Assembly: GCF_000013385.1 (NCBI RefSeq) | Contig: NC_007760.1 | Location: 4,686,001 to 4,750,000 of the forward strand | Origin: Anaeromyxobacter dehalogenans 2CP-C | GTDB taxonomy: Bacteria > Myxococcota > Myxococcia > Myxococcales > Anaeromyxobacteraceae | Direction: 5' to 3' | Length of the DNA stretch: 64,000 bases | Shown here: positions 1 through 64,000 of the stretch, piece by piece | How the letters are laid out: every line of letters begins with the position of its first letter | Numbering within the stretch: position 1 is the first letter of the stretch | Position numbers and translations under genes: made by a program | Notes under the pieces: model-generated | Databases searched by the model: none | Told to the model about the DNA's origin: nothing | What the model saw: the letters and a program-made list of their open reading frames with translations, nothing else

Positions 1-861
1 CGGCCTCGGCAGCGGCACGCGGCCGAGCGCGAACAGGTCCACCTCGTCGAGCCGCTGCGCGCGGTCGGGCGGCTCGGGCCGGCCCAGGATGCCGTCGCCG
101 AGGCGCCACTCCACGATCCGGCCGTCGTCCGCCACCTTGTACTGGATGGCCACGCGATCGTCGATCTTCGACTCCTCGACGACCGAGACCTCCTCCTGCA
201 CGCCCGCGCCGGCCACCGGCTCCCGGCGCACGAACACGTGCTGCACCTCGCGCACCCGCACCTCGAGCAGGTCGAGCTGCTTGCCGCGGACGACCCCGCG
301 CCGCGCCGCCGCGAGCCGGACGCCGTCGGCCATCTCCGCCGTCTCGGCCACGCCCTCCAGCTCCTGCTCGCGCGTGCCGTCGGCCCCGGTGGTGGTGAGC
401 TTGCAGCGGTCCTTCGCGCAGGTGCCGGTGAGCGTCCGCTCGCCGCCGTCGCCGGAGAACGTCGCCTTGAAGCCCATCAGCCGGCCGCCCGGGCGCGCCT
501 CCCAGACGCGCTCCTCGCTCTGGCGCCGCTCCACCGTCTTGCCGCCCACGTTCACGCGGAGCAGCAGCTCGCTCCGCCCGACCAGCACGTCGCGCCCGTC
601 GCGCAGCTCGCGGGTCAGCTCGGCCTTGCTCCAGCCCGCCTTCTGGCCGACCAGGTACACGCCGAACCACTCCGGCCCGGTCGGCCGCGGCACGGTGAGC
701 ACGTCGGCGAGGTCCCCGGACCCGGCGGCCAGCGCCGCCTGCGGCGGGCGCGGCGGCGCCTTCACCGGCTGCGGCCGCTGCTCGGGGCAGGCGGCGAGCG
801 CGAGGGAGGTCGAGCAGCAGAGGGCGACGAGGGCGAGGCGCGCGGGGGTCGGGGTCGTCAT
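1..861 (-). CDS. Lipoprotein, partial; possible transglutaminase-type secreted protein N-terminus
   Basis: The gene starts with ATG at 861 and runs off the left edge of the window, so about 287 residues of the N-terminal part are visible. The first 25 residues form a signal peptide ending in a lipobox (LALAAC), so the mature protein should be lipid-anchored. After a Pro-rich linker comes a segment reading EWFGVYLVGQKAGWSKAEL. That resembles the N-terminal beta-rich region seen in front of transglutaminase-like domains in some Gram-negative secreted proteins. No catalytic domain lies inside the window, so function is not established. It is divergent from spmA, with about 70 bases between the two starts. 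Confidence 0.7.
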   Translation of the reverse strand, partial: MTTPTPARLALVALCCSTSLALAACPEQRPQPVKAPPRPPQAALAAGSGDLADVLTVPRPTGPEWFGVYLVGQKAGWSKAELTRELRDGRDVLVGRSELLLRVNVGGKTVERRQSEERVWEARPGGRLMGFKATFSGDGGERTLTGTCAKDRCKLTTTGADGTREQELEGVAETAEMADGVRLAAARRGVVRGKQLDLLEVRVREVQHVFVRREPVAGAGVQEEVSVVEESKIDDRVAIQYKVADDGRIVEWRLGDGILGRPEPPDRAQRLDEVDLFALGRVPLPRP

Positions 862-934
862 GGAGGCGTTCCGAGGAACGCCGCTGTTCTACCAAAAACT
901 CGCCTTCGGGATCGGCCCGGCCAGAATCGCCGCG

Positions 935-1540
935 ATGGGCGCGATCTGGACGGTGCTCCTGGGGGCCTCCGTGGTCGCCGCGGCGGTGAACGGGCGCATG
1001 GGCGCGCTCACCGCGGCGGCGCTGGACTCGGCCGCGAAGGCGGTGACGCTCTCGCTCGGCCTGGCCGGGGCCATGGCGCTGTGGCTCGGCCTCATGAAGG
1101 TGGCGGAGGAGGCCGGGCTGGTGCGGGCCCTCGCCCGGGCGGCGCGGCCGGTGCTCGTGCGCCTGTTCCCCGAGGTGCCGCCCGACCACCCGGCCATGGG
1201 CGCGATGCTCATGAACCTCTCCGCGAACGCGCTCGGCCTCGGCAACGCGGCCACCCCGTTCGGCGTGAAGGCCATGCAGGCGCTGGAGGAGCTGAACCCG
1301 CGCAAGGGCACCGCCTCCGACGCGCAGGCGCTCCTGTGCGCGCTCAACACCGCCTCGGTGCAGCTCGTCCCGGCGAGCGTCATCGCGCTCCGCGCCGCGG
1401 CGGGCTCGCGCGCGCCGGCGGAGATCCTCGGCGCCACGCTCTGCGCCTCGGCCTGCGGCGTGGCGGTGGCGGTCCTCGCGGCGAAGGCGCTCGCCCGGCT
1501 GTTCCCGGCGCCGGCGGCGGGGCCCGAGGCGACGCCGTGA
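935..1540 (+). CDS. spmA: SpmA-like nucleoside-recognition (Gate) domain membrane protein
   Basis: A 201-residue membrane protein with several hydrophobic helices and the Gate/nucleoside-recognition family pattern. The stretch MNLSANALGLGNAATPFG near residues 90-107 is the most diagnostic part of SpmA. In Bacillus, SpmA and SpmB act in spore-core dehydration, but the pair is widespread in non-endospore-formers, where its role is unclear. I chose ATG 935 because the SpmA homology begins there; the open frame upstream is antisense to the neighbouring lipoprotein gene. The stop overlaps the GTG start of spmB by four bases, implying translational coupling. Confidence 0.85.
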   Translation: MGAIWTVLLGASVVAAAVNGRMGALTAAALDSAAKAVTLSLGLAGAMALWLGLMKVAEEAGLVRALARAARPVLVRLFPEVPPDHPAMGAMLMNLSANALGLGNAATPFGVKAMQALEELNPRKGTASDAQALLCALNTASVQLVPASVIALRAAAGSRAPAEILGATLCASACGVAVAVLAAKALARLFPAPAAGPEATP

Positions 1541-2079
1541 TCCGCGCCGCGCTCGACGCCCTCTCCACCTGGGCCATCCCGGTGCTGCTGGCGGGCATCC
1601 CGGCGCTGGCGCTCGCCCGCGGCGTGAAGGTCTACCCGGTGTTCGTGGAGGGCGCGAAGGAGGGCTTCGCGACCGCGGTGCGGATCATCCCGGCGCTGGT
1701 GGCCATCTTCGTGGCGCTGGGGATGCTGCGCGCCTCGGGCGCCATGGACGCGGCGGCCGCCGCGCTCGCGCCGGTGACCTCCGCGCTGGGCCTGCCCGCG
1801 AGCGTGCTGCCGCTCGTGCTGGTCCGGCCGCTCTCCGGTGGCGCGGCGCTGGGCGTCGTCGGCGACGTGCTGCGCAGCGAGGGGCCGGACGGCTACGCCG
1901 GGCGGCTCGCCTCGGTGATGGCGGGCTCGACCGAGACCACGTTCTACGTGCTGGCCGTGTACATGGGCGCGGCGGGGATCACCCGCTACCGTCAGGCGCT
2001 CCCGGCCGCGCTCCTCGCCGACCTGGCCGGCTTCGCCGCGGCCATCGTGACGGTGCGGCTGCTGCTCGGCGGGCCGTGA
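1537..2079 (+). CDS. spmB: SpmB-like nucleoside-recognition (Gate) domain membrane protein
   Basis: A 180-residue membrane protein beginning with GTG inside the spmA stop region (GTGA overlap). Its family features are VYPVFVEGAKEGF near residue 32, LVRPLSGGAALGV near residue 95 and STETTFYVLAVYMGA near residue 130, all typical of SpmB. The order spmA-spmB and the overlap match the usual two-gene operon. The likely role is as partner of SpmA in a membrane complex; the transported or sensed ligand is unknown. The gene converges on the thioesterase gene with essentially no intergenic space. Confidence 0.87.
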   Translation: MIRAALDALSTWAIPVLLAGIPALALARGVKVYPVFVEGAKEGFATAVRIIPALVAIFVALGMLRASGAMDAAAAALAPVTSALGLPASVLPLVLVRPLSGGAALGVVGDVLRSEGPDGYAGRLASVMAGSTETTFYVLAVYMGAAGITRYRQALPAALLADLAGFAAAIVTVRLLLGGP

Positions 2080-2080
2080 C

Positions 2081-2821
2081 CTACCGCGGCACCCAGCTCG
2101 TGGTGATGCGCGCGAGCTCCTTCTCGTCCTCCTCGCGCACGATGGCGTGGGCGAACGCGCCCGGCCCGGTGCGCGCCAGGCGCGAGAGCACCGCGCTGCC
2201 GTAGTGGCACTCGGCGAGGTACTGCACCTCGAGCGCCGCCACCCGCGAGCTCGTGTACACGTCCTTCGGGATCGCCTCGAGCGCCCAGGAGACGTAGCTG
2301 CCGTTGTTCACGTGCAGGTTCACGTCGATGTCCTGGTAGCGGACGTGGAACCGCTTCTGGAACTCCCAGGTGCGCAGCTCCGGCAGCTTGCCCGGCGCGA
2401 CGTCCACGACCGGCTTGCCCAGCTCGCGCGGGAAGCGCGCGTCGAGCGCCGTCTCCGGGCGCACCGGCTTGCGCGTCTTCACGTCGAGCACGAACCACTG
2501 GGTGGTGCCGCGCGCCACCTCGGCGCCGTCGCGGCGGCGGACCACGAAGTCGCGGAGCGCGGCCAGCCGGTCCACGCCCACCGGCCAGGTCTCGACCTCG
2601 AGCACGTCGCCGAGCACGATGGGCGCCGGCATCTCGGTCCGCTGCCGGACGAGCACCCAGGTCAGCCCCTTCTCCATGAGCGCGTCGATGCCGACGCCCA
2701 GCCGGCCGGCGTGCAGGCCGGCGGCCTCCATCAGGAAGCCGGTGAGCGCGGGCGGCGCCAGCGTGCCGAACGCGTCCACCTCGTAGCTGTGGACCGCGAA
2801 CGACTCCTTGAAGGTCTCCAT
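2081..2821 (-). CDS. Acyl-ACP thioesterase (FatA/FatB-like double hot-dog)
   Basis: A 246-residue protein with the two-hot-dog layout of bacterial acyl-ACP thioesterases (Acyl-ACP_TE family). It begins FKESFAVHSYEVDAFGTL. The first hot-dog contains LTWVLVRQRTEM and a GDVLEVETWP segment. The second contains RYQDIDVNLHVNNGSYVSW near residue 175, carrying the conserved Asp/Asn-His-Val-Asn motif around the active site. It would hydrolyse acyl-ACP to free fatty acids in the cytoplasm. Length is normal for the bacterial family. ATG 2821 is the first start in frame with the conserved N-terminus. Confidence 0.87.
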   Translation of the reverse strand: METFKESFAVHSYEVDAFGTLAPPALTGFLMEAAGLHAGRLGVGIDALMEKGLTWVLVRQRTEMPAPIVLGDVLEVETWPVGVDRLAALRDFVVRRRDGAEVARGTTQWFVLDVKTRKPVRPETALDARFPRELGKPVVDVAPGKLPELRTWEFQKRFHVRYQDIDVNLHVNNGSYVSWALEAIPKDVYTSSRVAALEVQYLAECHYGSAVLSRLARTGPGAFAHAIVREEDEKELARITTSWVPR

Positions 2822-2944
2822 GCCGCGGCTCTCTACCCGATGTGCGGGCGGAAGGGAACGGCGCCCCGGCCGCACGATCCGCCCGGGCCGCGGCGCCGGC
2901 CCGCGGCTTGACGCGACCGGTCGCGTGGGCTGAACTCCGGCGCG

Positions 2945-3703
2945 ATGGCGGACGGGCGGCCCCAGGCCGGCGAGGTGGGCGCGCGGGCGCCGCGGCGCGA
3001 CGTCCGCTGCGGCGACGGCGTGGCGTTCCTGCGCGAGGCGGCGCCGCTCCCGCCGGACCACGCCCTCGTCACCTCGCTGCCGGACGCCTCCGAGCTGCCC
3101 GCGCTCGGCGCGGCGGGCTGGGAGGCGTGGTTCGTGGACGTCGCGGCGCTCGCCTGCGCCGCGGTGGACGCCGGCGCGCCGGCGATCTTCTACCAGACCG
3201 ACGTGAAGCGCGACGGCGCCTGGGTGGACAAGGCGCACCTCGTGGCGCTCGGCGCCGCGCGGGCCGGCGCGCGGCTGCGCTTCCACAAGATCGTCTGCCG
3301 CGTGCCGCCCGGCACCGCCACCTTCGGCCGGCCCGCCTACGCGCACCTCCTCTGCTGCTCGCGCGCGCTCCGGCTCGACCCGGCCCGCGCCACCCCGGAC
3401 GTGCTCCCCGCGCTCGGGCAGATGCCGTGGCCGCGGGCCATGGGCGCCGCGGCGTGCGAGGCGGTGGCGCGGTTCCTCCTCGCCGAGACCGGCTGCCGGA
3501 CGGTGGTGGATCCGTTCTGCGGGCTCGGCACCATGCTGGCGGTCGCGAACGCGCACGGCCTCGACGCGGTCGGCGTCGAGCTGTCGCGGCGGCGCGCCGA
3601 CCGGGCGCGGCGCCTCCAGGCGGATCCCGGCGGCCGGCTGCGGCTGCTGCCGCGCGCGCCCGGCGACGCGGCCGGGCACACCGCCGAGGACGACCCGCCG
3701 TGA
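2945..3703 (+). CDS. SAM-dependent methyltransferase-like protein, degenerate DNA-methylase type
   Basis: A 252-residue protein with a class I methyltransferase layout in the circularly permuted (beta) order of N4/N6 amino-methylases. An N-terminal segment ALVTSLPDASELP (residues about 39-51) sits where the catalytic TSPPY loop normally is. A C-terminal SAM-binding stretch VVDPFCGLGTMLAVANAHG follows near residues 188-206. The catalytic PPY is replaced by LPD, so amino-group methylation of DNA as in classical enzymes is doubtful. ATG 2945 begins the gene. The last codons overlap the GTG of the next methyltransferase-fold gene by four bases, so both are probably co-translated. Confidence 0.7.
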   Translation: MADGRPQAGEVGARAPRRDVRCGDGVAFLREAAPLPPDHALVTSLPDASELPALGAAGWEAWFVDVAALACAAVDAGAPAIFYQTDVKRDGAWVDKAHLVALGAARAGARLRFHKIVCRVPPGTATFGRPAYAHLLCCSRALRLDPARATPDVLPALGQMPWPRAMGAAACEAVARFLLAETGCRTVVDPFCGLGTMLAVANAHGLDAVGVELSRRRADRARRLQADPGGRLRLLPRAPGDAAGHTAEDDPP

Positions 3704-4302
3704 AGCGGACCGCGAAGCTGGCGCTGCGCAACCGCGAGGCGCTCGCCGCCGCGCTGGACGAGTTCCTGCCGGAGACCGGCGAGGTGCTCGAGCTCGGGAG
3801 CGGCACCGGCGAGCACGCCGTGTTCCTCGCGGCGCGCTTCCCCGCGCTCGCGTGGCAGCCCTCGGATCCGGATCCGGAGGCCCGCGCCAGCGTCCGCGCC
3901 TGGGCGAAGGAGGCCCGGCTCCCGAACCTGCGCCCGCCGCTCGACCTCGACCTCGTCGCGCCGGCCTGGCGGCGCCGGCGCGCCGGCGCGGTGCTGTGCG
4001 TGAACGTGCTGCACGTCACGCCGCCGGCCTGCGCCGCCGCGCTGTGCGGGGGCGCGGCCGAGGTGCTGCCGGCGGGCGGCCCGCTGTGCGTGTACGGCCC
4101 GTTCTCCCACCGCGGCGCCCCGCTCGCCGGGCGGCTGGCGCGCTTCGACGCGGAGCTGCGCGCGCACGACCCGGCGCTCGGCGTGCGCGAGGTGGAGGCG
4201 CTCGCCGAGGAGGCGGCGCGCGCCGGGCTCCGGCTCGAGGCCGAGCTGGAGCTGCCCGCGGTGGAGGGCGACCGGCTGCTCGTGTTCCGGCGCGGCGGCT
4301 AG
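3700..4302 (+). CDS. DUF938 family class I SAM-dependent methyltransferase
   Basis: A 200-residue protein starting at GTG 3700 inside the stop of the preceding gene. The N-terminal part (RNREAL, then LELGSGTGEHAVFLAARFP near residues 30-48) is the SAM-binding motif I of DUF938 proteins. WQPSDPDPEA follows as the acidic loop, and VNVLHVTP near residue 105 as motif IV. The C-terminal YGPFSHRG segment is also family-typical. The substrate is unknown in general. Its stop overlaps by four bases the end of the convergent J-domain gene. Confidence 0.82.
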   Translation: MKRTAKLALRNREALAAALDEFLPETGEVLELGSGTGEHAVFLAARFPALAWQPSDPDPEARASVRAWAKEARLPNLRPPLDLDLVAPAWRRRRAGAVLCVNVLHVTPPACAAALCGGAAEVLPAGGPLCVYGPFSHRGAPLAGRLARFDAELRAHDPALGVREVEALAEEAARAGLRLEAELELPAVEGDRLLVFRRGG

Positions 4303-5066
4303 CCGGCGAACCGGGCGTTGTGGAGCGCCATGCGGCGGCGCAGCTCGTCGAGGGCGGCGGGCGTGACGAGCCCGCGCTCCACGAAGTACTCGCCGATGCG
4401 GCGCTGCTGGCGGAGCTGGCGCCCGAGCAGCGCGAGGAGCTGGAACGAGGTGAGGTAGCCGTGGCGCACCGCCACCTCGCCGAACGGGACCGCGCGCCCC
4501 CCCGCGCGCCGCAGCTCGAGGATCCGCGCCACGTCGGCGGGGCGGAGGAAGCCCCAGTCCACCGCGAGCCGGCCGAGCGGAGGCCGCTGCGCGCGCTGCC
4601 AGGCCACCGCCTCGACGAACGCGGTCCAGGGGATGACGCCCGCGTGGAACAGGAACTCGGCGAGCCGGAGCCGGCGCCGGGGCATGCCGGCGGGATCGGC
4701 GGCCGGGGCGGCCCGCGCGGCGGGCGCGGGGCGCGGGGTCGGGGCGGTGCGCGCCGTGGGGGCGGACCGGCGCGGCGCGCGCGCCGGGGCGGGCCGCGGG
4801 GGCCGGGCGCGCGCCGGGGCGGCGGGCCCGCGCAGCGCGGACAGCACGCGGTACGCGTCGGCCACCGCCCGGAACTCGCGCGCCAGCTCGTGCTCGGGGC
4901 GGCCGGTGGCGCCCGCGCGATCGGGGTGGGTCTCGAGGGCCCGCCGGCGGTAGGCGGCCTTCAGCTCCTCGCGCCAGCCGGCGCGGTCGGCCGCGAAGCC
5001 CGGGCCGAACAGCACCCTGCCGGCGGCGACCACCTCCTCCAGGCTGAGCTCGATCGTCCTCGCCAT
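4299..5066 (-). CDS. J-domain protein with C-terminal MshEN-like repeats
   Basis: A 255-residue protein. Residues about 15-78 form a DnaJ-type J-domain with the HPD tripeptide at 47-49, which would stimulate a DnaK/Hsp70 ATPase. Residues about 80-128 are an Ala/Pro/Arg-rich linker. Residues about 129-255 contain four similar segments of roughly 30 residues, for example PLGRLAVDWGFLRP and RIGEYFVERGLVTP. These resemble the LGxxLxxxGxxxxxxLxxxL pattern of type II secretion ATPase N-terminal (MshEN) domains. No glycine-rich or zinc-finger region of true DnaJ is present. The gene converges with the DUF938 gene. Confidence 0.75.
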   Translation of the reverse strand: MARTIELSLEEVVAAGRVLFGPGFAADRAGWREELKAAYRRRALETHPDRAGATGRPEHELAREFRAVADAYRVLSALRGPAAPARARPPRPAPARAPRRSAPTARTAPTPRPAPAARAAPAADPAGMPRRRLRLAEFLFHAGVIPWTAFVEAVAWQRAQRPPLGRLAVDWGFLRPADVARILELRRAGGRAVPFGEVAVRHGYLTSFQLLALLGRQLRQQRRIGEYFVERGLVTPAALDELRRRMALHNARFAG

Positions 5067-5231
5067 CCCGGCTCCCGGGCCCGCTCCCCGCCCCGCGGGC
5101 CCGCCAACCCCGCGATATCGGGCGATGTCCCGGCTTACCGCGCACCTGCCGTCCCGGCCAGTTTTCGCCCCTGGGCCCGAAGCGCCCGCTGACTACCGTC
5201 CGGGGTGGCTCCCGTGCGATAAGGGCGCGAA

Positions 5232-6041
5232 ATGATCCGGAAGATCGTCCACATCGACGAGGCGAAGTGCGATGGCTGCGGGCAGTGCATCCCCTCCTGC
5301 GCCGAGGGCGCGATCGCGCTGGTGAACGGCAAGGCGCGGCTCTCGGGCGACGCGCTCTGCGACGGGCTGGGCGCCTGCCTGGGCGAGTGCCCCCAGGACG
5401 CCATCACCGTGATCGAGCGGGACGCCGACGCGTTCGACGAGGCCGTCGTCGCGCAGCACCTCGCGCGCCAGGGCCGGACGCCCGCGGCGCACGCGGCGCA
5501 GCCGCCGGCCCCGCCCGCCCCGGCGCCGGCGCGCCCGCGCCCGCTGCTCTCGATCGTGCCGTCCGCCGATCCCGCGCCCCAGGGCGGCGGCTGCCCCGGC
5601 TCGCGGAGCCGCACGCTCTCGCCCCGCGCCGCGCCGCCCGCGAACGGCGCCGCGGCCGCGCCCGCGTCCGGCGAGAGCCGGCTCGCGCACTGGCCGGTGC
5701 AGCTCCACCTCGTGCCGATCGGCGCGCCCTGGCTCGACGGCGCCGACCTGCTCGTGGCGGCGGACTGCGTGCCGTTCGCGTACGCGCGCTTCCACGACGA
5801 CCTGCTCGCGGGCCACGCGCTCGTGGTCGGCTGCCCGAAGCTCGACGACAACCGCTTCTACGCCGAGAAGCTCGGGCAGATGCTCGCCCGCTCCGACGTC
5901 CGCAGCGTGACGGTCGCGCGCATGGAGGTCCCGTGCTGCGGCGGCATCGCCATGGCCGCCCGCCAGGCCATCGCCGCGTCCGGCAAGGCCATCCCGCTCC
6001 GCGACGTGGTGGTGGGCGTGGACGGCGCGCTGCACGGTTGA
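5232..6041 (+). CDS. 4Fe-4S ferredoxin-type protein with C-terminal Cys-containing domain
   Basis: A 269-residue cytoplasmic iron-sulfur protein. The first cluster motif has Cys at 13, 16, 19 and 23. The second has Cys at 43, 49 and 53-Pro, lacking the usual second Cys, so one site may hold a 3Fe-4S cluster or use another ligand. Residues about 85-155 are a Pro/Ala-rich linker. The C-terminal half carries further Cys in DCVPF, GCPKLDDN and EVPCCGG. Such proteins are common in anaerobic deltaproteobacteria; the electron partner is unknown. Two more genes follow closely on the same strand. Confidence 0.85.
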   Translation: MIRKIVHIDEAKCDGCGQCIPSCAEGAIALVNGKARLSGDALCDGLGACLGECPQDAITVIERDADAFDEAVVAQHLARQGRTPAAHAAQPPAPPAPAPARPRPLLSIVPSADPAPQGGGCPGSRSRTLSPRAAPPANGAAAAPASGESRLAHWPVQLHLVPIGAPWLDGADLLVAADCVPFAYARFHDDLLAGHALVVGCPKLDDNRFYAEKLGQMLARSDVRSVTVARMEVPCCGGIAMAARQAIAASGKAIPLRDVVVGVDGALHG

Positions 6042-6057
6042 CCGCTACGATCCCGGC

Positions 6058-6489
6058 GTGACCGCCCGGATCGTCCTGTTCGCGCTCGAGGACCTGCGCG
6101 CCCGCCACGCGGGCGCGCTCCCGCCCGGCGCCGACCCGCGCCACGACACCGCGCCGTTCCGGCGCTTCCGCGCCGCGCTGCTCGACCTCGCCGCCGCCGC
6201 GGCCACCGCGCCGGCCGAGCTCTCCATGTGGTGGGAAGGCACGTACAACGGCTACGTGCTGGCGGTCGCCGCCGAGCCCGCCGAGGCGCTCGCCGCCCTC
6301 GATCCGTCGCCGGCCTGCCCGCCCGACGGCGAGAGGGTCGCGCCCCCGCGCGCGGACCGGTATCCTCTCGCCCGCGTCGAGCCCGGGCGCGCCGCGGTGG
6401 CGCGCGATCCGGACGGCGCCACCTACGAGGCGCCGTTCGGATCGGCCTCCGGCCACTTCGGCGCGCCGGGCATGCGGAGGATCCCATGA
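6058..6489 (+). CDS. Hypothetical protein
   Basis: A 143-residue soluble protein that I do not recognise. It starts with GTG 6058, 16 bases after the ferredoxin stop. Its stop overlaps the ATG of the quinone oxidoreductase by four bases, so the three genes look co-transcribed. It has an N-terminal Ala/Leu-rich half and a central MWWEGTYNGY segment. The C-terminal half is rich in Pro, Asp and Gly. No signal peptide, metal site or membrane segment is visible. Confidence 0.6.
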   Translation: MTARIVLFALEDLRARHAGALPPGADPRHDTAPFRRFRAALLDLAAAAATAPAELSMWWEGTYNGYVLAVAAEPAEALAALDPSPACPPDGERVAPPRADRYPLARVEPGRAAVARDPDGATYEAPFGSASGHFGAPGMRRIP

Positions 6490-7466
6490 AGGCGGTCGTG
6501 TTCGGCGGCAAGGGCGGTCCCGAGGTCATCGCGCTGCGCGAGCTGCCGGATCCGTCGCCGGCGCGCGGCGAGGTGCTGGTGCGCGTGCGCGCGGCGGCGC
6601 TCAACCGCGCCGACCTGCTGCAGCGGCGCGGGCTCTACCCGCCGCCGCCGGGATACCGCGAGGACGTGCCGGGCCTGGAGCTCGCCGGCGAGGTGGCGGC
6701 GGTCGGCGCGGGCGTCACCGCCTGGAAGCCGGGCGACCGGGTCATGGCCATCGCCGCCGGGGAGGCGCAGGCGGAGCTTTGCCTCGTGCACGAGCGGATG
6801 CTGGTGCGCATCCCGGACCGCCTCTCGTTCGAGGAGGCCGGGGCCATCCCCGAGGCCGGGATGACCTCGCACGACGCGCTGTTCACGCTGGGTGGCCTGC
6901 GGCCCGGCTGGCCGGTGCTGATCCACGCGGTCGGCTCGGGCGTCTCCACCGCCGCGGTGCAGATCGCGAAGGCGGCCGGCGCGACCGTGATCGGCACCTC
7001 GCGCACCGCCGAGAAGCTGGAGCGCGCGCGGGCGCTCGGCCTCGACCACGGGATCCTGGTGGGCAAGGACGAGCCGCGCTTCGCGGACGAGGTGAAGAAG
7101 GTCGCCGGGCGCTGCCCGCTCGTGCTCGACTTCGTGGGCGGGCCGTACACCGCCGAGAACCTGGCCGTGCTCGCCACCGGCGGCCGGATCGTGGTGATCG
7201 GGACCATGGGTGGCGGGAAGCCGACCGTGGACCTCGGCGCGCTCATGCGCGCGCGGGGCAGCATCGTGGGCACGGTGCTCCGGCCGCGGCCGCTCGAGGA
7301 GAAGATCGCGGCCACGCAGGCGTTCGCGAAGGACGTCCTGCCGCTCGTCGCCGCCGGCAAGGTGAAGCCGGTGGTGGACGCGGTGATCCCGGCCGCGCAG
7401 GTGCGCGAGGCGCACGAGCGGATGGAGCGGAACGAGAGCTTCGGGAAGCTCGTGCTGGCGTTCTGA
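6486..7466 (+). CDS. NAD(P)H:quinone oxidoreductase, zinc-independent MDR family
   Basis: A 326-residue medium-chain reductase of the quinone oxidoreductase (QOR/PIG3) type. It begins MKAVVFGGKGGPEV. An ALNRADLLQRRGLYPPPPG segment near residues 40-58 is typical of PIG3-like enzymes. A nucleotide-binding region reads HAVGSGVSTAAVQIAKAAG near residues 148-166, and TSRTAEKLERA follows. The zinc-ligand cysteines of alcohol dehydrogenases are absent. It should transfer electrons from NADPH to quinones or enones. ATG 6486 overlaps the previous stop (ATGA), pointing to coupled translation downstream of the ferredoxin gene. Confidence 0.88.
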   Translation: MKAVVFGGKGGPEVIALRELPDPSPARGEVLVRVRAAALNRADLLQRRGLYPPPPGYREDVPGLELAGEVAAVGAGVTAWKPGDRVMAIAAGEAQAELCLVHERMLVRIPDRLSFEEAGAIPEAGMTSHDALFTLGGLRPGWPVLIHAVGSGVSTAAVQIAKAAGATVIGTSRTAEKLERARALGLDHGILVGKDEPRFADEVKKVAGRCPLVLDFVGGPYTAENLAVLATGGRIVVIGTMGGGKPTVDLGALMRARGSIVGTVLRPRPLEEKIAATQAFAKDVLPLVAAGKVKPVVDAVIPAAQVREAHERMERNESFGKLVLAF

Positions 7467-7475
7467 CCCGGCGGT

Positions 7476-7501
7476 CCGGGCCGGGCGCGCGCCCGGCCCG
7501 G
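7476..7501. terminator. GC-rich perfect hairpin between convergent genes
   Basis: A perfect 26-base palindrome with 13-base arms (CCGGGCCGGGCGC) lies between the ends of the convergent quinone oxidoreductase and DUF4091 genes. There is no U-tract, so it may work as a bidirectional pause/terminator or a transcript-end stabiliser. Confidence 0.45.
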
Positions 7502-7515
7502 GGCCGCGCCCGCCC

Positions 7516-9327
7516 CTACCGCCGCCGGCGCCGCAGCGCGCCCACCAGGCCGAGCAGCGCGAGCAGCCCGCCCGCGCCGCTGCCGCAGCCGTTCGCCGCG
7601 ACCACGCCGGCCTGCAACCCGCCGCCGCCGCCGACCGACCCGCCCCCCGTGCCGCTGCCGGGCGACCCGGGCGTGCCGCCGCCCAGCTCGACGATGCGCC
7701 GCGCGATCCGCTCGCGCGCGGCGAGCAGGTCGGCCGGGCTCACCTCGGCGTCGTAGGGGTGCGGGAACAGCGCGGCGGAGATCTCGCGCGCCAGCGCGCC
7801 GTCGCCCAGGTCGGTGAGCAGCTTCAGGTACTCGTAGTCCTCCATGCCCTCGCGGATCATCTTCAGGCGGATGGAGGCGACCGGGATCTGCGTGGTCCCG
7901 CCCACCTTCGCCGGCGTGCCCGGGTAGAACAGCGTCCCGTCGCCGTTGCCCGAGAAGTCCCACTGGTTCGCCCAGGGGTCGTGCGAGTACGCCATGGTGG
8001 TCTCGTAGTAGAGCTCGCCCGTCACCCGGTGGTTGAACGAGATCCACTCCATGGCGCGGTTGCGCACCGCCGACGCGTCGATCATGTAGCTCGGCCAGCC
8101 GGTGAAGTAGCGATCCGAGTCGCTGGGCGAGCCCATGTCCACGGTGCCCCCGCAGCCGTGGCTCATGCAGCTCTGGTACGTCCACACCTCGCGGCGCGGC
8201 GAGCCGGCCAGGAACGCGTCGTACGCGGCGCGCTGCGGCCCGGCGAACCGCTCGCCGGCGCGGTCGTCGAGGAAGTTCACCACCGGCACGAGCACGTCGA
8301 TGGCCGGGGTCACGCCGGCCGCGTCGGCCTGCTGGATGGTGGTGGTGACGAGCGTGCGCAGGGCCGGGGACACCGCGCGCGCCGAGGCGGCGCGCGCCGG
8401 GATGTCGCTCCAGGCGCACTGCAGCGGGGGCTCGTCGCAGGTGTACTGGAACAGCCGGTCGTCCCAGCCGCGCGACTGGAAGAAGCTCGCCCACGAGGCG
8501 TAGCCCGAGCTGCCGCCCAGGTACTCGACCGAGGTGGCCTGCGCCCCGGGGAGCGTCGCCGCCGAGGCGCCGTCGAACAGCGGGCCGAAGAAGCTGGCGA
8601 AGTGCGCGAGGTCGCGGTTGCCGTCGTCGATCCGCGAGAGCGTGATCCGGTGGTCGAGCGCGAGCTGGCCGTAGCGCGCCCGCAGCGCCGAGAGCGCGTC
8701 GCCGGAGACGCCGTGCGCCGTGTTGAGCGTGCCCCACGAGAGGCCGAACGCGCTCTTCAGCGACGCGGTGGACGGCAGCGTGAACGGCCAGACGGTGAGC
8801 GTCACCGGCACGGTGGCCTCGCCGCCGTCCCAGGTCACCCGGACCGAGCCGGCGTAGTCGCCCGCCGGCGCGTCGGGCGGCACGTGGAGCTCCACCCAGA
8901 TCGCCCGGCTCTCGCCCGCCGGGACGTCGAACGGGAAGGCGTTGCGGCGCTCGCCCGCCAGCTCGTCCACGTCCGGCACCAGCGCGTCGGGCCAGGGGCC
9001 GGTCCCCCCGTCGAGCGCCGAGGGGCTCGCGAGGTTGATGATCGCCTCGCGGTAGAGCCGGGCGGGGAGCGACGCCGGGCCGGTCAGCCCGGCGGTCGTG
9101 GCGCGGACGCCGGTGGCGGCGCCGGTGATCACCACCTGGAACGACTCGAACTCGTTGCGCGCGGCGGTCAGCGCGGCGCTGCCCTGCGCGCGCGCGGCGG
9201 CGGCGGGGCGGATCTTCTCGGTGGAGGTGGCCGTCCAGACCGAGGCGGCCTGGGCGGGGAGCGCGGCGACGAGCAGGGCGAGGACGGCGGCGAACGCGGC
9301 GGGGGCCGCGAGCGGGCGGAGCGTCAA
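7516..9327 (-). CDS. DUF4091 secreted protein with MYXO-CTERM-like tail
   Basis: A 603-residue exported protein. Residues 1-27 are a signal peptide ending ALPAQAAS. Residues about 150-180 form a beta-rich N-terminal domain ending in TLTVWPFTLP. The middle part looks like a glycoside-hydrolase-fold barrel. IRLKMIREGMEDYEYLKLL near residue 500 is the hallmark of DUF4091. The C-terminus has a Gly/Ser linker, one Cys in NGCGSGAGG, a hydrophobic stretch and a five-Arg tail, as in MYXO-CTERM surface-sorting signals. The start is TTG 9327, chosen because the signal peptide begins there and a GGAG lies 8 bases upstream. The nearest ATG is out of frame. Confidence 0.85.
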   Translation of the reverse strand: MTLRPLAAPAAFAAVLALLVAALPAQAASVWTATSTEKIRPAAAARAQGSAALTAARNEFESFQVVITGAATGVRATTAGLTGPASLPARLYREAIINLASPSALDGGTGPWPDALVPDVDELAGERRNAFPFDVPAGESRAIWVELHVPPDAPAGDYAGSVRVTWDGGEATVPVTLTVWPFTLPSTASLKSAFGLSWGTLNTAHGVSGDALSALRARYGQLALDHRITLSRIDDGNRDLAHFASFFGPLFDGASAATLPGAQATSVEYLGGSSGYASWASFFQSRGWDDRLFQYTCDEPPLQCAWSDIPARAASARAVSPALRTLVTTTIQQADAAGVTPAIDVLVPVVNFLDDRAGERFAGPQRAAYDAFLAGSPRREVWTYQSCMSHGCGGTVDMGSPSDSDRYFTGWPSYMIDASAVRNRAMEWISFNHRVTGELYYETTMAYSHDPWANQWDFSGNGDGTLFYPGTPAKVGGTTQIPVASIRLKMIREGMEDYEYLKLLTDLGDGALAREISAALFPHPYDAEVSPADLLAARERIARRIVELGGGTPGSPGSGTGGGSVGGGGGLQAGVVAANGCGSGAGGLLALLGLVGALRRRRR

Positions 9328-9581
9328 AGGAGGCTCTCCATGTAGGGACGCCGCCCCGATCAGCGTACAGCCTGCCTCCCGGCGTCTCGTTCAGGTGCTG
9401 ATCTGCCATGAGAGTCGGGGCCGGCACCACAGACGGGCGAGCAGGCGCCCGGTGGCGGGCGGGCCGGCGCGCGCCCGCCCGGCCGGACGCCGTGCACGCA
9501 CCGCGAGTGAATTGCCCGCGGGTGAACACGCCCCGGCGCGGCAAGCGCCGCCGCCGGGCGGAGGACCTAGCTTGCGGCCCG

Positions 9582-10724
9582 ATGCGCGTCCTCTACCTGC
9601 ACTACGGCCCGCAGTCCGGCGTCACCGCCGCCATCACCCGCAGCCTGGCGGGGGCCGGCGCCGAGGTGGTGGACGCGAACCCTGCCGAGGGGTTCCTGTA
9701 CCAGCTCCGCCCCGGCTGCCGGATCCCGAACGTCCGCCCCGCGGTGGTGCGCGCCGTCGCCGAGGCGATGCGCACGCACGGCCGGAGCTGGAAGCCGTAC
9801 TACTTCCACACCACCTTCGCGTTCGATCACCTCTCCGCGCGGGCCGGCGAGGCGGTCCGGCGCGCCCGGGCCGACGCGGTGCTGCAGGCGGGCGTGCTGT
9901 TCTCGCCGGGGCTCGCCCCGGAGGCGCCGTACCACCTGTACCTCGACCACACCCGCGCCATCGCCGAGCGTTACCCGCCGCTCGAGGGGCTCCCGCCGCC
10001 GGTGCCCTACGCGCCCGAGTGGCGCGCGCGCGAGGAGGCGGTGTACCGGGGCGCCGCCGGCATCTTCACGATGAGCGAGGCCGTGCGCGCCTCGCTCCTC
10101 GCCGACTACCGGGTGAGCCCGGCCCGGGTCCACGTGGTGGGCGCCGGCCCGAACGTCGAGCCCGGGCCGCGCGACCTGGGGCTGGCGCGCGAGCCGCTGG
10201 TGCTGTTCGTGGGCCGGAACTTCGTGCCGAAGGGCGGGCCGGAGCTGCTCGAGGCGTTCCGCGAGGTGCGCCGCGCCCACCCGAGTGCCCGCCTCGCGCT
10301 CGTGACCGGGCGCGCGCCGGCCGTGCTCCCGGAGGGCGTCACCGATCACGGCCTGCTCGGCAAGGAGGCGCTCGCCCGCCTGTACGCCACCGCGGCGGTG
10401 TTCGCGCTCCCCACCCTGCGCGAGGCCTTCGGCCTCTCCTTCCTCGAGGCGATGGCCTTCGAGCTGCCGGTGGTGGCGAGCCGGATCGAGGCCATCCCGG
10501 AGATCGTGGCCGACGGCGAGACCGGGCTGCTCGTGCCGCCGCGCGACCCGGCCGCCCTCGCGGCGGCCCTCGACGCGCTGCTCGCCGATCCGCCGCGCGC
10601 CCGCGCCATGGGCGCCGCCGGCCGCGCCCGCGCCGCGGCCCGCTTCGGCTGGACGCGCGCCGCCGCGCGCATGCTGGACGTGCTGCGGCCCGCGCCGGCC
10701 CTGGCGACGGGCCGGGGCGCGTGA
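9582..10724 (+). CDS. Glycosyltransferase family 4 (GT-B fold)
   Basis: A 380-residue glycosyltransferase. The N-terminal domain begins MRVLYLHYGPQSGVTAAI. The C-terminal Rossmann domain has LFVGRNFVPKGGPELLEAF near residue 210. PTLREAFGLSFLEAMAFE follows near residue 278, with the EX7E-type acidic residues used by GT4 retaining enzymes. Then come VVASRIEAIPEIV and NDP-sugar-binding GLLVPP. Acceptor and donor are unknown, presumably a surface polysaccharide. ATG 9582 gives the conserved beta-strand start. It is a clear paralogue of the gene at 19933-21177. Confidence 0.87.
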   Translation: MRVLYLHYGPQSGVTAAITRSLAGAGAEVVDANPAEGFLYQLRPGCRIPNVRPAVVRAVAEAMRTHGRSWKPYYFHTTFAFDHLSARAGEAVRRARADAVLQAGVLFSPGLAPEAPYHLYLDHTRAIAERYPPLEGLPPPVPYAPEWRAREEAVYRGAAGIFTMSEAVRASLLADYRVSPARVHVVGAGPNVEPGPRDLGLAREPLVLFVGRNFVPKGGPELLEAFREVRRAHPSARLALVTGRAPAVLPEGVTDHGLLGKEALARLYATAAVFALPTLREAFGLSFLEAMAFELPVVASRIEAIPEIVADGETGLLVPPRDPAALAAALDALLADPPRARAMGAAGRARAAARFGWTRAAARMLDVLRPAPALATGRGA

Positions 10725-10727
10725 GGG

Positions 10728-11387
10728 TCAGGGCGGCGGCTGGAGCGTGCGGACCTTCGCCACGAGGTCGGTGAACCAGTCCTGCACCGTGCCGCGCACG
10801 TCGTCGTGGTCCTGGTGGTACGCGTTCAGGTGGCAGACGAACTGGAGCGCGGTGACCCCGTCCCCGGCGTCGGTCGCGACGAGCGACCCGTCCTGCACCT
10901 CCACGTTCACGGTGCCGTGGATGCGCTGGTAGCGGAAGCCGATCACCTCCGGCGCCTCGACCGTGCCCACCAGCGGCCCGCCGCGGTAGGCGATCACCCA
11001 GTGCACCCGGAGGCCCGACGGGCCGGCCTCGTACCGGATCTCGAAGGAGAGCGGGTAGTCCGGCTCCACCGTGCCGGTGACGTGCCAGTCCGCCCCGTGG
11101 ATGCGGCTGGTGGCCGGATCCTGCAGCGCCTCCCAGACGACCGGGAGCGGCGCGTGCACGTACGCCGCGCCGTGGGCCCAGGACCACTCCGGCCCGTCGC
11201 CGTCCACGGTGACGAGCGTCTCCGGATGCGGGTCCCCCTCGACCGGCGCGGGGAAGCTCGCCTTGCAGTCCTCGAGCGGCTCGTAGCCGGCGGCCGGGTC
11301 GAAGGGCGTGTCGGTGTTCCCGCACCCGCGGCCGCACCCCGCGAGCGCGACCACTGCGGCGAGCGCGAGCCGGCGGATGGTGCGCAT
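10728..11387 (-). CDS. Lipoprotein with START/SRPBCC-like domain
   Basis: A 219-residue protein with a signal peptide and lipobox (VVALAGC), so membrane-anchored on the outside. The mature part has the order of an SRPBCC-type hydrophobic-pocket domain. It reads YVHAPLPVVWEALQDP near residue 80, WHVTGTVEPDYPLSFEIRYE in the middle, and a C-terminal helix GTVQDWFTDLVAKVRTL. This fold assignment is by pattern only. It converges with the glycosyltransferase gene, leaving three bases between stops. Ligand unknown. Confidence 0.72.
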   Translation of the reverse strand: MRTIRRLALAAVVALAGCGRGCGNTDTPFDPAAGYEPLEDCKASFPAPVEGDPHPETLVTVDGDGPEWSWAHGAAYVHAPLPVVWEALQDPATSRIHGADWHVTGTVEPDYPLSFEIRYEAGPSGLRVHWVIAYRGGPLVGTVEAPEVIGFRYQRIHGTVNVEVQDGSLVATDAGDGVTALQFVCHLNAYHQDHDDVRGTVQDWFTDLVAKVRTLQPPP

Positions 11388-11579
11388 CGCGACCTCCGCG
11401 GTCAGCGTAGCGCCGCCCGCGCGGGGCCGCCGCTGCCCTGCTTGCGCTCCACCTTCCGGGGCGCGCGCCGCCGACGCGGGCGGACGGGCGAACCCGGGAC
11501 GGCGGACCACGCGCGGTGCGTTGACGGGCCCGCGCCCGGGTGGTGCGCTTGCGGCGTCCATCTCACAGGGGGAACCACC

Positions 11580-12251
11580 GTGCGCACCACGCGAATCGCC
11601 CTCGCCCTCGCGGCGCTCGCCGCCGCCGGCTGCGGCTCCAGCAGCCACGACAGCGGGCCCACCGAGCTCACCGGCACCGTCCGCGGCCAGCCCTTCACCG
11701 TGGTGGAGGCGGCCTTCGCCGGGCCCGAGACCTCGAACGCCTGCACCATCGACATCCCGGGGCTCCCGGCGCCGGTCCCGTACGCGCCCTCGTCGGTGCT
11801 GCTCGGCTTCTCGAGGAGCCCGGGGCTGTGCCAGACGCTCACCACGCCCTGCGCCATGAAGAAGAGCTTCGGGCTGGTGGGCGGGCTGCTGGTCCACGCG
11901 CGCATCAGCCTCACCGGCGCCGACGTGACCGCCCCGCCGCTCGACGCCGCCGGGTACCCGGTGGTCGCCGACCCGGGCAACCTCACCCCGGACGCCACCG
12001 GCGCGGTGCGGGTCGGCATCTTCTCGGCGAACGAGACCGACGACGCCTGCGTGGACAAGGCGTCCATCGACGCGACGGGCACCGCCACGATCAGCGCGAT
12101 CTCGGCGAACGAGATCCGCGGCTCGCTCGACCTCACGTTCGAGGACGGCGGCAAGCTCGCGGGGCCGTTCGTGGCGACCCGGTGCGCCGTCACCTACGAC
12201 GCGTGCACCCCGGCGCCGCCGATCTGCAACGGCACGCCCACCTGCAACTGA
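11580..12251 (+). CDS. Hypothetical lipoprotein
   Basis: A 223-residue protein starting at GTG 11580 behind AGGGGGAA. The signal peptide ends in a lipobox (LAAAGC) followed by Ser/Gly, predicting an outer-membrane lipoprotein. The mature part is a beta-rich domain with four or more Cys, including NACTIDIP, LCQTLTTPC and the terminal CNGTPTCN, likely disulfide-bonded. I do not recognise a named family; proteins of this kind are abundant in myxobacteria. The next gene starts six bases after its stop and is probably co-transcribed. Confidence 0.72.
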   Translation: MRTTRIALALAALAAAGCGSSSHDSGPTELTGTVRGQPFTVVEAAFAGPETSNACTIDIPGLPAPVPYAPSSVLLGFSRSPGLCQTLTTPCAMKKSFGLVGGLLVHARISLTGADVTAPPLDAAGYPVVADPGNLTPDATGAVRVGIFSANETDDACVDKASIDATGTATISAISANEIRGSLDLTFEDGGKLAGPFVATRCAVTYDACTPAPPICNGTPTCN

Positions 12252-12257
12252 GCGCCC

Positions 12258-13124
12258 GTGATCGCGATCGCCGCCGCGCTCGCCCTCGCGCTCGCGCCGG
12301 CGAGCGCGGCGGGCGCGGAGCCCGGGCCGTTCCTGGGCGAGGGGACCCGCTACGCGGACCTCCCGGTGGTCCGGCGCGTCCTGCTCGACCTCGTGGCGAT
12401 CCCGGCCGACGCGCCGCGCTGGAGCGCGCCGGACGCGGCGGGGCTGGCGCTGGCGCTGGGATCGGGGCTGGCGCTCATGTGGCCCGCGCGCCCGTCGGCG
12501 GACGTGCGCCTCGACCGCTGGATCACCCGCGAGCTGAACCCGCACCTGCCGCTGGTCTGGAACGACGTGGTCCAGCCGGCGCTGTGGGGCGGGATCGCGG
12601 TGGGCGGGCTCGGGACGTGGTGGCTCGCGACCCGGCGCGGCGACGCGTACGTGGCGCAGGGCTGCTCGCTCATGGCGGAGGCGCTCACGGTGGCGCAGGC
12701 GTACCACGTGACGGTGAAGCTGCTCGTCGGGCGCGAGGGGCCGCGCGACGGCGACGGCGAGGGGCGCGTGCTCGGCCCGCGCGCCTCGCTCCGGCTCTAC
12801 CCCGCCGGCACGCCCTCCGGCCACGCCGCCACGCTCTACGCGCTGCTCTCCTCCGGCACCGCGTACTTCGAGCCGCCGCTCGCGGCGCAGCTCGGGCTGC
12901 ACGCGCTGGTGGGCGGGCTGGTGGCGTTCCACGTCGTGGACCACCGGCACTTCCTCTCCGACTCGCTGCTCGGCTCGGTGCTGGGTTGGTCGGTGGGGCG
13001 CTGGGTGGTGCTGCACCGGCGGTCGGGCCCGGACGCGCCGCGCTCGCGCGGGCCCTCGGCCCTCGCGCTCGTGCCCCTGCCGCTGCCGTCCGGCGGCGGG
13101 CTGGCGCTCGCCGGCGCGCTCTAG
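12258..13124 (+). CDS. PAP2-family phosphatase, membrane-associated
   Basis: A 288-residue protein. The N-terminus is a signal peptide (cleavage near ASAAGA). The three PAP2 signature blocks are visible in order: KLLVGREGPRD near residue 155, a variant of KX6RP; PSGHAATLYA near residue 189; and HVVDHRHFLSD near residue 226, with the catalytic His and Asp. It should remove phosphate from a lipid or polyprenyl phosphate at the periplasmic face. It lies upstream of flippase-type polysaccharide genes, consistent with a lipid-carrier recycling role, but that is inference. The GTG start follows the lipoprotein stop by six bases. Confidence 0.85.
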   Translation: MIAIAAALALALAPASAAGAEPGPFLGEGTRYADLPVVRRVLLDLVAIPADAPRWSAPDAAGLALALGSGLALMWPARPSADVRLDRWITRELNPHLPLVWNDVVQPALWGGIAVGGLGTWWLATRRGDAYVAQGCSLMAEALTVAQAYHVTVKLLVGREGPRDGDGEGRVLGPRASLRLYPAGTPSGHAATLYALLSSGTAYFEPPLAAQLGLHALVGGLVAFHVVDHRHFLSDSLLGSVLGWSVGRWVVLHRRSGPDAPRSRGPSALALVPLPLPSGGGLALAGAL

Positions 13125-13138
13125 TCCCCGTGCGGACC

Positions 13139-13496
13139 CGCTCATCCCGAGCGTGGGCCGGGCCCCTCGACTCCCGCTCATCCCGAGCGTAGGCCGGGCC
13201 CCTCGACTCCCGCTCATCCCGAGCGTAGGCCGGGCCCCTCGACTCCGGGCCGCTCCGCGGCCCTACGCTCGGGGTGAGCGAAACCACCAAGGCCCGGCCG
13301 GAGTCGAGGGACGCTCGGGGTGAGCGGAAACGATAGGGCCCGGCCGGAGTCGAGGGACGCTCGGGGTGAGCGGAAACGATAGGGCCCGGCCGGAGTCGAG
13401 GGACGCTCGGGGTGAGCGGAAACGATAGGGCCCGGCCGGAGTCGAGGGACGCTCGGGGTGAGCGGAAACGATCGAGGCCCGGCCGGAGTCGAGGGA
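13139..13496. repeat. Mirror-oriented intergenic repeat array (3 x 36 bp, 5 x 46-47 bp)
   Basis: The 469-base gene-free gap between the PAP2 and flippase genes is filled by repeats. Left side: three tandem 36-bp units at 13139-13174, 13175-13210 and 13211-13246, starting CGCTCATCCCGAGCGT and ending CCCCTCGACTCC. Centre: a hairpin at 13247-13263 (GGGCCGC-TCC-GCGGCCC). Right side, inverted orientation: five tandem units at 13266-13311, 13312-13357, 13358-13403, 13404-13449 (46 bp each) and 13450-13496 (47 bp), starting CGCTCGGGGTGAGCG and ending GGAGTCGAGGGA. The right-hand units carry GAAACGATAGGGCCCGGCC in the middle; the first and last are variants. No gene is supported inside the array. Confidence 0.92.
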
Positions 13497-13593
13497 CGCA
13501 GGATGAGCAGCTGCCCCGCGCGGGCGGTGCCGCCCGGGCCGGCACGCGCCGCGGGGCGGCGCGAGGCGCATCGTTCGGTGCGGAGGGAATGGC

Positions 13594-15075
13594 TTGCCCG
13601 ACTCGATCCTCGCCCGAGCGCGCCCGCTCATGGCTGCGCGCCTCGCCGGGGCCGCGCTCACGTTCGCGGTCCCGCTGGTGCTCGCGCGCGTCCTGGTGCC
13701 CGCCTCCTACGGGACGTTCAAGCAGGCCTGGCTGGTCTCCCAGACGCTCGCGCTCGTGCTTCCGCTCGGGCTCACCCAGAGCCTCTACTACTTCGTCCCG
13801 CGCGACCCCTCCCGCCGCGACCGCTACGTGGCGCAGACGGCGTGGGCGCTGCTCGCGGTGGGCGCCGCGGCGGCGCTGCTGCTGCTCCTGGCGCGGCCCT
13901 GGGTGGCGGCGCACTTCGACAACCCCGAGCTCACCCGCAACCTCCCCTGGGTGGCCGCCTTCACCGCGTTCACGGTGGCGGGCGCGCCGCTAGACGTGGC
14001 CTGGAACGCCACCGGGCGCATCGGCGCGGCGGCGCTGGCGCGGGTCGCCACCGAGGGCGGCCGCGGCGCCGCCATGGTGGCGGGGGCGCTCCTGTGGCGC
14101 TCGGTCGAGGGCGTGTTCGCCGGGATCGCGCTCGCCACCGCGGTGCGCGCCGCGCTCTCCCTGTGGCTCCTCGCCCGCCGGCACGGGCTGCGCGGCGATC
14201 TCGCGCTGCTCCGGCGGCAGGTGGCGTACGCGCTGCCGTTCGGGCTCGCGTTCGTGCTCATCGTGCCGCAGCAGCAGTGGCACCAGTACGCCGTCGCCGC
14301 CGCGGTGAGCGCGGCCGCGTTCGCGGTGTACAGCGTGGGGACGTTCCAGCTCCCGGTGGTGGACGTGCTGTACACGCCGGTGTCGGAGCTGCTGCAGATC
14401 GGGCTCGCCGAGCACGAGGGCGCCGGCCGGCCGCCGCGGGCCGGGCTGGCGCTGTTCCACGAGGCGGTGCTGCAGCTCTCCTTCGCGTTCGTGCCGCTGG
14501 CCGGCCTGCTCGCGGTGGCGGCGCCGGTGCTGGTGCCGTTCCTGTTCTCGCCCCGCTACGCCGCCGCCGTGCCGATCTTCCGGCTCGCCACCGGCTCGGT
14601 GCTGCTCGCGGCGCTGCCGCTCGACGGCGTGATGCGGGCCCGGGCGCAGAACCGGTTCATGCTCGCGCTCTCCGCCGCGAAGCTCGGCGCCACCGCCGCG
14701 CTGGTCGCGGGCGGCCTCGCGCTCCTCGGCCCCATCGGCGCGCTCGGCGGCTGGATCCTGGCCGAGGCGGCGGCGCGCGCCGCCATGCTCGCGCGCACCG
14801 CCGCGCTGTTCGAGGCCCCGCTCCGCCAGGCCCTGCCGGTCCGGGCGCTCGCCCGCCAGGTGGGCGCGACCGCCGTCGCCGCGCCCGCCGCCTGGGTGGC
14901 GCTGAACGCGCTCGGCGCGCCGCCGTTCTTCCGGCTGGCCGCCTGTGGCCTCGCGTTCGCGGCCGCCTACCTGGGCGTCTCGTGGGCGTTCGGCTGGCTG
15001 CCCGCCGGCTGGGTGGGCCTGTTCCGGGCGCGCCGGGCCGCCCGCGCCCCCGCGGCGCCCCCGGAGAGCGCGTGA
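13594..15075 (+). CDS. Polysaccharide flippase, Wzx/MATE-like (MOP superfamily)
   Basis: A 493-residue integral membrane protein with about 12-14 hydrophobic helices. The N-terminal pattern is RLAGAALTFAVPLVLARVL followed by SYGTFKQAWLV, typical of polysaccharide/O-antigen flippases. TQSLYYFVPRD near residue 62 and VAYALPFGLAFVLIV near residue 210 fit the MOP family. It would flip lipid-linked sugar units across the inner membrane. The start is TTG 13594 with GGAGG seven bases upstream; the closest ATG is out of frame. The next gene's GTG overlaps its stop by four bases. Confidence 0.83.
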   Translation: MPDSILARARPLMAARLAGAALTFAVPLVLARVLVPASYGTFKQAWLVSQTLALVLPLGLTQSLYYFVPRDPSRRDRYVAQTAWALLAVGAAAALLLLLARPWVAAHFDNPELTRNLPWVAAFTAFTVAGAPLDVAWNATGRIGAAALARVATEGGRGAAMVAGALLWRSVEGVFAGIALATAVRAALSLWLLARRHGLRGDLALLRRQVAYALPFGLAFVLIVPQQQWHQYAVAAAVSAAAFAVYSVGTFQLPVVDVLYTPVSELLQIGLAEHEGAGRPPRAGLALFHEAVLQLSFAFVPLAGLLAVAAPVLVPFLFSPRYAAAVPIFRLATGSVLLAALPLDGVMRARAQNRFMLALSAAKLGATAALVAGGLALLGPIGALGGWILAEAAARAAMLARTAALFEAPLRQALPVRALARQVGATAVAAPAAWVALNALGAPPFFRLAACGLAFAAAYLGVSWAFGWLPAGWVGLFRARRAARAPAAPPESA

Positions 15076-16853
15076 CGGCCGGGCGACGACGGGGTCCCGA
15101 CCCGAGCCCGGGGTCGCCGGGGCAGCCGGCGCTGCCCACGTCCCCTCGCATGCGGCCTCGCGCCCTCGCCGTCGTCGTGCCCGCCCTCCTGCTCGTGGCG
15201 CTCACGCTCGCACGCCTGCCCGCCGCCTGGGACAGCGGGAACGCGCTCAACCACGTGTCCGGCGCCTGGATGGCGCTCGCCGACGACCTCGCGCACGGCA
15301 CGTTCTACCGCCCGCTCGCCTCGCCGGAGCTGGGCTACGGCGGGACCCGCTTCTTCCCGCTCGCGTTCGCGCTGCACGCGGGGCTGCTGCGCCTGGGCGC
15401 GCCGCTGCTCGCCTCCGGCTACGCGCTCTCGCTCGCCGCCGGCGCGCTGCTCGTGCTCGGCGGCTTCCTCCTGGCGCGGCGCATGGGGCTGGCCCGCGCG
15501 CCCGCGGCCGCGTTCGCGGCGCTCGCGCTGGCGGGCTTCGCCGGGCAGCACGCGCTCTCGGCGGTCCGCGGCGACCTGCTCGCGGTGGCGCTCCAGGCGC
15601 TCGGCCTCGCCGCCACGCTCGCCGCGGATCCCGACGCCGACGCGCCGCCGCGCCCGCGCCGCGGCCGGCTCGCGCTCGCGGCGCTCTGCTTCGTGCTCGC
15701 GTTCGCGGCCAAGCCCACCGCGCTCACCGCCCCCGCCGCCGCGGTCGCCTGGCTGGCGCTGCGGCGCGCGCCCCGCGCCGCGCTGGGGCTCGCCGCCGCC
15801 ACCGCGGCCGGCGCCGCCACGGTGACGCTCGCCACCGACCTGCTCTCGCACGGCCGGTTCCTGTCGATCCTGGCCGCCTGCGCAGCGGGCGGCGCCGGGC
15901 CCGCCGACCTGCTCCGCGCGCCGCTCCGGCTCGTGCGGCTGTTCCTGGTGGAGGACCGCGCCGGGCTGGTGCTCGTCGTCGCGGCGGCCGTCGCGCTCCG
16001 CGCCGCCGCGCCGCGCGCCTGGGCCGGGTGGCGCGCGCCCGCCGCGGGCGGGCTCCTGCTGGCCGCGCTCTGGGTGGCGGCCGCCGCGCTCGGCCTGCTC
16101 GCGGTGCTCGCCTCCCCGGGCACCGGCGTGAACCACCTGCTCGAGCTGGAGGCGGCGGGCGCGTCGGCGCTCGCGGCCGCGGCGGGCTCCCGCGCCCGGT
16201 CGCGCCGTTCGTCGCCGTGGCCCGGCCTCGGCGCGCCGGCGGCGGCGCTGGCCGGGGCGCTGCTCGCCGGCGTCACGTGGCGCGTGGACGCGTCGAGCTC
16301 CCGGCTCGGCGAGCTGCGCGCGGTCGTCTCCGCCCTGCCGCCCGGCCCGGTCCTCTCCGAGGACCCGCTGCTCCCGCTCCTCGCGGGCGAGCGGCCGCTG
16401 CTGCTGGACGCGTGGATGCTGCGGCTGTCCTCCGCGCACGACCCCGCGCTGGCGCGCCCGCTGCTCGAGGCGCTCCGCGCCGGAGCGGTCCCGGCGGTGG
16501 TGCTGTTCCAGGACCTCGCGGACCCGGAGGCGGACGCCTGGTACGGCAGCGGCAACCTGGGCGCCGCGCCGGTCGCGGAGATCCGCGGCGCGTACCGCCG
16601 CGCGCTCTGGATCGGCCACTACCACGTCTACCAGCCGCTCGCGCCGGCCCCGCCGCGCGCGCCCGGCGGCGACGAACGCGTGGTGCTGGCCGGGCCGGTG
16701 CCCGCGCCGGCCTCGTCCGCCCCGCTGCCGGCGGTGCCGGCCGAGGCCCGCGCGCCCACCGCCCCGCCGCCCGCCGAGGGAACGGCGCGGCGCGCCGCGC
16801 GCCGCCCGGGCCCTGCGCCGCGCGGCGGCGAGGCGCGCGGCCCGGCGATGTGA
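15072..16853 (+). CDS. Multi-pass membrane protein, GT39/GT-C glycosyltransferase-like
   Basis: A protein of about 593 residues if GTG 15072 is used, which overlaps the flippase stop (GTGA) and has a GGAGAG just upstream. ATG 15150 is a shorter alternative lacking a Shine-Dalgarno site. About nine or ten hydrophobic helices are present. An early periplasmic-type loop holds LPAAWDSGNALNHVSGAW and YGGTRFFPLAFAL, resembling the acidic first loop of GT-C enzymes. The C-terminal part contains a soluble domain (PVLSEDPLLPLLAGERPLLLD) and a long Pro/Ala-rich tail of about 70 residues. A lipid-linked sugar transferase is the best guess. Confidence 0.68.
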   Translation: MTAGRRRGPDPSPGSPGQPALPTSPRMRPRALAVVVPALLLVALTLARLPAAWDSGNALNHVSGAWMALADDLAHGTFYRPLASPELGYGGTRFFPLAFALHAGLLRLGAPLLASGYALSLAAGALLVLGGFLLARRMGLARAPAAAFAALALAGFAGQHALSAVRGDLLAVALQALGLAATLAADPDADAPPRPRRGRLALAALCFVLAFAAKPTALTAPAAAVAWLALRRAPRAALGLAAATAAGAATVTLATDLLSHGRFLSILAACAAGGAGPADLLRAPLRLVRLFLVEDRAGLVLVVAAAVALRAAAPRAWAGWRAPAAGGLLLAALWVAAAALGLLAVLASPGTGVNHLLELEAAGASALAAAAGSRARSRRSSPWPGLGAPAAALAGALLAGVTWRVDASSSRLGELRAVVSALPPGPVLSEDPLLPLLAGERPLLLDAWMLRLSSAHDPALARPLLEALRAGAVPAVVLFQDLADPEADAWYGSGNLGAAPVAEIRGAYRRALWIGHYHVYQPLAPAPPRAPGGDERVVLAGPVPAPASSAPLPAVPAEARAPTAPPPAEGTARRAARRPGPAPRGGEARGPAM

Positions 16854-16939
16854 CGCCGGCGCGCCGTCCCGTGCGCATGGGACCCGTCGCCTCCGGGTCG
16901 ATTGGCCGGTCGGCGCCCTCGCGCTAGAGTCTCCGGCCC

Positions 16940-18691
16940 ATGCGCAAGATCGCTCAGGAATCCTCCACCGCGGCGCCCGGCGCGGCGGGCGCGCCGCACC
17001 GCGAGCTGACCGTCCGCGCCGTGTGCGTCGCGGTCGTGGTGGCCGCGCTCATGGGCGCGGCCGAGCCGACGGTGGTGCTGCGCATCGGCTACGGCCCGAA
17101 CATCTCGGTGGTGAGCGCGTTCCTCGGCTTCATCGCGCTCTCCCTGCTGGGCCTCGCCACGCGCGTCCGCGCCACGCGCTGGGAGACGAACCTGGTGCAG
17201 ACCGCCGGCACCGCCGCCGGCTCGGGCGTGGGCTTCATGTCGGTGGTGCTCGCCGCCATCGACATGCTGAACCAGCGCGGGCTGATGAGCCTGCACCTCA
17301 GCCCGCTGCAGATCTTCGCCTGGCTCGCGCCGTCCGGCATGCTGGGCGTCCTGCTCGCGGTGCCGCTGCGCAAGCACTACATCGACCAGGAGAACCTCAC
17401 CTTCGCCGACGGCACCGCCGCCGGGGAGACGCTGCTCGTGCTCGATCAGGGGCCGAAGCAGGCCGGCCCGCGCGTCGCGGCGCTCGGCCTGGGCGGCGCG
17501 ATCTCGGCGGGCTTCGTGGCGCTGCGGCAGGGCCTCGGGTGGATCCCCGAGACGATCTCCTTCCGCTTCCTCACCCCGCACGCCGAGGCGCTCCGGGTCG
17601 GCTCGGAGGTCGGCGTGCTCTCGCTCGGCGCCGGCCTGCTCATCGGCCTGCGCGTCACCCTCTCGATGGCGCTCGGCATGGTCCTCGCCTGGCTGGTGGC
17701 CCCCGAGCCGCTGTTCCGGGCCGGGCTGGTGCCGGAGCTGACGTTCAACTCGGTGCTGCAGCGCTGGATCATGTGGCCCGCCACCGGGCTCATGGTCGCC
17801 GGCGGCCTCACCGCGCTGGTGCTGAACCGGAAGGTGATCGCGAAGACGTTCCGCGGGATGTCGTCGAAGGGTACGACCGACGGCGGCGACTTCCCCATGC
17901 GCTGGGTGGTGTGGGGCGCGATCGGCTGCACGGTGGTGCTGGTGGCGGTGCAGAAGCTCTCGCTCGGCTTCCCCATCTGGCTGTCGCTCGTGTCGGTGGG
18001 CCTCTCGCTCGTGCTGATGCTGGTCGGGATCCGGGTGCTGGGCGAGACGAACTGGGCGCCCATCAGCGCCATGGCGAACGTGATGCAGGCGGTGTTCGCG
18101 GTGCTCGCGCCGGGCCACGTGCCCATCAACATGGTGGGCTCGGGCATGAGCGGCTCGGTGGCGGCGAACGGCGAGCACCTGATGCAGGACTACAAGGCCG
18201 GCAAGATCGTCGGCTCCACCAACCGGAACCTCACCATCCTGCAGCTCGTCGGCGTGCCGGTGGGCGCGCTGGCGGTCGCGATCGCCTACCCGGCGGTGCG
18301 GGCCAAGTACGGCATCGGCGGCGAGGGCGGCCTCACCTCGCCGATCAGCGTGAAGTGGGCCGGCTTCGCCGAGCTCCTCTCGCAGGGCTTCGGCGCGCTC
18401 GCGCCGAGCGCGGTCACGGCGCTCGGCCTCGCGCTCGTCGTCGGCGTGGTGCTCACCGTGCTCGAGTCGCACCCGCGCATCGGCCGGTTCGTGCCCTCGC
18501 CCTCCGCCGTGGGCCTCGGCATGCTCATCCCCGGCTTCGCCATCTTCCCGATGGTGGTGGGCGGCCTGGTGCAGGACCTGTGGAAGCGGCTCTCGCCGAG
18601 GACCGAGGCGATCTACAACACCCCGCTCGCCTCCGGCTTCATCACCGGCGAGGCGCTGGTGCTGCTGGTGCTGGCGCTCCTGGCATTCTAG
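16940..18691 (+). CDS. OPT-family oligopeptide/metal-chelate transporter
   Basis: A 583-residue membrane protein with about 14 hydrophobic helices. OPT-family features include LVQTAGTAAGSGVGFMSV near residue 95, QENLTFADGTAAGETL near residue 150, and LGETNWAPISAMANVMQAV near residue 370. The near-central GSGMSGSVAANGEHLMQDYKAG is also typical. In bacteria this family moves small peptides or possibly metal chelates; substrate not deducible. ATG 16940 is followed by a soluble N-terminal tail of about 30 residues. The next small gene begins ten bases after the stop. Confidence 0.9.
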   Translation: MRKIAQESSTAAPGAAGAPHRELTVRAVCVAVVVAALMGAAEPTVVLRIGYGPNISVVSAFLGFIALSLLGLATRVRATRWETNLVQTAGTAAGSGVGFMSVVLAAIDMLNQRGLMSLHLSPLQIFAWLAPSGMLGVLLAVPLRKHYIDQENLTFADGTAAGETLLVLDQGPKQAGPRVAALGLGGAISAGFVALRQGLGWIPETISFRFLTPHAEALRVGSEVGVLSLGAGLLIGLRVTLSMALGMVLAWLVAPEPLFRAGLVPELTFNSVLQRWIMWPATGLMVAGGLTALVLNRKVIAKTFRGMSSKGTTDGGDFPMRWVVWGAIGCTVVLVAVQKLSLGFPIWLSLVSVGLSLVLMLVGIRVLGETNWAPISAMANVMQAVFAVLAPGHVPINMVGSGMSGSVAANGEHLMQDYKAGKIVGSTNRNLTILQLVGVPVGALAVAIAYPAVRAKYGIGGEGGLTSPISVKWAGFAELLSQGFGALAPSAVTALGLALVVGVVLTVLESHPRIGRFVPSPSAVGLGMLIPGFAIFPMVVGGLVQDLWKRLSPRTEAIYNTPLASGFITGEALVLLVLALLAF

Positions 18692-18701
18692 GAGGTGGGC
18701 G

Positions 18702-19034
18702 ATGGGAGCGCGGCGCATGCGGCTCGCCGACCTGCAGCGCGAACGATCCCGGGCGCGCGGCGCGCGGCGGCTCCTGCCCTGGGCGGTCGCGAGCGCGATC
18801 GCGGCCGGGCTGCTGGTGGGCACCGCCGGCGCCGGCTGGCGCGGAGGCCTGGCGGTCGCGGGCGTGGGGCTGCTCTTCGCCGCGTTCGCCGCGGTGGCCT
18901 CCGTCGCGCGCTGCCCCTCGTGTGGGGCGCCGCTCGGGAAGGAAGACGACCGGCCGGCCCCGGGGGGACGTCCGGGACCGGCCGATCCATTGCGGGAGCA
19001 GCACTGCGCGCGCTGCGGGGCCCGGTTCGACTGA
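18702..19034 (+). CDS. Small membrane protein with C-terminal zinc-ribbon cysteines
   Basis: A 110-residue protein starting at ATG 18702 behind a good AGGAGGTG site. Residues about 27-68 hold two hydrophobic helices. The tail has two Cys pairs, CPSCG near residue 71 and CARCG near residue 104, as in a zinc ribbon. It is placed directly behind the OPT transporter and is likely co-transcribed. No specific family is recognised. Confidence 0.7.
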   Translation: MGARRMRLADLQRERSRARGARRLLPWAVASAIAAGLLVGTAGAGWRGGLAVAGVGLLFAAFAAVASVARCPSCGAPLGKEDDRPAPGGRPGPADPLREQHCARCGARFD

Positions 19035-19052
19035 GCCCCGCGACGCGGGGGA

Positions 19053-19247
19053 CTACGGCACGAACTCGACGTGCGGGCTCATCTGGCGAGCCAGCGGCGA
19101 CTCGGTGAGCAGGCGGAGCGCCCGTTCGAGCTTCTTGTCGCCGATGCCCGGGACCGCCTCGTACGCGGCGGAGATGAGGTCTCCGAGCGTCGTGACCATG
19201 CGGCGGGGCGCGAGGTGCTTCATGCGGCGGCGGGCCTTGCGGTTCAT
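19053..19247 (-). CDS. Small hypothetical protein with helix-hairpin-helix-like motif
   Basis: A 64-residue basic protein (N-terminus [12 protein letters not shown]) translated from ATG 19247 behind GGAGGGA. The middle reads [14 protein letters not shown], which looks like one helix-hairpin-helix (GIG hairpin) as found in non-specific DNA-binding proteins. This is a suggestion from the pattern alone. It is divergent from queF across a 192-base gap and faces the small zinc-ribbon gene on its other side. Confidence 0.6.
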
Positions 19248-19384
19248 GAATCCCTCCGTGTCTCGAGCGTGCGGTTCCTACCGATAGCAATCCGCTTGCC
19301 TTGGCCCGCGCGACGAGGTTACAGGGGCTTGCCGCCGGAGACCCCACCCCGACCGGTAAGGATTTCAGCCCGGCCCGCGAAATC

Positions 19385-19407
19385 CCGACAGCATGCTGTC
19401 GGTTTTT
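19385..19407 (+). terminator. Intrinsic terminator in the queF leader
   Basis: A perfect 18-base palindrome (CCGACAGCATGCTGTCGG) is followed at once by five T residues, oriented on the plus strand. It ends 32 bases before the queF start codon. The nearest upstream gene on the same strand ends at 19034, so the terminator lies where a queF leader transcript would run. Just upstream, GGATTTC (19370-19376) can pair with GAAATCC (19379-19385), competing for the first base of the terminator stem. A regulatory (attenuator) role is inferred. Confidence 0.75.
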
Positions 19408-19439
19408 CACCGGTTCGCACCAAGCCCGAAGGACGCCTC

Positions 19440-19808
19440 ATGCCGACCCAGCCCTCCCGCGACCTCCAGACGTTCCCGAACCCGAAGCCCGGACGCCCGT
19501 TCGAGATCGCGATGGAGTGCCCGGAGTTCACCTGCGTGTGCCCGATGACCGGGCAGCCGGACTTCGCCACCATCCGCCTCCGGTACGTGCCGGCCGAGCG
19601 CTGCGTGGAGCTGAAGAGCCTGAAGCTCTACCTGTGGAGCTTCCGGGACGAGGGCACGTTCCACGAGGCGGTCACGAACCGCATCTGCGACGACCTCGTG
19701 GCCGCGCTCGCGCCCCGCTGGATCGAGGTCGTGGGCGACTTCGCCGTCCGCGGCGGCATCCACACCGTCGTGACGGCCCGCCACGGCGAGCGGCCCGCCG
19801 GCGTCTGA
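19440..19808 (+). CDS. queF: NADPH-dependent preQ0 reductase (7-cyano-7-deazaguanine reductase)
   Basis: A 122-residue, single-domain (type I) QueF of the T-fold superfamily. The catalytic Cys is in [10 protein letters not shown] (Cys34), and the NADPH-binding QueF motif is [16 protein letters not shown] from residue 57. It reduces the nitrile of preQ0 to the amine preQ1 in queuosine tRNA modification. The start is ATG 19440 with AAGGA upstream. No other queuosine gene is nearby, and the transcript must pass the terminator at 19385-19407, suggesting leader control. Confidence 0.93.
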
Positions 19809-19839
19809 TCCCGGTGCCTTTCGTCGCCGTTCCCCGCGC

Positions 19840-19856
19840 CGCCCGGCGCCCGGGCG
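19840..19856 (+). terminator. GC hairpin downstream of queF
   Basis: Seven-base arms (CGCCCGG/CCGGGCG) with a three-base loop lie about 30 bases after the queF stop and before the glycosyltransferase gene. No T-tract follows, so it is a weak terminator candidate. Confidence 0.3.
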
Positions 19857-19932
19857 GGCGTGCGCGCGCCCCTGTCAGGCTTCCCCTTCACCCCCCCGCA
19901 CTGCACCTTGAGGTCCGGGGAGGGGAGGGAGG

Positions 19933-21177
19933 ATGCGGAGAGGGCGGCTCTCGATCGCGTACGTCCATTACGGGTCCCAGAGCGGGGTGACCGCGGCCAT
20001 CGCCGCGGCGCTCGGCGGGCGGGGGCACGAGCTCCGGCTGGTCGCGGCGACCGGCGACCTCGAGCCGCGCGACCCCGCCACGCGACGCCTGCGCCCCGCG
20101 CCCCCGGTGGTCGCGCACCTGGCGCTGGCCGCGGCGCGCTACGGCCGCCTCGCGCTCCGGCACCGGTGGAACACGACCTACGCCTGGGACCGCCACGCGT
20201 CCCGCGCCGGCGAGCGCCTGCGCGCGCTCGCCCCGGCGCCGGACCTGGTGCTCCAGAACGGCGCCCTGTTCGCGCCCGGCCTCCCGCCGCCGCTGCCCTA
20301 CGCGCTCCTGCTCGACCACACCCGCGCGCTGGCGCAGGCGAGCCCGCCCTGGCCCGCCGCCGGCCTGGCCGCGCCGGTGGACTACGGGCCCGGCTGGCGG
20401 GCGCGGGAGGCGGCGGTGTACGGCGGCGCGCGCGTGATCGCGACGTTCTCGGCCAACGTGGCCCGCTCGCTGGTGCGCGACTACGGCGTGGACCGCGGGC
20501 GCATCGCGGTGGTCGGCGCCGGCGCGAACGTGTTCCCGGACGAGGCGCCCCGGCGCGACGACGGCCGCACGCTCCTGTTCGTGGGCAAGGACTTCCGGCG
20601 CAAGGGCGGCCCCATCCTGCTCGACGCGTTCGCGCGCCTGCGCCGCCGCCGCCCGCGCGCCCGCCTGCTGGTGGCGGGGCCGCGCGAGGTCCCGCCGCTG
20701 CCGGAGGGCGCCTTCCACCTCGGGCCGGTCGCCACCGAGGAGCTGCCCGCGCTGCTCGCCCAGGCCACCGCGCTGGTCCTGCCCACGCTGCGCGAGCCGT
20801 TCGGGATCGCGTTCCTCGACGCCATGGCGTGCGCGGTGCCGTGCGTCGGCACGCGCGTCGAGGCGGTGCCGGAGATCGTCGTCGAGGGCGTGACCGGGGT
20901 GCTCGTGCCGCCCGGCGACGCGGTCGCGCTCGCCGGCGCGCTGGAGCGGCTCCTCGACGACCCGCAGGGCGCGCGGGCCATGGGCGCCCGCGGGCGCGCG
21001 CGGGTGGCGGAGCGGTTCACCTGGGCGCGCGTCGCGGCGCGGCTGGAGCGCGCGCTCCTCCGGGCCGCGGGCGGCGACGCGCCCGGCCCGCGCGCGCCCC
21101 GCCGGGCGCGGAGCGTCCCCGCCGCCCGCGCGGTGCGCCCCCCGGCGCCGCATGAGGCCGTTCTCACCCTGCTCTGA
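19933..21177 (+). CDS. Glycosyltransferase family 4 (paralogue of the 9582 gene)
   Basis: A 414-residue GT-B glycosyltransferase starting at ATG 19933 behind GGAGGGAGG. It shares blocks with the gene at 9582-10724: YVHYGSQSGVTAAIAAAL at the N-terminus, LLLDHTRALAQ near residue 122, GKDFRRKGGPILLDAF near residue 218, and PTLREPFGIAFLDAMACAV near residue 285. It differs by a Pro/Arg-rich C-terminal extension of about 35 residues. It should use an NDP-sugar; acceptor unknown. It stands alone between queF and a kinase gene. Confidence 0.86.
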   Translation: MRRGRLSIAYVHYGSQSGVTAAIAAALGGRGHELRLVAATGDLEPRDPATRRLRPAPPVVAHLALAAARYGRLALRHRWNTTYAWDRHASRAGERLRALAPAPDLVLQNGALFAPGLPPPLPYALLLDHTRALAQASPPWPAAGLAAPVDYGPGWRAREAAVYGGARVIATFSANVARSLVRDYGVDRGRIAVVGAGANVFPDEAPRRDDGRTLLFVGKDFRRKGGPILLDAFARLRRRRPRARLLVAGPREVPPLPEGAFHLGPVATEELPALLAQATALVLPTLREPFGIAFLDAMACAVPCVGTRVEAVPEIVVEGVTGVLVPPGDAVALAGALERLLDDPQGARAMGARGRARVAERFTWARVAARLERALLRAAGGDAPGPRAPRRARSVPAARAVRPPAPHEAVLTLL

Positions 21178-21313
21178 GCGTCCGGCGGGGGGCTGCCCCG
21201 GCGTGGGGTGGTCCACGGTGGGCGCATGGGCGCGGGCGTCGCCGCGGCGCCGCCGCATCCTGGGCAGCCGCGCGAACGCGGTTACAATCCCGGTCCGCTT
21301 GTCCGGATCCGCA

Positions 21314-23194
21314 ATGTCCGCCCCCGTCACCTTCGAGCCGGCGTCGCTCGTCGGCACCTGCCTCGACGGTCGGTACGAGCTGACCGGCCACCTGGCCACG
21401 GGCGGCATGGGGGCGGTGTTCCAGGCCCGGCACGTCCACCTGCGCAAGGACCTGGCGGTGAAGGTGCTCCGGCCGGAGCTGTCGGCCTCGCCGGACCTGG
21501 TGGAGCGGTTCCGCCGCGAGGCGGAGATCGCGAGCGCGCTCCAGCACGATCACATCGTCCACGTCACCGACTTCGGCCGGACCGAGGAGGGGTGGCTGTT
21601 CCTCGCGATGGAGCTGCTCACCGGCGAGAGCCTGTTCGACCGGCTCCGGCGCGAGGGCGCCCTCGCGCCCGCCGCGGCGGTCCCGGTGCTCTGGCAGATC
21701 TGCGCCGGCCTGGGCGCCGCCCACGCCATGGGCGTCGTGCACCGCGACCTGAAGCCGGAGAACGTGTTCCTGGCGCGGACCGCGAGCGGCCGCGAGGTGG
21801 CGAAGATCCTCGACTTCGGCATCGCCAAGATGACCGACCCGAGCTCCGGGTGCGCCACGCAGGCGGGCATGGTGGTGGGCACGCCCGAGTACCTCGCGCC
21901 GGAGCAGGCCACCGGCGGCGCGGTGGACGCGCGCGCGGACCTCTACGCGGTCGGGCTCATCGCCTGGCGGATGCTGGCCGGCCACCACCCGTTCACCGCG
22001 CCCGACGCGCGCGGCCTGCTCATGAAGCAGGCCACCGCGCCGGTGCCGCCGCTCGCCGAGGCGCGCCCGGAGCTCGCCGCCTGGCCGGCGCTCGTCGCGG
22101 TCGTGGCCCGCGCCTGCGAGAAGGAGCCCGGCGCGCGCCCCGCCAGCGCGGCCGAGCTGGGCGAGGCGCTCGCCGCGGCGCTCGGCCCGGGGTTCGCGCT
22201 GCCGCCCGGCGCGACGCCCGCGCCCTCCCCGCCCCCGCTCGCCTCGGCCGAGTTCGAGCTGGTGGCGCACGAGCTCCCGACCCCGCCCGTCGCGGCGCCC
22301 CGCACGCTGACGCTGCCCGGCCCGGCCGCGATCGCGGTGCACGGGCCCGGCGCCACGGCCCGCCGGCTCGCCGCCCGCGCCGCCGATGCGCTCGCCCGCG
22401 CCGCCGCGTCGCTGGCCCGCGCCCGGGCCGCCGCGCGCCCCGCGCTCGAGGCGCTCGGGCGCCGCGCCGCCGCCGGCGCCCGCGCCCACCCGCGCCGCGC
22501 CGCCGCCGCGGCCGGCGCGGGCGTCCTCGCGCTCGCGCTCGTGGGCGGCATCGCCTGGGCCCGCGCGCGCCCTGCCGCCGAGGCGCGCGAGCACCTCGCG
22601 GCCGGCCGGCCCGCCGAGGCGAGGCTCGCGCTCGAGGCCGCGCTGCGCAGCCGGCCGAAGGACCCCGAGCTGCTCCTCCTGCACGGGCGCGCCCTGCACC
22701 GGCTCCCGGGCCGGGCCGCGGACGGCGTGGAGGCCTACCAGGCGGCGCGCGAGGCCGGCGTGCTCGACGCGGAGGCGCGCTCGGACCTGGCGCGGGACCT
22801 CGGCGGCGAGCGCAGCCTCGCCGATCGCGCCGCGCGCCTGCTCCGCGACGAGGGCGCGCGCGCCGTCCCGGTGCTCGCGGGCGCGGCCGCGGCCGGGACC
22901 GGCGTGCAGCGGCTGCGCGCGCTGGCGGTGCTGCGGGACCTCGGCGCCGAGGAGGAGGTGGAGCGGCAGGCGGCGTACGGCGCGCTGCTCGCCGACCCGG
23001 AATGCGACGTGCGCCGCGCCGCCGCCCGGCGCCTGGGCGAGCTGGCGGATCCCGCCGCCCTGCCCCGGCTGCGCGAGGCCGCCGCGGCCCGCGCCGAGAA
23101 GCGCGGGCTGTTCGGGCTCGGCAGCACCCGCGTGCCGGCCTGCGGCGCGCCCGAGGCGGCCGAGGCCATCCGCCGCATCGAGGCGGCGCAGTAG
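21314..23194 (+). CDS. Eukaryotic-type Ser/Thr protein kinase, single-pass membrane
   Basis: A 626-residue kinase. Residues about 20-285 form a Hanks-type catalytic domain with a Gly loop (ATGGMGAVFQA), the catalytic loop HRDLKPEN and DFGIAKM. GTPEYLAPEQ marks the P+1/APE region. Residues about 300-390 are a Pro/Ala-rich juxtamembrane linker. A transmembrane helix lies near 395-418. The outer part has TPR-like and HEAT-like helices (LAAGRPAEARLALEAALRS, then CDVRRAAARRLGELADP). ATG 21314 begins SAPVTFEP just ahead of the kinase domain; a longer in-frame form exists but has no homology. It is likely a signal-transducing kinase, target unknown. Confidence 0.88.
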   Translation: MSAPVTFEPASLVGTCLDGRYELTGHLATGGMGAVFQARHVHLRKDLAVKVLRPELSASPDLVERFRREAEIASALQHDHIVHVTDFGRTEEGWLFLAMELLTGESLFDRLRREGALAPAAAVPVLWQICAGLGAAHAMGVVHRDLKPENVFLARTASGREVAKILDFGIAKMTDPSSGCATQAGMVVGTPEYLAPEQATGGAVDARADLYAVGLIAWRMLAGHHPFTAPDARGLLMKQATAPVPPLAEARPELAAWPALVAVVARACEKEPGARPASAAELGEALAAALGPGFALPPGATPAPSPPPLASAEFELVAHELPTPPVAAPRTLTLPGPAAIAVHGPGATARRLAARAADALARAAASLARARAAARPALEALGRRAAAGARAHPRRAAAAAGAGVLALALVGGIAWARARPAAEAREHLAAGRPAEARLALEAALRSRPKDPELLLLHGRALHRLPGRAADGVEAYQAAREAGVLDAEARSDLARDLGGERSLADRAARLLRDEGARAVPVLAGAAAAGTGVQRLRALAVLRDLGAEEEVERQAAYGALLADPECDVRRAAARRLGELADPAALPRLREAAAARAEKRGLFGLGSTRVPACGAPEAAEAIRRIEAAQ

Positions 23195-23242
23195 CCCTCC
23201 CCGTGCTAAACGACGCCTCCACACACCCGTGGAGGAGCACGC

Positions 23243-24799
23243 ATGTCCCGAGGCATCGAGCGGATCGCGGTGAGGGCGGCAGGGGCGGCGCCGGCGGAGG
23301 CGGAGGCCGACGCGCTGGCGCTGCCGGTGTTCGAGGACGAGGTCCGCGGCGGCGGGACCGGCGCGGTGAAGGACCTCGACCGCCTCCTGGACGGCGCGCT
23401 GCTCGCGGCCGCGCGCGCCGAGCGGTTCACCGGGAAGGCGGGCCAGGAGCTGGCGCTGCCGACGCTGGGGCGCGCCCGGGCCGGGCGGGTGGTGCTGATG
23501 GGGATGGGCGCGCGCGCGAAGGCGCTGGAGGCGTGGGGGCGCGACGGGTACGAGGCGCTCCGGGCCGCGGCGGGCAAGGCGGCGCGCGGCGCGGAGAAGG
23601 CCGGGGCGCGCACGCTCGCGCTCGCCGCGCCGGAGCTGGACGGCGGCGCGCTCCCCGGCGCCGCCCGCGCGCTCGCCGAGGGCGCGCTGCTCGGCGCGTA
23701 CCGGTTCTCCCGCTACCGGAAGGACGATCCCGCCCGGCCGGCCGGCGTCTCCGAGGTGGCGGTGCTGGTGCCGCCGTCGCTGGAGAAGGCCCGCGCCGTG
23801 AAGGACGCGCTCGAGCTCGCCCGCCGGCTCGCGGGCGCGGTGGCGTGGGCGCGCGACCTCGTGAACCTGGGCCCGGCCGACTGCACGCCGGAGCTGCTCG
23901 CGCGCGCGGCGTCCGAGGTGGCGCGGCGCGCCGGCCTCTCGGTGGAGGTGCGCGGGCCGAAGGAGCTCCAGGCGCTGAAGATGGGCATGTTCCTGGGCGT
24001 CACGCGCGGCTCGGCGGAGCCGCCGCGCCTCGTGAAGGTGAGCTGGGTGCCGCGCGGCGCCGCCGGGCGGAGGGCGCCGGTGGTGCTGGTGGGCAAGGCC
24101 ATCACGTTCGACTCGGGCGGCCTCTCGCTGAAGCCCACCGAGAGCATGGTCACCATGAACACCGACATGGCGGGCAGCGCCGCGGTGCTCGGCGCCATGC
24201 AGGTGATCGCCGCGCTGAAGCCGCCGTTCCCGGTGCACGCGGTGCTGGGCGCCTGCGAGAACATGCCGGGCGGCCGCGCCTACAAGCCGTCCGACGTGCT
24301 GGTGGCGCACGACGGCCAGACCGTCGAGATCACCAACACCGACGCGGAGGGGCGGCTGGTGCTCGGGGACGTCCTCTCCTGGGCGGCGGAGACGCTGAAG
24401 CCGGCGGCGATGATCGACGTGGCCACGCTCACCGGCGCCTGCATCGTGGCGCTCGGCAACGGCACCGCCGGCCTGTTCGGGCCCGACGGCCCGGTCGCCG
24501 ACGGCGTGCTCGCGGCGGCGCGCGCGGCCGGGGAGGACGTCTGGCGCCTGCCCATGACCGAGGGGCTGAAGGACCAGCTCAAGAGCGACCGCGCCGACCT
24601 CAAGAACACCGGCGAGCGCTGGGGCGGCGCCATCACCGCGGCCCACTTCCTCCACGCGTTCACGAAGGACGCGCCCTGGGCGCACCTCGACATCGCCGGG
24701 CCGTCGCACTCCGGCAAGGAGCAGGGCTACGTCGCGAAGGGCGGGACCGGCTTCGCGGTCCGGACCCTGGTCGAGTTCGTGCGCGCCTGGGAGGCGTGA
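23243..24799 (+). CDS. pepA: Leucyl aminopeptidase (M17 family)
   Basis: A 518-residue M17 metallo-aminopeptidase. The N-terminal macro-like domain spans about 1-190. The catalytic domain has GKAITFDSGGLSLKP near residue 291 with a metal-binding Asp and Lys. TDMAGSAAVLGAM follows near residue 312, and the M17 signature NTDAEGRLVLGD near residue 364. It would remove N-terminal residues from peptides as a hexamer with two divalent metals. ATG 23243 follows a GGAGGAG site. Length is normal for the family. Confidence 0.94.
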   Translation: MSRGIERIAVRAAGAAPAEAEADALALPVFEDEVRGGGTGAVKDLDRLLDGALLAAARAERFTGKAGQELALPTLGRARAGRVVLMGMGARAKALEAWGRDGYEALRAAAGKAARGAEKAGARTLALAAPELDGGALPGAARALAEGALLGAYRFSRYRKDDPARPAGVSEVAVLVPPSLEKARAVKDALELARRLAGAVAWARDLVNLGPADCTPELLARAASEVARRAGLSVEVRGPKELQALKMGMFLGVTRGSAEPPRLVKVSWVPRGAAGRRAPVVLVGKAITFDSGGLSLKPTESMVTMNTDMAGSAAVLGAMQVIAALKPPFPVHAVLGACENMPGGRAYKPSDVLVAHDGQTVEITNTDAEGRLVLGDVLSWAAETLKPAAMIDVATLTGACIVALGNGTAGLFGPDGPVADGVLAAARAAGEDVWRLPMTEGLKDQLKSDRADLKNTGERWGGAITAAHFLHAFTKDAPWAHLDIAGPSHSGKEQGYVAKGGTGFAVRTLVEFVRAWEA

Positions 24800-24807
24800 G
24801 CCGCCGA

Positions 24808-24824
24808 ATTCACGAAATGTGAAT
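24808..24824. terminator. AT-rich small hairpin between convergent genes
   Basis: ATTCAC/GTGAAT arms with loop GAAAT lie in the 27-base gap between pepA and the convergent DUF2007 gene. It is one of few AT-rich patches in the window. A bidirectional terminator role is possible but weak. Confidence 0.3.
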
Positions 24825-24826
24825 CT

Positions 24827-25108
24827 CTACTCCCGCTCGCCCGGCGCGCCGCCGGGCGGGAGCGGCGCCTCCTCGGAGCCGGCCGCGTCCGGCGTCGCGA
24901 GGACCTCGCGCGCCTTCTCGAGCTCGTCGGGGAGGACGAGCAGCACCAGCCCGCCGTTCGCGAGCGCGATCGGCGGGAGCAGCGACGCGAGCGGCCGGTC
25001 CTGCACCACCGCCTCGATCCCCTCGGCCTCGAGCAGGCCGAGCGCCACCTCGGCCTCGGAGAGGCTCTCGAACGACGCCACCGGGACGAGCTCCTGGTTC
25101 TCGTGCAT
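24827..25108 (-). CDS. DUF2007 family small protein (putative signal-transducing)
   Basis: A 93-residue cytoplasmic protein. The N-terminal part follows the DUF2007 pattern: VPVASFESLSEAEVALGLLEA, then GIEAVVQD and a hydrophobic strand LVLLVLPDELEKAREVL. This is the GlnB-like ferredoxin fold often annotated as a putative signal-transducing protein. The last 20 residues are a Pro/Gly/Glu tail. The ATG is at 25108. It converges with pepA and is divergent from the pyrophosphatase gene. Function in this organism unknown. Confidence 0.75.
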   Translation of the reverse strand: MHENQELVPVASFESLSEAEVALGLLEAEGIEAVVQDRPLASLLPPIALANGGLVLLVLPDELEKAREVLATPDAAGSEEAPLPPGGAPGERE

Positions 25109-25273
25109 CGCGCGCCTCCTCGCCCCCGAGGATACCGCCACCGGGGCCCGCGCGCAGGCCGGCCTCACGGCGCCCGGCCGGCCGCCCGGCGCCCTCCCTC
25201 TGCCGGGGACACCGGTAGGGTCCCCACCGGTCATGCAATTGCCCGGCGGGGCGTGCCCCGGCATGTGCAGGGA

Positions 25274-25822
25274 ATGACCGACCTCGCCCGGCTCCCCCCG
25301 CGCGACGAGCGCGGCGCGCTGCGCGTGGTGGTGGAGTCGCCGCGCGGCGCCAGCCTGAAGCTGAAGTACGACGCGGAGCTGGGCGTGGTCACGGTGTCGC
25401 GCCCGCTGCCGCTCGGGCTCGCGTACCCGTACGACTGGGGGTTCGTCCCGGGGACGCGCGCGCCGGACGGCGACCCGGTGGACGCGCTCGTCTACTGGGA
25501 CGCGGTGAGCTTCCCCGGCGTGGTGGTGCCGTGCCGCGCGGTGGGCGTGGTGCGCCTGGAGCAGGACTCCAAGTCGAACGGCCGGGTGCGCAACGACCGC
25601 ATCCTGGCGGTGCCGGTGAAGCACCCGCGGGGCGACGACCTCCGCTCGCCGGACGACCTTCCCGCGCGGGTCCGCGACGAGATCGCGCAGTTCTTCCTGT
25701 CGGCCATCTTCTTCGAGCCGAAGAACCCGGCGCTGCTGGGCTGGGGCGGGCCGGAGGAGGCCGAGCGCCTGGTGGACGGCTGCACCCGCGCGCTGGCCGC
25801 CGTGGCGCGGCGCCGCTCCTGA
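25274..25822 (+). CDS. Inorganic pyrophosphatase, family I-like
   Basis: A 182-residue protein with the family I pyrophosphatase core. Substrate-binding residues appear in SLKLKYDAELG near residue 27. LAYPYDWGFVPGT and the Mg-binding signature DGDPVDALV lie near residues 48-73. It would hydrolyse pyrophosphate to phosphate in the cytoplasm. The C-terminal helix AEEAERLVDGCTRAL-type region is normal. The ATG is at 25274 behind GCAGGGA. The product is close in length to bacterial PPases of about 175 residues. Confidence 0.88.
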   Translation: MTDLARLPPRDERGALRVVVESPRGASLKLKYDAELGVVTVSRPLPLGLAYPYDWGFVPGTRAPDGDPVDALVYWDAVSFPGVVVPCRAVGVVRLEQDSKSNGRVRNDRILAVPVKHPRGDDLRSPDDLPARVRDEIAQFFLSAIFFEPKNPALLGWGGPEEAERLVDGCTRALAAVARRRS

Positions 25823-25953
25823 TCCAGCGCAAGCCGCGGCGGCCCCCCGCGCCGATCGTGCGCGGGTGGGGTGGGCCGGAGGCTGGCCCCTGCGGTACTC
25901 TCGGCGCTCACCGGGCGGGCGCGCCGCGCCCCGATGAGCGAGCGAGGAGAGCC

Positions 25954-26355
25954 ATGATCGCGTGGACGCCGGCCCTGGCGGTCGGGATCGAGGAGATCGA
26001 CGCGCAGCACCAGGAGCTGTTCCGCCGCGCCGAGCGCTTCGTGTCCAGCCTGGGCCAGACGTCGCGGCAGGAGGTCGGCATCCTCCTCTCGTACCTGCGC
26101 CTCTATTGCGTGACGCACTTCGGGGCCGAGGAGTCCTGGATGCGGCAGGTGGAGTACCCGGGCTACGCGCAGCACAAGGCGGAGCACGACGGCTTCGTGG
26201 CGAGCCTGATGGCGCTCTCCGACGAGCACGAGAAGCGCGGCGGGCCGGGGCTGCAGGCGACGCGCGTCTCCACGTTCGTCGAGCGCTGGCTCCAGGACCA
26301 CGTCACCAGCACCGACGTCGAGTTCGCGAAGTTCGTCCTCTCCCGGGCTGTTTGA
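25954..26355 (+). CDS. Bacteriohemerythrin (O2-binding di-iron protein)
   Basis: A 133-residue four-helix protein of the hemerythrin family. The ligand pattern is visible: an N-terminal W-x-x-x-L-A-V-G-I-E-x-I-D-x-Q-H start, the His in QHQELF near residue 21, HFGAEESW near residue 59, YAQHKAEHDGF near residue 72, and DHVTSTDVEF near residue 115. It should bind O2 at a di-iron site. In microaerophilic or anaerobic bacteria these proteins act in oxygen sensing or delivery. ATG 25954 follows a GAGGAGA site. Confidence 0.93.
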   Translation: MIAWTPALAVGIEEIDAQHQELFRRAERFVSSLGQTSRQEVGILLSYLRLYCVTHFGAEESWMRQVEYPGYAQHKAEHDGFVASLMALSDEHEKRGGPGLQATRVSTFVERWLQDHVTSTDVEFAKFVLSRAV

Positions 26356-26356
26356 C

Positions 26357-26399
26357 GAGGGCTGCCGCCCTCGCCCCGCCGAGCACAGCTCGTCGGGGC
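26357..26399 (+). terminator. Double hairpin after the bacteriohemerythrin gene
   Basis: A GAGGGC-TGCC-GCCCTC stem-loop overlaps the position just after the stop. A second, longer stem follows directly: GCCCCG-C-CGAG paired with CTCG-T-CGGGGC around loop CACAG. There is no T-tract. It probably ends or stabilises the upstream mRNA. The rest of the gap to 26564 shows only GC-rich sequence. Confidence 0.4.
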
Positions 26400-26564
26400 C
26401 CCACTCCCGCTCGCCGGGTCCCGTGCGCCGCCGCGGGCGGCTTCGCCGCGGACGCGGCGGGCGCCCCGGCGGCTCGCTTCGCTCGCGGTCGTCCACGTGA
26501 TCGGCTCCTGGGGCGCCCCCGCGGCGGAGGTGCGCCGTCGCCCGGGCGGGGCTAACCTCCGGGC

Positions 26565-27677
26565 GTGAACCTCACCGACACGCTCGCGCTCCTGCTCCGC
26601 CCGGCCGGCGGCGGCATCCACCTCGTCTCAAGCGGCAAGGCCGAGCAGCTCGCGCTGCAGCGCCGCCTCTACGGCGCCGACGACGAGGCCGAGATCCGCG
26701 CCCGCTGGCGCGAGGACCTGGAGCGCGCCGCCACCGCCCGCGCGGTGGTGCTGGGCATCCCCTCCGACGTGGGCGCGGGCTTCCGCCGCGGCGCGAACCT
26801 GGGGCCGGCCGCCATCCGCGAGCGGCTGCTCGCGGACGACCCGTCGCGGAGCGCGCGCGACCGCGCCGACGGGGTGGTGGACCTCGGCGACGTGTTCGTG
26901 GTCCCGCAGCTGCTCCACGACGACATGCTGAGCGAGGCGCAGCTCGCCGCCAGCCGGCGCGCGCTCTACCCGGGCGTGCCGGCGGACGAGGCGGCGCGCC
27001 TGCCGGTGTCGCCGCTCTCCATCGCGGAGCGGGCGCTCGAGCTGGTGCTCGAGGCGAACCCGCGCGCCCGCGTGTTCGCGGTGGGCGGCGATCACTCCAC
27101 CGCGTGGCCGGTGGTGAAGGCGCTCGCGCCGCGCTGGCCCGGCATGGGCATCGTGCAGATCGACGCGCACACCGACCTGCTCGAGGACCGGCTCGGGGTC
27201 CGCTACTGCTTCGGCACCTGGTCGTACCACGCGAACGAGCTGGTGGGCCGCGGCGGGCGGCTGGTGCAGGTGGGCACGCGCGCGTCCGGGCGCGACCGCG
27301 CGCACTGGGAGTCCACGCTCGGCGTGCGGCAGTTCTGGGCCGCCGACGTGCTCGCCGACCCGCGCGCCGCGCTGGACCGGATCCTCGAGCACGTGAAGGC
27401 GACCGGCGTCTCCTCGGTCTACTTCTCGAACGACATCGACGGGACCGACCAGCAGTGGGCCGACGCCACCGGCACGCCGGAGCCGGGCGGCCTCACGCCG
27501 GCGTTCGTCTCGTCGCTCGTCCGCCGCCTGGGGAGCGAGGTGGGGCTCGCGGGCGGCGACGTGATGGAGGTCGCGCCGGGGATCGCCGGCGGCGAGGGCG
27601 CGGGGCCGCGCACGGTCGGGCTCGCCGCGGGCTACCTCGCCGAGACCATCGACGCGGCGCTCGGCCGGACCCGCTGA
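26565..27677 (+). CDS. Arginase/agmatinase-family ureohydrolase
   Basis: A 370-residue member of the ureohydrolase superfamily. The metal-binding blocks are VGGDHST near residue 180, VQIDAHTDLLEDR near residue 196, and SNDIDGTDQQWAD near residue 288, a variant of the usual SxDxDxxDP. The Gly-rich TGTPEPGGL follows. An N-terminal extension of about 60 residues precedes the catalytic domain, and GIPSDVGAGFRRGANLGPAAIRE begins the fold. It should hydrolyse a guanidino or amidino substrate using two Mn ions; substrate unknown. It starts at GTG 26565. Confidence 0.88.
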   Translation: MNLTDTLALLLRPAGGGIHLVSSGKAEQLALQRRLYGADDEAEIRARWREDLERAATARAVVLGIPSDVGAGFRRGANLGPAAIRERLLADDPSRSARDRADGVVDLGDVFVVPQLLHDDMLSEAQLAASRRALYPGVPADEAARLPVSPLSIAERALELVLEANPRARVFAVGGDHSTAWPVVKALAPRWPGMGIVQIDAHTDLLEDRLGVRYCFGTWSYHANELVGRGGRLVQVGTRASGRDRAHWESTLGVRQFWAADVLADPRAALDRILEHVKATGVSSVYFSNDIDGTDQQWADATGTPEPGGLTPAFVSSLVRRLGSEVGLAGGDVMEVAPGIAGGEGAGPRTVGLAAGYLAETIDAALGRTR

Positions 27678-27702
27678 GCGCGGCGGGCACTCCGGAGACG
27701 GC

Positions 27703-27737
27703 AAGGCCCCGGCGCCTCTCGGAGCCGGGGCCCTTCT
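27703..27737. terminator. Intrinsic bidirectional terminator
   Basis: A nine-base perfect stem (GGCCCCGGC/GCCGGGGCC, 27705-27713 and 27724-27732) with a ten-base loop lies between the convergent arginase-family and small membrane protein genes. Short CTT/AAG flanks sit on both sides. It is well placed to stop both transcripts. Confidence 0.6.
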
Positions 27738-27771
27738 GCGGATGCCGGACGTTGCCTCGGGGCTCGCGCCG

Positions 27772-28080
27772 CTAGGCCTTCTCCTCGGCCTTCTTCGAGG
27801 CCGGGGTGGTGGCGCCGAGGAGCGCGCCCACCGCGGCGCCCGCGGCCGCGCCGCCGACCGCGAAGAGCGAGGCGACCGCCGTGACGCCGAGGACCATGCC
27901 GAAGACGATGAGCGCCTTCACGCCGATCGAGGCGGTGACCGGGGTGCCGAAGATGCCGCCGGCGAGCAGCACGCCCGCGTAGCCGCCGTAGAGGAGCGCG
28001 GGGAGGAGCGCGACCGCGAGGAAGACCGCGAGACCGATGCCGGCACCGACGAGCGCGGGGACCTTGTTCTTGTTCGCCAT
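27772..28080 (-). CDS. Small membrane protein
   Basis: A 102-residue protein with an N-terminal MANKNKVPAL segment. Two or three strongly hydrophobic, Gly/Ala-rich helices cover residues about 10-90, and a Lys/Glu tail (SKKAEEKA) ends it. The start ATG 28080 has AAAAAGGAG upstream. No family is recognised; it resembles small holin-like or general stress membrane proteins only in composition. It is divergent from the aminotransferase gene. Confidence 0.65.
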   Translation of the reverse strand: MANKNKVPALVGAGIGLAVFLAVALLPALLYGGYAGVLLAGGIFGTPVTASIGVKALIVFGMVLGVTAVASLFAVGGAAAGAAVGALLGATTPASKKAEEKA

Positions 28081-28190
28081 GACCTTCTCCTTTTTCGCTG
28101 GGGCCGTCCGTCCGGCCATCTGCCCCCTCGATGTGCACGGCCCCTGCCAGCCCTCGGCGCACCGGATCTCGCGGGGTTGCGCGCTGGCGT

Positions 28191-28206
28191 GTCGGGAGTT
28201 CCCGAC
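28191..28206. promoter_or_regulatory. Operator-like palindrome in a divergent intergenic region
   Basis: A perfect inverted repeat GTCGGGA-GT-TCCCGAC. A further half-site-like GTCCCGAC lies about ten bases downstream (near 28220). Both are in the 186-base gap between the small membrane protein gene (minus) and the HisC-like gene (plus). It may be a regulator-binding site; the binding protein is unknown. Confidence 0.4.
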
Positions 28207-28266
28207 CCGGCCTCCGCCCGTCCCGACTGGGGGAGGTCTGCGCGTCCGTGTGGTAGGTTCTCGCGC

Positions 28267-29310
28267 GTGAACGCGTTCAAGCCCCACCTCGCCTCAGTCG
28301 CCGATTACCCGTACGCGAAGGTCGATGCGCGCCTGAAGCTCGACCAGAACGAGAGCCCCGACGACCTCCCCCCCGACCTGAAGGCCCGCGCGCTGGAGCG
28401 CATCGCCCGCGCCGCCTGGAACCGCTACCCGGAGCTGCACGCCGAGGACGTGCGGGCGGCGGTGGCGCGGCACGAGGGCTGGGACCCGCAGGGCGTGGTG
28501 CTCGCGCCGGGCTCGAACCTGCTCGTGCTCGCGCTCACGCAGGCCGCGCGCGCGGTCGTGGACACCGTGCCGGCGTTCCCCTACTACAAGGGCGGCAGCG
28601 TCGCGACCGGCACGCCGTGGCGCGGCATCCCGCTCGCGCCGGGGTTCGCGATCCCCATGGACGCGCTGCTCGCCGCCATGGACGGCGCGGGCGGCGTGCT
28701 GTTCCTCCCGAACCCGCACGCGCCCACCGGGCAGCTCTTCGCGACCGGCGACGTGGAGCGGCTCGCCGACCGCGCCCGCCAGCAGGGCTGGGTGCTGGTG
28801 GTGGACGAGGCGTACCACGCGTTCGCGGGCAGCGACGCCCGCCCGCTCGCGCGGGCGAACGAGCACGTGGCGGTGCTGCGGACGTTCTCGAAGTCCTGGT
28901 GCCTGGGCGGCGTCCGCGCCGGCTACCTGCTCGCGTCGCCGAAGGTGGCGGCGGTGGTCCGCGCCTGCCTGCCGCCGTTCTGCATCCCGGTGCACACCGG
29001 CGCCATCCTGCAGACGGTGCTCGAGGCGCCCGGCTACGTGGGCGAGCTGGTGCAGCGGATCCAGGCCGAGCGCGCCCGCGTGCTCGCGGCGCTCTCGGCG
29101 CACCCGACCTGGCGGCCCTACCCGAGCGCCGCGAACTACCTGCTCGTCCGCACGCCGGACGCGAAGGCGGCCTGGGAGCACCTGCTCGCGCGCGGCATCC
29201 TGGTCCGCCGCCAGGACCACTACGCCGGGCTGGAGGGCTGCATCCGGATCACCGTCGGCACGCGCGCCGAGAACGACGCGCTGCTCGCGGCGGCCGCGGA
29301 CGCGCCCTAG
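28267..29310 (+). CDS. hisC: Histidinol-phosphate aminotransferase-like, PLP-dependent
   Basis: A 347-residue fold-type I aminotransferase. The N-terminus KLDQNESPDDLP matches the substrate/PLP-phosphate region of HisC. LFLPNPHAPTGQLF near residue 150 and VVDEAYHAFAG near residue 178 follow. The PLP Lys is in RTFSKSWCLGGVRAGYLL near residue 205. The Arg in CIRITVG near the end binds the carboxylate. It is consistent with HisC, though aromatic or other aminotransferase activity cannot be excluded, and no other his genes are in the window. It starts at GTG 28267. Confidence 0.8.
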   Translation: MNAFKPHLASVADYPYAKVDARLKLDQNESPDDLPPDLKARALERIARAAWNRYPELHAEDVRAAVARHEGWDPQGVVLAPGSNLLVLALTQAARAVVDTVPAFPYYKGGSVATGTPWRGIPLAPGFAIPMDALLAAMDGAGGVLFLPNPHAPTGQLFATGDVERLADRARQQGWVLVVDEAYHAFAGSDARPLARANEHVAVLRTFSKSWCLGGVRAGYLLASPKVAAVVRACLPPFCIPVHTGAILQTVLEAPGYVGELVQRIQAERARVLAALSAHPTWRPYPSAANYLLVRTPDAKAAWEHLLARGILVRRQDHYAGLEGCIRITVGTRAENDALLAAAADAP

Positions 29311-29324
29311 CCAGCGCCCGGCGC

Positions 29325-32300
29325 CTACGCCGCGGCGACCTCGGCCTCCTCGGGCAGCGGCTTGCCGAGCTCGCGCTTCTTCCACAGGAAGTAGACCGCC
29401 GGGTAGACGAGCAGCTCGAGCAGGAACGAGGTCACCAGGCCGCCGACCATGGGCGCGGCGATGCGCTTCATGAGGTCGGCGCCGGTGCCGGTGGACCACA
29501 TGATGGGCAAGAGGCCCATCATCGCGGCGAACACGGTCATGGCCTTCGGGCGCACGCGCTTCACCGCGCCGTGGATGATGGCCTCGACCAGCCCGTCCTC
29601 GTCCTTCACCAGCCCCTTCTTCCGGTGCTCGTCGTAGGAGAGGTCGAGGAACAGCAGCATGAACACGCCGGTCTCGGCGTCGAGGCCCATGAGCGCGATG
29701 AGGCCGACCCACACCGCGATCGACACGTTGTAGTCGAGCAGCCACAGCAGCCAGACGGCGCCGATGGCCGAGAACGGCACCGCCAGCATCACCAGCGACG
29801 CCTTGAACGCGCTCTTCGTGTTCATGTAGAGCAGCGCGAAGATGAGCACGAGCGTCACCGGGATGATGAGCTTCAGCCGCTCCTTCACCCGGATCATGTT
29901 CTCGTACTGGCCGCTCCAGGAGATGGCGTAGCCGGGCGGCGGCTTCACCAGCTCGGCCACCTTCGCCTTGGCCTGGTCCACGTACCGGCCCACGTCCACC
30001 TTGGACGTGTCGAAGTCCACGTACACGTAGCCGGCGAGCAGGCCGTTCTCGTCGCGGATCATCGACGGGCCCTGCGCCAGCACCACGTCGGCGATCTCCT
30101 CCATGGGGATCTGCCCCTGGCCGCCGGGCAGCGGCAGGAGCACCCGCTTCAGCGCGTCCAGGTCGTCGCGGTAGTCGCGCGCGTACCGGACGTTCACGCC
30201 GTAGCGCTCGCGCCCCATCACCGTGGTGGTCTGGTTGTCGCCGCCCACCGCGGTCATCACCATCATGTTGGCCGCGTCCACCGACAGGCCGTAGCGGGCG
30301 AGCTGCTCGCGCTTCAGCACGAAGTCGAGGAAGTAGCCGCCGGCCACGCGCTCCGCGTAGACGCTGCGGGTCCCGGGCACGTGCTGCACCGCCGACTCGA
30401 TGTCCTTCGCCACCTTCTCCACCGTGGCGAGGTCCGCGCCGGCCACCTTGATGCCCACCGGCGTGCGGATGCCGGTGGAGAGCATGTCGAGGCGTCCCTT
30501 GATCGGCATGGTCCAGGCGTTGGAGATGCCCGGCAGCCGGAGCGCCTCGTCCATCTCGGAGATGAGGTGGTCCTCGGTGATCCGGTCGCGCCAGACCGCG
30601 CGCAGCACGCCCTTCAGCCACTCCGGCGCCCAGGACGAGTACCAGCGCGGCTGCTCGCGCCACTGCGCCTCCGGCTTCAGCACGATGGTGGTCTCCATCA
30701 TGGTGAACGGGGCCGGGTCGGTGGAGGTGTTGGCGCGGCCGGCCTTGCCGAACACGCGCTCGACCTCGGGGAACGTCTTCAGGATCTTGTCCTGCACCTG
30801 GAGCGCGCGCTGCGCCTCGGCGACCGACATGCCGGGCTCCACCGCGGACGGCATGTAGAGGATGGTCCCCTCGCGCAGGGGCGGCATGAACTCGTGGCCG
30901 AGCGCGAGGTACGCCGGGATCGAGGTGGCGACGAGCAGCGCCGCCACGACCAGCGTGGCCTTCGCGTGCTTCACCACGAACCGGCAGGGCGGCTCGTAGA
31001 TCCGGTGCAGGAAGCGGCTGATGGGGTGCCGCTCCTCCGAGTAGTACTTGCCGACCAGCACCTGGTTCGCGACCCAGGCCACCGGCCGCGGGCGGAAGCG
31101 GAACGGCTCGACGCGCGCGAACAGCATGCGCATGGCGGGGTCGAGCGTGATGGCGAGCAGCGCCGCGATCGCCATGGCCAGGTTCTTGGAGTAGGCGAGC
31201 GGGCGGAAGAGCCGGCCCTCCTGGTCCACCAGGGTGAACACCGGCATGAACGCGACCGCCACCACCAGCAGCGAGAAGAAGACGCCCGGGCCCACCTCCA
31301 GCAGCGCCTCCAGGCGGACCTGGTGGAAGTCGCCCTTCTTCCCGTCGGCGATCCAGTGGTGGATCTTGTTGTACGCGTTCTCCACCTCGACGATGGCGCC
31401 GTCCACCAGCACGCCGATGGAGATGGCGATGCCCGCCAGCGACATGAGGTTCGCGTTCAGGCCCATGAAGTACATGGGGATGAAGGCGAGCGCGACCGAC
31501 ACCGGGATGGTGACGATGGGAACGATGGCGGACGGCACGTGCCAGAGGAACACCAGGATCACCAGCGAGACGATGAGGATCTCCTCGAGGAGCTTCCCCT
31601 TCACGTTCTCGATGGCCTTGCCGATGAGCTCGGAGCGGTCGTAGGTGGTCACCACCTCCACGCCCTTCGGCAGCGACGGCTTCACCTCCTCCAGCTTCGC
31701 CTTGACCCGGTCGATGACGTTGAGCGCGTTCTCGCCGGCGCGCATCACGACGATGCCGCCCACCACGTCGCCCTCGCCGTCGAGGTCGGCGATGCCGCGG
31801 CGCATCTCCGGGCCGAGCGACACCGTGGCCACGTCCTTCACCAGCACCGGCGTGCCGCCCTGCGCGCGCAGCACCAGGTTCTCGAGGTCCTGGATCGACT
31901 TCACGTAGCCGCGGCCGCGGACCATGTACTCGCGCCCGGACAGCTCCACCAGGCGCCCGCCCACGTCGTTGTTGCCGCTGCGGACCGCCTGCACCACCGC
32001 GTCGATGGGCAGCCCGTAGGACGCGAGCGCGTTCGGGTTGACGGTGATCTGGTACTGGCGCACCTGGCCGCCCACGGTCGCGACCTCCGACACGCCGGGG
32101 ACGCTCTGGACCGCGTAGCGCAGGAACCAGTCCTGCGTGGAGCGCAGCTCGTCGGAGGTGTGCTTGCCGGTGCGGTCCACCAGCGCGTACTGGAACACCC
32201 AGCCCACGCTGGTGGCGTCCGGGCCGAGCTCGGTCGTCACCCCCTGCGGCAGCTGCGGGGTGATCTTGGACAGGTACTCGAGCACGCGCGTGCGCGCCCA

Positions 32301-32609
32301 GTACATGTCGGTCCCGTCCTCGAAGATGACGTAGACGTAGCTGAACCCGAAGTCGGAGAACCCGCGGACCGCCTTCACCCGCGGCGCGCCCAGCAGCGCC
32401 GAGGTGATGGGGTAGGTCACCTGGTCCTCGATGATGTCCGGGCTGCGATCCCACTTCGAGTAGACGATGACCTGCGTGTCGGACATGTCCGGCAGCGCGT
32501 CGAGCGGGATGTTCCGCATCGTCCACCACGCGCCGACGAGCGTGACGAGGGTGGCGCCGAGGACGATGAACGGGTTGTGCGCGGAGAAGCTGATGATGCG
32601 CTTGATCAT
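29325..32609 (-). CDS. cusA: CusA-type heavy-metal efflux RND pump
   Basis: A 1094-residue inner-membrane RND pump of the HME class. Cus-type features are VLVDGAIVEVENAYNK near residue 400, with the Asp/Glu of helix 4, and LDAETGVFMLLFLDLSYDE near residue 975, with the CusA-type relay Glu. RVRPKAMTV follows with the relay Lys. The three Met positions that bind Cu/Ag in CusA are matched: LYMPSAVEPG, PFTMMETTIVL and RLDMLSTGIRTP. It therefore most likely exports Cu(I)/Ag(I) by proton antiport, in complex with the two upstream gene products. It is the last gene of the operon. Confidence 0.92.
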   Translation of the reverse strand: MIKRIISFSAHNPFIVLGATLVTLVGAWWTMRNIPLDALPDMSDTQVIVYSKWDRSPDIIEDQVTYPITSALLGAPRVKAVRGFSDFGFSYVYVIFEDGTDMYWARTRVLEYLSKITPQLPQGVTTELGPDATSVGWVFQYALVDRTGKHTSDELRSTQDWFLRYAVQSVPGVSEVATVGGQVRQYQITVNPNALASYGLPIDAVVQAVRSGNNDVGGRLVELSGREYMVRGRGYVKSIQDLENLVLRAQGGTPVLVKDVATVSLGPEMRRGIADLDGEGDVVGGIVVMRAGENALNVIDRVKAKLEEVKPSLPKGVEVVTTYDRSELIGKAIENVKGKLLEEILIVSLVILVFLWHVPSAIVPIVTIPVSVALAFIPMYFMGLNANLMSLAGIAISIGVLVDGAIVEVENAYNKIHHWIADGKKGDFHQVRLEALLEVGPGVFFSLLVVAVAFMPVFTLVDQEGRLFRPLAYSKNLAMAIAALLAITLDPAMRMLFARVEPFRFRPRPVAWVANQVLVGKYYSEERHPISRFLHRIYEPPCRFVVKHAKATLVVAALLVATSIPAYLALGHEFMPPLREGTILYMPSAVEPGMSVAEAQRALQVQDKILKTFPEVERVFGKAGRANTSTDPAPFTMMETTIVLKPEAQWREQPRWYSSWAPEWLKGVLRAVWRDRITEDHLISEMDEALRLPGISNAWTMPIKGRLDMLSTGIRTPVGIKVAGADLATVEKVAKDIESAVQHVPGTRSVYAERVAGGYFLDFVLKREQLARYGLSVDAANMMVMTAVGGDNQTTTVMGRERYGVNVRYARDYRDDLDALKRVLLPLPGGQGQIPMEEIADVVLAQGPSMIRDENGLLAGYVYVDFDTSKVDVGRYVDQAKAKVAELVKPPPGYAISWSGQYENMIRVKERLKLIIPVTLVLIFALLYMNTKSAFKASLVMLAVPFSAIGAVWLLWLLDYNVSIAVWVGLIALMGLDAETGVFMLLFLDLSYDEHRKKGLVKDEDGLVEAIIHGAVKRVRPKAMTVFAAMMGLLPIMWSTGTGADLMKRIAAPMVGGLVTSFLLELLVYPAVYFLWKKRELGKPLPEEAEVAAA

Positions 32610-32612
32610 GGC

Positions 32613-34196
32613 CTAGTGGCCCCCGTGCTGCGCGTGGTCGCCGGCGCCGGCCGCGGGCGCGGCCGCGGGCGCCGCCGCGGGGGCCGCACCGGCCGGCGCG
32701 GCCTTCGCGCCCGAGGCCATGGCCGCGAGCGACGCGCGCAGCCGGGACTCGGAGTCCACCAGGAAGTTCGCGCCGGTCACCACCTGCTCGCCCTCGTGCA
32801 GGCCCTCCACCACCTCCACGTGCCGGCCGTCGCCGTCGCCGAGCCGCACCTCGCGCGGCTGGAACCGGCCCTCGCCCGCGGCCACGAACACCACCTTCTG
32901 CGTGCCGGAGTCGATCACCGCGTCGGCCGGGATCACCAGGCCCTCGCGCCGCGCGCCCTGCAGCAGCACCTCGCCGAACATCTCCGGCTTCAGCTCGCCG
33001 CCCGCGTTGTCGAACTCGATGCGCACCTTGACGGTGCGGGTCTTCGGGTCGAGCAGCGGGTCGATGAACACGACCTTCCCCTTGAAGGCGCGGTTCGGGT
33101 ACGCCTTCAGGGAGAGCGTGGCGGGCAGGCCGACCTTCACGTGCCGCAGCTCGCTCTCGTACACGTCGGCGAGCACCCATACGCGCGAGAGGTCCACGAT
33201 CTCGAACGGCATCGAGCCGGCCTCGATGCGCATGCCGGGGACGATCTCGCGCTTGGTGACGACGCCGCTCGCCGGGGCGTGGAAGGTGAGGTCCTTGCGG
33301 GCCTCGCCGGTCTTCTCCAGCCGCGCGATCTCCGACGCGGGCACGTCCCACAGCTCCAGCTTGCGCCGGGCCGCCTTCACCAGCGTGGCCCCCGGACCCT
33401 CCGCGCCGCCCTGCGCGAGCGAGCGGCTGGTGCGCAGCGCGAGCAGGTACTCCTCCTGCGCGGCGAGCAGCTCGGGGCTGTACATGGTGAAGAGCGGCTC
33501 GCCCCGGCGCACGGCCTTGCCCACGAAGGTGGCGTGGTCGTGCTCGACGAAGCCGCCGACCTTCACGTTGAGGTGGTGCACGCGCGTCTCGTCGATGGCG
33601 ACGCGCCCGGCGGTGCGCCAGGCGCCGCCCACCGCGCCGCGGGACACCGCCACGGTGCGCAGCCCGATGAGCTGCTGGCGGGAGGGCTCGATGGTCACGC
33701 TGGCGAGCCCCTCCGGCGCCGGGCCCTCCGCCTGCGCGCCGCCCGCGGCGCCGCCCTCCATCTTCACCAGCTTCATGCCGCAGATCGGGCAGTCGCCGGG
33801 GTGGTCCTGCACGATGGTCGGGTGCATCGGGCACTGCCACTGCGGCTTCTGGTCCGCGGCGGCCTTCGCCGCGCCGGCCGCGGGCGCGCCGGCCGCGGCG
33901 CCACCCTGCGGCGCGTCCATGGGCACGAGCTTCATGCCGCAGATCGGGCACTCGCCGGGGTGGTCCTGCACGATGGTCGGGTGCATCGGGCAGGTGTAGA
34001 GCTGCTTCTTCTCGGCGTGCGCCGCGTGGTCGTGGCCGTCGGCGGGCTCGCCACCGCGCAGGCCGCCGGCCAGGAGCACCGCGCCGCCGCCCAGGGCCGC
34101 GCCGGCGACGAGCGCCGCGAGCAGGATCAGGGCGCCGCGCGCGCGGCGCGGCGGCGGGGGGGCGTTCGGGTTCGTCGGGATCGTCGGGTCGCTCAC
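32613..34196 (-). CDS. cusB: CusB-type RND periplasmic adaptor with two heavy-metal-binding domains
   Basis: A 527-residue membrane-fusion protein. A signal-anchor helix covers residues about 20-45 and a His-rich piece (DGHDHAAHAEKK) follows. Two near-identical heavy-metal-binding motifs each read CPMHPTIVQDHPG then CPICGMKLV. The usual adaptor order comes next: beta-barrel, lipoyl halves (GRVAIDETRVHHLNVKVGG) and hairpin. The C-terminus is Ala/Pro-rich and ends DHAQHGGH. The start is GTG 34196, which overlaps the cusC stop by four bases. It should link CusA to CusC and capture metal in the periplasm. cusA begins three bases after its stop. Confidence 0.91.
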   Translation of the reverse strand: MSDPTIPTNPNAPPPPRRARGALILLAALVAGAALGGGAVLLAGGLRGGEPADGHDHAAHAEKKQLYTCPMHPTIVQDHPGECPICGMKLVPMDAPQGGAAAGAPAAGAAKAAADQKPQWQCPMHPTIVQDHPGDCPICGMKLVKMEGGAAGGAQAEGPAPEGLASVTIEPSRQQLIGLRTVAVSRGAVGGAWRTAGRVAIDETRVHHLNVKVGGFVEHDHATFVGKAVRRGEPLFTMYSPELLAAQEEYLLALRTSRSLAQGGAEGPGATLVKAARRKLELWDVPASEIARLEKTGEARKDLTFHAPASGVVTKREIVPGMRIEAGSMPFEIVDLSRVWVLADVYESELRHVKVGLPATLSLKAYPNRAFKGKVVFIDPLLDPKTRTVKVRIEFDNAGGELKPEMFGEVLLQGARREGLVIPADAVIDSGTQKVVFVAAGEGRFQPREVRLGDGDGRHVEVVEGLHEGEQVVTGANFLVDSESRLRASLAAMASGAKAAPAGAAPAAAPAAAPAAGAGDHAQHGGH

Positions 34197-35614
34197 ATGC
34201 CACCGCCCATCGAGGAAGAGGAAGAGGAGGAACCGCCGGAGGCCGCCGCCTGCGCGCCGCCGCCTGCCGGGCGGGCCGGGCCGGCGGCGGAGACCGCGCC
34301 GCCCGCGCCGGGCATGGCCCCGCCGCCGCCCGCGGCGCCGCCGGGGAGCGCCTCGTCGAGGCTGACCTCGCGCGCGGCGATCCACAGGCGCTGCGCCTCC
34401 GCCGCCGTGCCGAGGAACCCCTCCTCGTCGGCGACCGTGCCGGCCAGCGCGTCGAGCACCGACGCGAACGGCACCTGGCCGGTGACGTACTGCGCGAGCG
34501 CGCTCTCGGCGGTGGCGCGGGACTGCACCAGCAGCCCGCCGCGGTAGAGCGCGAGCGTGTCGATGGCCGCGGCGAGCGCCTCCTCGCGCTCGAGCGCGCG
34601 GAGCCGCACCACCTGCGCGAACGCGTCCGCCGCGGCGGCGCCGTTCTCGGCCCGCGCCGCGCTCATGGCCGCGGCGCGCGACTGCTTGCGCCCGGAGAAG
34701 ACCGGCAGCGGGACCGACACGCCCACCTGCCACATGGGCTCGAGCGCGCCGCGGGGCATCACCCCCGCGCTCACCGTGAGGTCCGGGAAGCGCTCGCGCC
34801 GCGCCAGCGTCGCCTCGCGGTCGGCCTGCCGGGCCGCGGCCCGCGCCGAGGCCAGCTCCGGGCTGCGGGCCTCCGCGTCGGCGAGCGCCGCGTCGCGCTC
34901 CGGCAGCGCCGGGTCCGCGAGCGCCTCCAGGCCGGCGATGGTCTCGACCGGCTCCGCGGCGGGCCGGCCGCGCAGCCGGTTCACCACCGCCACCCGCGCG
35001 CGCTCCTCGGCCTCGAGCGCGACGCGGCGCTGCCGCAGGCGCGTCCGCTCCAGCTGGGCGCGGAGCAGGTCGGTCTGCGCGCCGCCGCCGGACTCGTAAC
35101 GGGCGCGGGCGGTGCCCTCCGAGCGCACCCAGAGCGCCTCCAGGCGCCGCAGCAGCGCCATCCGGTCGCGCACCAGCACCAGGTCCACGTACGCGCGGCG
35201 CATGTCCGCCTCGGCGCCGAGCCGGGCCCGGTCGAGCGACGCCATCGCGGCGTTCGCGCCGGCCGACGCGGCCTCGGCCCGCAGCGCGCGCTTGCCGGGG
35301 AACGGGAACGTCTGCGAGAGGCCGATCGAGTAGTAGCTCGTCTCCATCTTGCCGACCTGGATCGCGCCGAAGCCGTCGTTCTGCAGGCCGAGCGACAGCA
35401 CCGGGTCCGGCAGCGCGCCGGCCTGCGGGACGCGCTCGTGCTCGGCGCGGACCATGGCGTGCGCGGAGCGGAGCTCGGGGCGCGCCTCCAGCGTCTCGGA
35501 GACGAGCCGCGCGAGCGCCGGGTCGTCGGCGAGCGGGACGCGCGCCTCCGCGGCGGCGAGGGCCGGCGCGGCGGCGGCGAGGAGCAGGATCGCGGCGGGA
35601 CGGAGTCGTCTCAT
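34193..35614 (-). CDS. cusC: CusC/TolC-type outer membrane efflux protein
   Basis: A 473-residue outer membrane factor with an N-terminal signal peptide (cleavage near ALAAAEA). It has the duplicated helical layout of TolC-like proteins: PELRSAHAMVRAEHERVPQAGALPDP-type opening, LPDPVLSLGLQND near residue 70, SQTFPFPGKRALRAE near residue 105, and RFPDLTVSAGVMPRG near residue 300. The tail is Gly/Ser-rich with a seven-Ser run. The start ATG 35614 has GGGAG upstream. It is first in the cusCBA operon and divergent from rsmB. Confidence 0.87.
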   Translation of the reverse strand: MRRLRPAAILLLAAAAPALAAAEARVPLADDPALARLVSETLEARPELRSAHAMVRAEHERVPQAGALPDPVLSLGLQNDGFGAIQVGKMETSYYSIGLSQTFPFPGKRALRAEAASAGANAAMASLDRARLGAEADMRRAYVDLVLVRDRMALLRRLEALWVRSEGTARARYESGGGAQTDLLRAQLERTRLRQRRVALEAEERARVAVVNRLRGRPAAEPVETIAGLEALADPALPERDAALADAEARSPELASARAAARQADREATLARRERFPDLTVSAGVMPRGALEPMWQVGVSVPLPVFSGRKQSRAAAMSAARAENGAAAADAFAQVVRLRALEREEALAAAIDTLALYRGGLLVQSRATAESALAQYVTGQVPFASVLDALAGTVADEEGFLGTAAEAQRLWIAAREVSLDEALPGGAAGGGGAMPGAGGAVSAAGPARPAGGGAQAAASGGSSSSSSSMGGGM

Positions 35615-35815
35615 ACGGGGGAGCTCCCTAAGCAGCGCCCGTGCCACCCGGCGGAGGCCGGTCCGGCGCCTGATCAGGCCGGATTTCGGCGGTTTTTGGG
35701 GGCCCGGCGCCGCCGCTCGCGTCACGTGTAACCCGCGGCGTCACGCATTCCCCGGTGAACCCCGGGCCCCCTCCATCGGGCCCCGGCGGGGTATCTTTCC
35801 GCGAGCCGTGCCGCC

Positions 35816-37105
35816 ATGACCGCTCGCGACCCCCGCCCATCTCCGGCCGCGCCCACCGAGGCGGAGCGGCGCGTCGCGGGCGTCGCGTGGGAGGCGCTCG
35901 CGGGCACGGGCCCCGGGCTCGGGCCGGAGCTCGACGAGGTGCTCGCCGGCGGCGCGGCGGAGCGGGCCGTGACCCGCGCGCTGCGGGCCCGGCCGGCGCT
36001 CGACGCGGCCGGGCGCGCCGCGGTGGCCGAGGCGATCTTCGGCGTGGGGCTGTGGCGGCGCCGGCTGCGCGCGCAGCTCGGCGATCCGCGCGCGCCGCCC
36101 GCGCTGCTGCTCGCGGCCCTGCTGCGCGACCTCGGCGGCCGCGAGGCGGGCGCCTCCGAGGCGCTCGCCGGCCTGCCGCCCGGCGCGCTCCCGCCGCCGC
36201 GCCCGCCGCCGGCCGCGCGCGCCGACCGCTTCTCCCTGCCGGCCTGGCTCGACGCCGAGCTCGCCGCGGCGGCCGGCCCGGACGCGGACGCGCTCGCCGC
36301 GGCGCTGTGCCTGCCCGGCCCGGTGGCGCTCCGGGCGAACCGGCTCCGCGCCGGGCCTGCCGCGCTCGCCGCGCGCCTCGAGGCCGAGGGCGTGCGCACC
36401 CGGCCCGGCGCGCTCGCGCCCGCGTGCCTGGTGGTGGAGGGCCCGCGGCCGAACGTGTACGGGCTCGGCGCCTGGCAGGAGGGGCTCTTCGAGGTGCAGG
36501 ACGAGGGGAGCCAGCTCCTCGGCGAGGCGGTGGGCGCGCGCGCCGGGGAGGCGGTGCTCGACGCGTGCGCCGGGGCCGGCGGGAAGACGCTCCTGCTCGC
36601 CGCGGCGGTGGGCGCGGCGGGGCGCGTGCACGCCGCCGATCCGGACGCCGGGCGGCTGGTGCGCCTCCGGACGCGCGCGCTCGCCGCGGGCGCGGCGCGC
36701 ATCGTGGCGGTGCACGGCGCCGCGGCGCCGGCGGAGCTCCGGGTGGATCGCGCGCTGGTGGACGCGCCCTGCTCCGAGCTGGGCGCGCTCCGCCGCGGGC
36801 CGGACCTGCGCTGGCGGCTCGACCCCGCCGCGTTCGCGGCGCTCCCCGCGCTGCAGGCGCGCATCCTGGAGCGCGCCGCGGCGCACGTGCGCCCCGGCGG
36901 CCGGCTGGTCTACGCGACCTGCACGTTCCGGCGCGCCGAGGACGAGGACGTCGCCGAGGCGTTCGAGGCGGCCCACCCGGAGTTCGCGCGCGCGGCGCCG
37001 GACGCGCCCGCGAGCACGCTCACCCCCGACGGCTTCCTGCGGACCTGGCCGCACCGCCACGGCACCGACGCGTTCTTCGCGGCGGCGTGGGTGCGGAGGG
37101 GATAG
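35816..37105 (+). CDS. rsmB: 16S rRNA m5C967 methyltransferase family (RsmB/NOP2-like)
   Basis: A 429-residue RsmB-type protein. The N-terminal NusB-like half is Ala-rich (residues about 15-130). The methyltransferase half has FEVQDEGSQLLGEAVG near residue 224 and the SAM-binding DACAGAGGKTLLLA near residue 248. VDAPCSELGALRRGPDLRW near residue 318 holds one catalytic Cys. YATCTFRRAEDEDV near residue 363 holds the second Cys. It should form 5-methylcytosine in 16S rRNA. The N-terminal half is divergent, so exact target specificity is inferred. Confidence 0.87.
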   Translation: MTARDPRPSPAAPTEAERRVAGVAWEALAGTGPGLGPELDEVLAGGAAERAVTRALRARPALDAAGRAAVAEAIFGVGLWRRRLRAQLGDPRAPPALLLAALLRDLGGREAGASEALAGLPPGALPPPRPPPAARADRFSLPAWLDAELAAAAGPDADALAAALCLPGPVALRANRLRAGPAALAARLEAEGVRTRPGALAPACLVVEGPRPNVYGLGAWQEGLFEVQDEGSQLLGEAVGARAGEAVLDACAGAGGKTLLLAAAVGAAGRVHAADPDAGRLVRLRTRALAAGAARIVAVHGAAAPAELRVDRALVDAPCSELGALRRGPDLRWRLDPAAFAALPALQARILERAAAHVRPGGRLVYATCTFRRAEDEDVAEAFEAAHPEFARAAPDAPASTLTPDGFLRTWPHRHGTDAFFAAAWVRRG

Positions 37106-37115
37106 GCGGAGCGCG

Positions 37116-37529
37116 CTACCTGGCCTTCGCCGACCGCGCGGCCAGCAGCTTCGCGCCCCCGTGCGCCTCGAGCGCCACCTCCAGCGCCCGCGAGTAGTCG
37201 GGCCGCGCGCCCTCGAGGCGCGCGCGCCCTCGCTCGGTCAGCACCGTGTACACGCCGCGCTTGTCGTCCGGGCACAGGTCGCGGACCGTGAGGCCGCCGC
37301 GCTCGAGCCGCTCGACCATCCGCGAGACCGAGCTCTGGTTCAGGCCCAGCTGCGCGGCCAGCTCCTGCATGCGCAGCTCGGAGTCCGGCGCTCGCGCCAG
37401 CAGCTCGAGCGCGCGGAACTCCGTCAGCCCGAGCCGGTGGCGGGCCTGCAGCACCTTGCCCAGATCGGCCTCGACCTGGGCCACGAGCTGGACCAGCTCG
37501 AGCCACGCATCGCCTCGCCTCGACGTCAC
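37116..37529 (-). CDS. MarR-family transcriptional regulator
   Basis: A 137-residue winged-helix protein. The N-terminal dimerisation helix is followed by a helix-turn-helix (LRMQELAAQLGLNQSSVSRMVERLERGGL, residues about 53-81, spoken of as two segments). The wing reads DKRGVYTVLTERGRARLE. It starts at GTG 37529 with GAGGAG upstream. It lies downstream of two SMR transporter genes on the same strand, and a TGCATG-CC-CATGCA palindrome sits 45 bases before its start. It is therefore the likely repressor of this transporter operon and of itself. Confidence 0.88.
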   Translation of the reverse strand: MTSRRGDAWLELVQLVAQVEADLGKVLQARHRLGLTEFRALELLARAPDSELRMQELAAQLGLNQSSVSRMVERLERGGLTVRDLCPDDKRGVYTVLTERGRARLEGARPDYSRALEVALEAHGGAKLLAARSAKAR

Positions 37530-37551
37530 CGGCGCGCGCTCCTCTCGGACG

Positions 37552-37566
37552 GCATGCGTCGCATGC
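37552..37566. promoter_or_regulatory. Weaker palindrome upstream of the MarR gene
   Basis: GCATGC-GTC-GCATGC, an imperfect relative of the three 14-bp palindromes in this operon, lies 23 bases upstream of the MarR start codon. It may be an additional binding site. Confidence 0.4.
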
Positions 37567-37573
37567 TCTCACG

Positions 37574-37587
37574 TGCATGCCCATGCA
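37574..37587. promoter_or_regulatory. Operator candidate upstream of the MarR gene
   Basis: A perfect TGCATG-CC-CATGCA palindrome in the 80-base gap between the first SMR gene and the MarR gene. The same 6-2-6 palindrome occurs twice at the operon promoter, at 38427 and 38475. It is a likely regulator-binding site for autoregulation. Confidence 0.7.
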
Positions 37588-37609
37588 AGCAACGAGGCGG
37601 GCGCGCCCG

Positions 37610-37993
37610 TCAGGCGCGCGCCCCGGGCCCGTCCGCCCTGGCCCGGTCCGCCAGCTTCAGCCAGACCACGCCGGCGATGATGACCGCCAGCCAGAACGCC
37701 TGGACCGGCGTCAGGGGCTGGTCGAGCAGGACGCCGCCGAGGATCGCCGCGCCCACCGAGCCGATGCCGGCCCACACCGCGTAGCCGATCCCCACGTCGA
37801 TCGTGCGCAGGGCGACGCTCAGCGCGTACAGCGTCAGCAGGAAGAACACCCCGGCGGAGATGGACCAGCCCGGCACGGTGAACGCCCTGCTGCCGGCGAC
37901 GCTCAGGGCGTAACCGATCTCGAAGGCCCCCGCGAGCAGCAGCATGAACCACGCGCGCCCATTGCCCCCGTTCGTCTCGTTCGTCGTCGTCAC
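37610..37993 (-). CDS. SMR-family multidrug efflux subunit
   Basis: A 127-residue four-helix SMR protein with a short hydrophilic N-tail (TTTNETNGGNG). The key Glu is in LLLAGAFEIGYALSV near residue 25, and GIGYAVWAGIGSVGAA near residue 74 is family-typical. It starts at GTG 37993 with GGAGCGAG upstream. It lies 52 bases downstream of a second, different SMR gene. Paired SMR genes usually encode a heterodimer that exports cationic drugs or guanidinium-like compounds by proton antiport. Substrate not deducible. Confidence 0.9.
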   Translation of the reverse strand: MTTTNETNGGNGRAWFMLLLAGAFEIGYALSVAGSRAFTVPGWSISAGVFFLLTLYALSVALRTIDVGIGYAVWAGIGSVGAAILGGVLLDQPLTPVQAFWLAVIIAGVVWLKLADRARADGPGARA

Positions 37994-38045
37994 GTCTCGC
38001 TCCTCGTGGAAGATCTGGAAGGGATTGAAGGATGGCCGCTGCCGG

Positions 38046-38366
38046 TCAGGCGGCGCCGCTGAGCCGCAGGCCCACCACGCCGCCGATGACGAGCAGGATC
38101 CCGAGGAGCTTCTGCCAGCCGAGTCGCTGGCCGAGGAACATCGCGCCGAGGACGACGACCCCCACGCCCGCGACGGACGTCCAGATCGCATAGCCGACCC
38201 CGACGTCGAACGTCAGCAGCGCCAGGCTGAGGAAGAAGGTGCCGATCGCGCCGCTGACGAGCGTGGCCGTGGTCCACCACGGTCGGGTGAAGCCTCGTGC
38301 GTTGCCTGCGGAGATGGCCACCGCGATCTCGAAGATCACGGCGACGCCGAGATGGATCCAGCTCAT
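38046..38366 (-). CDS. SMR-family multidrug efflux subunit (partner)
   Basis: A 106-residue SMR protein without an N-terminal extension. The essential Glu is in HLGVAVIFEIAVAIS (residue 13), and DVGVGYAIWTSVAGVGVVVLG near residue 54 is diagnostic. ATG 38366 is the first gene after the operator-bracketed promoter at 38440-38468. Together with the following SMR gene it likely forms a hetero-oligomeric pump. The leader between promoter and start is about 65 bases. Confidence 0.91.
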   Translation of the reverse strand: MSWIHLGVAVIFEIAVAISAGNARGFTRPWWTTATLVSGAIGTFFLSLALLTFDVGVGYAIWTSVAGVGVVVLGAMFLGQRLGWQKLLGILLVIGGVVGLRLSGAA

Positions 38367-38426
38367 GTGGGTGACCCCTGGGTCGTTCGGTTCAGGACCG
38401 CGGCGACGGGCGCCGCGTCATGCTGT

Positions 38427-38440
38427 TGCATGCGCATGCA
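38427..38440. promoter_or_regulatory. Operator candidate overlapping the SMR operon -10/+1
   Basis: A perfect TGCATG-CG-CATGCA palindrome at the downstream edge of the -10 hexamer of the minus-strand promoter. Binding there would block transcription initiation. Confidence 0.75.
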
Positions 38441-38468
38441 TTTATCTGCGGCGCGGCGAGGCCGTCAA
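38440..38468 (-). promoter_or_regulatory. Sigma-70-type promoter of the SMR-MarR operon
   Basis: On the minus strand, TTGACG (38468-38463) is followed by a 17-base spacer and ATAAAT (38445-38440). Both hexamers and spacing fit a housekeeping promoter, unusual in such GC-rich DNA. The promoter is bracketed by two identical-type 14-bp palindromes. Confidence 0.72.
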
Positions 38469-38474
38469 GCCCTT

Positions 38475-38488
38475 TGCATGTGCATGCA
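38475..38488. promoter_or_regulatory. Operator candidate just upstream of the SMR operon -35
   Basis: A perfect TGCATG-TG-CATGCA palindrome six bases upstream of the -35 hexamer. It lies 48 bases centre-to-centre from the palindrome at 38427, on the far side of the promoter. Confidence 0.72.
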
Positions 38489-38556
38489 TCGACGAGCGCC
38501 GATCTCCGCCGGCCCCGGGGGGGGCGGCGGGGATCGGGCCTCGGGGCCGCGGCTCG

Positions 38557-40239
38557 CTAGAGGTCGGTGCTCCGCAGCACGGCGCCGTTCGCCGCGTTCG
38601 TGACGAGGTGCGCGTAGCGGCGGAGCCAGGACGAGCCGGGATCGCGGCGCTTCGGCCGGAACCCCTCGCGGCGCCGGGCCAGCTCGGCGTCGGAGACGTC
38701 CACCGTCAGCGCGCGCGCCGCCACGTCGATGGTGATCCGGTCGCCGTCCTGCACCAGCCCGATCACGCCGCCCTCGGCGGCCTCGGGGGAGACGTGGCCG
38801 ACGCAGGCGCCGCGGGTCGCGCCGGAGAAGCGGCCGTCGGTGACGAGCGCCACGCTCTCGCCCAGGCCCATGCCCATGATGAGCGAGGTGGGGGAGAGCA
38901 TCTCCTGCATGCCCGGCCCGCCCTTCGGCCCCTCGTAGCGGATCACCACGAAGTGCCCGGGCTTCACCTTGCCGCCCATGATCCCGGCGATGGCCTCGTC
39001 CTGCGAGTCGAAGCAGATCGCCTCGCCGGTGAACGTGCGCATGGAGGGCTGGATGCCGGCGGTCTTCACCACCGCGCCCTCCGCGGCCAGGTTCCCGAAC
39101 AGCACCGCCAGGCCGCCCACCGGCGAGTACGCGTTCTCGAGCGGCCGGATGAGCTCCGGGTCGGCGGTCCGCGCGCCGCGGATCCGCTCGCCCACGGTCT
39201 CGCCGGTCACGGTGAGCGCGTCCTCGCGGACGATGCCGCCGCGGCGGGCCGCCTCGCGCAGCACCGCGGGCACGCCGCCGGCGCGGTGGATGTCCTCCAT
39301 GTGCACGGTCGCGAGCGACGGGGCGATCTTCGCGATGTGCGAGACCTTGCCGGCGATCTCCTCGATGTCGCGCAGCGACAGCGGCGCCCCGGCCTCGCGC
39401 GAGATGGCGAGCATGTGCAGCACGGTGTTGGACGAGCCGCCCATGGCCATGTCCACCACCATGGCGTTGTGGATGGCGTCGCGGTTCACCAGGTTGCGCA
39501 GCCTGAAGCGCTCGTCGGCGGCGATCTCCACGGCGCGGCGCGCGGCGCGGCGCACCAGCGCCTCGCGCTCCGGGGTGAGCGCGAGCACGGTGCCGTTGCC
39601 GGGCAGCGCCACGCCCATGGCCTCGCACAGCACGTTCATCGAGTTCGCGGTGAACATGCCGGAGCACGAGCCGCCGGACGGGCAGGCCTGGCACTCGATC
39701 TCGTACAGCTCGGCGTCGGTGATCTGCCCCTGCGCGCGCTTGCCCACCGCCTCGAACGCGGTGTTGAGGTCGATGGGCGTGCCGTCGTGGAGGTGGCCCG
39801 CCTTCATGGGCCCGCCGGACACGAACACGGTGGGCACGTTCACGCGGAGCGCGCCCATGAGCATGCCGGGGACGATCTTGTCGCAGTTCGGGATGCAGAC
39901 GAGCGCGTCGAGCTGGTGCGCGTTCATCACCGTCTCGATCGAGTCGGCGATGAGCTCGCGCGAGGGCAGGCTGTACCTCATGCCCTCGTGGCCCATGGCG
40001 ATGCCGTCGTCCACGCCGATGGTGTTGAACTCGAACGGCACCCCGCCGGCCTTGCGGATCTCGTCCTTCGCGATCCGGCCGTACTCCTGCAGGTAGTAGT
40101 GGCCCGGGATGATGTCGATGTGGCTGTTGGCGATGCCGATGAACGGCTTCTCGAAGTCGCCGTCGTTCAGGCCCGTCGCGCGGAGGAGGCTGCGGTGGGG
40201 CGCACGCTCGAAGCCCTTCTTGATCCGGTCGCTGCGCAT
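38557..40239 (-). CDS. ilvD: Dihydroxyacid dehydratase
   Basis: A 560-residue IlvD/Edd-family dehydratase. It starts [19 protein letters not shown]. Cluster and Mg ligands are in [15 protein letters not shown] near residue 117, with a conserved Cys, and [20 protein letters not shown] near residue 188. [12 protein letters not shown] lies near residue 465 and [12 protein letters not shown] near residue 488. It dehydrates dihydroxy-isovalerate and its methylvalerate analogue in valine/isoleucine synthesis using an Fe-S cluster. The ATG 40239 has AGGTGGG upstream. Length is typical. Confidence 0.95.
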
Positions 40240-40362
40240 CCCACCTTTTTCGCGGAAACACGCGTGGAAATCAATCGGCCGCAGCGCGCGCGCCGCGGCG
40301 GGCGGGCGTGCGTCCCCCTCGCCGCCCGGCGCGCCCGGTCGCGCCGCGTTAGATGGAGGGCG

Positions 40363-41022
40363 ATGCGTGCCCCCGGCTTCGACGAGGCGACCGAGCGCGT
40401 GCGGCGGGCGCTCGGCGCACGGCCGCGCCGGTCGCTCGCGGTCCCGGGCTTCCGGCCGGCGGCGGTGCTGGTCGCGCTGCTCGACCGCCCCGGCGGCCCC
40501 TCGATCCTGTTCACCCGCCGTTCACAGGCGCTGAACCACCACCGCGGCGAGATCTCCTTCCCCGGGGGACGGCTCGAGCCGGGCGAGGACGCCCCGGCCG
40601 CCGCGCTCCGCGAGGCGCACGAGGAGGTTGGGCTGGCGCCGGCGGCGTCCGAGGTGCTCGGGCTGCTCGACGACCTGCCCAGCGTGGCCGGGTACGTGGT
40701 GACGCCGGTCGCCGCGGCCGTGCGCGCGCCGCCCGCCGCGTTCACCGCCGCCGCCGACGAGGTGGACGAGCACTTCGAGCTGCCGCTGGCGCAGCTCCTC
40801 GACCCGGCGCTGCGGCGCGCCTCGCTGTGGGATCCCGCGGGCCTGCCGGAGCGGCTCGCGGCGGTGGTGGCCCGCGCGGCGGTGCCGTTCGAGGACGTGG
40901 ACCCGGGGACGGGGCACTGGCGGGTGTGGTCGTTCCACGCGGACGAGGCGCGCGTGGTCTGGGGCCTCACCGCCCGGATCCTGGCGGACCTCCTCGATCG
41001 GGCCTTCGCCGGTCGGGGGTGA
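40363..41022 (+). CDS. CoA-pyrophosphatase-type NUDIX hydrolase
   Basis: A 219-residue NUDIX protein. The CoA-specific block [21 protein letters not shown] near residues 50-70, given here as overlapping segments, precedes the Nudix box. The box reads [20 protein letters not shown] and continues VGL. This combination is characteristic of CoA diphosphatases (NUDT7/YeaB type), which cleave CoA or acyl-CoA to phosphopantetheine products and adenosine 3',5'-bisphosphate. The ATG 40363 has GGAGGG upstream. It is divergent from ilvD. Confidence 0.88.
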
Positions 41023-41085
41023 TCGCGAGCGCCCGCGTCGGGGGGCCCCGTCGCGCTCGGGGATGGCCGGCCTTACCATCCCGGC

Positions 41086-42696
41086 GTGAGCCGCACGCCC
41101 GCCGCCGTGCTCGTCGCGCTCGCCGCCGCGGGGCTCGCGACCGGCGGCTGCGGCAACCCCACCTTCGACCGGCGCATCGACCAGGGCGGGCGCGGCGTGG
41201 GCGAGGCGTGCACGCGCGCCTCCGACTGCCGCTCCGGCCTGTGCCTCTCGCGCGTGTGCGCCGCGTCGATCCCCGCCGGCGCGTGCGGCCCGTCCGGCCA
41301 CCGGCCCACGGTCGCGCTCGGCGCGGTGGCCGGCCCGGCGGAGCGGCCGCCCGACGTGCCGGATCCGCCCTGCGCGCTGCCGGTCAACGCGGCGGTGATC
41401 GGGCCGGTGCAGGAGCGCGGCACGCACGCGCCCGGCGACGAGGTGTCGTTCGACGTGCCGGCCGGCACCACCGGGTTCACGCTCTACTTCCAGGAGGTGG
41501 ACGGCACCGCGCCCGAGGCGGTGGACTGGCCCGGCGCCGGGCCCGCCGCGAACGCGCCGTTCCCGCAGCTCGTGCTCGACGCGGGCGGCGCGCGGTTCTA
41601 CGACGACGCCGCCAGCGCGCCGGTCGTCGATGGCAGCCGCGACTACAGCCAGTGGCTGCTGTTCTACGCCGGCGTGATCCCCTCCGCCGGCGCGGTCACC
41701 GTCCCGAACACCACCACCGCGCTCGACCGCGTCCGCTCCGACGGCCAGCTCGCGCCGGGCGCGTGGCGCTTCACGCTGAACGACCTCGCGGCCGCCTGCA
41801 CCACCACCACCGGCTGCACCGGCGGGAGCACCGAGGGGCGCTACGACGTGAAGGTGGTCACCCGCGCCGGGCCGCTCGTGTCCACCGGCACGCTCGACCT
41901 CGAGATCTACCTCGTGTCCTCCGACCCGGCGCACCCCGAGTACTCGGCCGCGAACGCCGCCGCCGACCCGTCCGCCAGCGCGACCGCCGCGCAGTTCCGG
42001 CGCTTCGTGGACGGGCTGCAGTCGCTGTTCGCGCGCGCCGGGGTGTGCCTCGGCACGGTCACGTTCCACGACGTGCCGGACTGGGCGCGCACCGAGCTGA
42101 GCACCCCCAGCATCGACGACTCCGGCCCGTGCAGCGAGCTGGCGCGGCTGTTCCGGCTGGCGGTCCCCCGCAACGCGGTGCACCTGTTCCTCGTGGACGA
42201 GCTGACCACCTCGGCGAGCGGCGGCGGCGGCACGGTGGTGGGGCTCGACGGCTCGATCCCCGGCCCCTCCGGCGTGCCCGGCGGCGTGAACAGCGGCGCC
42301 GCGGTGGTGCTCGCCGACCTCGGCGCCGAGGCGGCGCCGGGCGCGTGCTCGCCGGCGAGCCCGTTCTCGGTCGCCGCCTGCGGCACCGACGTGGTCTCGT
42401 ACATCGCCGCCCACGAGGCGGGCCACTGGCTCGGCCTCTACCACACGACCGAGGCCACCGGCACCGCGCTCGACCCGATCGCCGACACGCCGGGCTGCCC
42501 GTGCGGCGCCTGCCGCCCTTCCTCGTCGCCGCTGCCCTGCGGGACCGCGCTCCTCTCCGCCCCGCAGTGCGCCGGCAGCTCCGGCTGCGGCGGCGGCGAC
42601 AACCTCATGTTCTGGCAGATCGACCCGTCGATCGCGCGCGGCACGCTCACCCCGCAGCAGGGCGAGGTCGTGCGGCTCAACCCCGCCGTCCGCTGA
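41086..42696 (+). CDS. Secreted lipoprotein, metzincin-like zinc metalloprotease
   Basis: A 536-residue protein starting at GTG 41086. The signal peptide ends in a lipobox-like GLATGGC. A Cys-rich stretch (GEACTRASDCRSGLC) of the kind common in myxobacterial surface proteins follows. Residues about 60-280 are beta-rich. The active site is HEAGHWLGLYH near residue 442, giving HExxHxxGxxH with a third His ligand. A downstream NLMFW may supply the Met-turn of metzincins. It should be an extracellular or outer-membrane endopeptidase; target unknown. Confidence 0.82.
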   Translation: MSRTPAAVLVALAAAGLATGGCGNPTFDRRIDQGGRGVGEACTRASDCRSGLCLSRVCAASIPAGACGPSGHRPTVALGAVAGPAERPPDVPDPPCALPVNAAVIGPVQERGTHAPGDEVSFDVPAGTTGFTLYFQEVDGTAPEAVDWPGAGPAANAPFPQLVLDAGGARFYDDAASAPVVDGSRDYSQWLLFYAGVIPSAGAVTVPNTTTALDRVRSDGQLAPGAWRFTLNDLAAACTTTTGCTGGSTEGRYDVKVVTRAGPLVSTGTLDLEIYLVSSDPAHPEYSAANAAADPSASATAAQFRRFVDGLQSLFARAGVCLGTVTFHDVPDWARTELSTPSIDDSGPCSELARLFRLAVPRNAVHLFLVDELTTSASGGGGTVVGLDGSIPGPSGVPGGVNSGAAVVLADLGAEAAPGACSPASPFSVAACGTDVVSYIAAHEAGHWLGLYHTTEATGTALDPIADTPGCPCGACRPSSSPLPCGTALLSAPQCAGSSGCGGGDNLMFWQIDPSIARGTLTPQQGEVVRLNPAVR

Positions 42697-42707
42697 GGGA
42701 GGTCCCC

Positions 42708-43256
42708 GTGCTCGCCGCCGGCCTCGCCGCCGCCCTCGCCCTCTCCGCGCTCGCCGCCGCCCCCGGGGCCGGCGCGCCCTCCACCGCCGACGAGGTGCGG
42801 GCCCTGCTCGGCACCATCGACCGGCCCATCCCGCCGGAGGCGTGGCGCGCGCTCGGCCCGGAGGCCGGGCCGCTGCTCGAGGCCGCGGCCGCGAGCGGCG
42901 CCGAGCTCCCCAGCCGCCGCGCCCGCGCGCTGGAGGGGCTGGCGGCGCGCGGCGGCGCGCGGGCCGAGGCGCTCCACCGCCGGCTCGCCGCCGACGCGGC
43001 CGCGCCGCGCATCGTGCGCGCCGGCGCGGTCCGCGGGCTCGGCGCCCTCCTCCCGCCCGCGGGCCTGGGCGAGGCGCTCGTCCCGCTCCTCTCCGACCGC
43101 GACCCCCGCCTCCGCCGCGCGGCGGCCGAGGCGCTCGCCGCGCGCGCGCCGGCCCAGGGCTGCGCCGCGGTCCGCGCGCAGGCCGCCCGCGAGCCGGGCC
43201 GCGCGCTCGCGCGGGCGGTGCAGGCGTGCGAGCGGGCGGTGCCGCGCCGGCGCTGA
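42708..43256 (+). CDS. HEAT-repeat-like exported protein
   Basis: A 182-residue Ala/Leu/Arg-rich protein starting at GTG 42708 behind GAGGGAGGT. The first 20 residues form a signal peptide. The rest is alpha-helical with HEAT-type repeats, for example PRIVRAGAVRGLGALLP and DPRLRRAAAEALAARAP. It follows the metalloprotease gene by 11 bases and is probably co-transcribed. No enzymatic motif is seen; a protein-protein scaffold is likely. Confidence 0.68.
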   Translation: MLAAGLAAALALSALAAAPGAGAPSTADEVRALLGTIDRPIPPEAWRALGPEAGPLLEAAAASGAELPSRRARALEGLAARGGARAEALHRRLAADAAAPRIVRAGAVRGLGALLPPAGLGEALVPLLSDRDPRLRRAAAEALAARAPAQGCAAVRAQAAREPGRALARAVQACERAVPRRR

Positions 43257-43307
43257 TCGCCCCGCGCGATCGTCGTCGCGCGGCCGGACCCCTGCTATCG
43301 TCCGGCC

Positions 43308-44432
43308 GTGCTCGCGCTCGCCGCCGCCCTGCTCGCCGCCGCCGCCGCCGCCGCCGCCCCGCCCATGGCCTGCGAGCGGCACGCCAGCCTGTTCCCGAAC
43401 GCGCCGCGTCCGCCGGGCGGGGAGCCGGGCTGCGCCGCGGCGCTGCGCGAGGCGTGCGACGCGGGGCGGCGGCTCGCCTGCGCCGAGCTGGGGCGCGTGC
43501 TCGAGGCGGGCACCGCCGGGCCGGCGGATCCGGCCGGCGCCGCCGCGCTGCACCGCCGCGCCTGCGACGCCGGCGTGGGCGCCGCGTGCGCCCGCCTCGC
43601 GCACCACCTCCGCGAGGCGGGGCAGCCGGCGCGCGCGGTGACCGAGGCGCTCGAGGAGGGCTGCGCGCTCGGCTCGGGCGCCGCCTGCCTGGAGCGCGCC
43701 GCGGCGGAGCGGGACCCGGCGCGCGGGGCGCGGCTCCGCGAGCGCGCCTGCGACCTCGGCGAGGCCGAGGGCTGCCTGGCGATCGCGACCGGCGCGCCGC
43801 CGGCGCGCGCGCAGGCGCTGCGGGATCGCGCCTGCTGGCTGGGCTCGGCCGACGGCTGCGCGGCCGCCGGCGCGGGGCTCGCGCGCGGCGACGCGGGGCG
43901 GGAGGATCCGGTCGCGGCGCGGCTGCGGCTCGAGCGCGGCTGCGAGCTGGGCGGCGCGGAGGCGTGCGCGCGGCTCGGCCTGGTGCTGCTCGCGGAGGGG
44001 CGGCGCGGCGAGGCGGCGCGCGGCGCGCGGCTGCTGGTCGAGGGGTGCCCGGCGCTCGGCGCCGAGGAGTGCCTGGACTCCGCCGAGGCCTGGCTGAAGG
44101 GCCCGCAGGCGGTCATCGACGAGGGCTCGGATCCGGCGCTGCTCGACCTCGCCTGCCGGCGGAAGGTCGCGGACGCCTGCGCGTGGCTGGGGCGGATGGT
44201 GCAGGAGGGCCGGCGGGTGCCGGCCGACGGCCCGCGCGCCGCCGAGCTGTACCGGCGCGCCTGCGAGGCGGGCCGCGCGAGCGCCTGCTCCGACCTGGGC
44301 GTGCTCTACCGGTTCGGCGCCGGCGTCCCGCGGGACGAGGCGCGCGCCGGGGCGCTGTTCGCCGGCGCCTGCGAGAGGGGCGTCGAGCGCGCCTGCGCGC
44401 TGCGCGAGGATCCCTCCCGGCCGATCGACTGA
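43308..44432 (+). CDS. Sel1-repeat (HcpA-like) exported protein
   Basis: A 374-residue protein starting at GTG 43308 with a signal peptide ending AAAAPP. It consists of Sel1-like repeats with paired Cys. Examples are REACDAGRRLACAELGRVLEAG, here split as REACDAGRRLACAELG, then RRACDAGVGAACARLAHHLR, and the C-terminal RRACEAGRASACSDLGVLYR. This resembles Helicobacter cysteine-rich proteins, where the Cys in each repeat form disulfides. It probably mediates protein contacts in the periplasm. About eight repeats can be counted. Confidence 0.82.
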   Translation: MLALAAALLAAAAAAAAPPMACERHASLFPNAPRPPGGEPGCAAALREACDAGRRLACAELGRVLEAGTAGPADPAGAAALHRRACDAGVGAACARLAHHLREAGQPARAVTEALEEGCALGSGAACLERAAAERDPARGARLRERACDLGEAEGCLAIATGAPPARAQALRDRACWLGSADGCAAAGAGLARGDAGREDPVAARLRLERGCELGGAEACARLGLVLLAEGRRGEAARGARLLVEGCPALGAEECLDSAEAWLKGPQAVIDEGSDPALLDLACRRKVADACAWLGRMVQEGRRVPADGPRAAELYRRACEAGRASACSDLGVLYRFGAGVPRDEARAGALFAGACERGVERACALREDPSRPID

Positions 44433-44445
44433 CCGGCGCGCCGGA

Positions 44446-44649
44446 TCAGCTCGCGAGCGCGAGCGCGCCGTGCGCGTCGCCCAGCGCGACGACCTCGATC
44501 GGGCCCGCGGCCTCGAGCTCCTCGGCCCGCAGCTCGGCGCGGAACAGCTCCTCCGCCTCGCGCGCGTCCCACGCGCGGATGTGCGCGACGCGCCGGCCCT
44601 CGGGCGACGCGATGGTGCAGCGGTAGAACGACTCCCGGTGGGCGTTCAT
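44446..44649 (-). CDS. Small hypothetical protein
   Basis: A 67-residue acidic protein starting at ATG 44649. It begins MNAHRESFYRCTIASPEG and has a helical middle (AREAEELFRAELRAEELEAAG). GenBank-style names for such proteins are usually hypothetical; I recognise no family. It converges with the Sel1 gene. Confidence 0.55.
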   Translation of the reverse strand: MNAHRESFYRCTIASPEGRRVAHIRAWDAREAEELFRAELRAEELEAAGPIEVVALGDAHGALALAS

Positions 44650-44781
44650 TGCGATCCTCGGTTCGGAGGGCGCACGGACCGGTGACGACCCGGTGGCGCC
44701 GCGGCGAAAGGTAGCGCCCGCGGCATGGCGCCACGGTGCCGGGATCGTGTCGTTCTCGTGACGACGGGCGCCGCCCGCTCC

Positions 44782-45192
44782 TCAGGCGGCGGGCAGGCCG
44801 GGCGGGTCGTCGGGACGGAACGGACGGCCCAGGGCGCGCGCCACCGCGTCGAGCAGCGGGTGCTCCTCGACCGGCTTCGCGACGAACGCGTCGGCGCCGG
44901 CCTGCAGGAGCGCGCGGGCCGCGCCGTCGTGCCCGGAGATCCCCACCACCGCCAGGTTGCGCAGGCGGCGCTCGCGCGAGCGGCGCAGCAGGCGCACCAG
45001 CTCGGAGCCGAGCATTCCCGGCATGACCTCGTCCACGATCACGAGGTCCGGCGGATCCGCGAGCGCGAGCGCCAGCGCCGCCTCGCCGGAGTCGGCGTCG
45101 ATGGGCGTGTAGCCCGCCCCCTCGAGGATGAGGCCGATCAGCTTGCGGATGAGGTGGTTGTCGTCCACCACCAGGATCCGGATGGGCGCCAT
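44782..45192 (-). CDS. Single-domain response regulator (CheY-like receiver)
   Basis: A 136-residue receiver-only protein. It has the acidic pair DD at 10-11, the phospho-acceptor Asp54 in LVIVDEVMPGM, a Ser in GISGHDG in place of the usual T/S switch residue, and the conserved Lys in FVAKPVEE. No output domain is present, so it acts by contacting partner proteins. ATG 45192 has GAGG seven bases upstream; an in-frame TTG 18 bases further upstream is less likely. The partner kinase is not adjacent. Confidence 0.85.
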   Translation of the reverse strand: MAPIRILVVDDNHLIRKLIGLILEGAGYTPIDADSGEAALALALADPPDLVIVDEVMPGMLGSELVRLLRRSRERRLRNLAVVGISGHDGAARALLQAGADAFVAKPVEEHPLLDAVARALGRPFRPDDPPGLPAA

Positions 45193-45321
45193 GCTTGGAC
45201 CTCGCGCCAAGGCTAAGGGCCCACCCTGACGCGGACCAGCCCGGCAGGCGCCGCCCGTCGAGACCGCCCCATCAGAGAACGCCTCCCGGTGCGCGAGACG
45301 CCGGTGACCACGCGCGTACGC

Positions 45322-45528
45322 TCAGCGGCCCGGGTGCTGCGTGACGTCGGCGGCGACGTCCGCCTGCGCCCACATGGAGCGAGGCGTGCGGGCCTGCTCC
45401 ATGATGGCGATGCCGATCGCGCAGGCCAGGAACACGGCCAGCGCGAGCATCCACGGCCGGAACTCGAGCAGATCCCGGGGCTGCACGGGACGCCGCCCCC
45501 GGCTCTCGTCTTCCCACGGCCACATCAT
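45322..45528 (-). CDS. Small single-pass membrane protein
   Basis: A 68-residue protein beginning MMWPWEDESRGRRP. One hydrophobic helix (FRPWMLALAVFLACAIGIAI, 20 residues) is followed by a short tail. ATG 45528 has CGGGG upstream; an upstream in-frame TTG at 45564 would add 12 residues. It is unrecognised. It lies alone between the receiver gene and the divergent M64 peptidase gene. Confidence 0.5.
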   Translation of the reverse strand: MMWPWEDESRGRRPVQPRDLLEFRPWMLALAVFLACAIGIAIMEQARTPRSMWAQADVAADVTQHPGR

Positions 45529-45665
45529 GCCCCGTAAGTAGACCGCGATTCTCGCGAGATGCAACCCCTGCCTCGGGATGACGAGCGGGCGTTCAGGGGA
45601 TCCCCCGGGTGGGCGGGGAACCTCTGGCCCGCCACCTCCGGCCGGGCGGCTACACTGTTCGGCCC

Positions 45666-47045
45666 ATGATCCCCCTGCTCGTCGCGCTCGCCCTGTCGGC
45701 GGCCCCCACCCAGCCCCGGACCCTCCGCCTCGACCTCTTCCACACCGGCACCGCCACCGAGGAGCGCTTCGCGGTGGACCGGGTGGTGCTCGAGCCGTTG
45801 CCGTTCCCGGGCAACCCGGCGCGCGCGGTGGACGACACCAACCTCGGCAAGTACTTCTTCGAGGTCCGCGACCTCGCCACCAACCGCGTCGTCTACTCGC
45901 GCGGCTACGCCTCGATCTACGGCGAGTGGGAGACCACCGAGGACGCGCGCAAGGTGAGCCGCACGTTCTCCGAGTCGCTCCGCTTCCCGGCGCCCGAGGC
46001 GCCGGTGCAGGTGGTGGTGAAGAAGCGCGGCGCGGGGAACGCGTTCCAGGAGGTCTGGTCCACGGTCGTCGATCCGAAGGACCGCTTCGTGGATCCGTCG
46101 CGGCCGGCCTCGCCCGGCCCGGTGATCGAGATCCTGAAGAGCGGCGACCCCGCCCACAAGCTCGACCTGCTGCTGCTCGGCGACGGCTACACCGAGGCCG
46201 AGCGCGGCAAGTTCGAGAAGGACGCGCGCCGCCTGGTGGCCGAGCTGTTCGCGCACGAGCCGTTCCGCTCGCGGAAGGCCGACTTCAACGTGTGGGGCAT
46301 CTGCCCGCCCGCCGAGGAGAAGGGCGTCTCCCGCCCGCTCACCGGCGTGCACCGCCGCTCGCGCGTCGGCTCCACCTACGACGCGTTCGGCTCGGAGCGC
46401 TACCTGCTCACGTTCGAGAACCGCTCCATGCGCGACGTGGCGTCGTTCGCGCCCTACGACGCGCTCGCCATCCTGGCGAACGGCGAGACCTACGGCGGCG
46501 GCGGCATCTTCAACCTCTACGCCACGGTGGCCGCCGACAACCGCTGGGCCGGCTACATCTTCGTGCACGAGCTGGGGCACCACCTGGCCGCGCTCGCCGA
46601 CGAGTACTTCACCTCGGACACCGCCTACCTCTCGCCCGAGGGCCGGCCCGAGCCGTGGGAGCCGAACGTGACCGCCGACCCGAAGGCCGCGAAGTGGGGC
46701 GACCTCGTCGCCGCCGGCACGCCGCTCCCCACGCCCTGGCCGAAGGACGTGTTCACCAAGCGTGCGAACGAGTTCCAGGAGCGCCGCAAGCGCATCCGCG
46801 CGCAGAACCGGCCCGAGGCCGAGATGGACGCGCTGTTCCTGGCGCAGCAGAAGGAGGAGACCGCGCTGCTCGGCGAGGCGCGCTTCTCGAAGGCGGTGGG
46901 CGCGTTCGAGGGCGCGAACTACGAGGCCACCGGCTACTTCCGGCCGCAGATGGACTGCGTGATGTTCACCCGCGACCCCGTGCCGTTCTGCTCCGTCTGC
47001 CAGCGGTCGATCGGCCGCGTCATCGACCTGTACACGGCGCGGTGA
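45666..47045 (+). CDS. M64-family (IgA peptidase-type) zinc metalloprotease
   Basis: A 459-residue exported peptidase. The signal peptide is short (MIPLLVALALSAAP). An N-terminal beta domain reads LRLDLFHTGTATEE. The catalytic part begins KLDLLLLGDGYTEAERGKF near residue 161. The zinc site is VHELGHHLAALADEY near residue 299, giving the M64 HExxHxxxxxxDE arrangement. A C-terminal MDCVMFTRDPVPFCSVC segment has Cys likely in a disulfide. It probably degrades extracellular protein. Length fits M64 proteins of deltaproteobacteria and Bacteroidetes. Confidence 0.88.
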   Translation: MIPLLVALALSAAPTQPRTLRLDLFHTGTATEERFAVDRVVLEPLPFPGNPARAVDDTNLGKYFFEVRDLATNRVVYSRGYASIYGEWETTEDARKVSRTFSESLRFPAPEAPVQVVVKKRGAGNAFQEVWSTVVDPKDRFVDPSRPASPGPVIEILKSGDPAHKLDLLLLGDGYTEAERGKFEKDARRLVAELFAHEPFRSRKADFNVWGICPPAEEKGVSRPLTGVHRRSRVGSTYDAFGSERYLLTFENRSMRDVASFAPYDALAILANGETYGGGGIFNLYATVAADNRWAGYIFVHELGHHLAALADEYFTSDTAYLSPEGRPEPWEPNVTADPKAAKWGDLVAAGTPLPTPWPKDVFTKRANEFQERRKRIRAQNRPEAEMDALFLAQQKEETALLGEARFSKAVGAFEGANYEATGYFRPQMDCVMFTRDPVPFCSVCQRSIGRVIDLYTAR

Positions 47046-47051
47046 GCTCCC

Positions 47052-47078
47052 CGGCGGGGGCGCTCACCGCCCCCGCCG
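47052..47078 (+). terminator. Strong GC hairpin after the M64 gene
   Basis: An 11-base perfect stem (CGGCGGGGGCG/CGCCCCCGCCG) with a five-base loop starts seven bases after the stop codon. No T-tract follows. It is a likely transcript end for the peptidase gene. Confidence 0.55.
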
Positions 47079-47118
47079 CTCCCGACCCAGAGTCGTTGCC
47101 TCCCGACCCAGAGTCGTT
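47079..47118. repeat. Two 19-bp direct repeats, period 21
   Basis: CTCCCGACCCAGAGTCGTT occurs at 47079-47097 and 47100-47118, two helical turns apart, in the gap upstream of the acyl-CoA dehydrogenase gene. It may be a binding site for a regulator or simply a small duplication. Confidence 0.7.
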
Positions 47119-47231
47119 TGGGCAGGGCCCGTGTGCCCCCGTCCGGGGGGACCTCGCTCCGGCCGTGCCGCGACGCGTTATGATTCTGAAATCAGCGGCG
47201 CCTTCCCCCCTGCGCCGGCCCGGAGAACGCC

Positions 47232-48974
47232 ATGGTGGACAAGAAGACCGCGAGCTTCATGCGCTCGCTCGCGCTGGGCGACATCGAGGAGGAGATCCTC
47301 CTGCCCTACCCGGAGCCGCGCCGCGCCGAGAAGGAGACCCTGGAGGCCATCCAGCAGACCCTGAAGTCGATGCTGGGCGGGCGCGGCGCCGACTTCCGCG
47401 CCTGGGACCGAGCCGGCGAGATGCCGCCCGGGTTCGTGCAGGAGCTGAAGGACGCCGGGCTGTTCAGCCTGGTGGTCCCGGAGCACCACGGCGGCATGGG
47501 GCTCGGCGCCACCGCCTACGCGCGGGTCATCCAGGAGCTGGGGCGCTACGACGCCTCCGTCGCGGTGACGGTCGGCGCGCACAGCTCGATCGGCATGCGC
47601 GGCCTGCTCCTGTTCGGCACCGAGGAGCAGCGGGCGCGCTTCCTGCCGCGCCTCGCCACCGGCGAGCTCATCGCCGCGTTCTGCCTCACCGAGCCGGGCG
47701 CCGGCTCCGACGCCGCCAGCATCAAGACCACCGCGGTGCGCGACGGCGACGGCTGGATCCTGAACGGCGAGAAGCTCTGGATCACGAACGGCGGCATCGC
47801 CGACTTCTTCACCGTGTTCGCGAAGACCTCGCTGGAGGGGCGCGGCCACATCACCGCCTTCATCGTCACCCGCGACATGAAGGGGGTCTCGACCGGCCCG
47901 CACGAGGACAAGATGGGGATCCGCGCCTCGTCCACCACCACGGTGGTGCTCGAGGACGTGCGCGTGCCCGCCGCGAACGTGCTCGGCGAGGAGGGCAAGG
48001 GCTTCAAGGTCGCGATGAAGATCCTGAACGCCGGCCGCACCGGCCTGGGCGGCGGCTCGGTGGGCGGGATGAAGCGGCTCATCGAGCTGTCGGTGGCGCA
48101 GGCGAAGGAGCGCAAGCAGTTCGGCCAGCCCATCGCCAGCTTCGGCCTGGTCCAGCAGAAGATCGGCCAGATGGTGATCGACTGCTACGCGGCCGAGAGC
48201 GTGGTGAACATGGTGGCCGGCCTGGTGGACCGCGGCTTCGAGGAGACGCAGGTCGAGGCGGCCATCTCGAAGGTGCTCGCCTCGGAGAGCGTGTGGCGCA
48301 CCGCCGACGAGGCGCTGCAGATCGCGGCCGGCTCGGGGTACATGCGCGAGATGCCGTACGAGATGGCGCTCCGCGACACCCGCATCAACCGCATCTTCGA
48401 GGGCACGAACGAGATCCTCCGGCTGTTCATCGCGCTCACCGCGGTGAACGACCTGGGCCAGGAGCTCGCCGACGTGGCGGAGTCGATGAAGGGCGTGCTC
48501 GCCGATCCGATCAAGGGCTTCGGCGTCATGTCGGACTACGCGAAGCGCCGCGCCGCGCTGGCCACCGGGCTGCGCCGCAAGAAGGGCAAGTGGACCATGC
48601 TCCACCCGGCGCTCGCCGAGGACGCGGCGGTGTTCGAGGGCGCCGCCACCGACCTCGCCATCGCCGCGGACAAGCTGCTGCGCAGGTACGGCAAGAAGAT
48701 CGTGGGCGCGCAGCTCCTCACCAAGCGGCTCGCCGACGCGATGATCGACCTGTTCACGCTCGCCTGCATGCTGGCGCGCGTCTCGACGCGGCTCGAGGAC
48801 CACGGCGAGGCGGCCGCCGCCGAGGAGCGGCGCATCCTCACCGTGTTCGCGCGGCAGGCCCGGCGGCGCGTCGAGGCGGGCCTGGCGGGCCTCGAGCAGA
48901 ACGAGGACGGGGCGCTGCAGGCGGTCGCGGCGCACGCGCTCGAGACCGGCCGGTACGGCTGGGACAACCTGTAG
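47232..48974 (+). CDS. Acyl-CoA dehydrogenase
   Basis: A 580-residue flavoprotein of the acyl-CoA dehydrogenase family with the extended C-terminus of the VLCAD/ACAD9 class. Signatures are FCLTEPGAGSDAASI near residue 155, the FAD-binding LWITNGGIADFF near residue 180, and FGQPIASFGLVQQKIG near residue 297. The catalytic-loop region YEMALRDTRINRIFEGTNE lies near residue 377. It oxidises acyl-CoA to enoyl-CoA with transfer of electrons to ETF. ATG 47232 follows GGAGAACGCC. No other beta-oxidation gene is adjacent. Confidence 0.92.
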   Translation: MVDKKTASFMRSLALGDIEEEILLPYPEPRRAEKETLEAIQQTLKSMLGGRGADFRAWDRAGEMPPGFVQELKDAGLFSLVVPEHHGGMGLGATAYARVIQELGRYDASVAVTVGAHSSIGMRGLLLFGTEEQRARFLPRLATGELIAAFCLTEPGAGSDAASIKTTAVRDGDGWILNGEKLWITNGGIADFFTVFAKTSLEGRGHITAFIVTRDMKGVSTGPHEDKMGIRASSTTTVVLEDVRVPAANVLGEEGKGFKVAMKILNAGRTGLGGGSVGGMKRLIELSVAQAKERKQFGQPIASFGLVQQKIGQMVIDCYAAESVVNMVAGLVDRGFEETQVEAAISKVLASESVWRTADEALQIAAGSGYMREMPYEMALRDTRINRIFEGTNEILRLFIALTAVNDLGQELADVAESMKGVLADPIKGFGVMSDYAKRRAALATGLRRKKGKWTMLHPALAEDAAVFEGAATDLAIAADKLLRRYGKKIVGAQLLTKRLADAMIDLFTLACMLARVSTRLEDHGEAAAAEERRILTVFARQARRRVEAGLAGLEQNEDGALQAVAAHALETGRYGWDNL

Positions 48975-49065
48975 CCGCGGACGCGAGGCGCCCGCGCGCT
49001 CCCCGGGGACGGTGGAGCGCGCGGGCCTGGTTCGCGCGGACGAGGCGCCCCGCGGGCGCGGCGGC

Positions 49066-49767
49066 CTACGCCGCGTGCAGGAAGGCGAACACGACCTTGC
49101 GCCAGCCCTCCTCGCCGAGCGCGGCGGGGAGCGGCTCGACGAGCACGCCGCCGTCGGCCGCGGCGAGGCCCAGCTCGGACTCGACGAAGCGCGTGAGCCG
49201 GGTGCGCTCGGCCGCGAGCCAGCCGCCGGCCTCGCGGTCCTGCGGCAGGCGCATGTAGGCGGCGTCCGCGGGCGCGAGCGTGAACAGCCACCCGCCGCCG
49301 TACGGCTCGCGGTGCACGAGGCCCGGATCGCGCCGCACGGCCGGGTTCACCCGCATCACCCTGCCGTCCACCGGCGCGCCCATGCGCACGGTCCGGCCGC
49401 CGGCGCGGAGCACGACGATGGGGTCGCCGCGGTGGACGCTCATGCCCGGCCGCGGCAGCTCGACCGACGTCACCGACGGCAGGATGTGGCGCGCGAGATC
49501 GTCCACACCGACCGTGAACTCGCCGGTGCGGCGCCCCGGCGCGAGCCAGGTGTGGTTGGGGGCGAAGTAGGCCCCGGGCCGCCAGGCGAGCCCGTCCGCC
49601 ATGGGCACGGCGCGTGCGCGCCGCTGCCGCAGGACGTGGATCGCGACGCCGAGGAGCACCGCCGGGATCGCGAGCGCGAGCCCCCCCGCGATGCTGAGCG
49701 CCAGGCGCCCACCCATGCCGACCAGGAGCGAGCCGGCGGCTTCCAGGATCTCCATCAAGGTCGTCAT
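49066..49767 (-). CDS. Membrane-anchored GcvH-like protein lacking the lipoyl lysine
   Basis: A 233-residue protein from ATG 49767. Residues about 15-50 are hydrophobic and form a membrane anchor. The rest follows glycine-cleavage H-protein order: FTVGVDDLARHILPSV near residue 100, VELPRPGMSVHRGDPI, then APVDGRVMRVNPAVRRDPG, then VHREPYGGGWLFTL. In true H-proteins the segment before APVDG contains ESVKA with the lipoyl Lys; here it reads RAGGRTVRMG, so there is no Lys to carry lipoate. It is therefore not a standard GcvH. A longer in-frame start exists upstream but lacks a hydrophobic N-terminus. Role unknown. Confidence 0.78.
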   Translation of the reverse strand: MTTLMEILEAAGSLLVGMGGRLALSIAGGLALAIPAVLLGVAIHVLRQRRARAVPMADGLAWRPGAYFAPNHTWLAPGRRTGEFTVGVDDLARHILPSVTSVELPRPGMSVHRGDPIVVLRAGGRTVRMGAPVDGRVMRVNPAVRRDPGLVHREPYGGGWLFTLAPADAAYMRLPQDREAGGWLAAERTRLTRFVESELGLAAADGGVLVEPLPAALGEEGWRKVVFAFLHAA

Positions 49768-50139
49768 CTCCGCTGCCGCCTTTCCGGCGGGAGGTCCCCC
49801 GAGCCTGCGGAGCCGCTCCGCCCGTGAGGACCCATCGCAAGGGGCAGGCCAGCCGGGGACCCCAGCGGTTTCGCGCCCCTGCGAGCCTCCGCGGCAGGCT
49901 GCCGCGTCGAGAAGCTCGACGCACTCCGGGTGCGGTACGCGCGAACCGGCCGCGATCACGGCGCTTCCGCCCCGCGTCGAGTTCCTCCACAGGTGCTGCG
50001 ATCCTCACCTGCGCCGGGCGCGGGCGGGAGCGTCGCGGCGGGCCGCCAGGCCCCCCGCGGCGCCGCCCCACCGGATGCGGCCGGGGAGGCTTGCCCCCGC
50101 CGCCACCGCCGCCAAGCTTGCCGTGCGGAGGTTCCACGG

Positions 50140-50736
50140 ATGCTCCGCCACGCCCTCGCGATCCCGCTCGCCGCCGCCCTCGCGCTGCCGGCCCGCGCCG
50201 AAGACCCCGCGCCGCCGGTGGAGGGACGGCTCGACGCCGGCGCCGCGCAGGTGGAGATCCTGGGCCGGCCGGTGCGGGTGGGCGAGCGCATCGAGCTCCC
50301 CGAGGGCTACCTGATCGTGGAGGAGAAGGGCACCGAGGACGGACGGGTGGGCTCCTTCAGCGTGGTCCCGGCGGAGTCCTTCCAGCCGGTCGCGACGCTG
50401 GCGATGGCCGCGGACGCAGGGTCGGGGCAGGGCACCGCCTCCGACGCCGGCCCGACCGCCGCGGCGCCCGCGCCCGCCGCGCTCCCGGTCGCGGCCCGGG
50501 CTGCGCCGCCCTGCCGCGCCGAGCGGGCCGCCTACCTGCGCGAGCTGTGGAAGACCTCGGGCATCGACGTGAAGGACCCCGACGCCCTGCTGGCCGGGCT
50601 GGAGGCGGGCGAGGCCGGGCCGGCCACCGGCTACTACTGGTTCGCGCTCGCGACCGACCCGTTCCGCCCGCTGGCCTGGTCGTCCGACCTGCGCGAGCGC
50701 GCCGAGACGCTGGCGCGCTGCGTCCGCGGGCGCTGA
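50140..50736 (+). CDS. Exported hypothetical protein
   Basis: A 198-residue protein from ATG 50140 with a signal peptide (LRHALAIPLAAALALPARAE). The mature part contains LPEGYLIVEEKGTEDGRVG, an Ala/Pro linker, and a C-terminal helical domain (CRAERAAYLRELWKTSGIDV). Cysteines near both ends of that domain may pair. No family is recognised. It converges with the hybrid kinase gene, five bases between stops. Confidence 0.65.
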   Translation: MLRHALAIPLAAALALPARAEDPAPPVEGRLDAGAAQVEILGRPVRVGERIELPEGYLIVEEKGTEDGRVGSFSVVPAESFQPVATLAMAADAGSGQGTASDAGPTAAAPAPAALPVAARAAPPCRAERAAYLRELWKTSGIDVKDPDALLAGLEAGEAGPATGYYWFALATDPFRPLAWSSDLRERAETLARCVRGR

Positions 50737-50741
50737 GCCAC

Positions 50742-52880
50742 CTACCCGCCGGCGAGGGCGCGGCCCTCGTCGATCCCGCGCGGCTCCGGCGGCGCGGCCT
50801 CGCGCTCGCCCTCCTCGACGCCGGCCGGCAGCTCCAGCCGGAACACCGCCCCGCCGCGCTCCGGCGCCGCGACCGACACGCGGCCGCCGTGCGCCTCGGC
50901 GATGCTGCGCGTGATGTAGAGCCCGAGGCCGAGGCCGCCGGTCCCCGCGCTCCGCTCGCCCTGCTCGAACAGCTCGAAGATGCGCGCGCGGTCCGCCTCG
51001 GAGATGCCGCGCCCGGCGTCCTCCACCGCCACCTCGGCCGAGGCGCCGCGCCGCGCGACCCGCAGCGCGACCGGCCCCGACGCGCCGTGCTTCACCGCGT
51101 TCGAGAGCAGGTTGGTGATGACCTGGTCCACGCGCCCGCGGTCCCACACGCCGCGCAGCGACTCCGGCGCCTCCACCGTGAACGCCCGCCCCTGCAGCGC
51201 CAGCACGTCCTCGAAGCGCCCGGCCACGTCGCGCGCGATCTCGACGAGGTCGCACGGGGCGCGCTCCAGCGCGAGCCGCCCGCTCCGGATCCGGGCGAGG
51301 TCGAACAGGCTGTTCACGAGGCCGCCGAGCCGCTCCACCTGCTTCACCGCGCCGCGCACGCGCCGCTGCAGCTCCTCGCGCGAGCCGGGCGGCACCGGGA
51401 TGCGCCCGGTGTCGAGCAGCTGGTTCAGCACGCGCGCCTGGAGCAGCAGCGCGGCGAGCGGCGTGCGCAGCTCGTGCGAGGCGATCGAGAGGAAGCGCTC
51501 ACGCAGCTCCACCGCCTCCTGCGCGCGCCGGTAGAGCAGCGCGTTCTCCACCGCCTGCGCGACGCGGCGGCCGAGCTCGGCGGCGAGCTCGAGGTCGCGG
51601 GCGCGCGCGGGGCGCGCGGTGAACAGGTGCATGGTGCCGATGCGCTGGTCGTGCGCGGTGAGCGCCACCTGCACGATCTCCGCCGCCGCCAGCGCGTCGA
51701 GATCCCGCGCCAGGTCCTCGCCGTCCGCGTCGAGGAGGCCGGCCGGGTCCTGGATCACCTCGACCCCGCGCTCCGGCCCGCGCCCGAGCGCCGGGTGGCG
51801 CGCCACGCGCTCCAGCGCCTCGCGCGCCTCCGGCCGGACGTGGACGACGGCGCGCACCGGCGGGCTGCGCGGGTCGGCGCCCACCTCCACCGCGCAGCCC
51901 TCGCCGAGCGCCGGCACCGCCACCGCCGCGGCGCGCGCCACCGTGTCCTGGCAGTCGAGCGAGGTGGACAGCTCGGCGGTCGCCCGCGACAGCAGCTCCA
52001 GCGCGGCGCGTCCCTCGACCACCTCCGTCACCTCGACCGAGAAGCCGCGCAGCTCGAGCCCGGCGCCGTCCTCGCCGGGCAGGAGCCGCGCCGCCGTCTC
52101 GAACCACGCCTCGCTGCCGTCGGCGCGCACGAACCGGTGCTGCAGCGTGGCGCCGGGGCTGCCGGCGGTGATGGCGCGGAGCGACGCCAGCACCCGGTCG
52201 CGGTCGGCCGGGTGCAGCGCCGCCGCGAACAGGCCCGCGTCCGCCGTCCAGCGCTCCGTCGGGTGACCCAGGATCGCCTCGGCGCTCGGGCTCACGAAGC
52301 GGCACACCAGCGTGTCGGGATCGATCACCCACACCAGCGCGTGGGTGATCCCCTCGACCAGCGTGCGGTAGCGCTTCTGCGCCGCCTCCTGCCGGCGCAG
52401 GCTCTGCAGCTCGAGCTGCGCCAGCGCCAGCGCGTGCTCGCGCCGCTCGTGCGCGCGGAGCTGCTCGGCCTGCGCCAGGATCTGCCGCTGCGCCCGGTGC
52501 AGCGCCACGAACGCCGCCACCTTGGAGCGCAGCAGCTCGGGCGTCACCGGCTTGAACAGGTAATCGACCGCGCCCGCCTCGTAGCCGCTCAGCACCCGGC
52601 GCTCGTCGGCGCCGTACGCGGTGATGAAGACGACGGGGATGTTGCGGGTGCGCGGGTTCTGCCGCACCAGGCGCGCGGTCTCGTACCCGTCCAGCTCCGG
52701 CATGTTGACGTCGAGCAGGATGAGCGCGCACTCGTCGCGCAGCAGGAACCGGAGCGCCTCCGCGCCGGATCCCGCCTTCACCAGCTCGTACCCCGCCCCC
52801 GCGAGCGCCGACTCGAGCGCCAGCAGGTTCGCGGGCCGGTCGTCCACGAGCAGGATCTTCACGGCCTCGACACCGTCCAT
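50742..52880 (-). CDS. Hybrid sensor histidine kinase (REC-PAS-GAF-HisKA-HATPase)
   Basis: A 712-residue soluble kinase. Residues 1-125 are a receiver domain with phospho-acceptor Asp57 in ILLDVNMPELDG. A coiled-coil follows, then a PAS domain (TLVEGITHALVWVIDPDT near residue 175) and a GAF-like domain around 300-430. The HisKA box is [11 protein letters not shown] with His469. The catalytic domain has N-box VITNLLSNAVKH, VEDAGRGISE and GLGLGLYITRSI. No membrane helix is seen. ATG 52880 has GGAGCG upstream. It is divergent from the giant HAMP kinase, suggesting one signalling locus. Confidence 0.9.
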   Translation of the reverse strand: MDGVEAVKILLVDDRPANLLALESALAGAGYELVKAGSGAEALRFLLRDECALILLDVNMPELDGYETARLVRQNPRTRNIPVVFITAYGADERRVLSGYEAGAVDYLFKPVTPELLRSKVAAFVALHRAQRQILAQAEQLRAHERREHALALAQLELQSLRRQEAAQKRYRTLVEGITHALVWVIDPDTLVCRFVSPSAEAILGHPTERWTADAGLFAAALHPADRDRVLASLRAITAGSPGATLQHRFVRADGSEAWFETAARLLPGEDGAGLELRGFSVEVTEVVEGRAALELLSRATAELSTSLDCQDTVARAAAVAVPALGEGCAVEVGADPRSPPVRAVVHVRPEAREALERVARHPALGRGPERGVEVIQDPAGLLDADGEDLARDLDALAAAEIVQVALTAHDQRIGTMHLFTARPARARDLELAAELGRRVAQAVENALLYRRAQEAVELRERFLSIASHELRTPLAALLLQARVLNQLLDTGRIPVPPGSREELQRRVRGAVKQVERLGGLVNSLFDLARIRSGRLALERAPCDLVEIARDVAGRFEDVLALQGRAFTVEAPESLRGVWDRGRVDQVITNLLSNAVKHGASGPVALRVARRGASAEVAVEDAGRGISEADRARIFELFEQGERSAGTGGLGLGLYITRSIAEAHGGRVSVAAPERGGAVFRLELPAGVEEGEREAAPPEPRGIDEGRALAGG

Positions 52881-53078
52881 GAACGCTCCGGGGGTACCGC
52901 CGAAATGCGTCCATGATCCGTTCGACCCCCCGCATGCGTAACGCCCCCGGTGCGGCCCCATCCCGCCAGGGTCGGTTCATACTGTCAGTCAACGTGCTCC
53001 CCTCGCGGGGAATGGAGAAGCGCGCTCCAGATGGAGAGATCGTACCCCTCTTCCCGTCCTGCTCTCCGAGGAACGCCC

Positions 53079-58640
<5,562 letters not shown>

Positions 58641-58921
58641 GCGGCGGCGCGGGCGCGCGCGGCCCGGGCGGTTGCTTCCCTCGCCACGATCGATAGAGTG
58701 GCGGGACCGTGATCCGCTCGATCGCCCACCGCGCGCCCCGCGCGCCCGACACGGCCTGCCCGGCGCATCGCGCCGCGGCCCGCTCCGCGCGGTAGCGGGC
58801 GGCTCGCGGCGCGCTCCCCCCATCCAGCTCCGTCTCCGCGGCCCGGCCGCGCGCGCGGCCTCGTGCCGCGAGCGCGGCCGCGCGCCGCCGTCTCGCCCTT
58901 CACCTGTAAGGAGGTGCTTAC

Positions 58922-60193
58922 TTGAATCGTTCCGTCGGTCCCCGCGGCACCGCGCTGCTGGTCGGCGCCGCCGGCGGCGTCGCCCGCGCCCTGCTCTCCG
59001 TGCTCGCCTCGACGCCGCTCGGCCGCGCGCTCGCCGCGCGCCTCGACGCGCTGCTGCTCGTGGACGCGCGGCCGCTCCCGCCCGGCCCGCTGCCGCCGAT
59101 CGCGCGGCCGCTCCCGCAGGCCGGGATCCGGCACGCCGACGACCTGGCGCGCCTGGTGCGCGACCACGGCGTGGACCAGGTGGTGGACCTGTCCTCGCTC
59201 GACACGCTCGACGCCATCCGCGCCTGCGACGCGGCCGGCGCGAGCTACCTCGACACCAGCCTGGAGCACTGGCCCGGGGAGGCGCCCCGCGCCTGGGAGT
59301 CGCTCGTGCTGCGCGCGATGCCTCCCGCGCGGCCGGCGCTGCGGCGCGGGAGCTTCCTCGTGGGGAGCGGCATGAACCCGGGGGTGGTGAACGCGCTCGT
59401 GTTCGCGGGCATCGAGGCGTTCGCGCGCCGGGCCGGCGTCGCGCCCACGCCCGAGGCGCTGCGGCTCCACGCGGTGCTGTTCACCGAGGAGGACACCACC
59501 GTCGAGACGCTGGGCGCGCCGCCCGCGGGCGCGTTCCCCATGACCTGGAGCCCGCTGCACTGCCTGGAGGAGCTGCTCCTCGACGACGCGCTCGCGGTCC
59601 GGCGCGGGGAGCTCGTCCGCCTCGGCCACCGGCCCTGCGACGCCTGGTACCGCGCGCGCTGCGGGGATCGGATCGTGGAGGGGTTCGTGGTCCCGCACGA
59701 GGAGGTGCTCACGCTGGCGGAGCGCCTGCCGGAGCAGGAGCTGGCGTTCGTGTACCGGCTGCCGCCCGCCGCCCGCGCCGCGCTCGCGGCCGCGCCGCAG
59801 CGGGTCCGCCCGGCCGCCTGGCCGCTCCACCGCATGTACCCTCCGCACCGCACCGCGCTCCGCGGGCGGGACCGCGTGGGCGTGCTCCTCTGCAGCCTGC
59901 GCTTCGGGGAGCTCTGGATCGGCTACGACGTGGGCGCGGGCGCCGCCGGGCGCCTCGGCACCGGCGCCACCCAGCTCCAGGTCGCCGCCGGCGTGGCGGC
60001 GGGCTGGGCGCAGCTCGGCCGCCGCCGCGGGCTCCACTTCGTCGAGGACCTCGACTGGCGCGAGCACCTGGCGCGGGTGGACGCGCTGCTGGGGCGGGCG
60101 CTCGTGGTCCACGACCCGCACGCGCCGCCGCGCACGCTGGAGGAGCGGCGCGTGGGCGCGGCGCCGGCGGAGGCGACCGCGCTCCCCGCCTGA
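58922..60193 (+). CDS. Saccharopine dehydrogenase/homospermidine synthase-like protein
   Basis: A 423-residue NAD(P)-dependent protein. It starts at TTG 58922, six bases after a full Shine-Dalgarno sequence (TAAGGAGGTG). The N-terminal Rossmann loop is LVGAAGGVARALLSVLAS. A substrate region VGSGMNPGVVNALVFAGIEA near residue 145 and FTEEDTTVETLG near residue 188 recall homospermidine synthase-type enzymes. The C-terminal part has GVLLCSLRFGELWIGYD and GAGATQLQ-like residues. A polyamine or amino-acid condensation/reduction is possible; exact reaction unknown. It lies upstream of the baeRF gene. Confidence 0.72.
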   Translation: MNRSVGPRGTALLVGAAGGVARALLSVLASTPLGRALAARLDALLLVDARPLPPGPLPPIARPLPQAGIRHADDLARLVRDHGVDQVVDLSSLDTLDAIRACDAAGASYLDTSLEHWPGEAPRAWESLVLRAMPPARPALRRGSFLVGSGMNPGVVNALVFAGIEAFARRAGVAPTPEALRLHAVLFTEEDTTVETLGAPPAGAFPMTWSPLHCLEELLLDDALAVRRGELVRLGHRPCDAWYRARCGDRIVEGFVVPHEEVLTLAERLPEQELAFVYRLPPAARAALAAAPQRVRPAAWPLHRMYPPHRTALRGRDRVGVLLCSLRFGELWIGYDVGAGAAGRLGTGATQLQVAAGVAAGWAQLGRRRGLHFVEDLDWREHLARVDALLGRALVVHDPHAPPRTLEERRVGAAPAEATALPA

Positions 60194-60524
60194 CCCGGCG
60201 GCGCCGGGGCCGCCGCGGTGCGCGCCTGCGGCCGCCGGCCCCGCCGCGTGCGGTTGACTTCCCGGCGCGCGTGGCCGACAACGGGATCCTCGTGATCGGA
60301 ACCCTCGCCCAGCGCTCTTCCGCCCGCCTCGCGGCGTCACCGGCCCTCCGGCCGGCGGCGGCCGCGTGCGCCCCGGCGCCGGCCTGTCTTGGTTCCCGCG
60401 TCCTGGCGCGCCGCGCGTAGCGCCGCCGGGACGCAGCCCCGCACCCCAGCCCCGCATCACCCCTGCGTCCACCCGCGCCGCGGGCGCGCGCACGCGCGCC
60501 GCCCGGGGAGAGGAGGTCGAGATC
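60194..60524. other. 331-base gene-free interval
   Basis: GC-rich sequence between the dehydrogenase-like and baeRF genes. One TTGACT hexamer occurs at about 60253, but no convincing -10 lies 16-18 bases downstream. No coding sequence, repeat or clear hairpin terminator is supported here. Confidence 0.5.
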
Positions 60525-61628
60525 ATGAAGCGCGTCACCATCCGGGACCTGCACTGGCTCATCGGGCCCCAGGCCCCCCCTTGCCTGTCGGTGTATCTCA
60601 CGCTCGACGCCGAGTGGCCGGGCGGGCCGGAGGACTGCCGGCGCCTGAACGCGCTGCTCGAGGAGGCGGGGCGGCGCCTCGCGACGTCGCTCCCGCGCGA
60701 CGAGGTGAACGCGCTGCTGAAGCCGATGGCCCGCGGGCTCGAGCGCGGGTGGCCCCCGCGCGCCCGCGCGTTGGCGCTGCTGCGCTCGCACGAGGTCAAC
60801 CTCGCCTTCGAGCTGCCGTTCGAGGTGCCGGCGCTGGCGATCGTGGCGGACGCGTTCCACACCAAGCCGCTCCTGCGCGACGCGGACCGGAGCCGGTTCT
60901 TCGTGCTCCGGCTCCTCGGCGGCGGCGGGGCCGAGCTCCTGGAGGGCACGCCCGAGGCGCTCGCCGAGGTGGAGCCGTCCCGCACGCCGCGCGCGCTGCG
61001 CGCCGCGCTCGCGGGCGAGCTGCGCGAGGGCGAGGTGGCCGGCCGGCCGCTCCGGCTGGTGGCCGGGGCCGGGCGCGAGGGGGAGGCGCGCCTGCGGCGC
61101 CGCTTCCGCGCGCTCGACGACGCGCTCTGCGCGTTCCTCGACGACCGCGGCACGCCGCTCGTGCTGGCCGGCGTGGCGGAGCACCACGCGCCGTTCCGCG
61201 CGGTGAGCGCCTACCCGCACCTGCTCGACGACGGGATCGAGGAGGAGGTGGCGGACCTCGAGGCGCTCCACGCCCGCGCGTGGGGCGTGGTGCGCGCGCA
61301 CCACGAGGAGGTGGAGCAGCTCGCGGCCTCGCAGTTCGTGAGCGCGTCGCTCCGCGGCGAGGCGAGCGATCGCCTGGACGAGATCGCCGCGGCCGCCGCG
61401 GACGGGCGCGTGGGCCTGCTCCTCCACCGCGAGGGCGCCCACGTGCCGGGCCGGGTGGACCCGCGCAGCGGCGCCTGCGCGCTCGGGCCCGGGCGCGAGG
61501 CGCCGGCCGGCGGCGACGTCATCGACGCGCTCTGCGACCTCACGCTGCTGCGCGGCGGCGACGTGGTCGAGGTGCACCCGAGCCGGATGCCCAGCGACTC
61601 GCCCATCGCCGCGGTGTTCTGGAGCTGA
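60525..61628 (+). CDS. baeRF family 3-like protein (bacterial eRF1-like domain)
   Basis: A 367-residue protein from ATG 60525 with AGGAGGT upstream. The opening IRDLHWLIGPQAPPCLSVYLT followed by RLNALLEEAGRRL (residues about 45-57) matches the N-terminal pattern of bacterial archaeo-eukaryotic release factor (baeRF) proteins. VPALAIVADAFHTKPLLRD near residue 103 and RSRFFVLRL follow as in families 3/7. The middle part is helical, and the C-terminus ends with SDSPIAAVFWS. By analogy it might act on ribosomes or translation termination; this is not shown experimentally for most members. It sits between a dehydrogenase-like and an NTF2-like gene. Confidence 0.72.
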   Translation: MKRVTIRDLHWLIGPQAPPCLSVYLTLDAEWPGGPEDCRRLNALLEEAGRRLATSLPRDEVNALLKPMARGLERGWPPRARALALLRSHEVNLAFELPFEVPALAIVADAFHTKPLLRDADRSRFFVLRLLGGGGAELLEGTPEALAEVEPSRTPRALRAALAGELREGEVAGRPLRLVAGAGREGEARLRRRFRALDDALCAFLDDRGTPLVLAGVAEHHAPFRAVSAYPHLLDDGIEEEVADLEALHARAWGVVRAHHEEVEQLAASQFVSASLRGEASDRLDEIAAAAADGRVGLLLHREGAHVPGRVDPRSGACALGPGREAPAGGDVIDALCDLTLLRGGDVVEVHPSRMPSDSPIAAVFWS

Positions 61629-61669
61629 GCCGATCGTCCCCACCGATCCCGACCGGACAGGAGGTGCAC

Positions 61670-62458
61670 ATGTTCACGGAGCTGCGGCTCGAGCGCAGGC
61701 TCGAGCTGCTCGACCTCGAGGAGCGCAGGCTCGTCACCCGCGCGTCCCTGGGCGCGGCCGCCGCCGTGGTGCTCGCGCTCGCCGGCGTGCTGGGAGCCGT
61801 GCGGCCGGGCGCGTCCGGCGCGTCGGCCCTCGCGCAGGCGCTCGCCACCGCGCCGCTGCCGCTCGCGGTGGTGGTGGGCGCCTGGGCCTACGGCCAGCGC
61901 CGCCGCGCCGGCGACCTCCGCGAGCGCCGGGCCGAGGCGCGCTCGGCGCTGGAGGCGGTCGAGGACGACGACCTGCTCGACGCGCCGGGGCCGGCCGGCC
62001 GGGTCTCGCCGGCCGACCTCATCTCCATCGAGCGGCTCATGCGGACGTTCTACGAGTCGGCGTCCGGCGCGCCGTCGGAGAAGCGGTGGGGTCGGTTCAC
62101 CGCGCTGTTCGCGCCGGGCGCGCGGATCGAGACCGGGCGCGGCGGGCCGTCCGACCCCGGCCTGCCGGTGGACCGCTACGTGGCGCTGGCGCGGCTGGAG
62201 GGGCGCGAGGTGTGGCTCCGCGAGGTCGAGCGGACGCTGCACCTGCTCGGCGACGCGGGGGTGGCGCTGAGCGCGTTCGAGGCGCACGAGCCGGACGCCC
62301 CGGCGCCGACGCGCGGGGTGAACGTGCTGCGGCTGCGCAAGGCGCGCGGCGCGTGGGAGGTGGAGGGGGTCACCTCGCGGCCGCTGGAGCGCGCCGTCAC
62401 GCTCCGGCGCACGCTCGCGCCGTCGTCCGGCCCGCGGCCGCCGCCGCGCGCCGCGTGA
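61670..62458 (+). CDS. Membrane protein with C-terminal NTF2-like domain
   Basis: A 262-residue protein from ATG 61670 behind AGGAGGTG. Two hydrophobic helices lie near residues 25-75 (AAAAVVLALAGVLGAV and PLAVVVGAWAYG). A linker follows, then a SnoaL/NTF2-like domain starting near residue 120 (LISIERLMRTFYES). RFTALFAPGARIE near residue 142 and a beta-rich end with GAWEVEGVTSRPL complete it. It starts 41 bases after the baeRF gene and is probably co-transcribed. The NTF2-like call is by pattern; ligand unknown. Confidence 0.62.
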   Translation: MFTELRLERRLELLDLEERRLVTRASLGAAAAVVLALAGVLGAVRPGASGASALAQALATAPLPLAVVVGAWAYGQRRRAGDLRERRAEARSALEAVEDDDLLDAPGPAGRVSPADLISIERLMRTFYESASGAPSEKRWGRFTALFAPGARIETGRGGPSDPGLPVDRYVALARLEGREVWLREVERTLHLLGDAGVALSAFEAHEPDAPAPTRGVNVLRLRKARGAWEVEGVTSRPLERAVTLRRTLAPSSGPRPPPRAA

Positions 62459-62459
62459 C

Positions 62460-63101
62460 TCACCCGACGCCCCACGGCGCGGAGAGCCCGCCGGTGGCCT
62501 CCAGCCAGTCCGCCACCCGGTCGGCCGCGCCGGCCACGTCGCCGTCGGTGACGTCCAGCTCGAGCCAGGGCAGCGACGACTCGCGCACCAGGCGGCGGAA
62601 CAGGTCCTGCTCGCGCACGAACGCGTCGAGGTCGTCGTACTGCGAGGGCTTGCCGGAGATCTTCAGCCGCTCGGCGCGCGCGGCCGCGAAGGTCTCCGGC
62701 CGGCGCGTGCAGAGCACGTGGCGGAAGCCGAGCACGCGCAGGCGCGGGTCGAGCCAGGAGAAGTCCGGGTCGCGGCGGCCGGCCTGGAGCTGGTACGCGC
62801 GGGTGGAGACGTGGAAGCGGTCCACGATCCACGAGTAGTACCGGTTCAGCTCGAACAGGCGCGCCCAGGTGGCGTACGTCTCCATCGCCTGCGCCTCCTC
62901 CTCCGGCGCGTAGTTGATGGGCCCGCGGCCCCAGGGCACGTCGGTGAACGCGCACCACTCCGCCGACACGAGCGGCGAGTGGTACCGGTACCTGCGCGGC
63001 CCCACGATGCGCGGGTGCTCGTTCAGCGCGAACGCGAGGTCGGTCTTGTGCGTGAGGCGGGTGCCCTCGAGGATGATCTTCGGCGTGAGCTTCGCGCCCA
63101 T
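62460..63101 (-). CDS. Thymidylate-kinase-like P-loop protein with variant Walker A
   Basis: A 213-residue protein from ATG 63101. It begins with a P-loop-like IILEGTRLTHKTDLAFALNE in which the Gly before Lys is replaced by His. Near residue 98 it reads IVDRFHVSTRAYQ, close to the DRYxxSTxAYQ block of thymidylate kinases. The C-terminal half has RRPETFAAARAERLKISG in the LID region and an alpha/beta end. It is likely a nucleotide-kinase-fold protein; substrate and activity are uncertain because of the altered P-loop. It is divergent from the amylase gene and converges with the NTF2-like gene. Confidence 0.65.
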   Translation of the reverse strand: MGAKLTPKIILEGTRLTHKTDLAFALNEHPRIVGPRRYRYHSPLVSAEWCAFTDVPWGRGPINYAPEEEAQAMETYATWARLFELNRYYSWIVDRFHVSTRAYQLQAGRRDPDFSWLDPRLRVLGFRHVLCTRRPETFAAARAERLKISGKPSQYDDLDAFVREQDLFRRLVRESSLPWLELDVTDGDVAGAADRVADWLEATGGLSAPWGVG

Positions 63102-63294
63102 GCGGCCTCCTTGCGGCGCCGAGGATAGCGCCGTCCTCGCCCGCGCCCGCCCGCCGCGTGGGGCGTCCGCCGCGCTCCCCCGCGCGCGGGGCGCCCCGCC
63201 CCGCCGGCGCGCCTGCGCCCTTTTCGACCGCAGGTGATCGCCGCGCGGCGCGCTACAGTCTCCGCTCCGGCGCCCTGGCGCCCCCGGAGGCCGC

Positions 63295-64000
63295 ATGACC
63301 CCGTCCCGCCGCCCCGCCGCGCTCCTCGCCGTCGCCCTCGCCGTCGCCCTCGCCGCGCTCGCCTGCGCGCATGCGCCCGCCGGCCCCCCGGCCGCCGGCG
63401 GCGCGCGGGCGGCCTCCGCACCGGCGGCGCCCTGGTGGAAGGGCGCGGTCTTCTACGAGGTGTTCGTGCGCAGCTTCGCGGACTCCGACGGCGACGGGAA
63501 GGGCGACCTCCGCGGCCTCACCGCGAAGCTCGACTACCTGAACGACGGCGACCCGGCCACCTCCACCGACCTCGGCGTGGACGCGCTCTGGCTCATGCCG
63601 GTGTTCGCCTCGCCGAGCTACCACGGCTACGACGTCACCGATTACCTGAAGGTCAACCCCGACTACGGCACCGAGGCCGACCTCGACCGGCTCGTCGCCG
63701 AGGCGCACCGGCGCGGCGTCCGCGTGGTCCTCGACCTCGTCCTCAACCACACCTCCGACCAGCACCCCTGGTTCCGCGAGTCGGCGTCGTCGCGCACCTC
63801 GCCGCGCCGCGACTGGTACGTGTGGCGCCAGGACGACCCGGGCTGGACGCAGCCGTGGAACCCGGCGCAGGGCACCTGGTACCGCCGCGGCGGCGAGTGG
63901 TACTACGCCGTCTTCTGGAGCGGGATGCCGGACCTGAACTACCGGAACCCGGCGGTGCGCGAGGAGGCGAAGCGGATCGCGGCGCGCTGGCTGGCGAAGG
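63295..64000 (+). CDS. Alpha-amylase family (GH13) lipoprotein, partial
   Basis: The first 235 residues are visible; the gene runs past the right edge. The signal peptide ends in ALAALAC, so the enzyme is probably lipid-anchored. The barrel begins [20 protein letters not shown] near residue 48. [20 protein letters not shown] follows near residue 97, and the GH13 region [12 protein letters not shown] near residue 144. [13 protein letters not shown] near residue 214 is typical of the oligo-1,6-glucosidase/trehalose synthase branch. It should cleave or transfer alpha-glucans outside the cytoplasm. ATG 63295 follows CCCGGAGGC. Confidence 0.88.

Follow-up and report, generated by a model that had tools for sequence, protein, structure and literature searches.

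The smrA-smrB-marR genes of Anaeromyxobacter dehalogenans 2CP-C, located on the minus strand of the window analysed here (a stretch of 64,000 nucleotides), constitute what is, as judged from sequence, a MarR-controlled efflux operon, a known kind of system with unusually clear predicted operators. The reading that we favour, with a probability of about 0.9, is that the operon is autoregulated, with the encoded MarR probably acting as its repressor through three palindromes (O1, O2 and O3) and with a ligand or a modification of Cys86 relieving the repression. The novel part is the link of this MarR-SMR system to an uncharacterised gene cluster of its relatives.

Genes, promoter and palindromes of the operon

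The sequence-only reading had described a MarR-SMR operon. An operon of regulator and pump is indeed present, to which our analysis adds that the pump is encoded by two SMR genes in tandem and that marR is the last gene. The operon lies downstream of ilvD (38557–40239), and the convergent rsmB gene lies beyond marR. Its elements are the following:

37116–37529, minus strand: marR, MarR-family regulator of 137 aa with a GTG start (Pfam MarR_2, E 2.2e-12; MarR, E 1.2e-10)
37574–37587, no strand: putative operator O3, exact palindrome TGCATGCCCATGCA between smrB and marR; a site is found there in 45/51 co-directional loci
37610–37993, minus strand: smrB, second SMR subunit of ~127 aa with a GTG start at 37993 (Pfam PF00893, E 2.2e-16)
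38046–38366, minus strand: smrA, SMR transporter subunit of 106 aa with an ATG start (Pfam PF00893, E 4.8e-16)
38427–38440, no strand: putative operator O1, exact palindrome TGCATGCGCATGCA at the -10/+1 edge; its partner O2, 43–51 bp away, is kept in relatives
38440–38445, minus strand: -10 element ATAAAT, read from the sequence, 17 bp from the -35; a weak match alone, with its placement conserved in relatives
38463–38468, minus strand: -35 element TTGACG, read from the sequence; relatives keep TTGAC between their paired palindromes
38475–38488, no strand: putative operator O2, exact palindrome TGCATGTGCATGCA on the plus strand, upstream of the -35; 6 bp before TTGAC in 32/37 co-directional loci

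The encoded regulator scores well above the family thresholds for MarR_2 (47.4 bits, cut-off 27) and MarR (41.6 bits, cut-off 24.6), and its relatives in the PDB are MarR proteins. Both transporter proteins belong to the SMR family, with PF00893 scores of 60.6 and 59.5 bits (cut-off 23.7), and the PDB entries nearest to the smrA product are SMR structures including EmrE. The start of smrB was placed by comparison with relatives and by an upstream AGGAG. The smrA and smrB genes are adjacent here and in relatives, their products are 38% identical to each other, each carries the membrane glutamate motif, and they presumably act as a heterodimer; an smrA orthologue with 73–86% identity stands beside marR in proteobacterial relatives. 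The SugE model gave 56.9 and 50.2 bits where its cut-off is 126, and none of the named NCBIfam SMR subgroups reached its cut-off for either protein, the scores being far below; assignment to a known SMR subgroup was rejected on this basis. The arrangement of two adjacent, unequal SMR genes resembles that of EbrAB, YkkCD, MdtIJ and NepAB, but the present pair is linked to this MarR and, in relatives, also to DsbA/FrnE-like and guanine-deaminase-like proteins.

Read on the minus strand, the start of the operon is TGCATGCACATGCA-AAGGGC-TTGACG-GCCTCGCCGCGCCGCAG-ATAAAT-GCATGCGCATGCA. The -10 element ends in a T (38440) that is also the first base of O1, and 6 bp separate the end of O2 from the -35 element. 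Taken alone this is a moderate promoter (-35, 5/6; -10, 3/6) that falls below the threshold of a simple consensus scan. The hexamers by themselves are unremarkable; it is conservation in relatives that supports the promoter call. The proposal that a TTGACG-17-ATAAAT promoter is bracketed by two palindromes 48 bp apart thus describes this sequence exactly, and the bracketing is itself conserved. No Rfam match was found in the leader, and a riboswitch there was accordingly rejected.

Exact copies of TGCATG-NN-CATGCA start at positions 37574, 38427 and 38475 of the window. The three perfect palindromes within 1 kb, one before marR and two at the operon start, are therefore where the sequence-only reading had put them. 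They are also the only exact matches in the whole genome, a single contig of 5,013,479 bases, in which ~0.06 would be expected from a first-order Markov estimate based on the composition of the window and scaled to the genome; the reversed pattern, used as a control, had no match in the same 5,013,479 bases. Three further places in the genome match with one mismatch. An additional inverted repeat (GCATGCGTCGCATGC) lies at 37553–37567, in the interval from O3 to the start of marR. One congener retains it and a second does not; we did not count it as an operator.

Conservation of the sites and rival explanations

A scan of species genomes for relatives of the MarR protein yielded 80 other loci, with 56–85% identity. 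SMR genes are present within the fetched 5 kb in ~70 of these 80 loci, and the pair lies just outside in 4 more. The geometry of the sites was compared in a set of 80 loci comprising the window, two congeners and 77 fetched loci, with a pair defined as palindromes 42–52 bp apart with no more than three mismatches in total. Such a pair, with observed separations of 43–51 bp, was found in 48 of the 80 loci and in none of 160 shuffled loci, a comparison made among non-independent relatives at loci found by seeds inside MarR. Loci with the pair come from Alpha-, Beta- and Gammaproteobacteria and from Myxococcota, and sites of this type, more loosely matched, also lie beside marR in actinobacterial loci. 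Of 37 co-directional loci, 32 have the start of TTGAC precisely 6 bp beyond the upstream palindrome. The gammaproteobacterial loci have a divergent gene order, in which the sites remain at the promoter adjoining marR and TTGAC starts 2 bp after the upstream palindrome (9/11).

The O3-position site of co-directional loci usually lies between TTGA, which is -35-like, and TACATA, which is -10-like. In relatives its right half is mostly CATACA rather than CATGCA, as this position would explain. The TTGA and TACATA of relatives are not kept in Anaeromyxobacter and no good promoter can be seen around O3, which makes a separate role of O3 less sure in this genome.

The sequence-only reading had named a random genome-wide scatter of the palindrome as the outcome that would count against it. 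We find the motif confined to the operon here, and in 23 genomes of relatives, with 0–4 exact motifs per genome, 38 of 48 occurrences are in this operon. Most of the 10 off-operon occurrences are, as judged by eye, inside unrelated genes (carB-like, cas1-like, a transporter, an NRPS gene), with 2 or 3 possibly intergenic. A wider regulon is unsupported, as these ten sites share no function and most are intragenic. Because the sites are confined to the operon here and nearly so in relatives, and their layout is conserved beside the same genes, the predicted repression by the encoded MarR through its cognate palindromes is very likely.

The earlier suggestion that this repression might be cooperative or looped fared less well. 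Two strong sites 48 bp apart, and three within less than 1 kb, would suit a looped or strictly cooperative MarR with O1 and O2 on the same face of the helix, a sub-case of the main reading whose likelihood overlaps with it. The O1–O2 spacing, however, varies between 43 and 51 bp, most of a helical turn, so that no fixed face-to-face arrangement is conserved, while the distance from O2 to the -35 is fixed at 6 bp. The constraint therefore seems to be promoter geometry and not helical phase, and looping is possible but not favoured; we regard it as unlikely.

Short palindromes are bound by many regulators, and another cellular protein might bind these, with the neighbouring marR being incidental. 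We consider this improbable, as the sites, here and in relatives, are scarcely found away from loci with this MarR, they track it across classes and through changes of gene order, and the same second regulator would be needed in many unrelated genomes. That the palindromes are chance occurrences, repeats or hairpins without regulatory meaning is very unlikely: the genome has as many as 127 places that match with two mismatches, and an inverted repeat may function as an RNA hairpin, but the whole-genome count and the reversed control reject a chance origin, the position of the sites is conserved across classes, and neither a terminator nor an Rfam family was found at them.

Probable repression by MarR and a candidate sensing residue

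In the mechanism that we propose for MarR, a dimer would bind the 14-bp palindrome TGCATG-NN-CATGCA. Occupation of O1, at the -10/+1 edge, and of O2, upstream of the -35, would keep RNA polymerase off the smrA-smrB-marR promoter by occlusion, and binding to O3 would reduce transcription into marR, giving extra negative feedback. A ligand, or modification of the invariant Cys86 in the wing, would then release MarR and the paired SMR exporter would be induced. Of this scheme we infer that MarR binds and represses, that the two SMR proteins form a heterodimer, and that there are an inducer and an exported substrate.

The recognition helix LNQSSV[ST]R (here LNQSSVSR) and the wing RDxCPxDKRGVYTV are nearly invariant in the orthologues, and other myxococcal MarR proteins have neither. 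Residues 49–56, 71–78 and 89–96 served as search seeds, so that conservation there is biased, while Cys86 and LNQSSVSR lie outside the seeds. All 80 orthologues have Cys86, in most of them as the sole cysteine, as in this MarR. In OhrR-type thiol sensors a reactive cysteine at an N-terminal place is oxidised, which releases the DNA. The cysteine of the present MarR differs from that of OhrR in position, being in the wing; Cys86 is a candidate sensing residue, with thiol sensing by this MarR purely hypothetical.

Efflux operons autorepressed by MarR proteins include E. coli marRAB and emrRAB and Pseudomonas mexR-mexAB-oprM. The operon described here is like these systems, as generally known, in that a winged-helix MarR is encoded with a drug exporter, palindromes lie over its own promoter, and there is negative autoregulation, which here we infer. 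It is unlike them in that the exporter is a paired SMR, the 14-bp operator differs, marR comes last, and the putative operators sit on the outer sides of the two promoter elements. In literature outside subscription papers we found no description of this system, either for the MarR-SMR combination or for the operator sequence.

Origin of the operon and the wider gene cluster

The MarR protein is encoded in 3 of 9 congeneric genomes. The rsmB-ilvD gap is ~40–250 bp in five congeners without it, as against 1.46 kb here, and the operon (window 37105–38557) appears as an insertion separating the convergent genes rsmB and ilvD. In a tree of MarR proteins, which is based on few columns and is unsure in its finer branching, the Anaeromyxobacter sequences belong to a ten-member group that also contains seven proteobacterial sequences and is supported (95/92). 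Since rsmB and ilvD adjoin in the five congeners that are without the operon, the operon was probably acquired horizontally, from a proteobacterium, the alternative being loss of the operon in the other congeners.

The genes around the pump differ among relatives. In many alpha- and betaproteobacteria the operon consists of frnE/DsbA-like, smrA, smrB, guanine-deaminase-like and marR genes. In marine gammaproteobacteria (Vibrio, Halomonadaceae, Alteromonas) and in a Kitasatospora the same MarR is encoded divergently from a larger, NRPS-like cluster, and several of these genomes have the paired palindromes at the divergent promoter. Its composition and positions are:

Nine genes: adenylation enzyme, carrier protein, ectoine-synthase-like cupin, acyl-CoA-dehydrogenase/transglutaminase fusion, DsbA/FrnE-like protein, SMR pair, guanine-deaminase-like protein and arylmalonate-decarboxylase-like protein
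Positions in fetched loci: L152, 2915–9810; L153, 2096–9060; L154, 1761–8577; also in L110

The adenylation gene encodes an amino-acid-adenylating enzyme. The ectoine-synthase-like cupin passes its NCBIfam threshold (144 bits, cut-off 128), and the acyl-CoA dehydrogenase, which is fused to a transglutaminase-like domain, is nearest to prolyl-carrier dehydrogenases, at scores below their cut-offs. The cluster is thus whole in Vibrio, Halomonadaceae, Alteromonas and the Kitasatospora, is represented by its FrnE-SMR-SMR-deaminase part only in many alpha- and betaproteobacteria, and by pump and sensor only in Anaeromyxobacter. In one Vibrio (L105, 3672–4598) the adenylation gene is shortened, to 308 from ~500 aa, with intact pump genes downstream, as if biosynthesis were decaying and resistance kept.

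We found no description of this nine-gene cluster in literature outside subscription papers. An arylmalonate-decarboxylase-like gene, eutA, is named in an ectoine utilisation cluster (PMC3187862), a parallel that hints at, and proves nothing about, an ectoine-like cyclic compound. We tentatively propose, at somewhat less than even odds, that the MarR-SMR cassette belongs to this undescribed biosynthetic cluster, providing export, resistance and sensing, and that MarR senses the product of the cluster, possibly via Cys86.

In this system the repressor, its exact predicted operator and its target promoter can be read directly from the DNA and are conserved over several bacterial classes, so that a result for one MarR would bear on a whole family of regulators. 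The link to the cluster suggests a purpose for the pump and offers a route to its substrate, which may be the cluster product or a similar compound.
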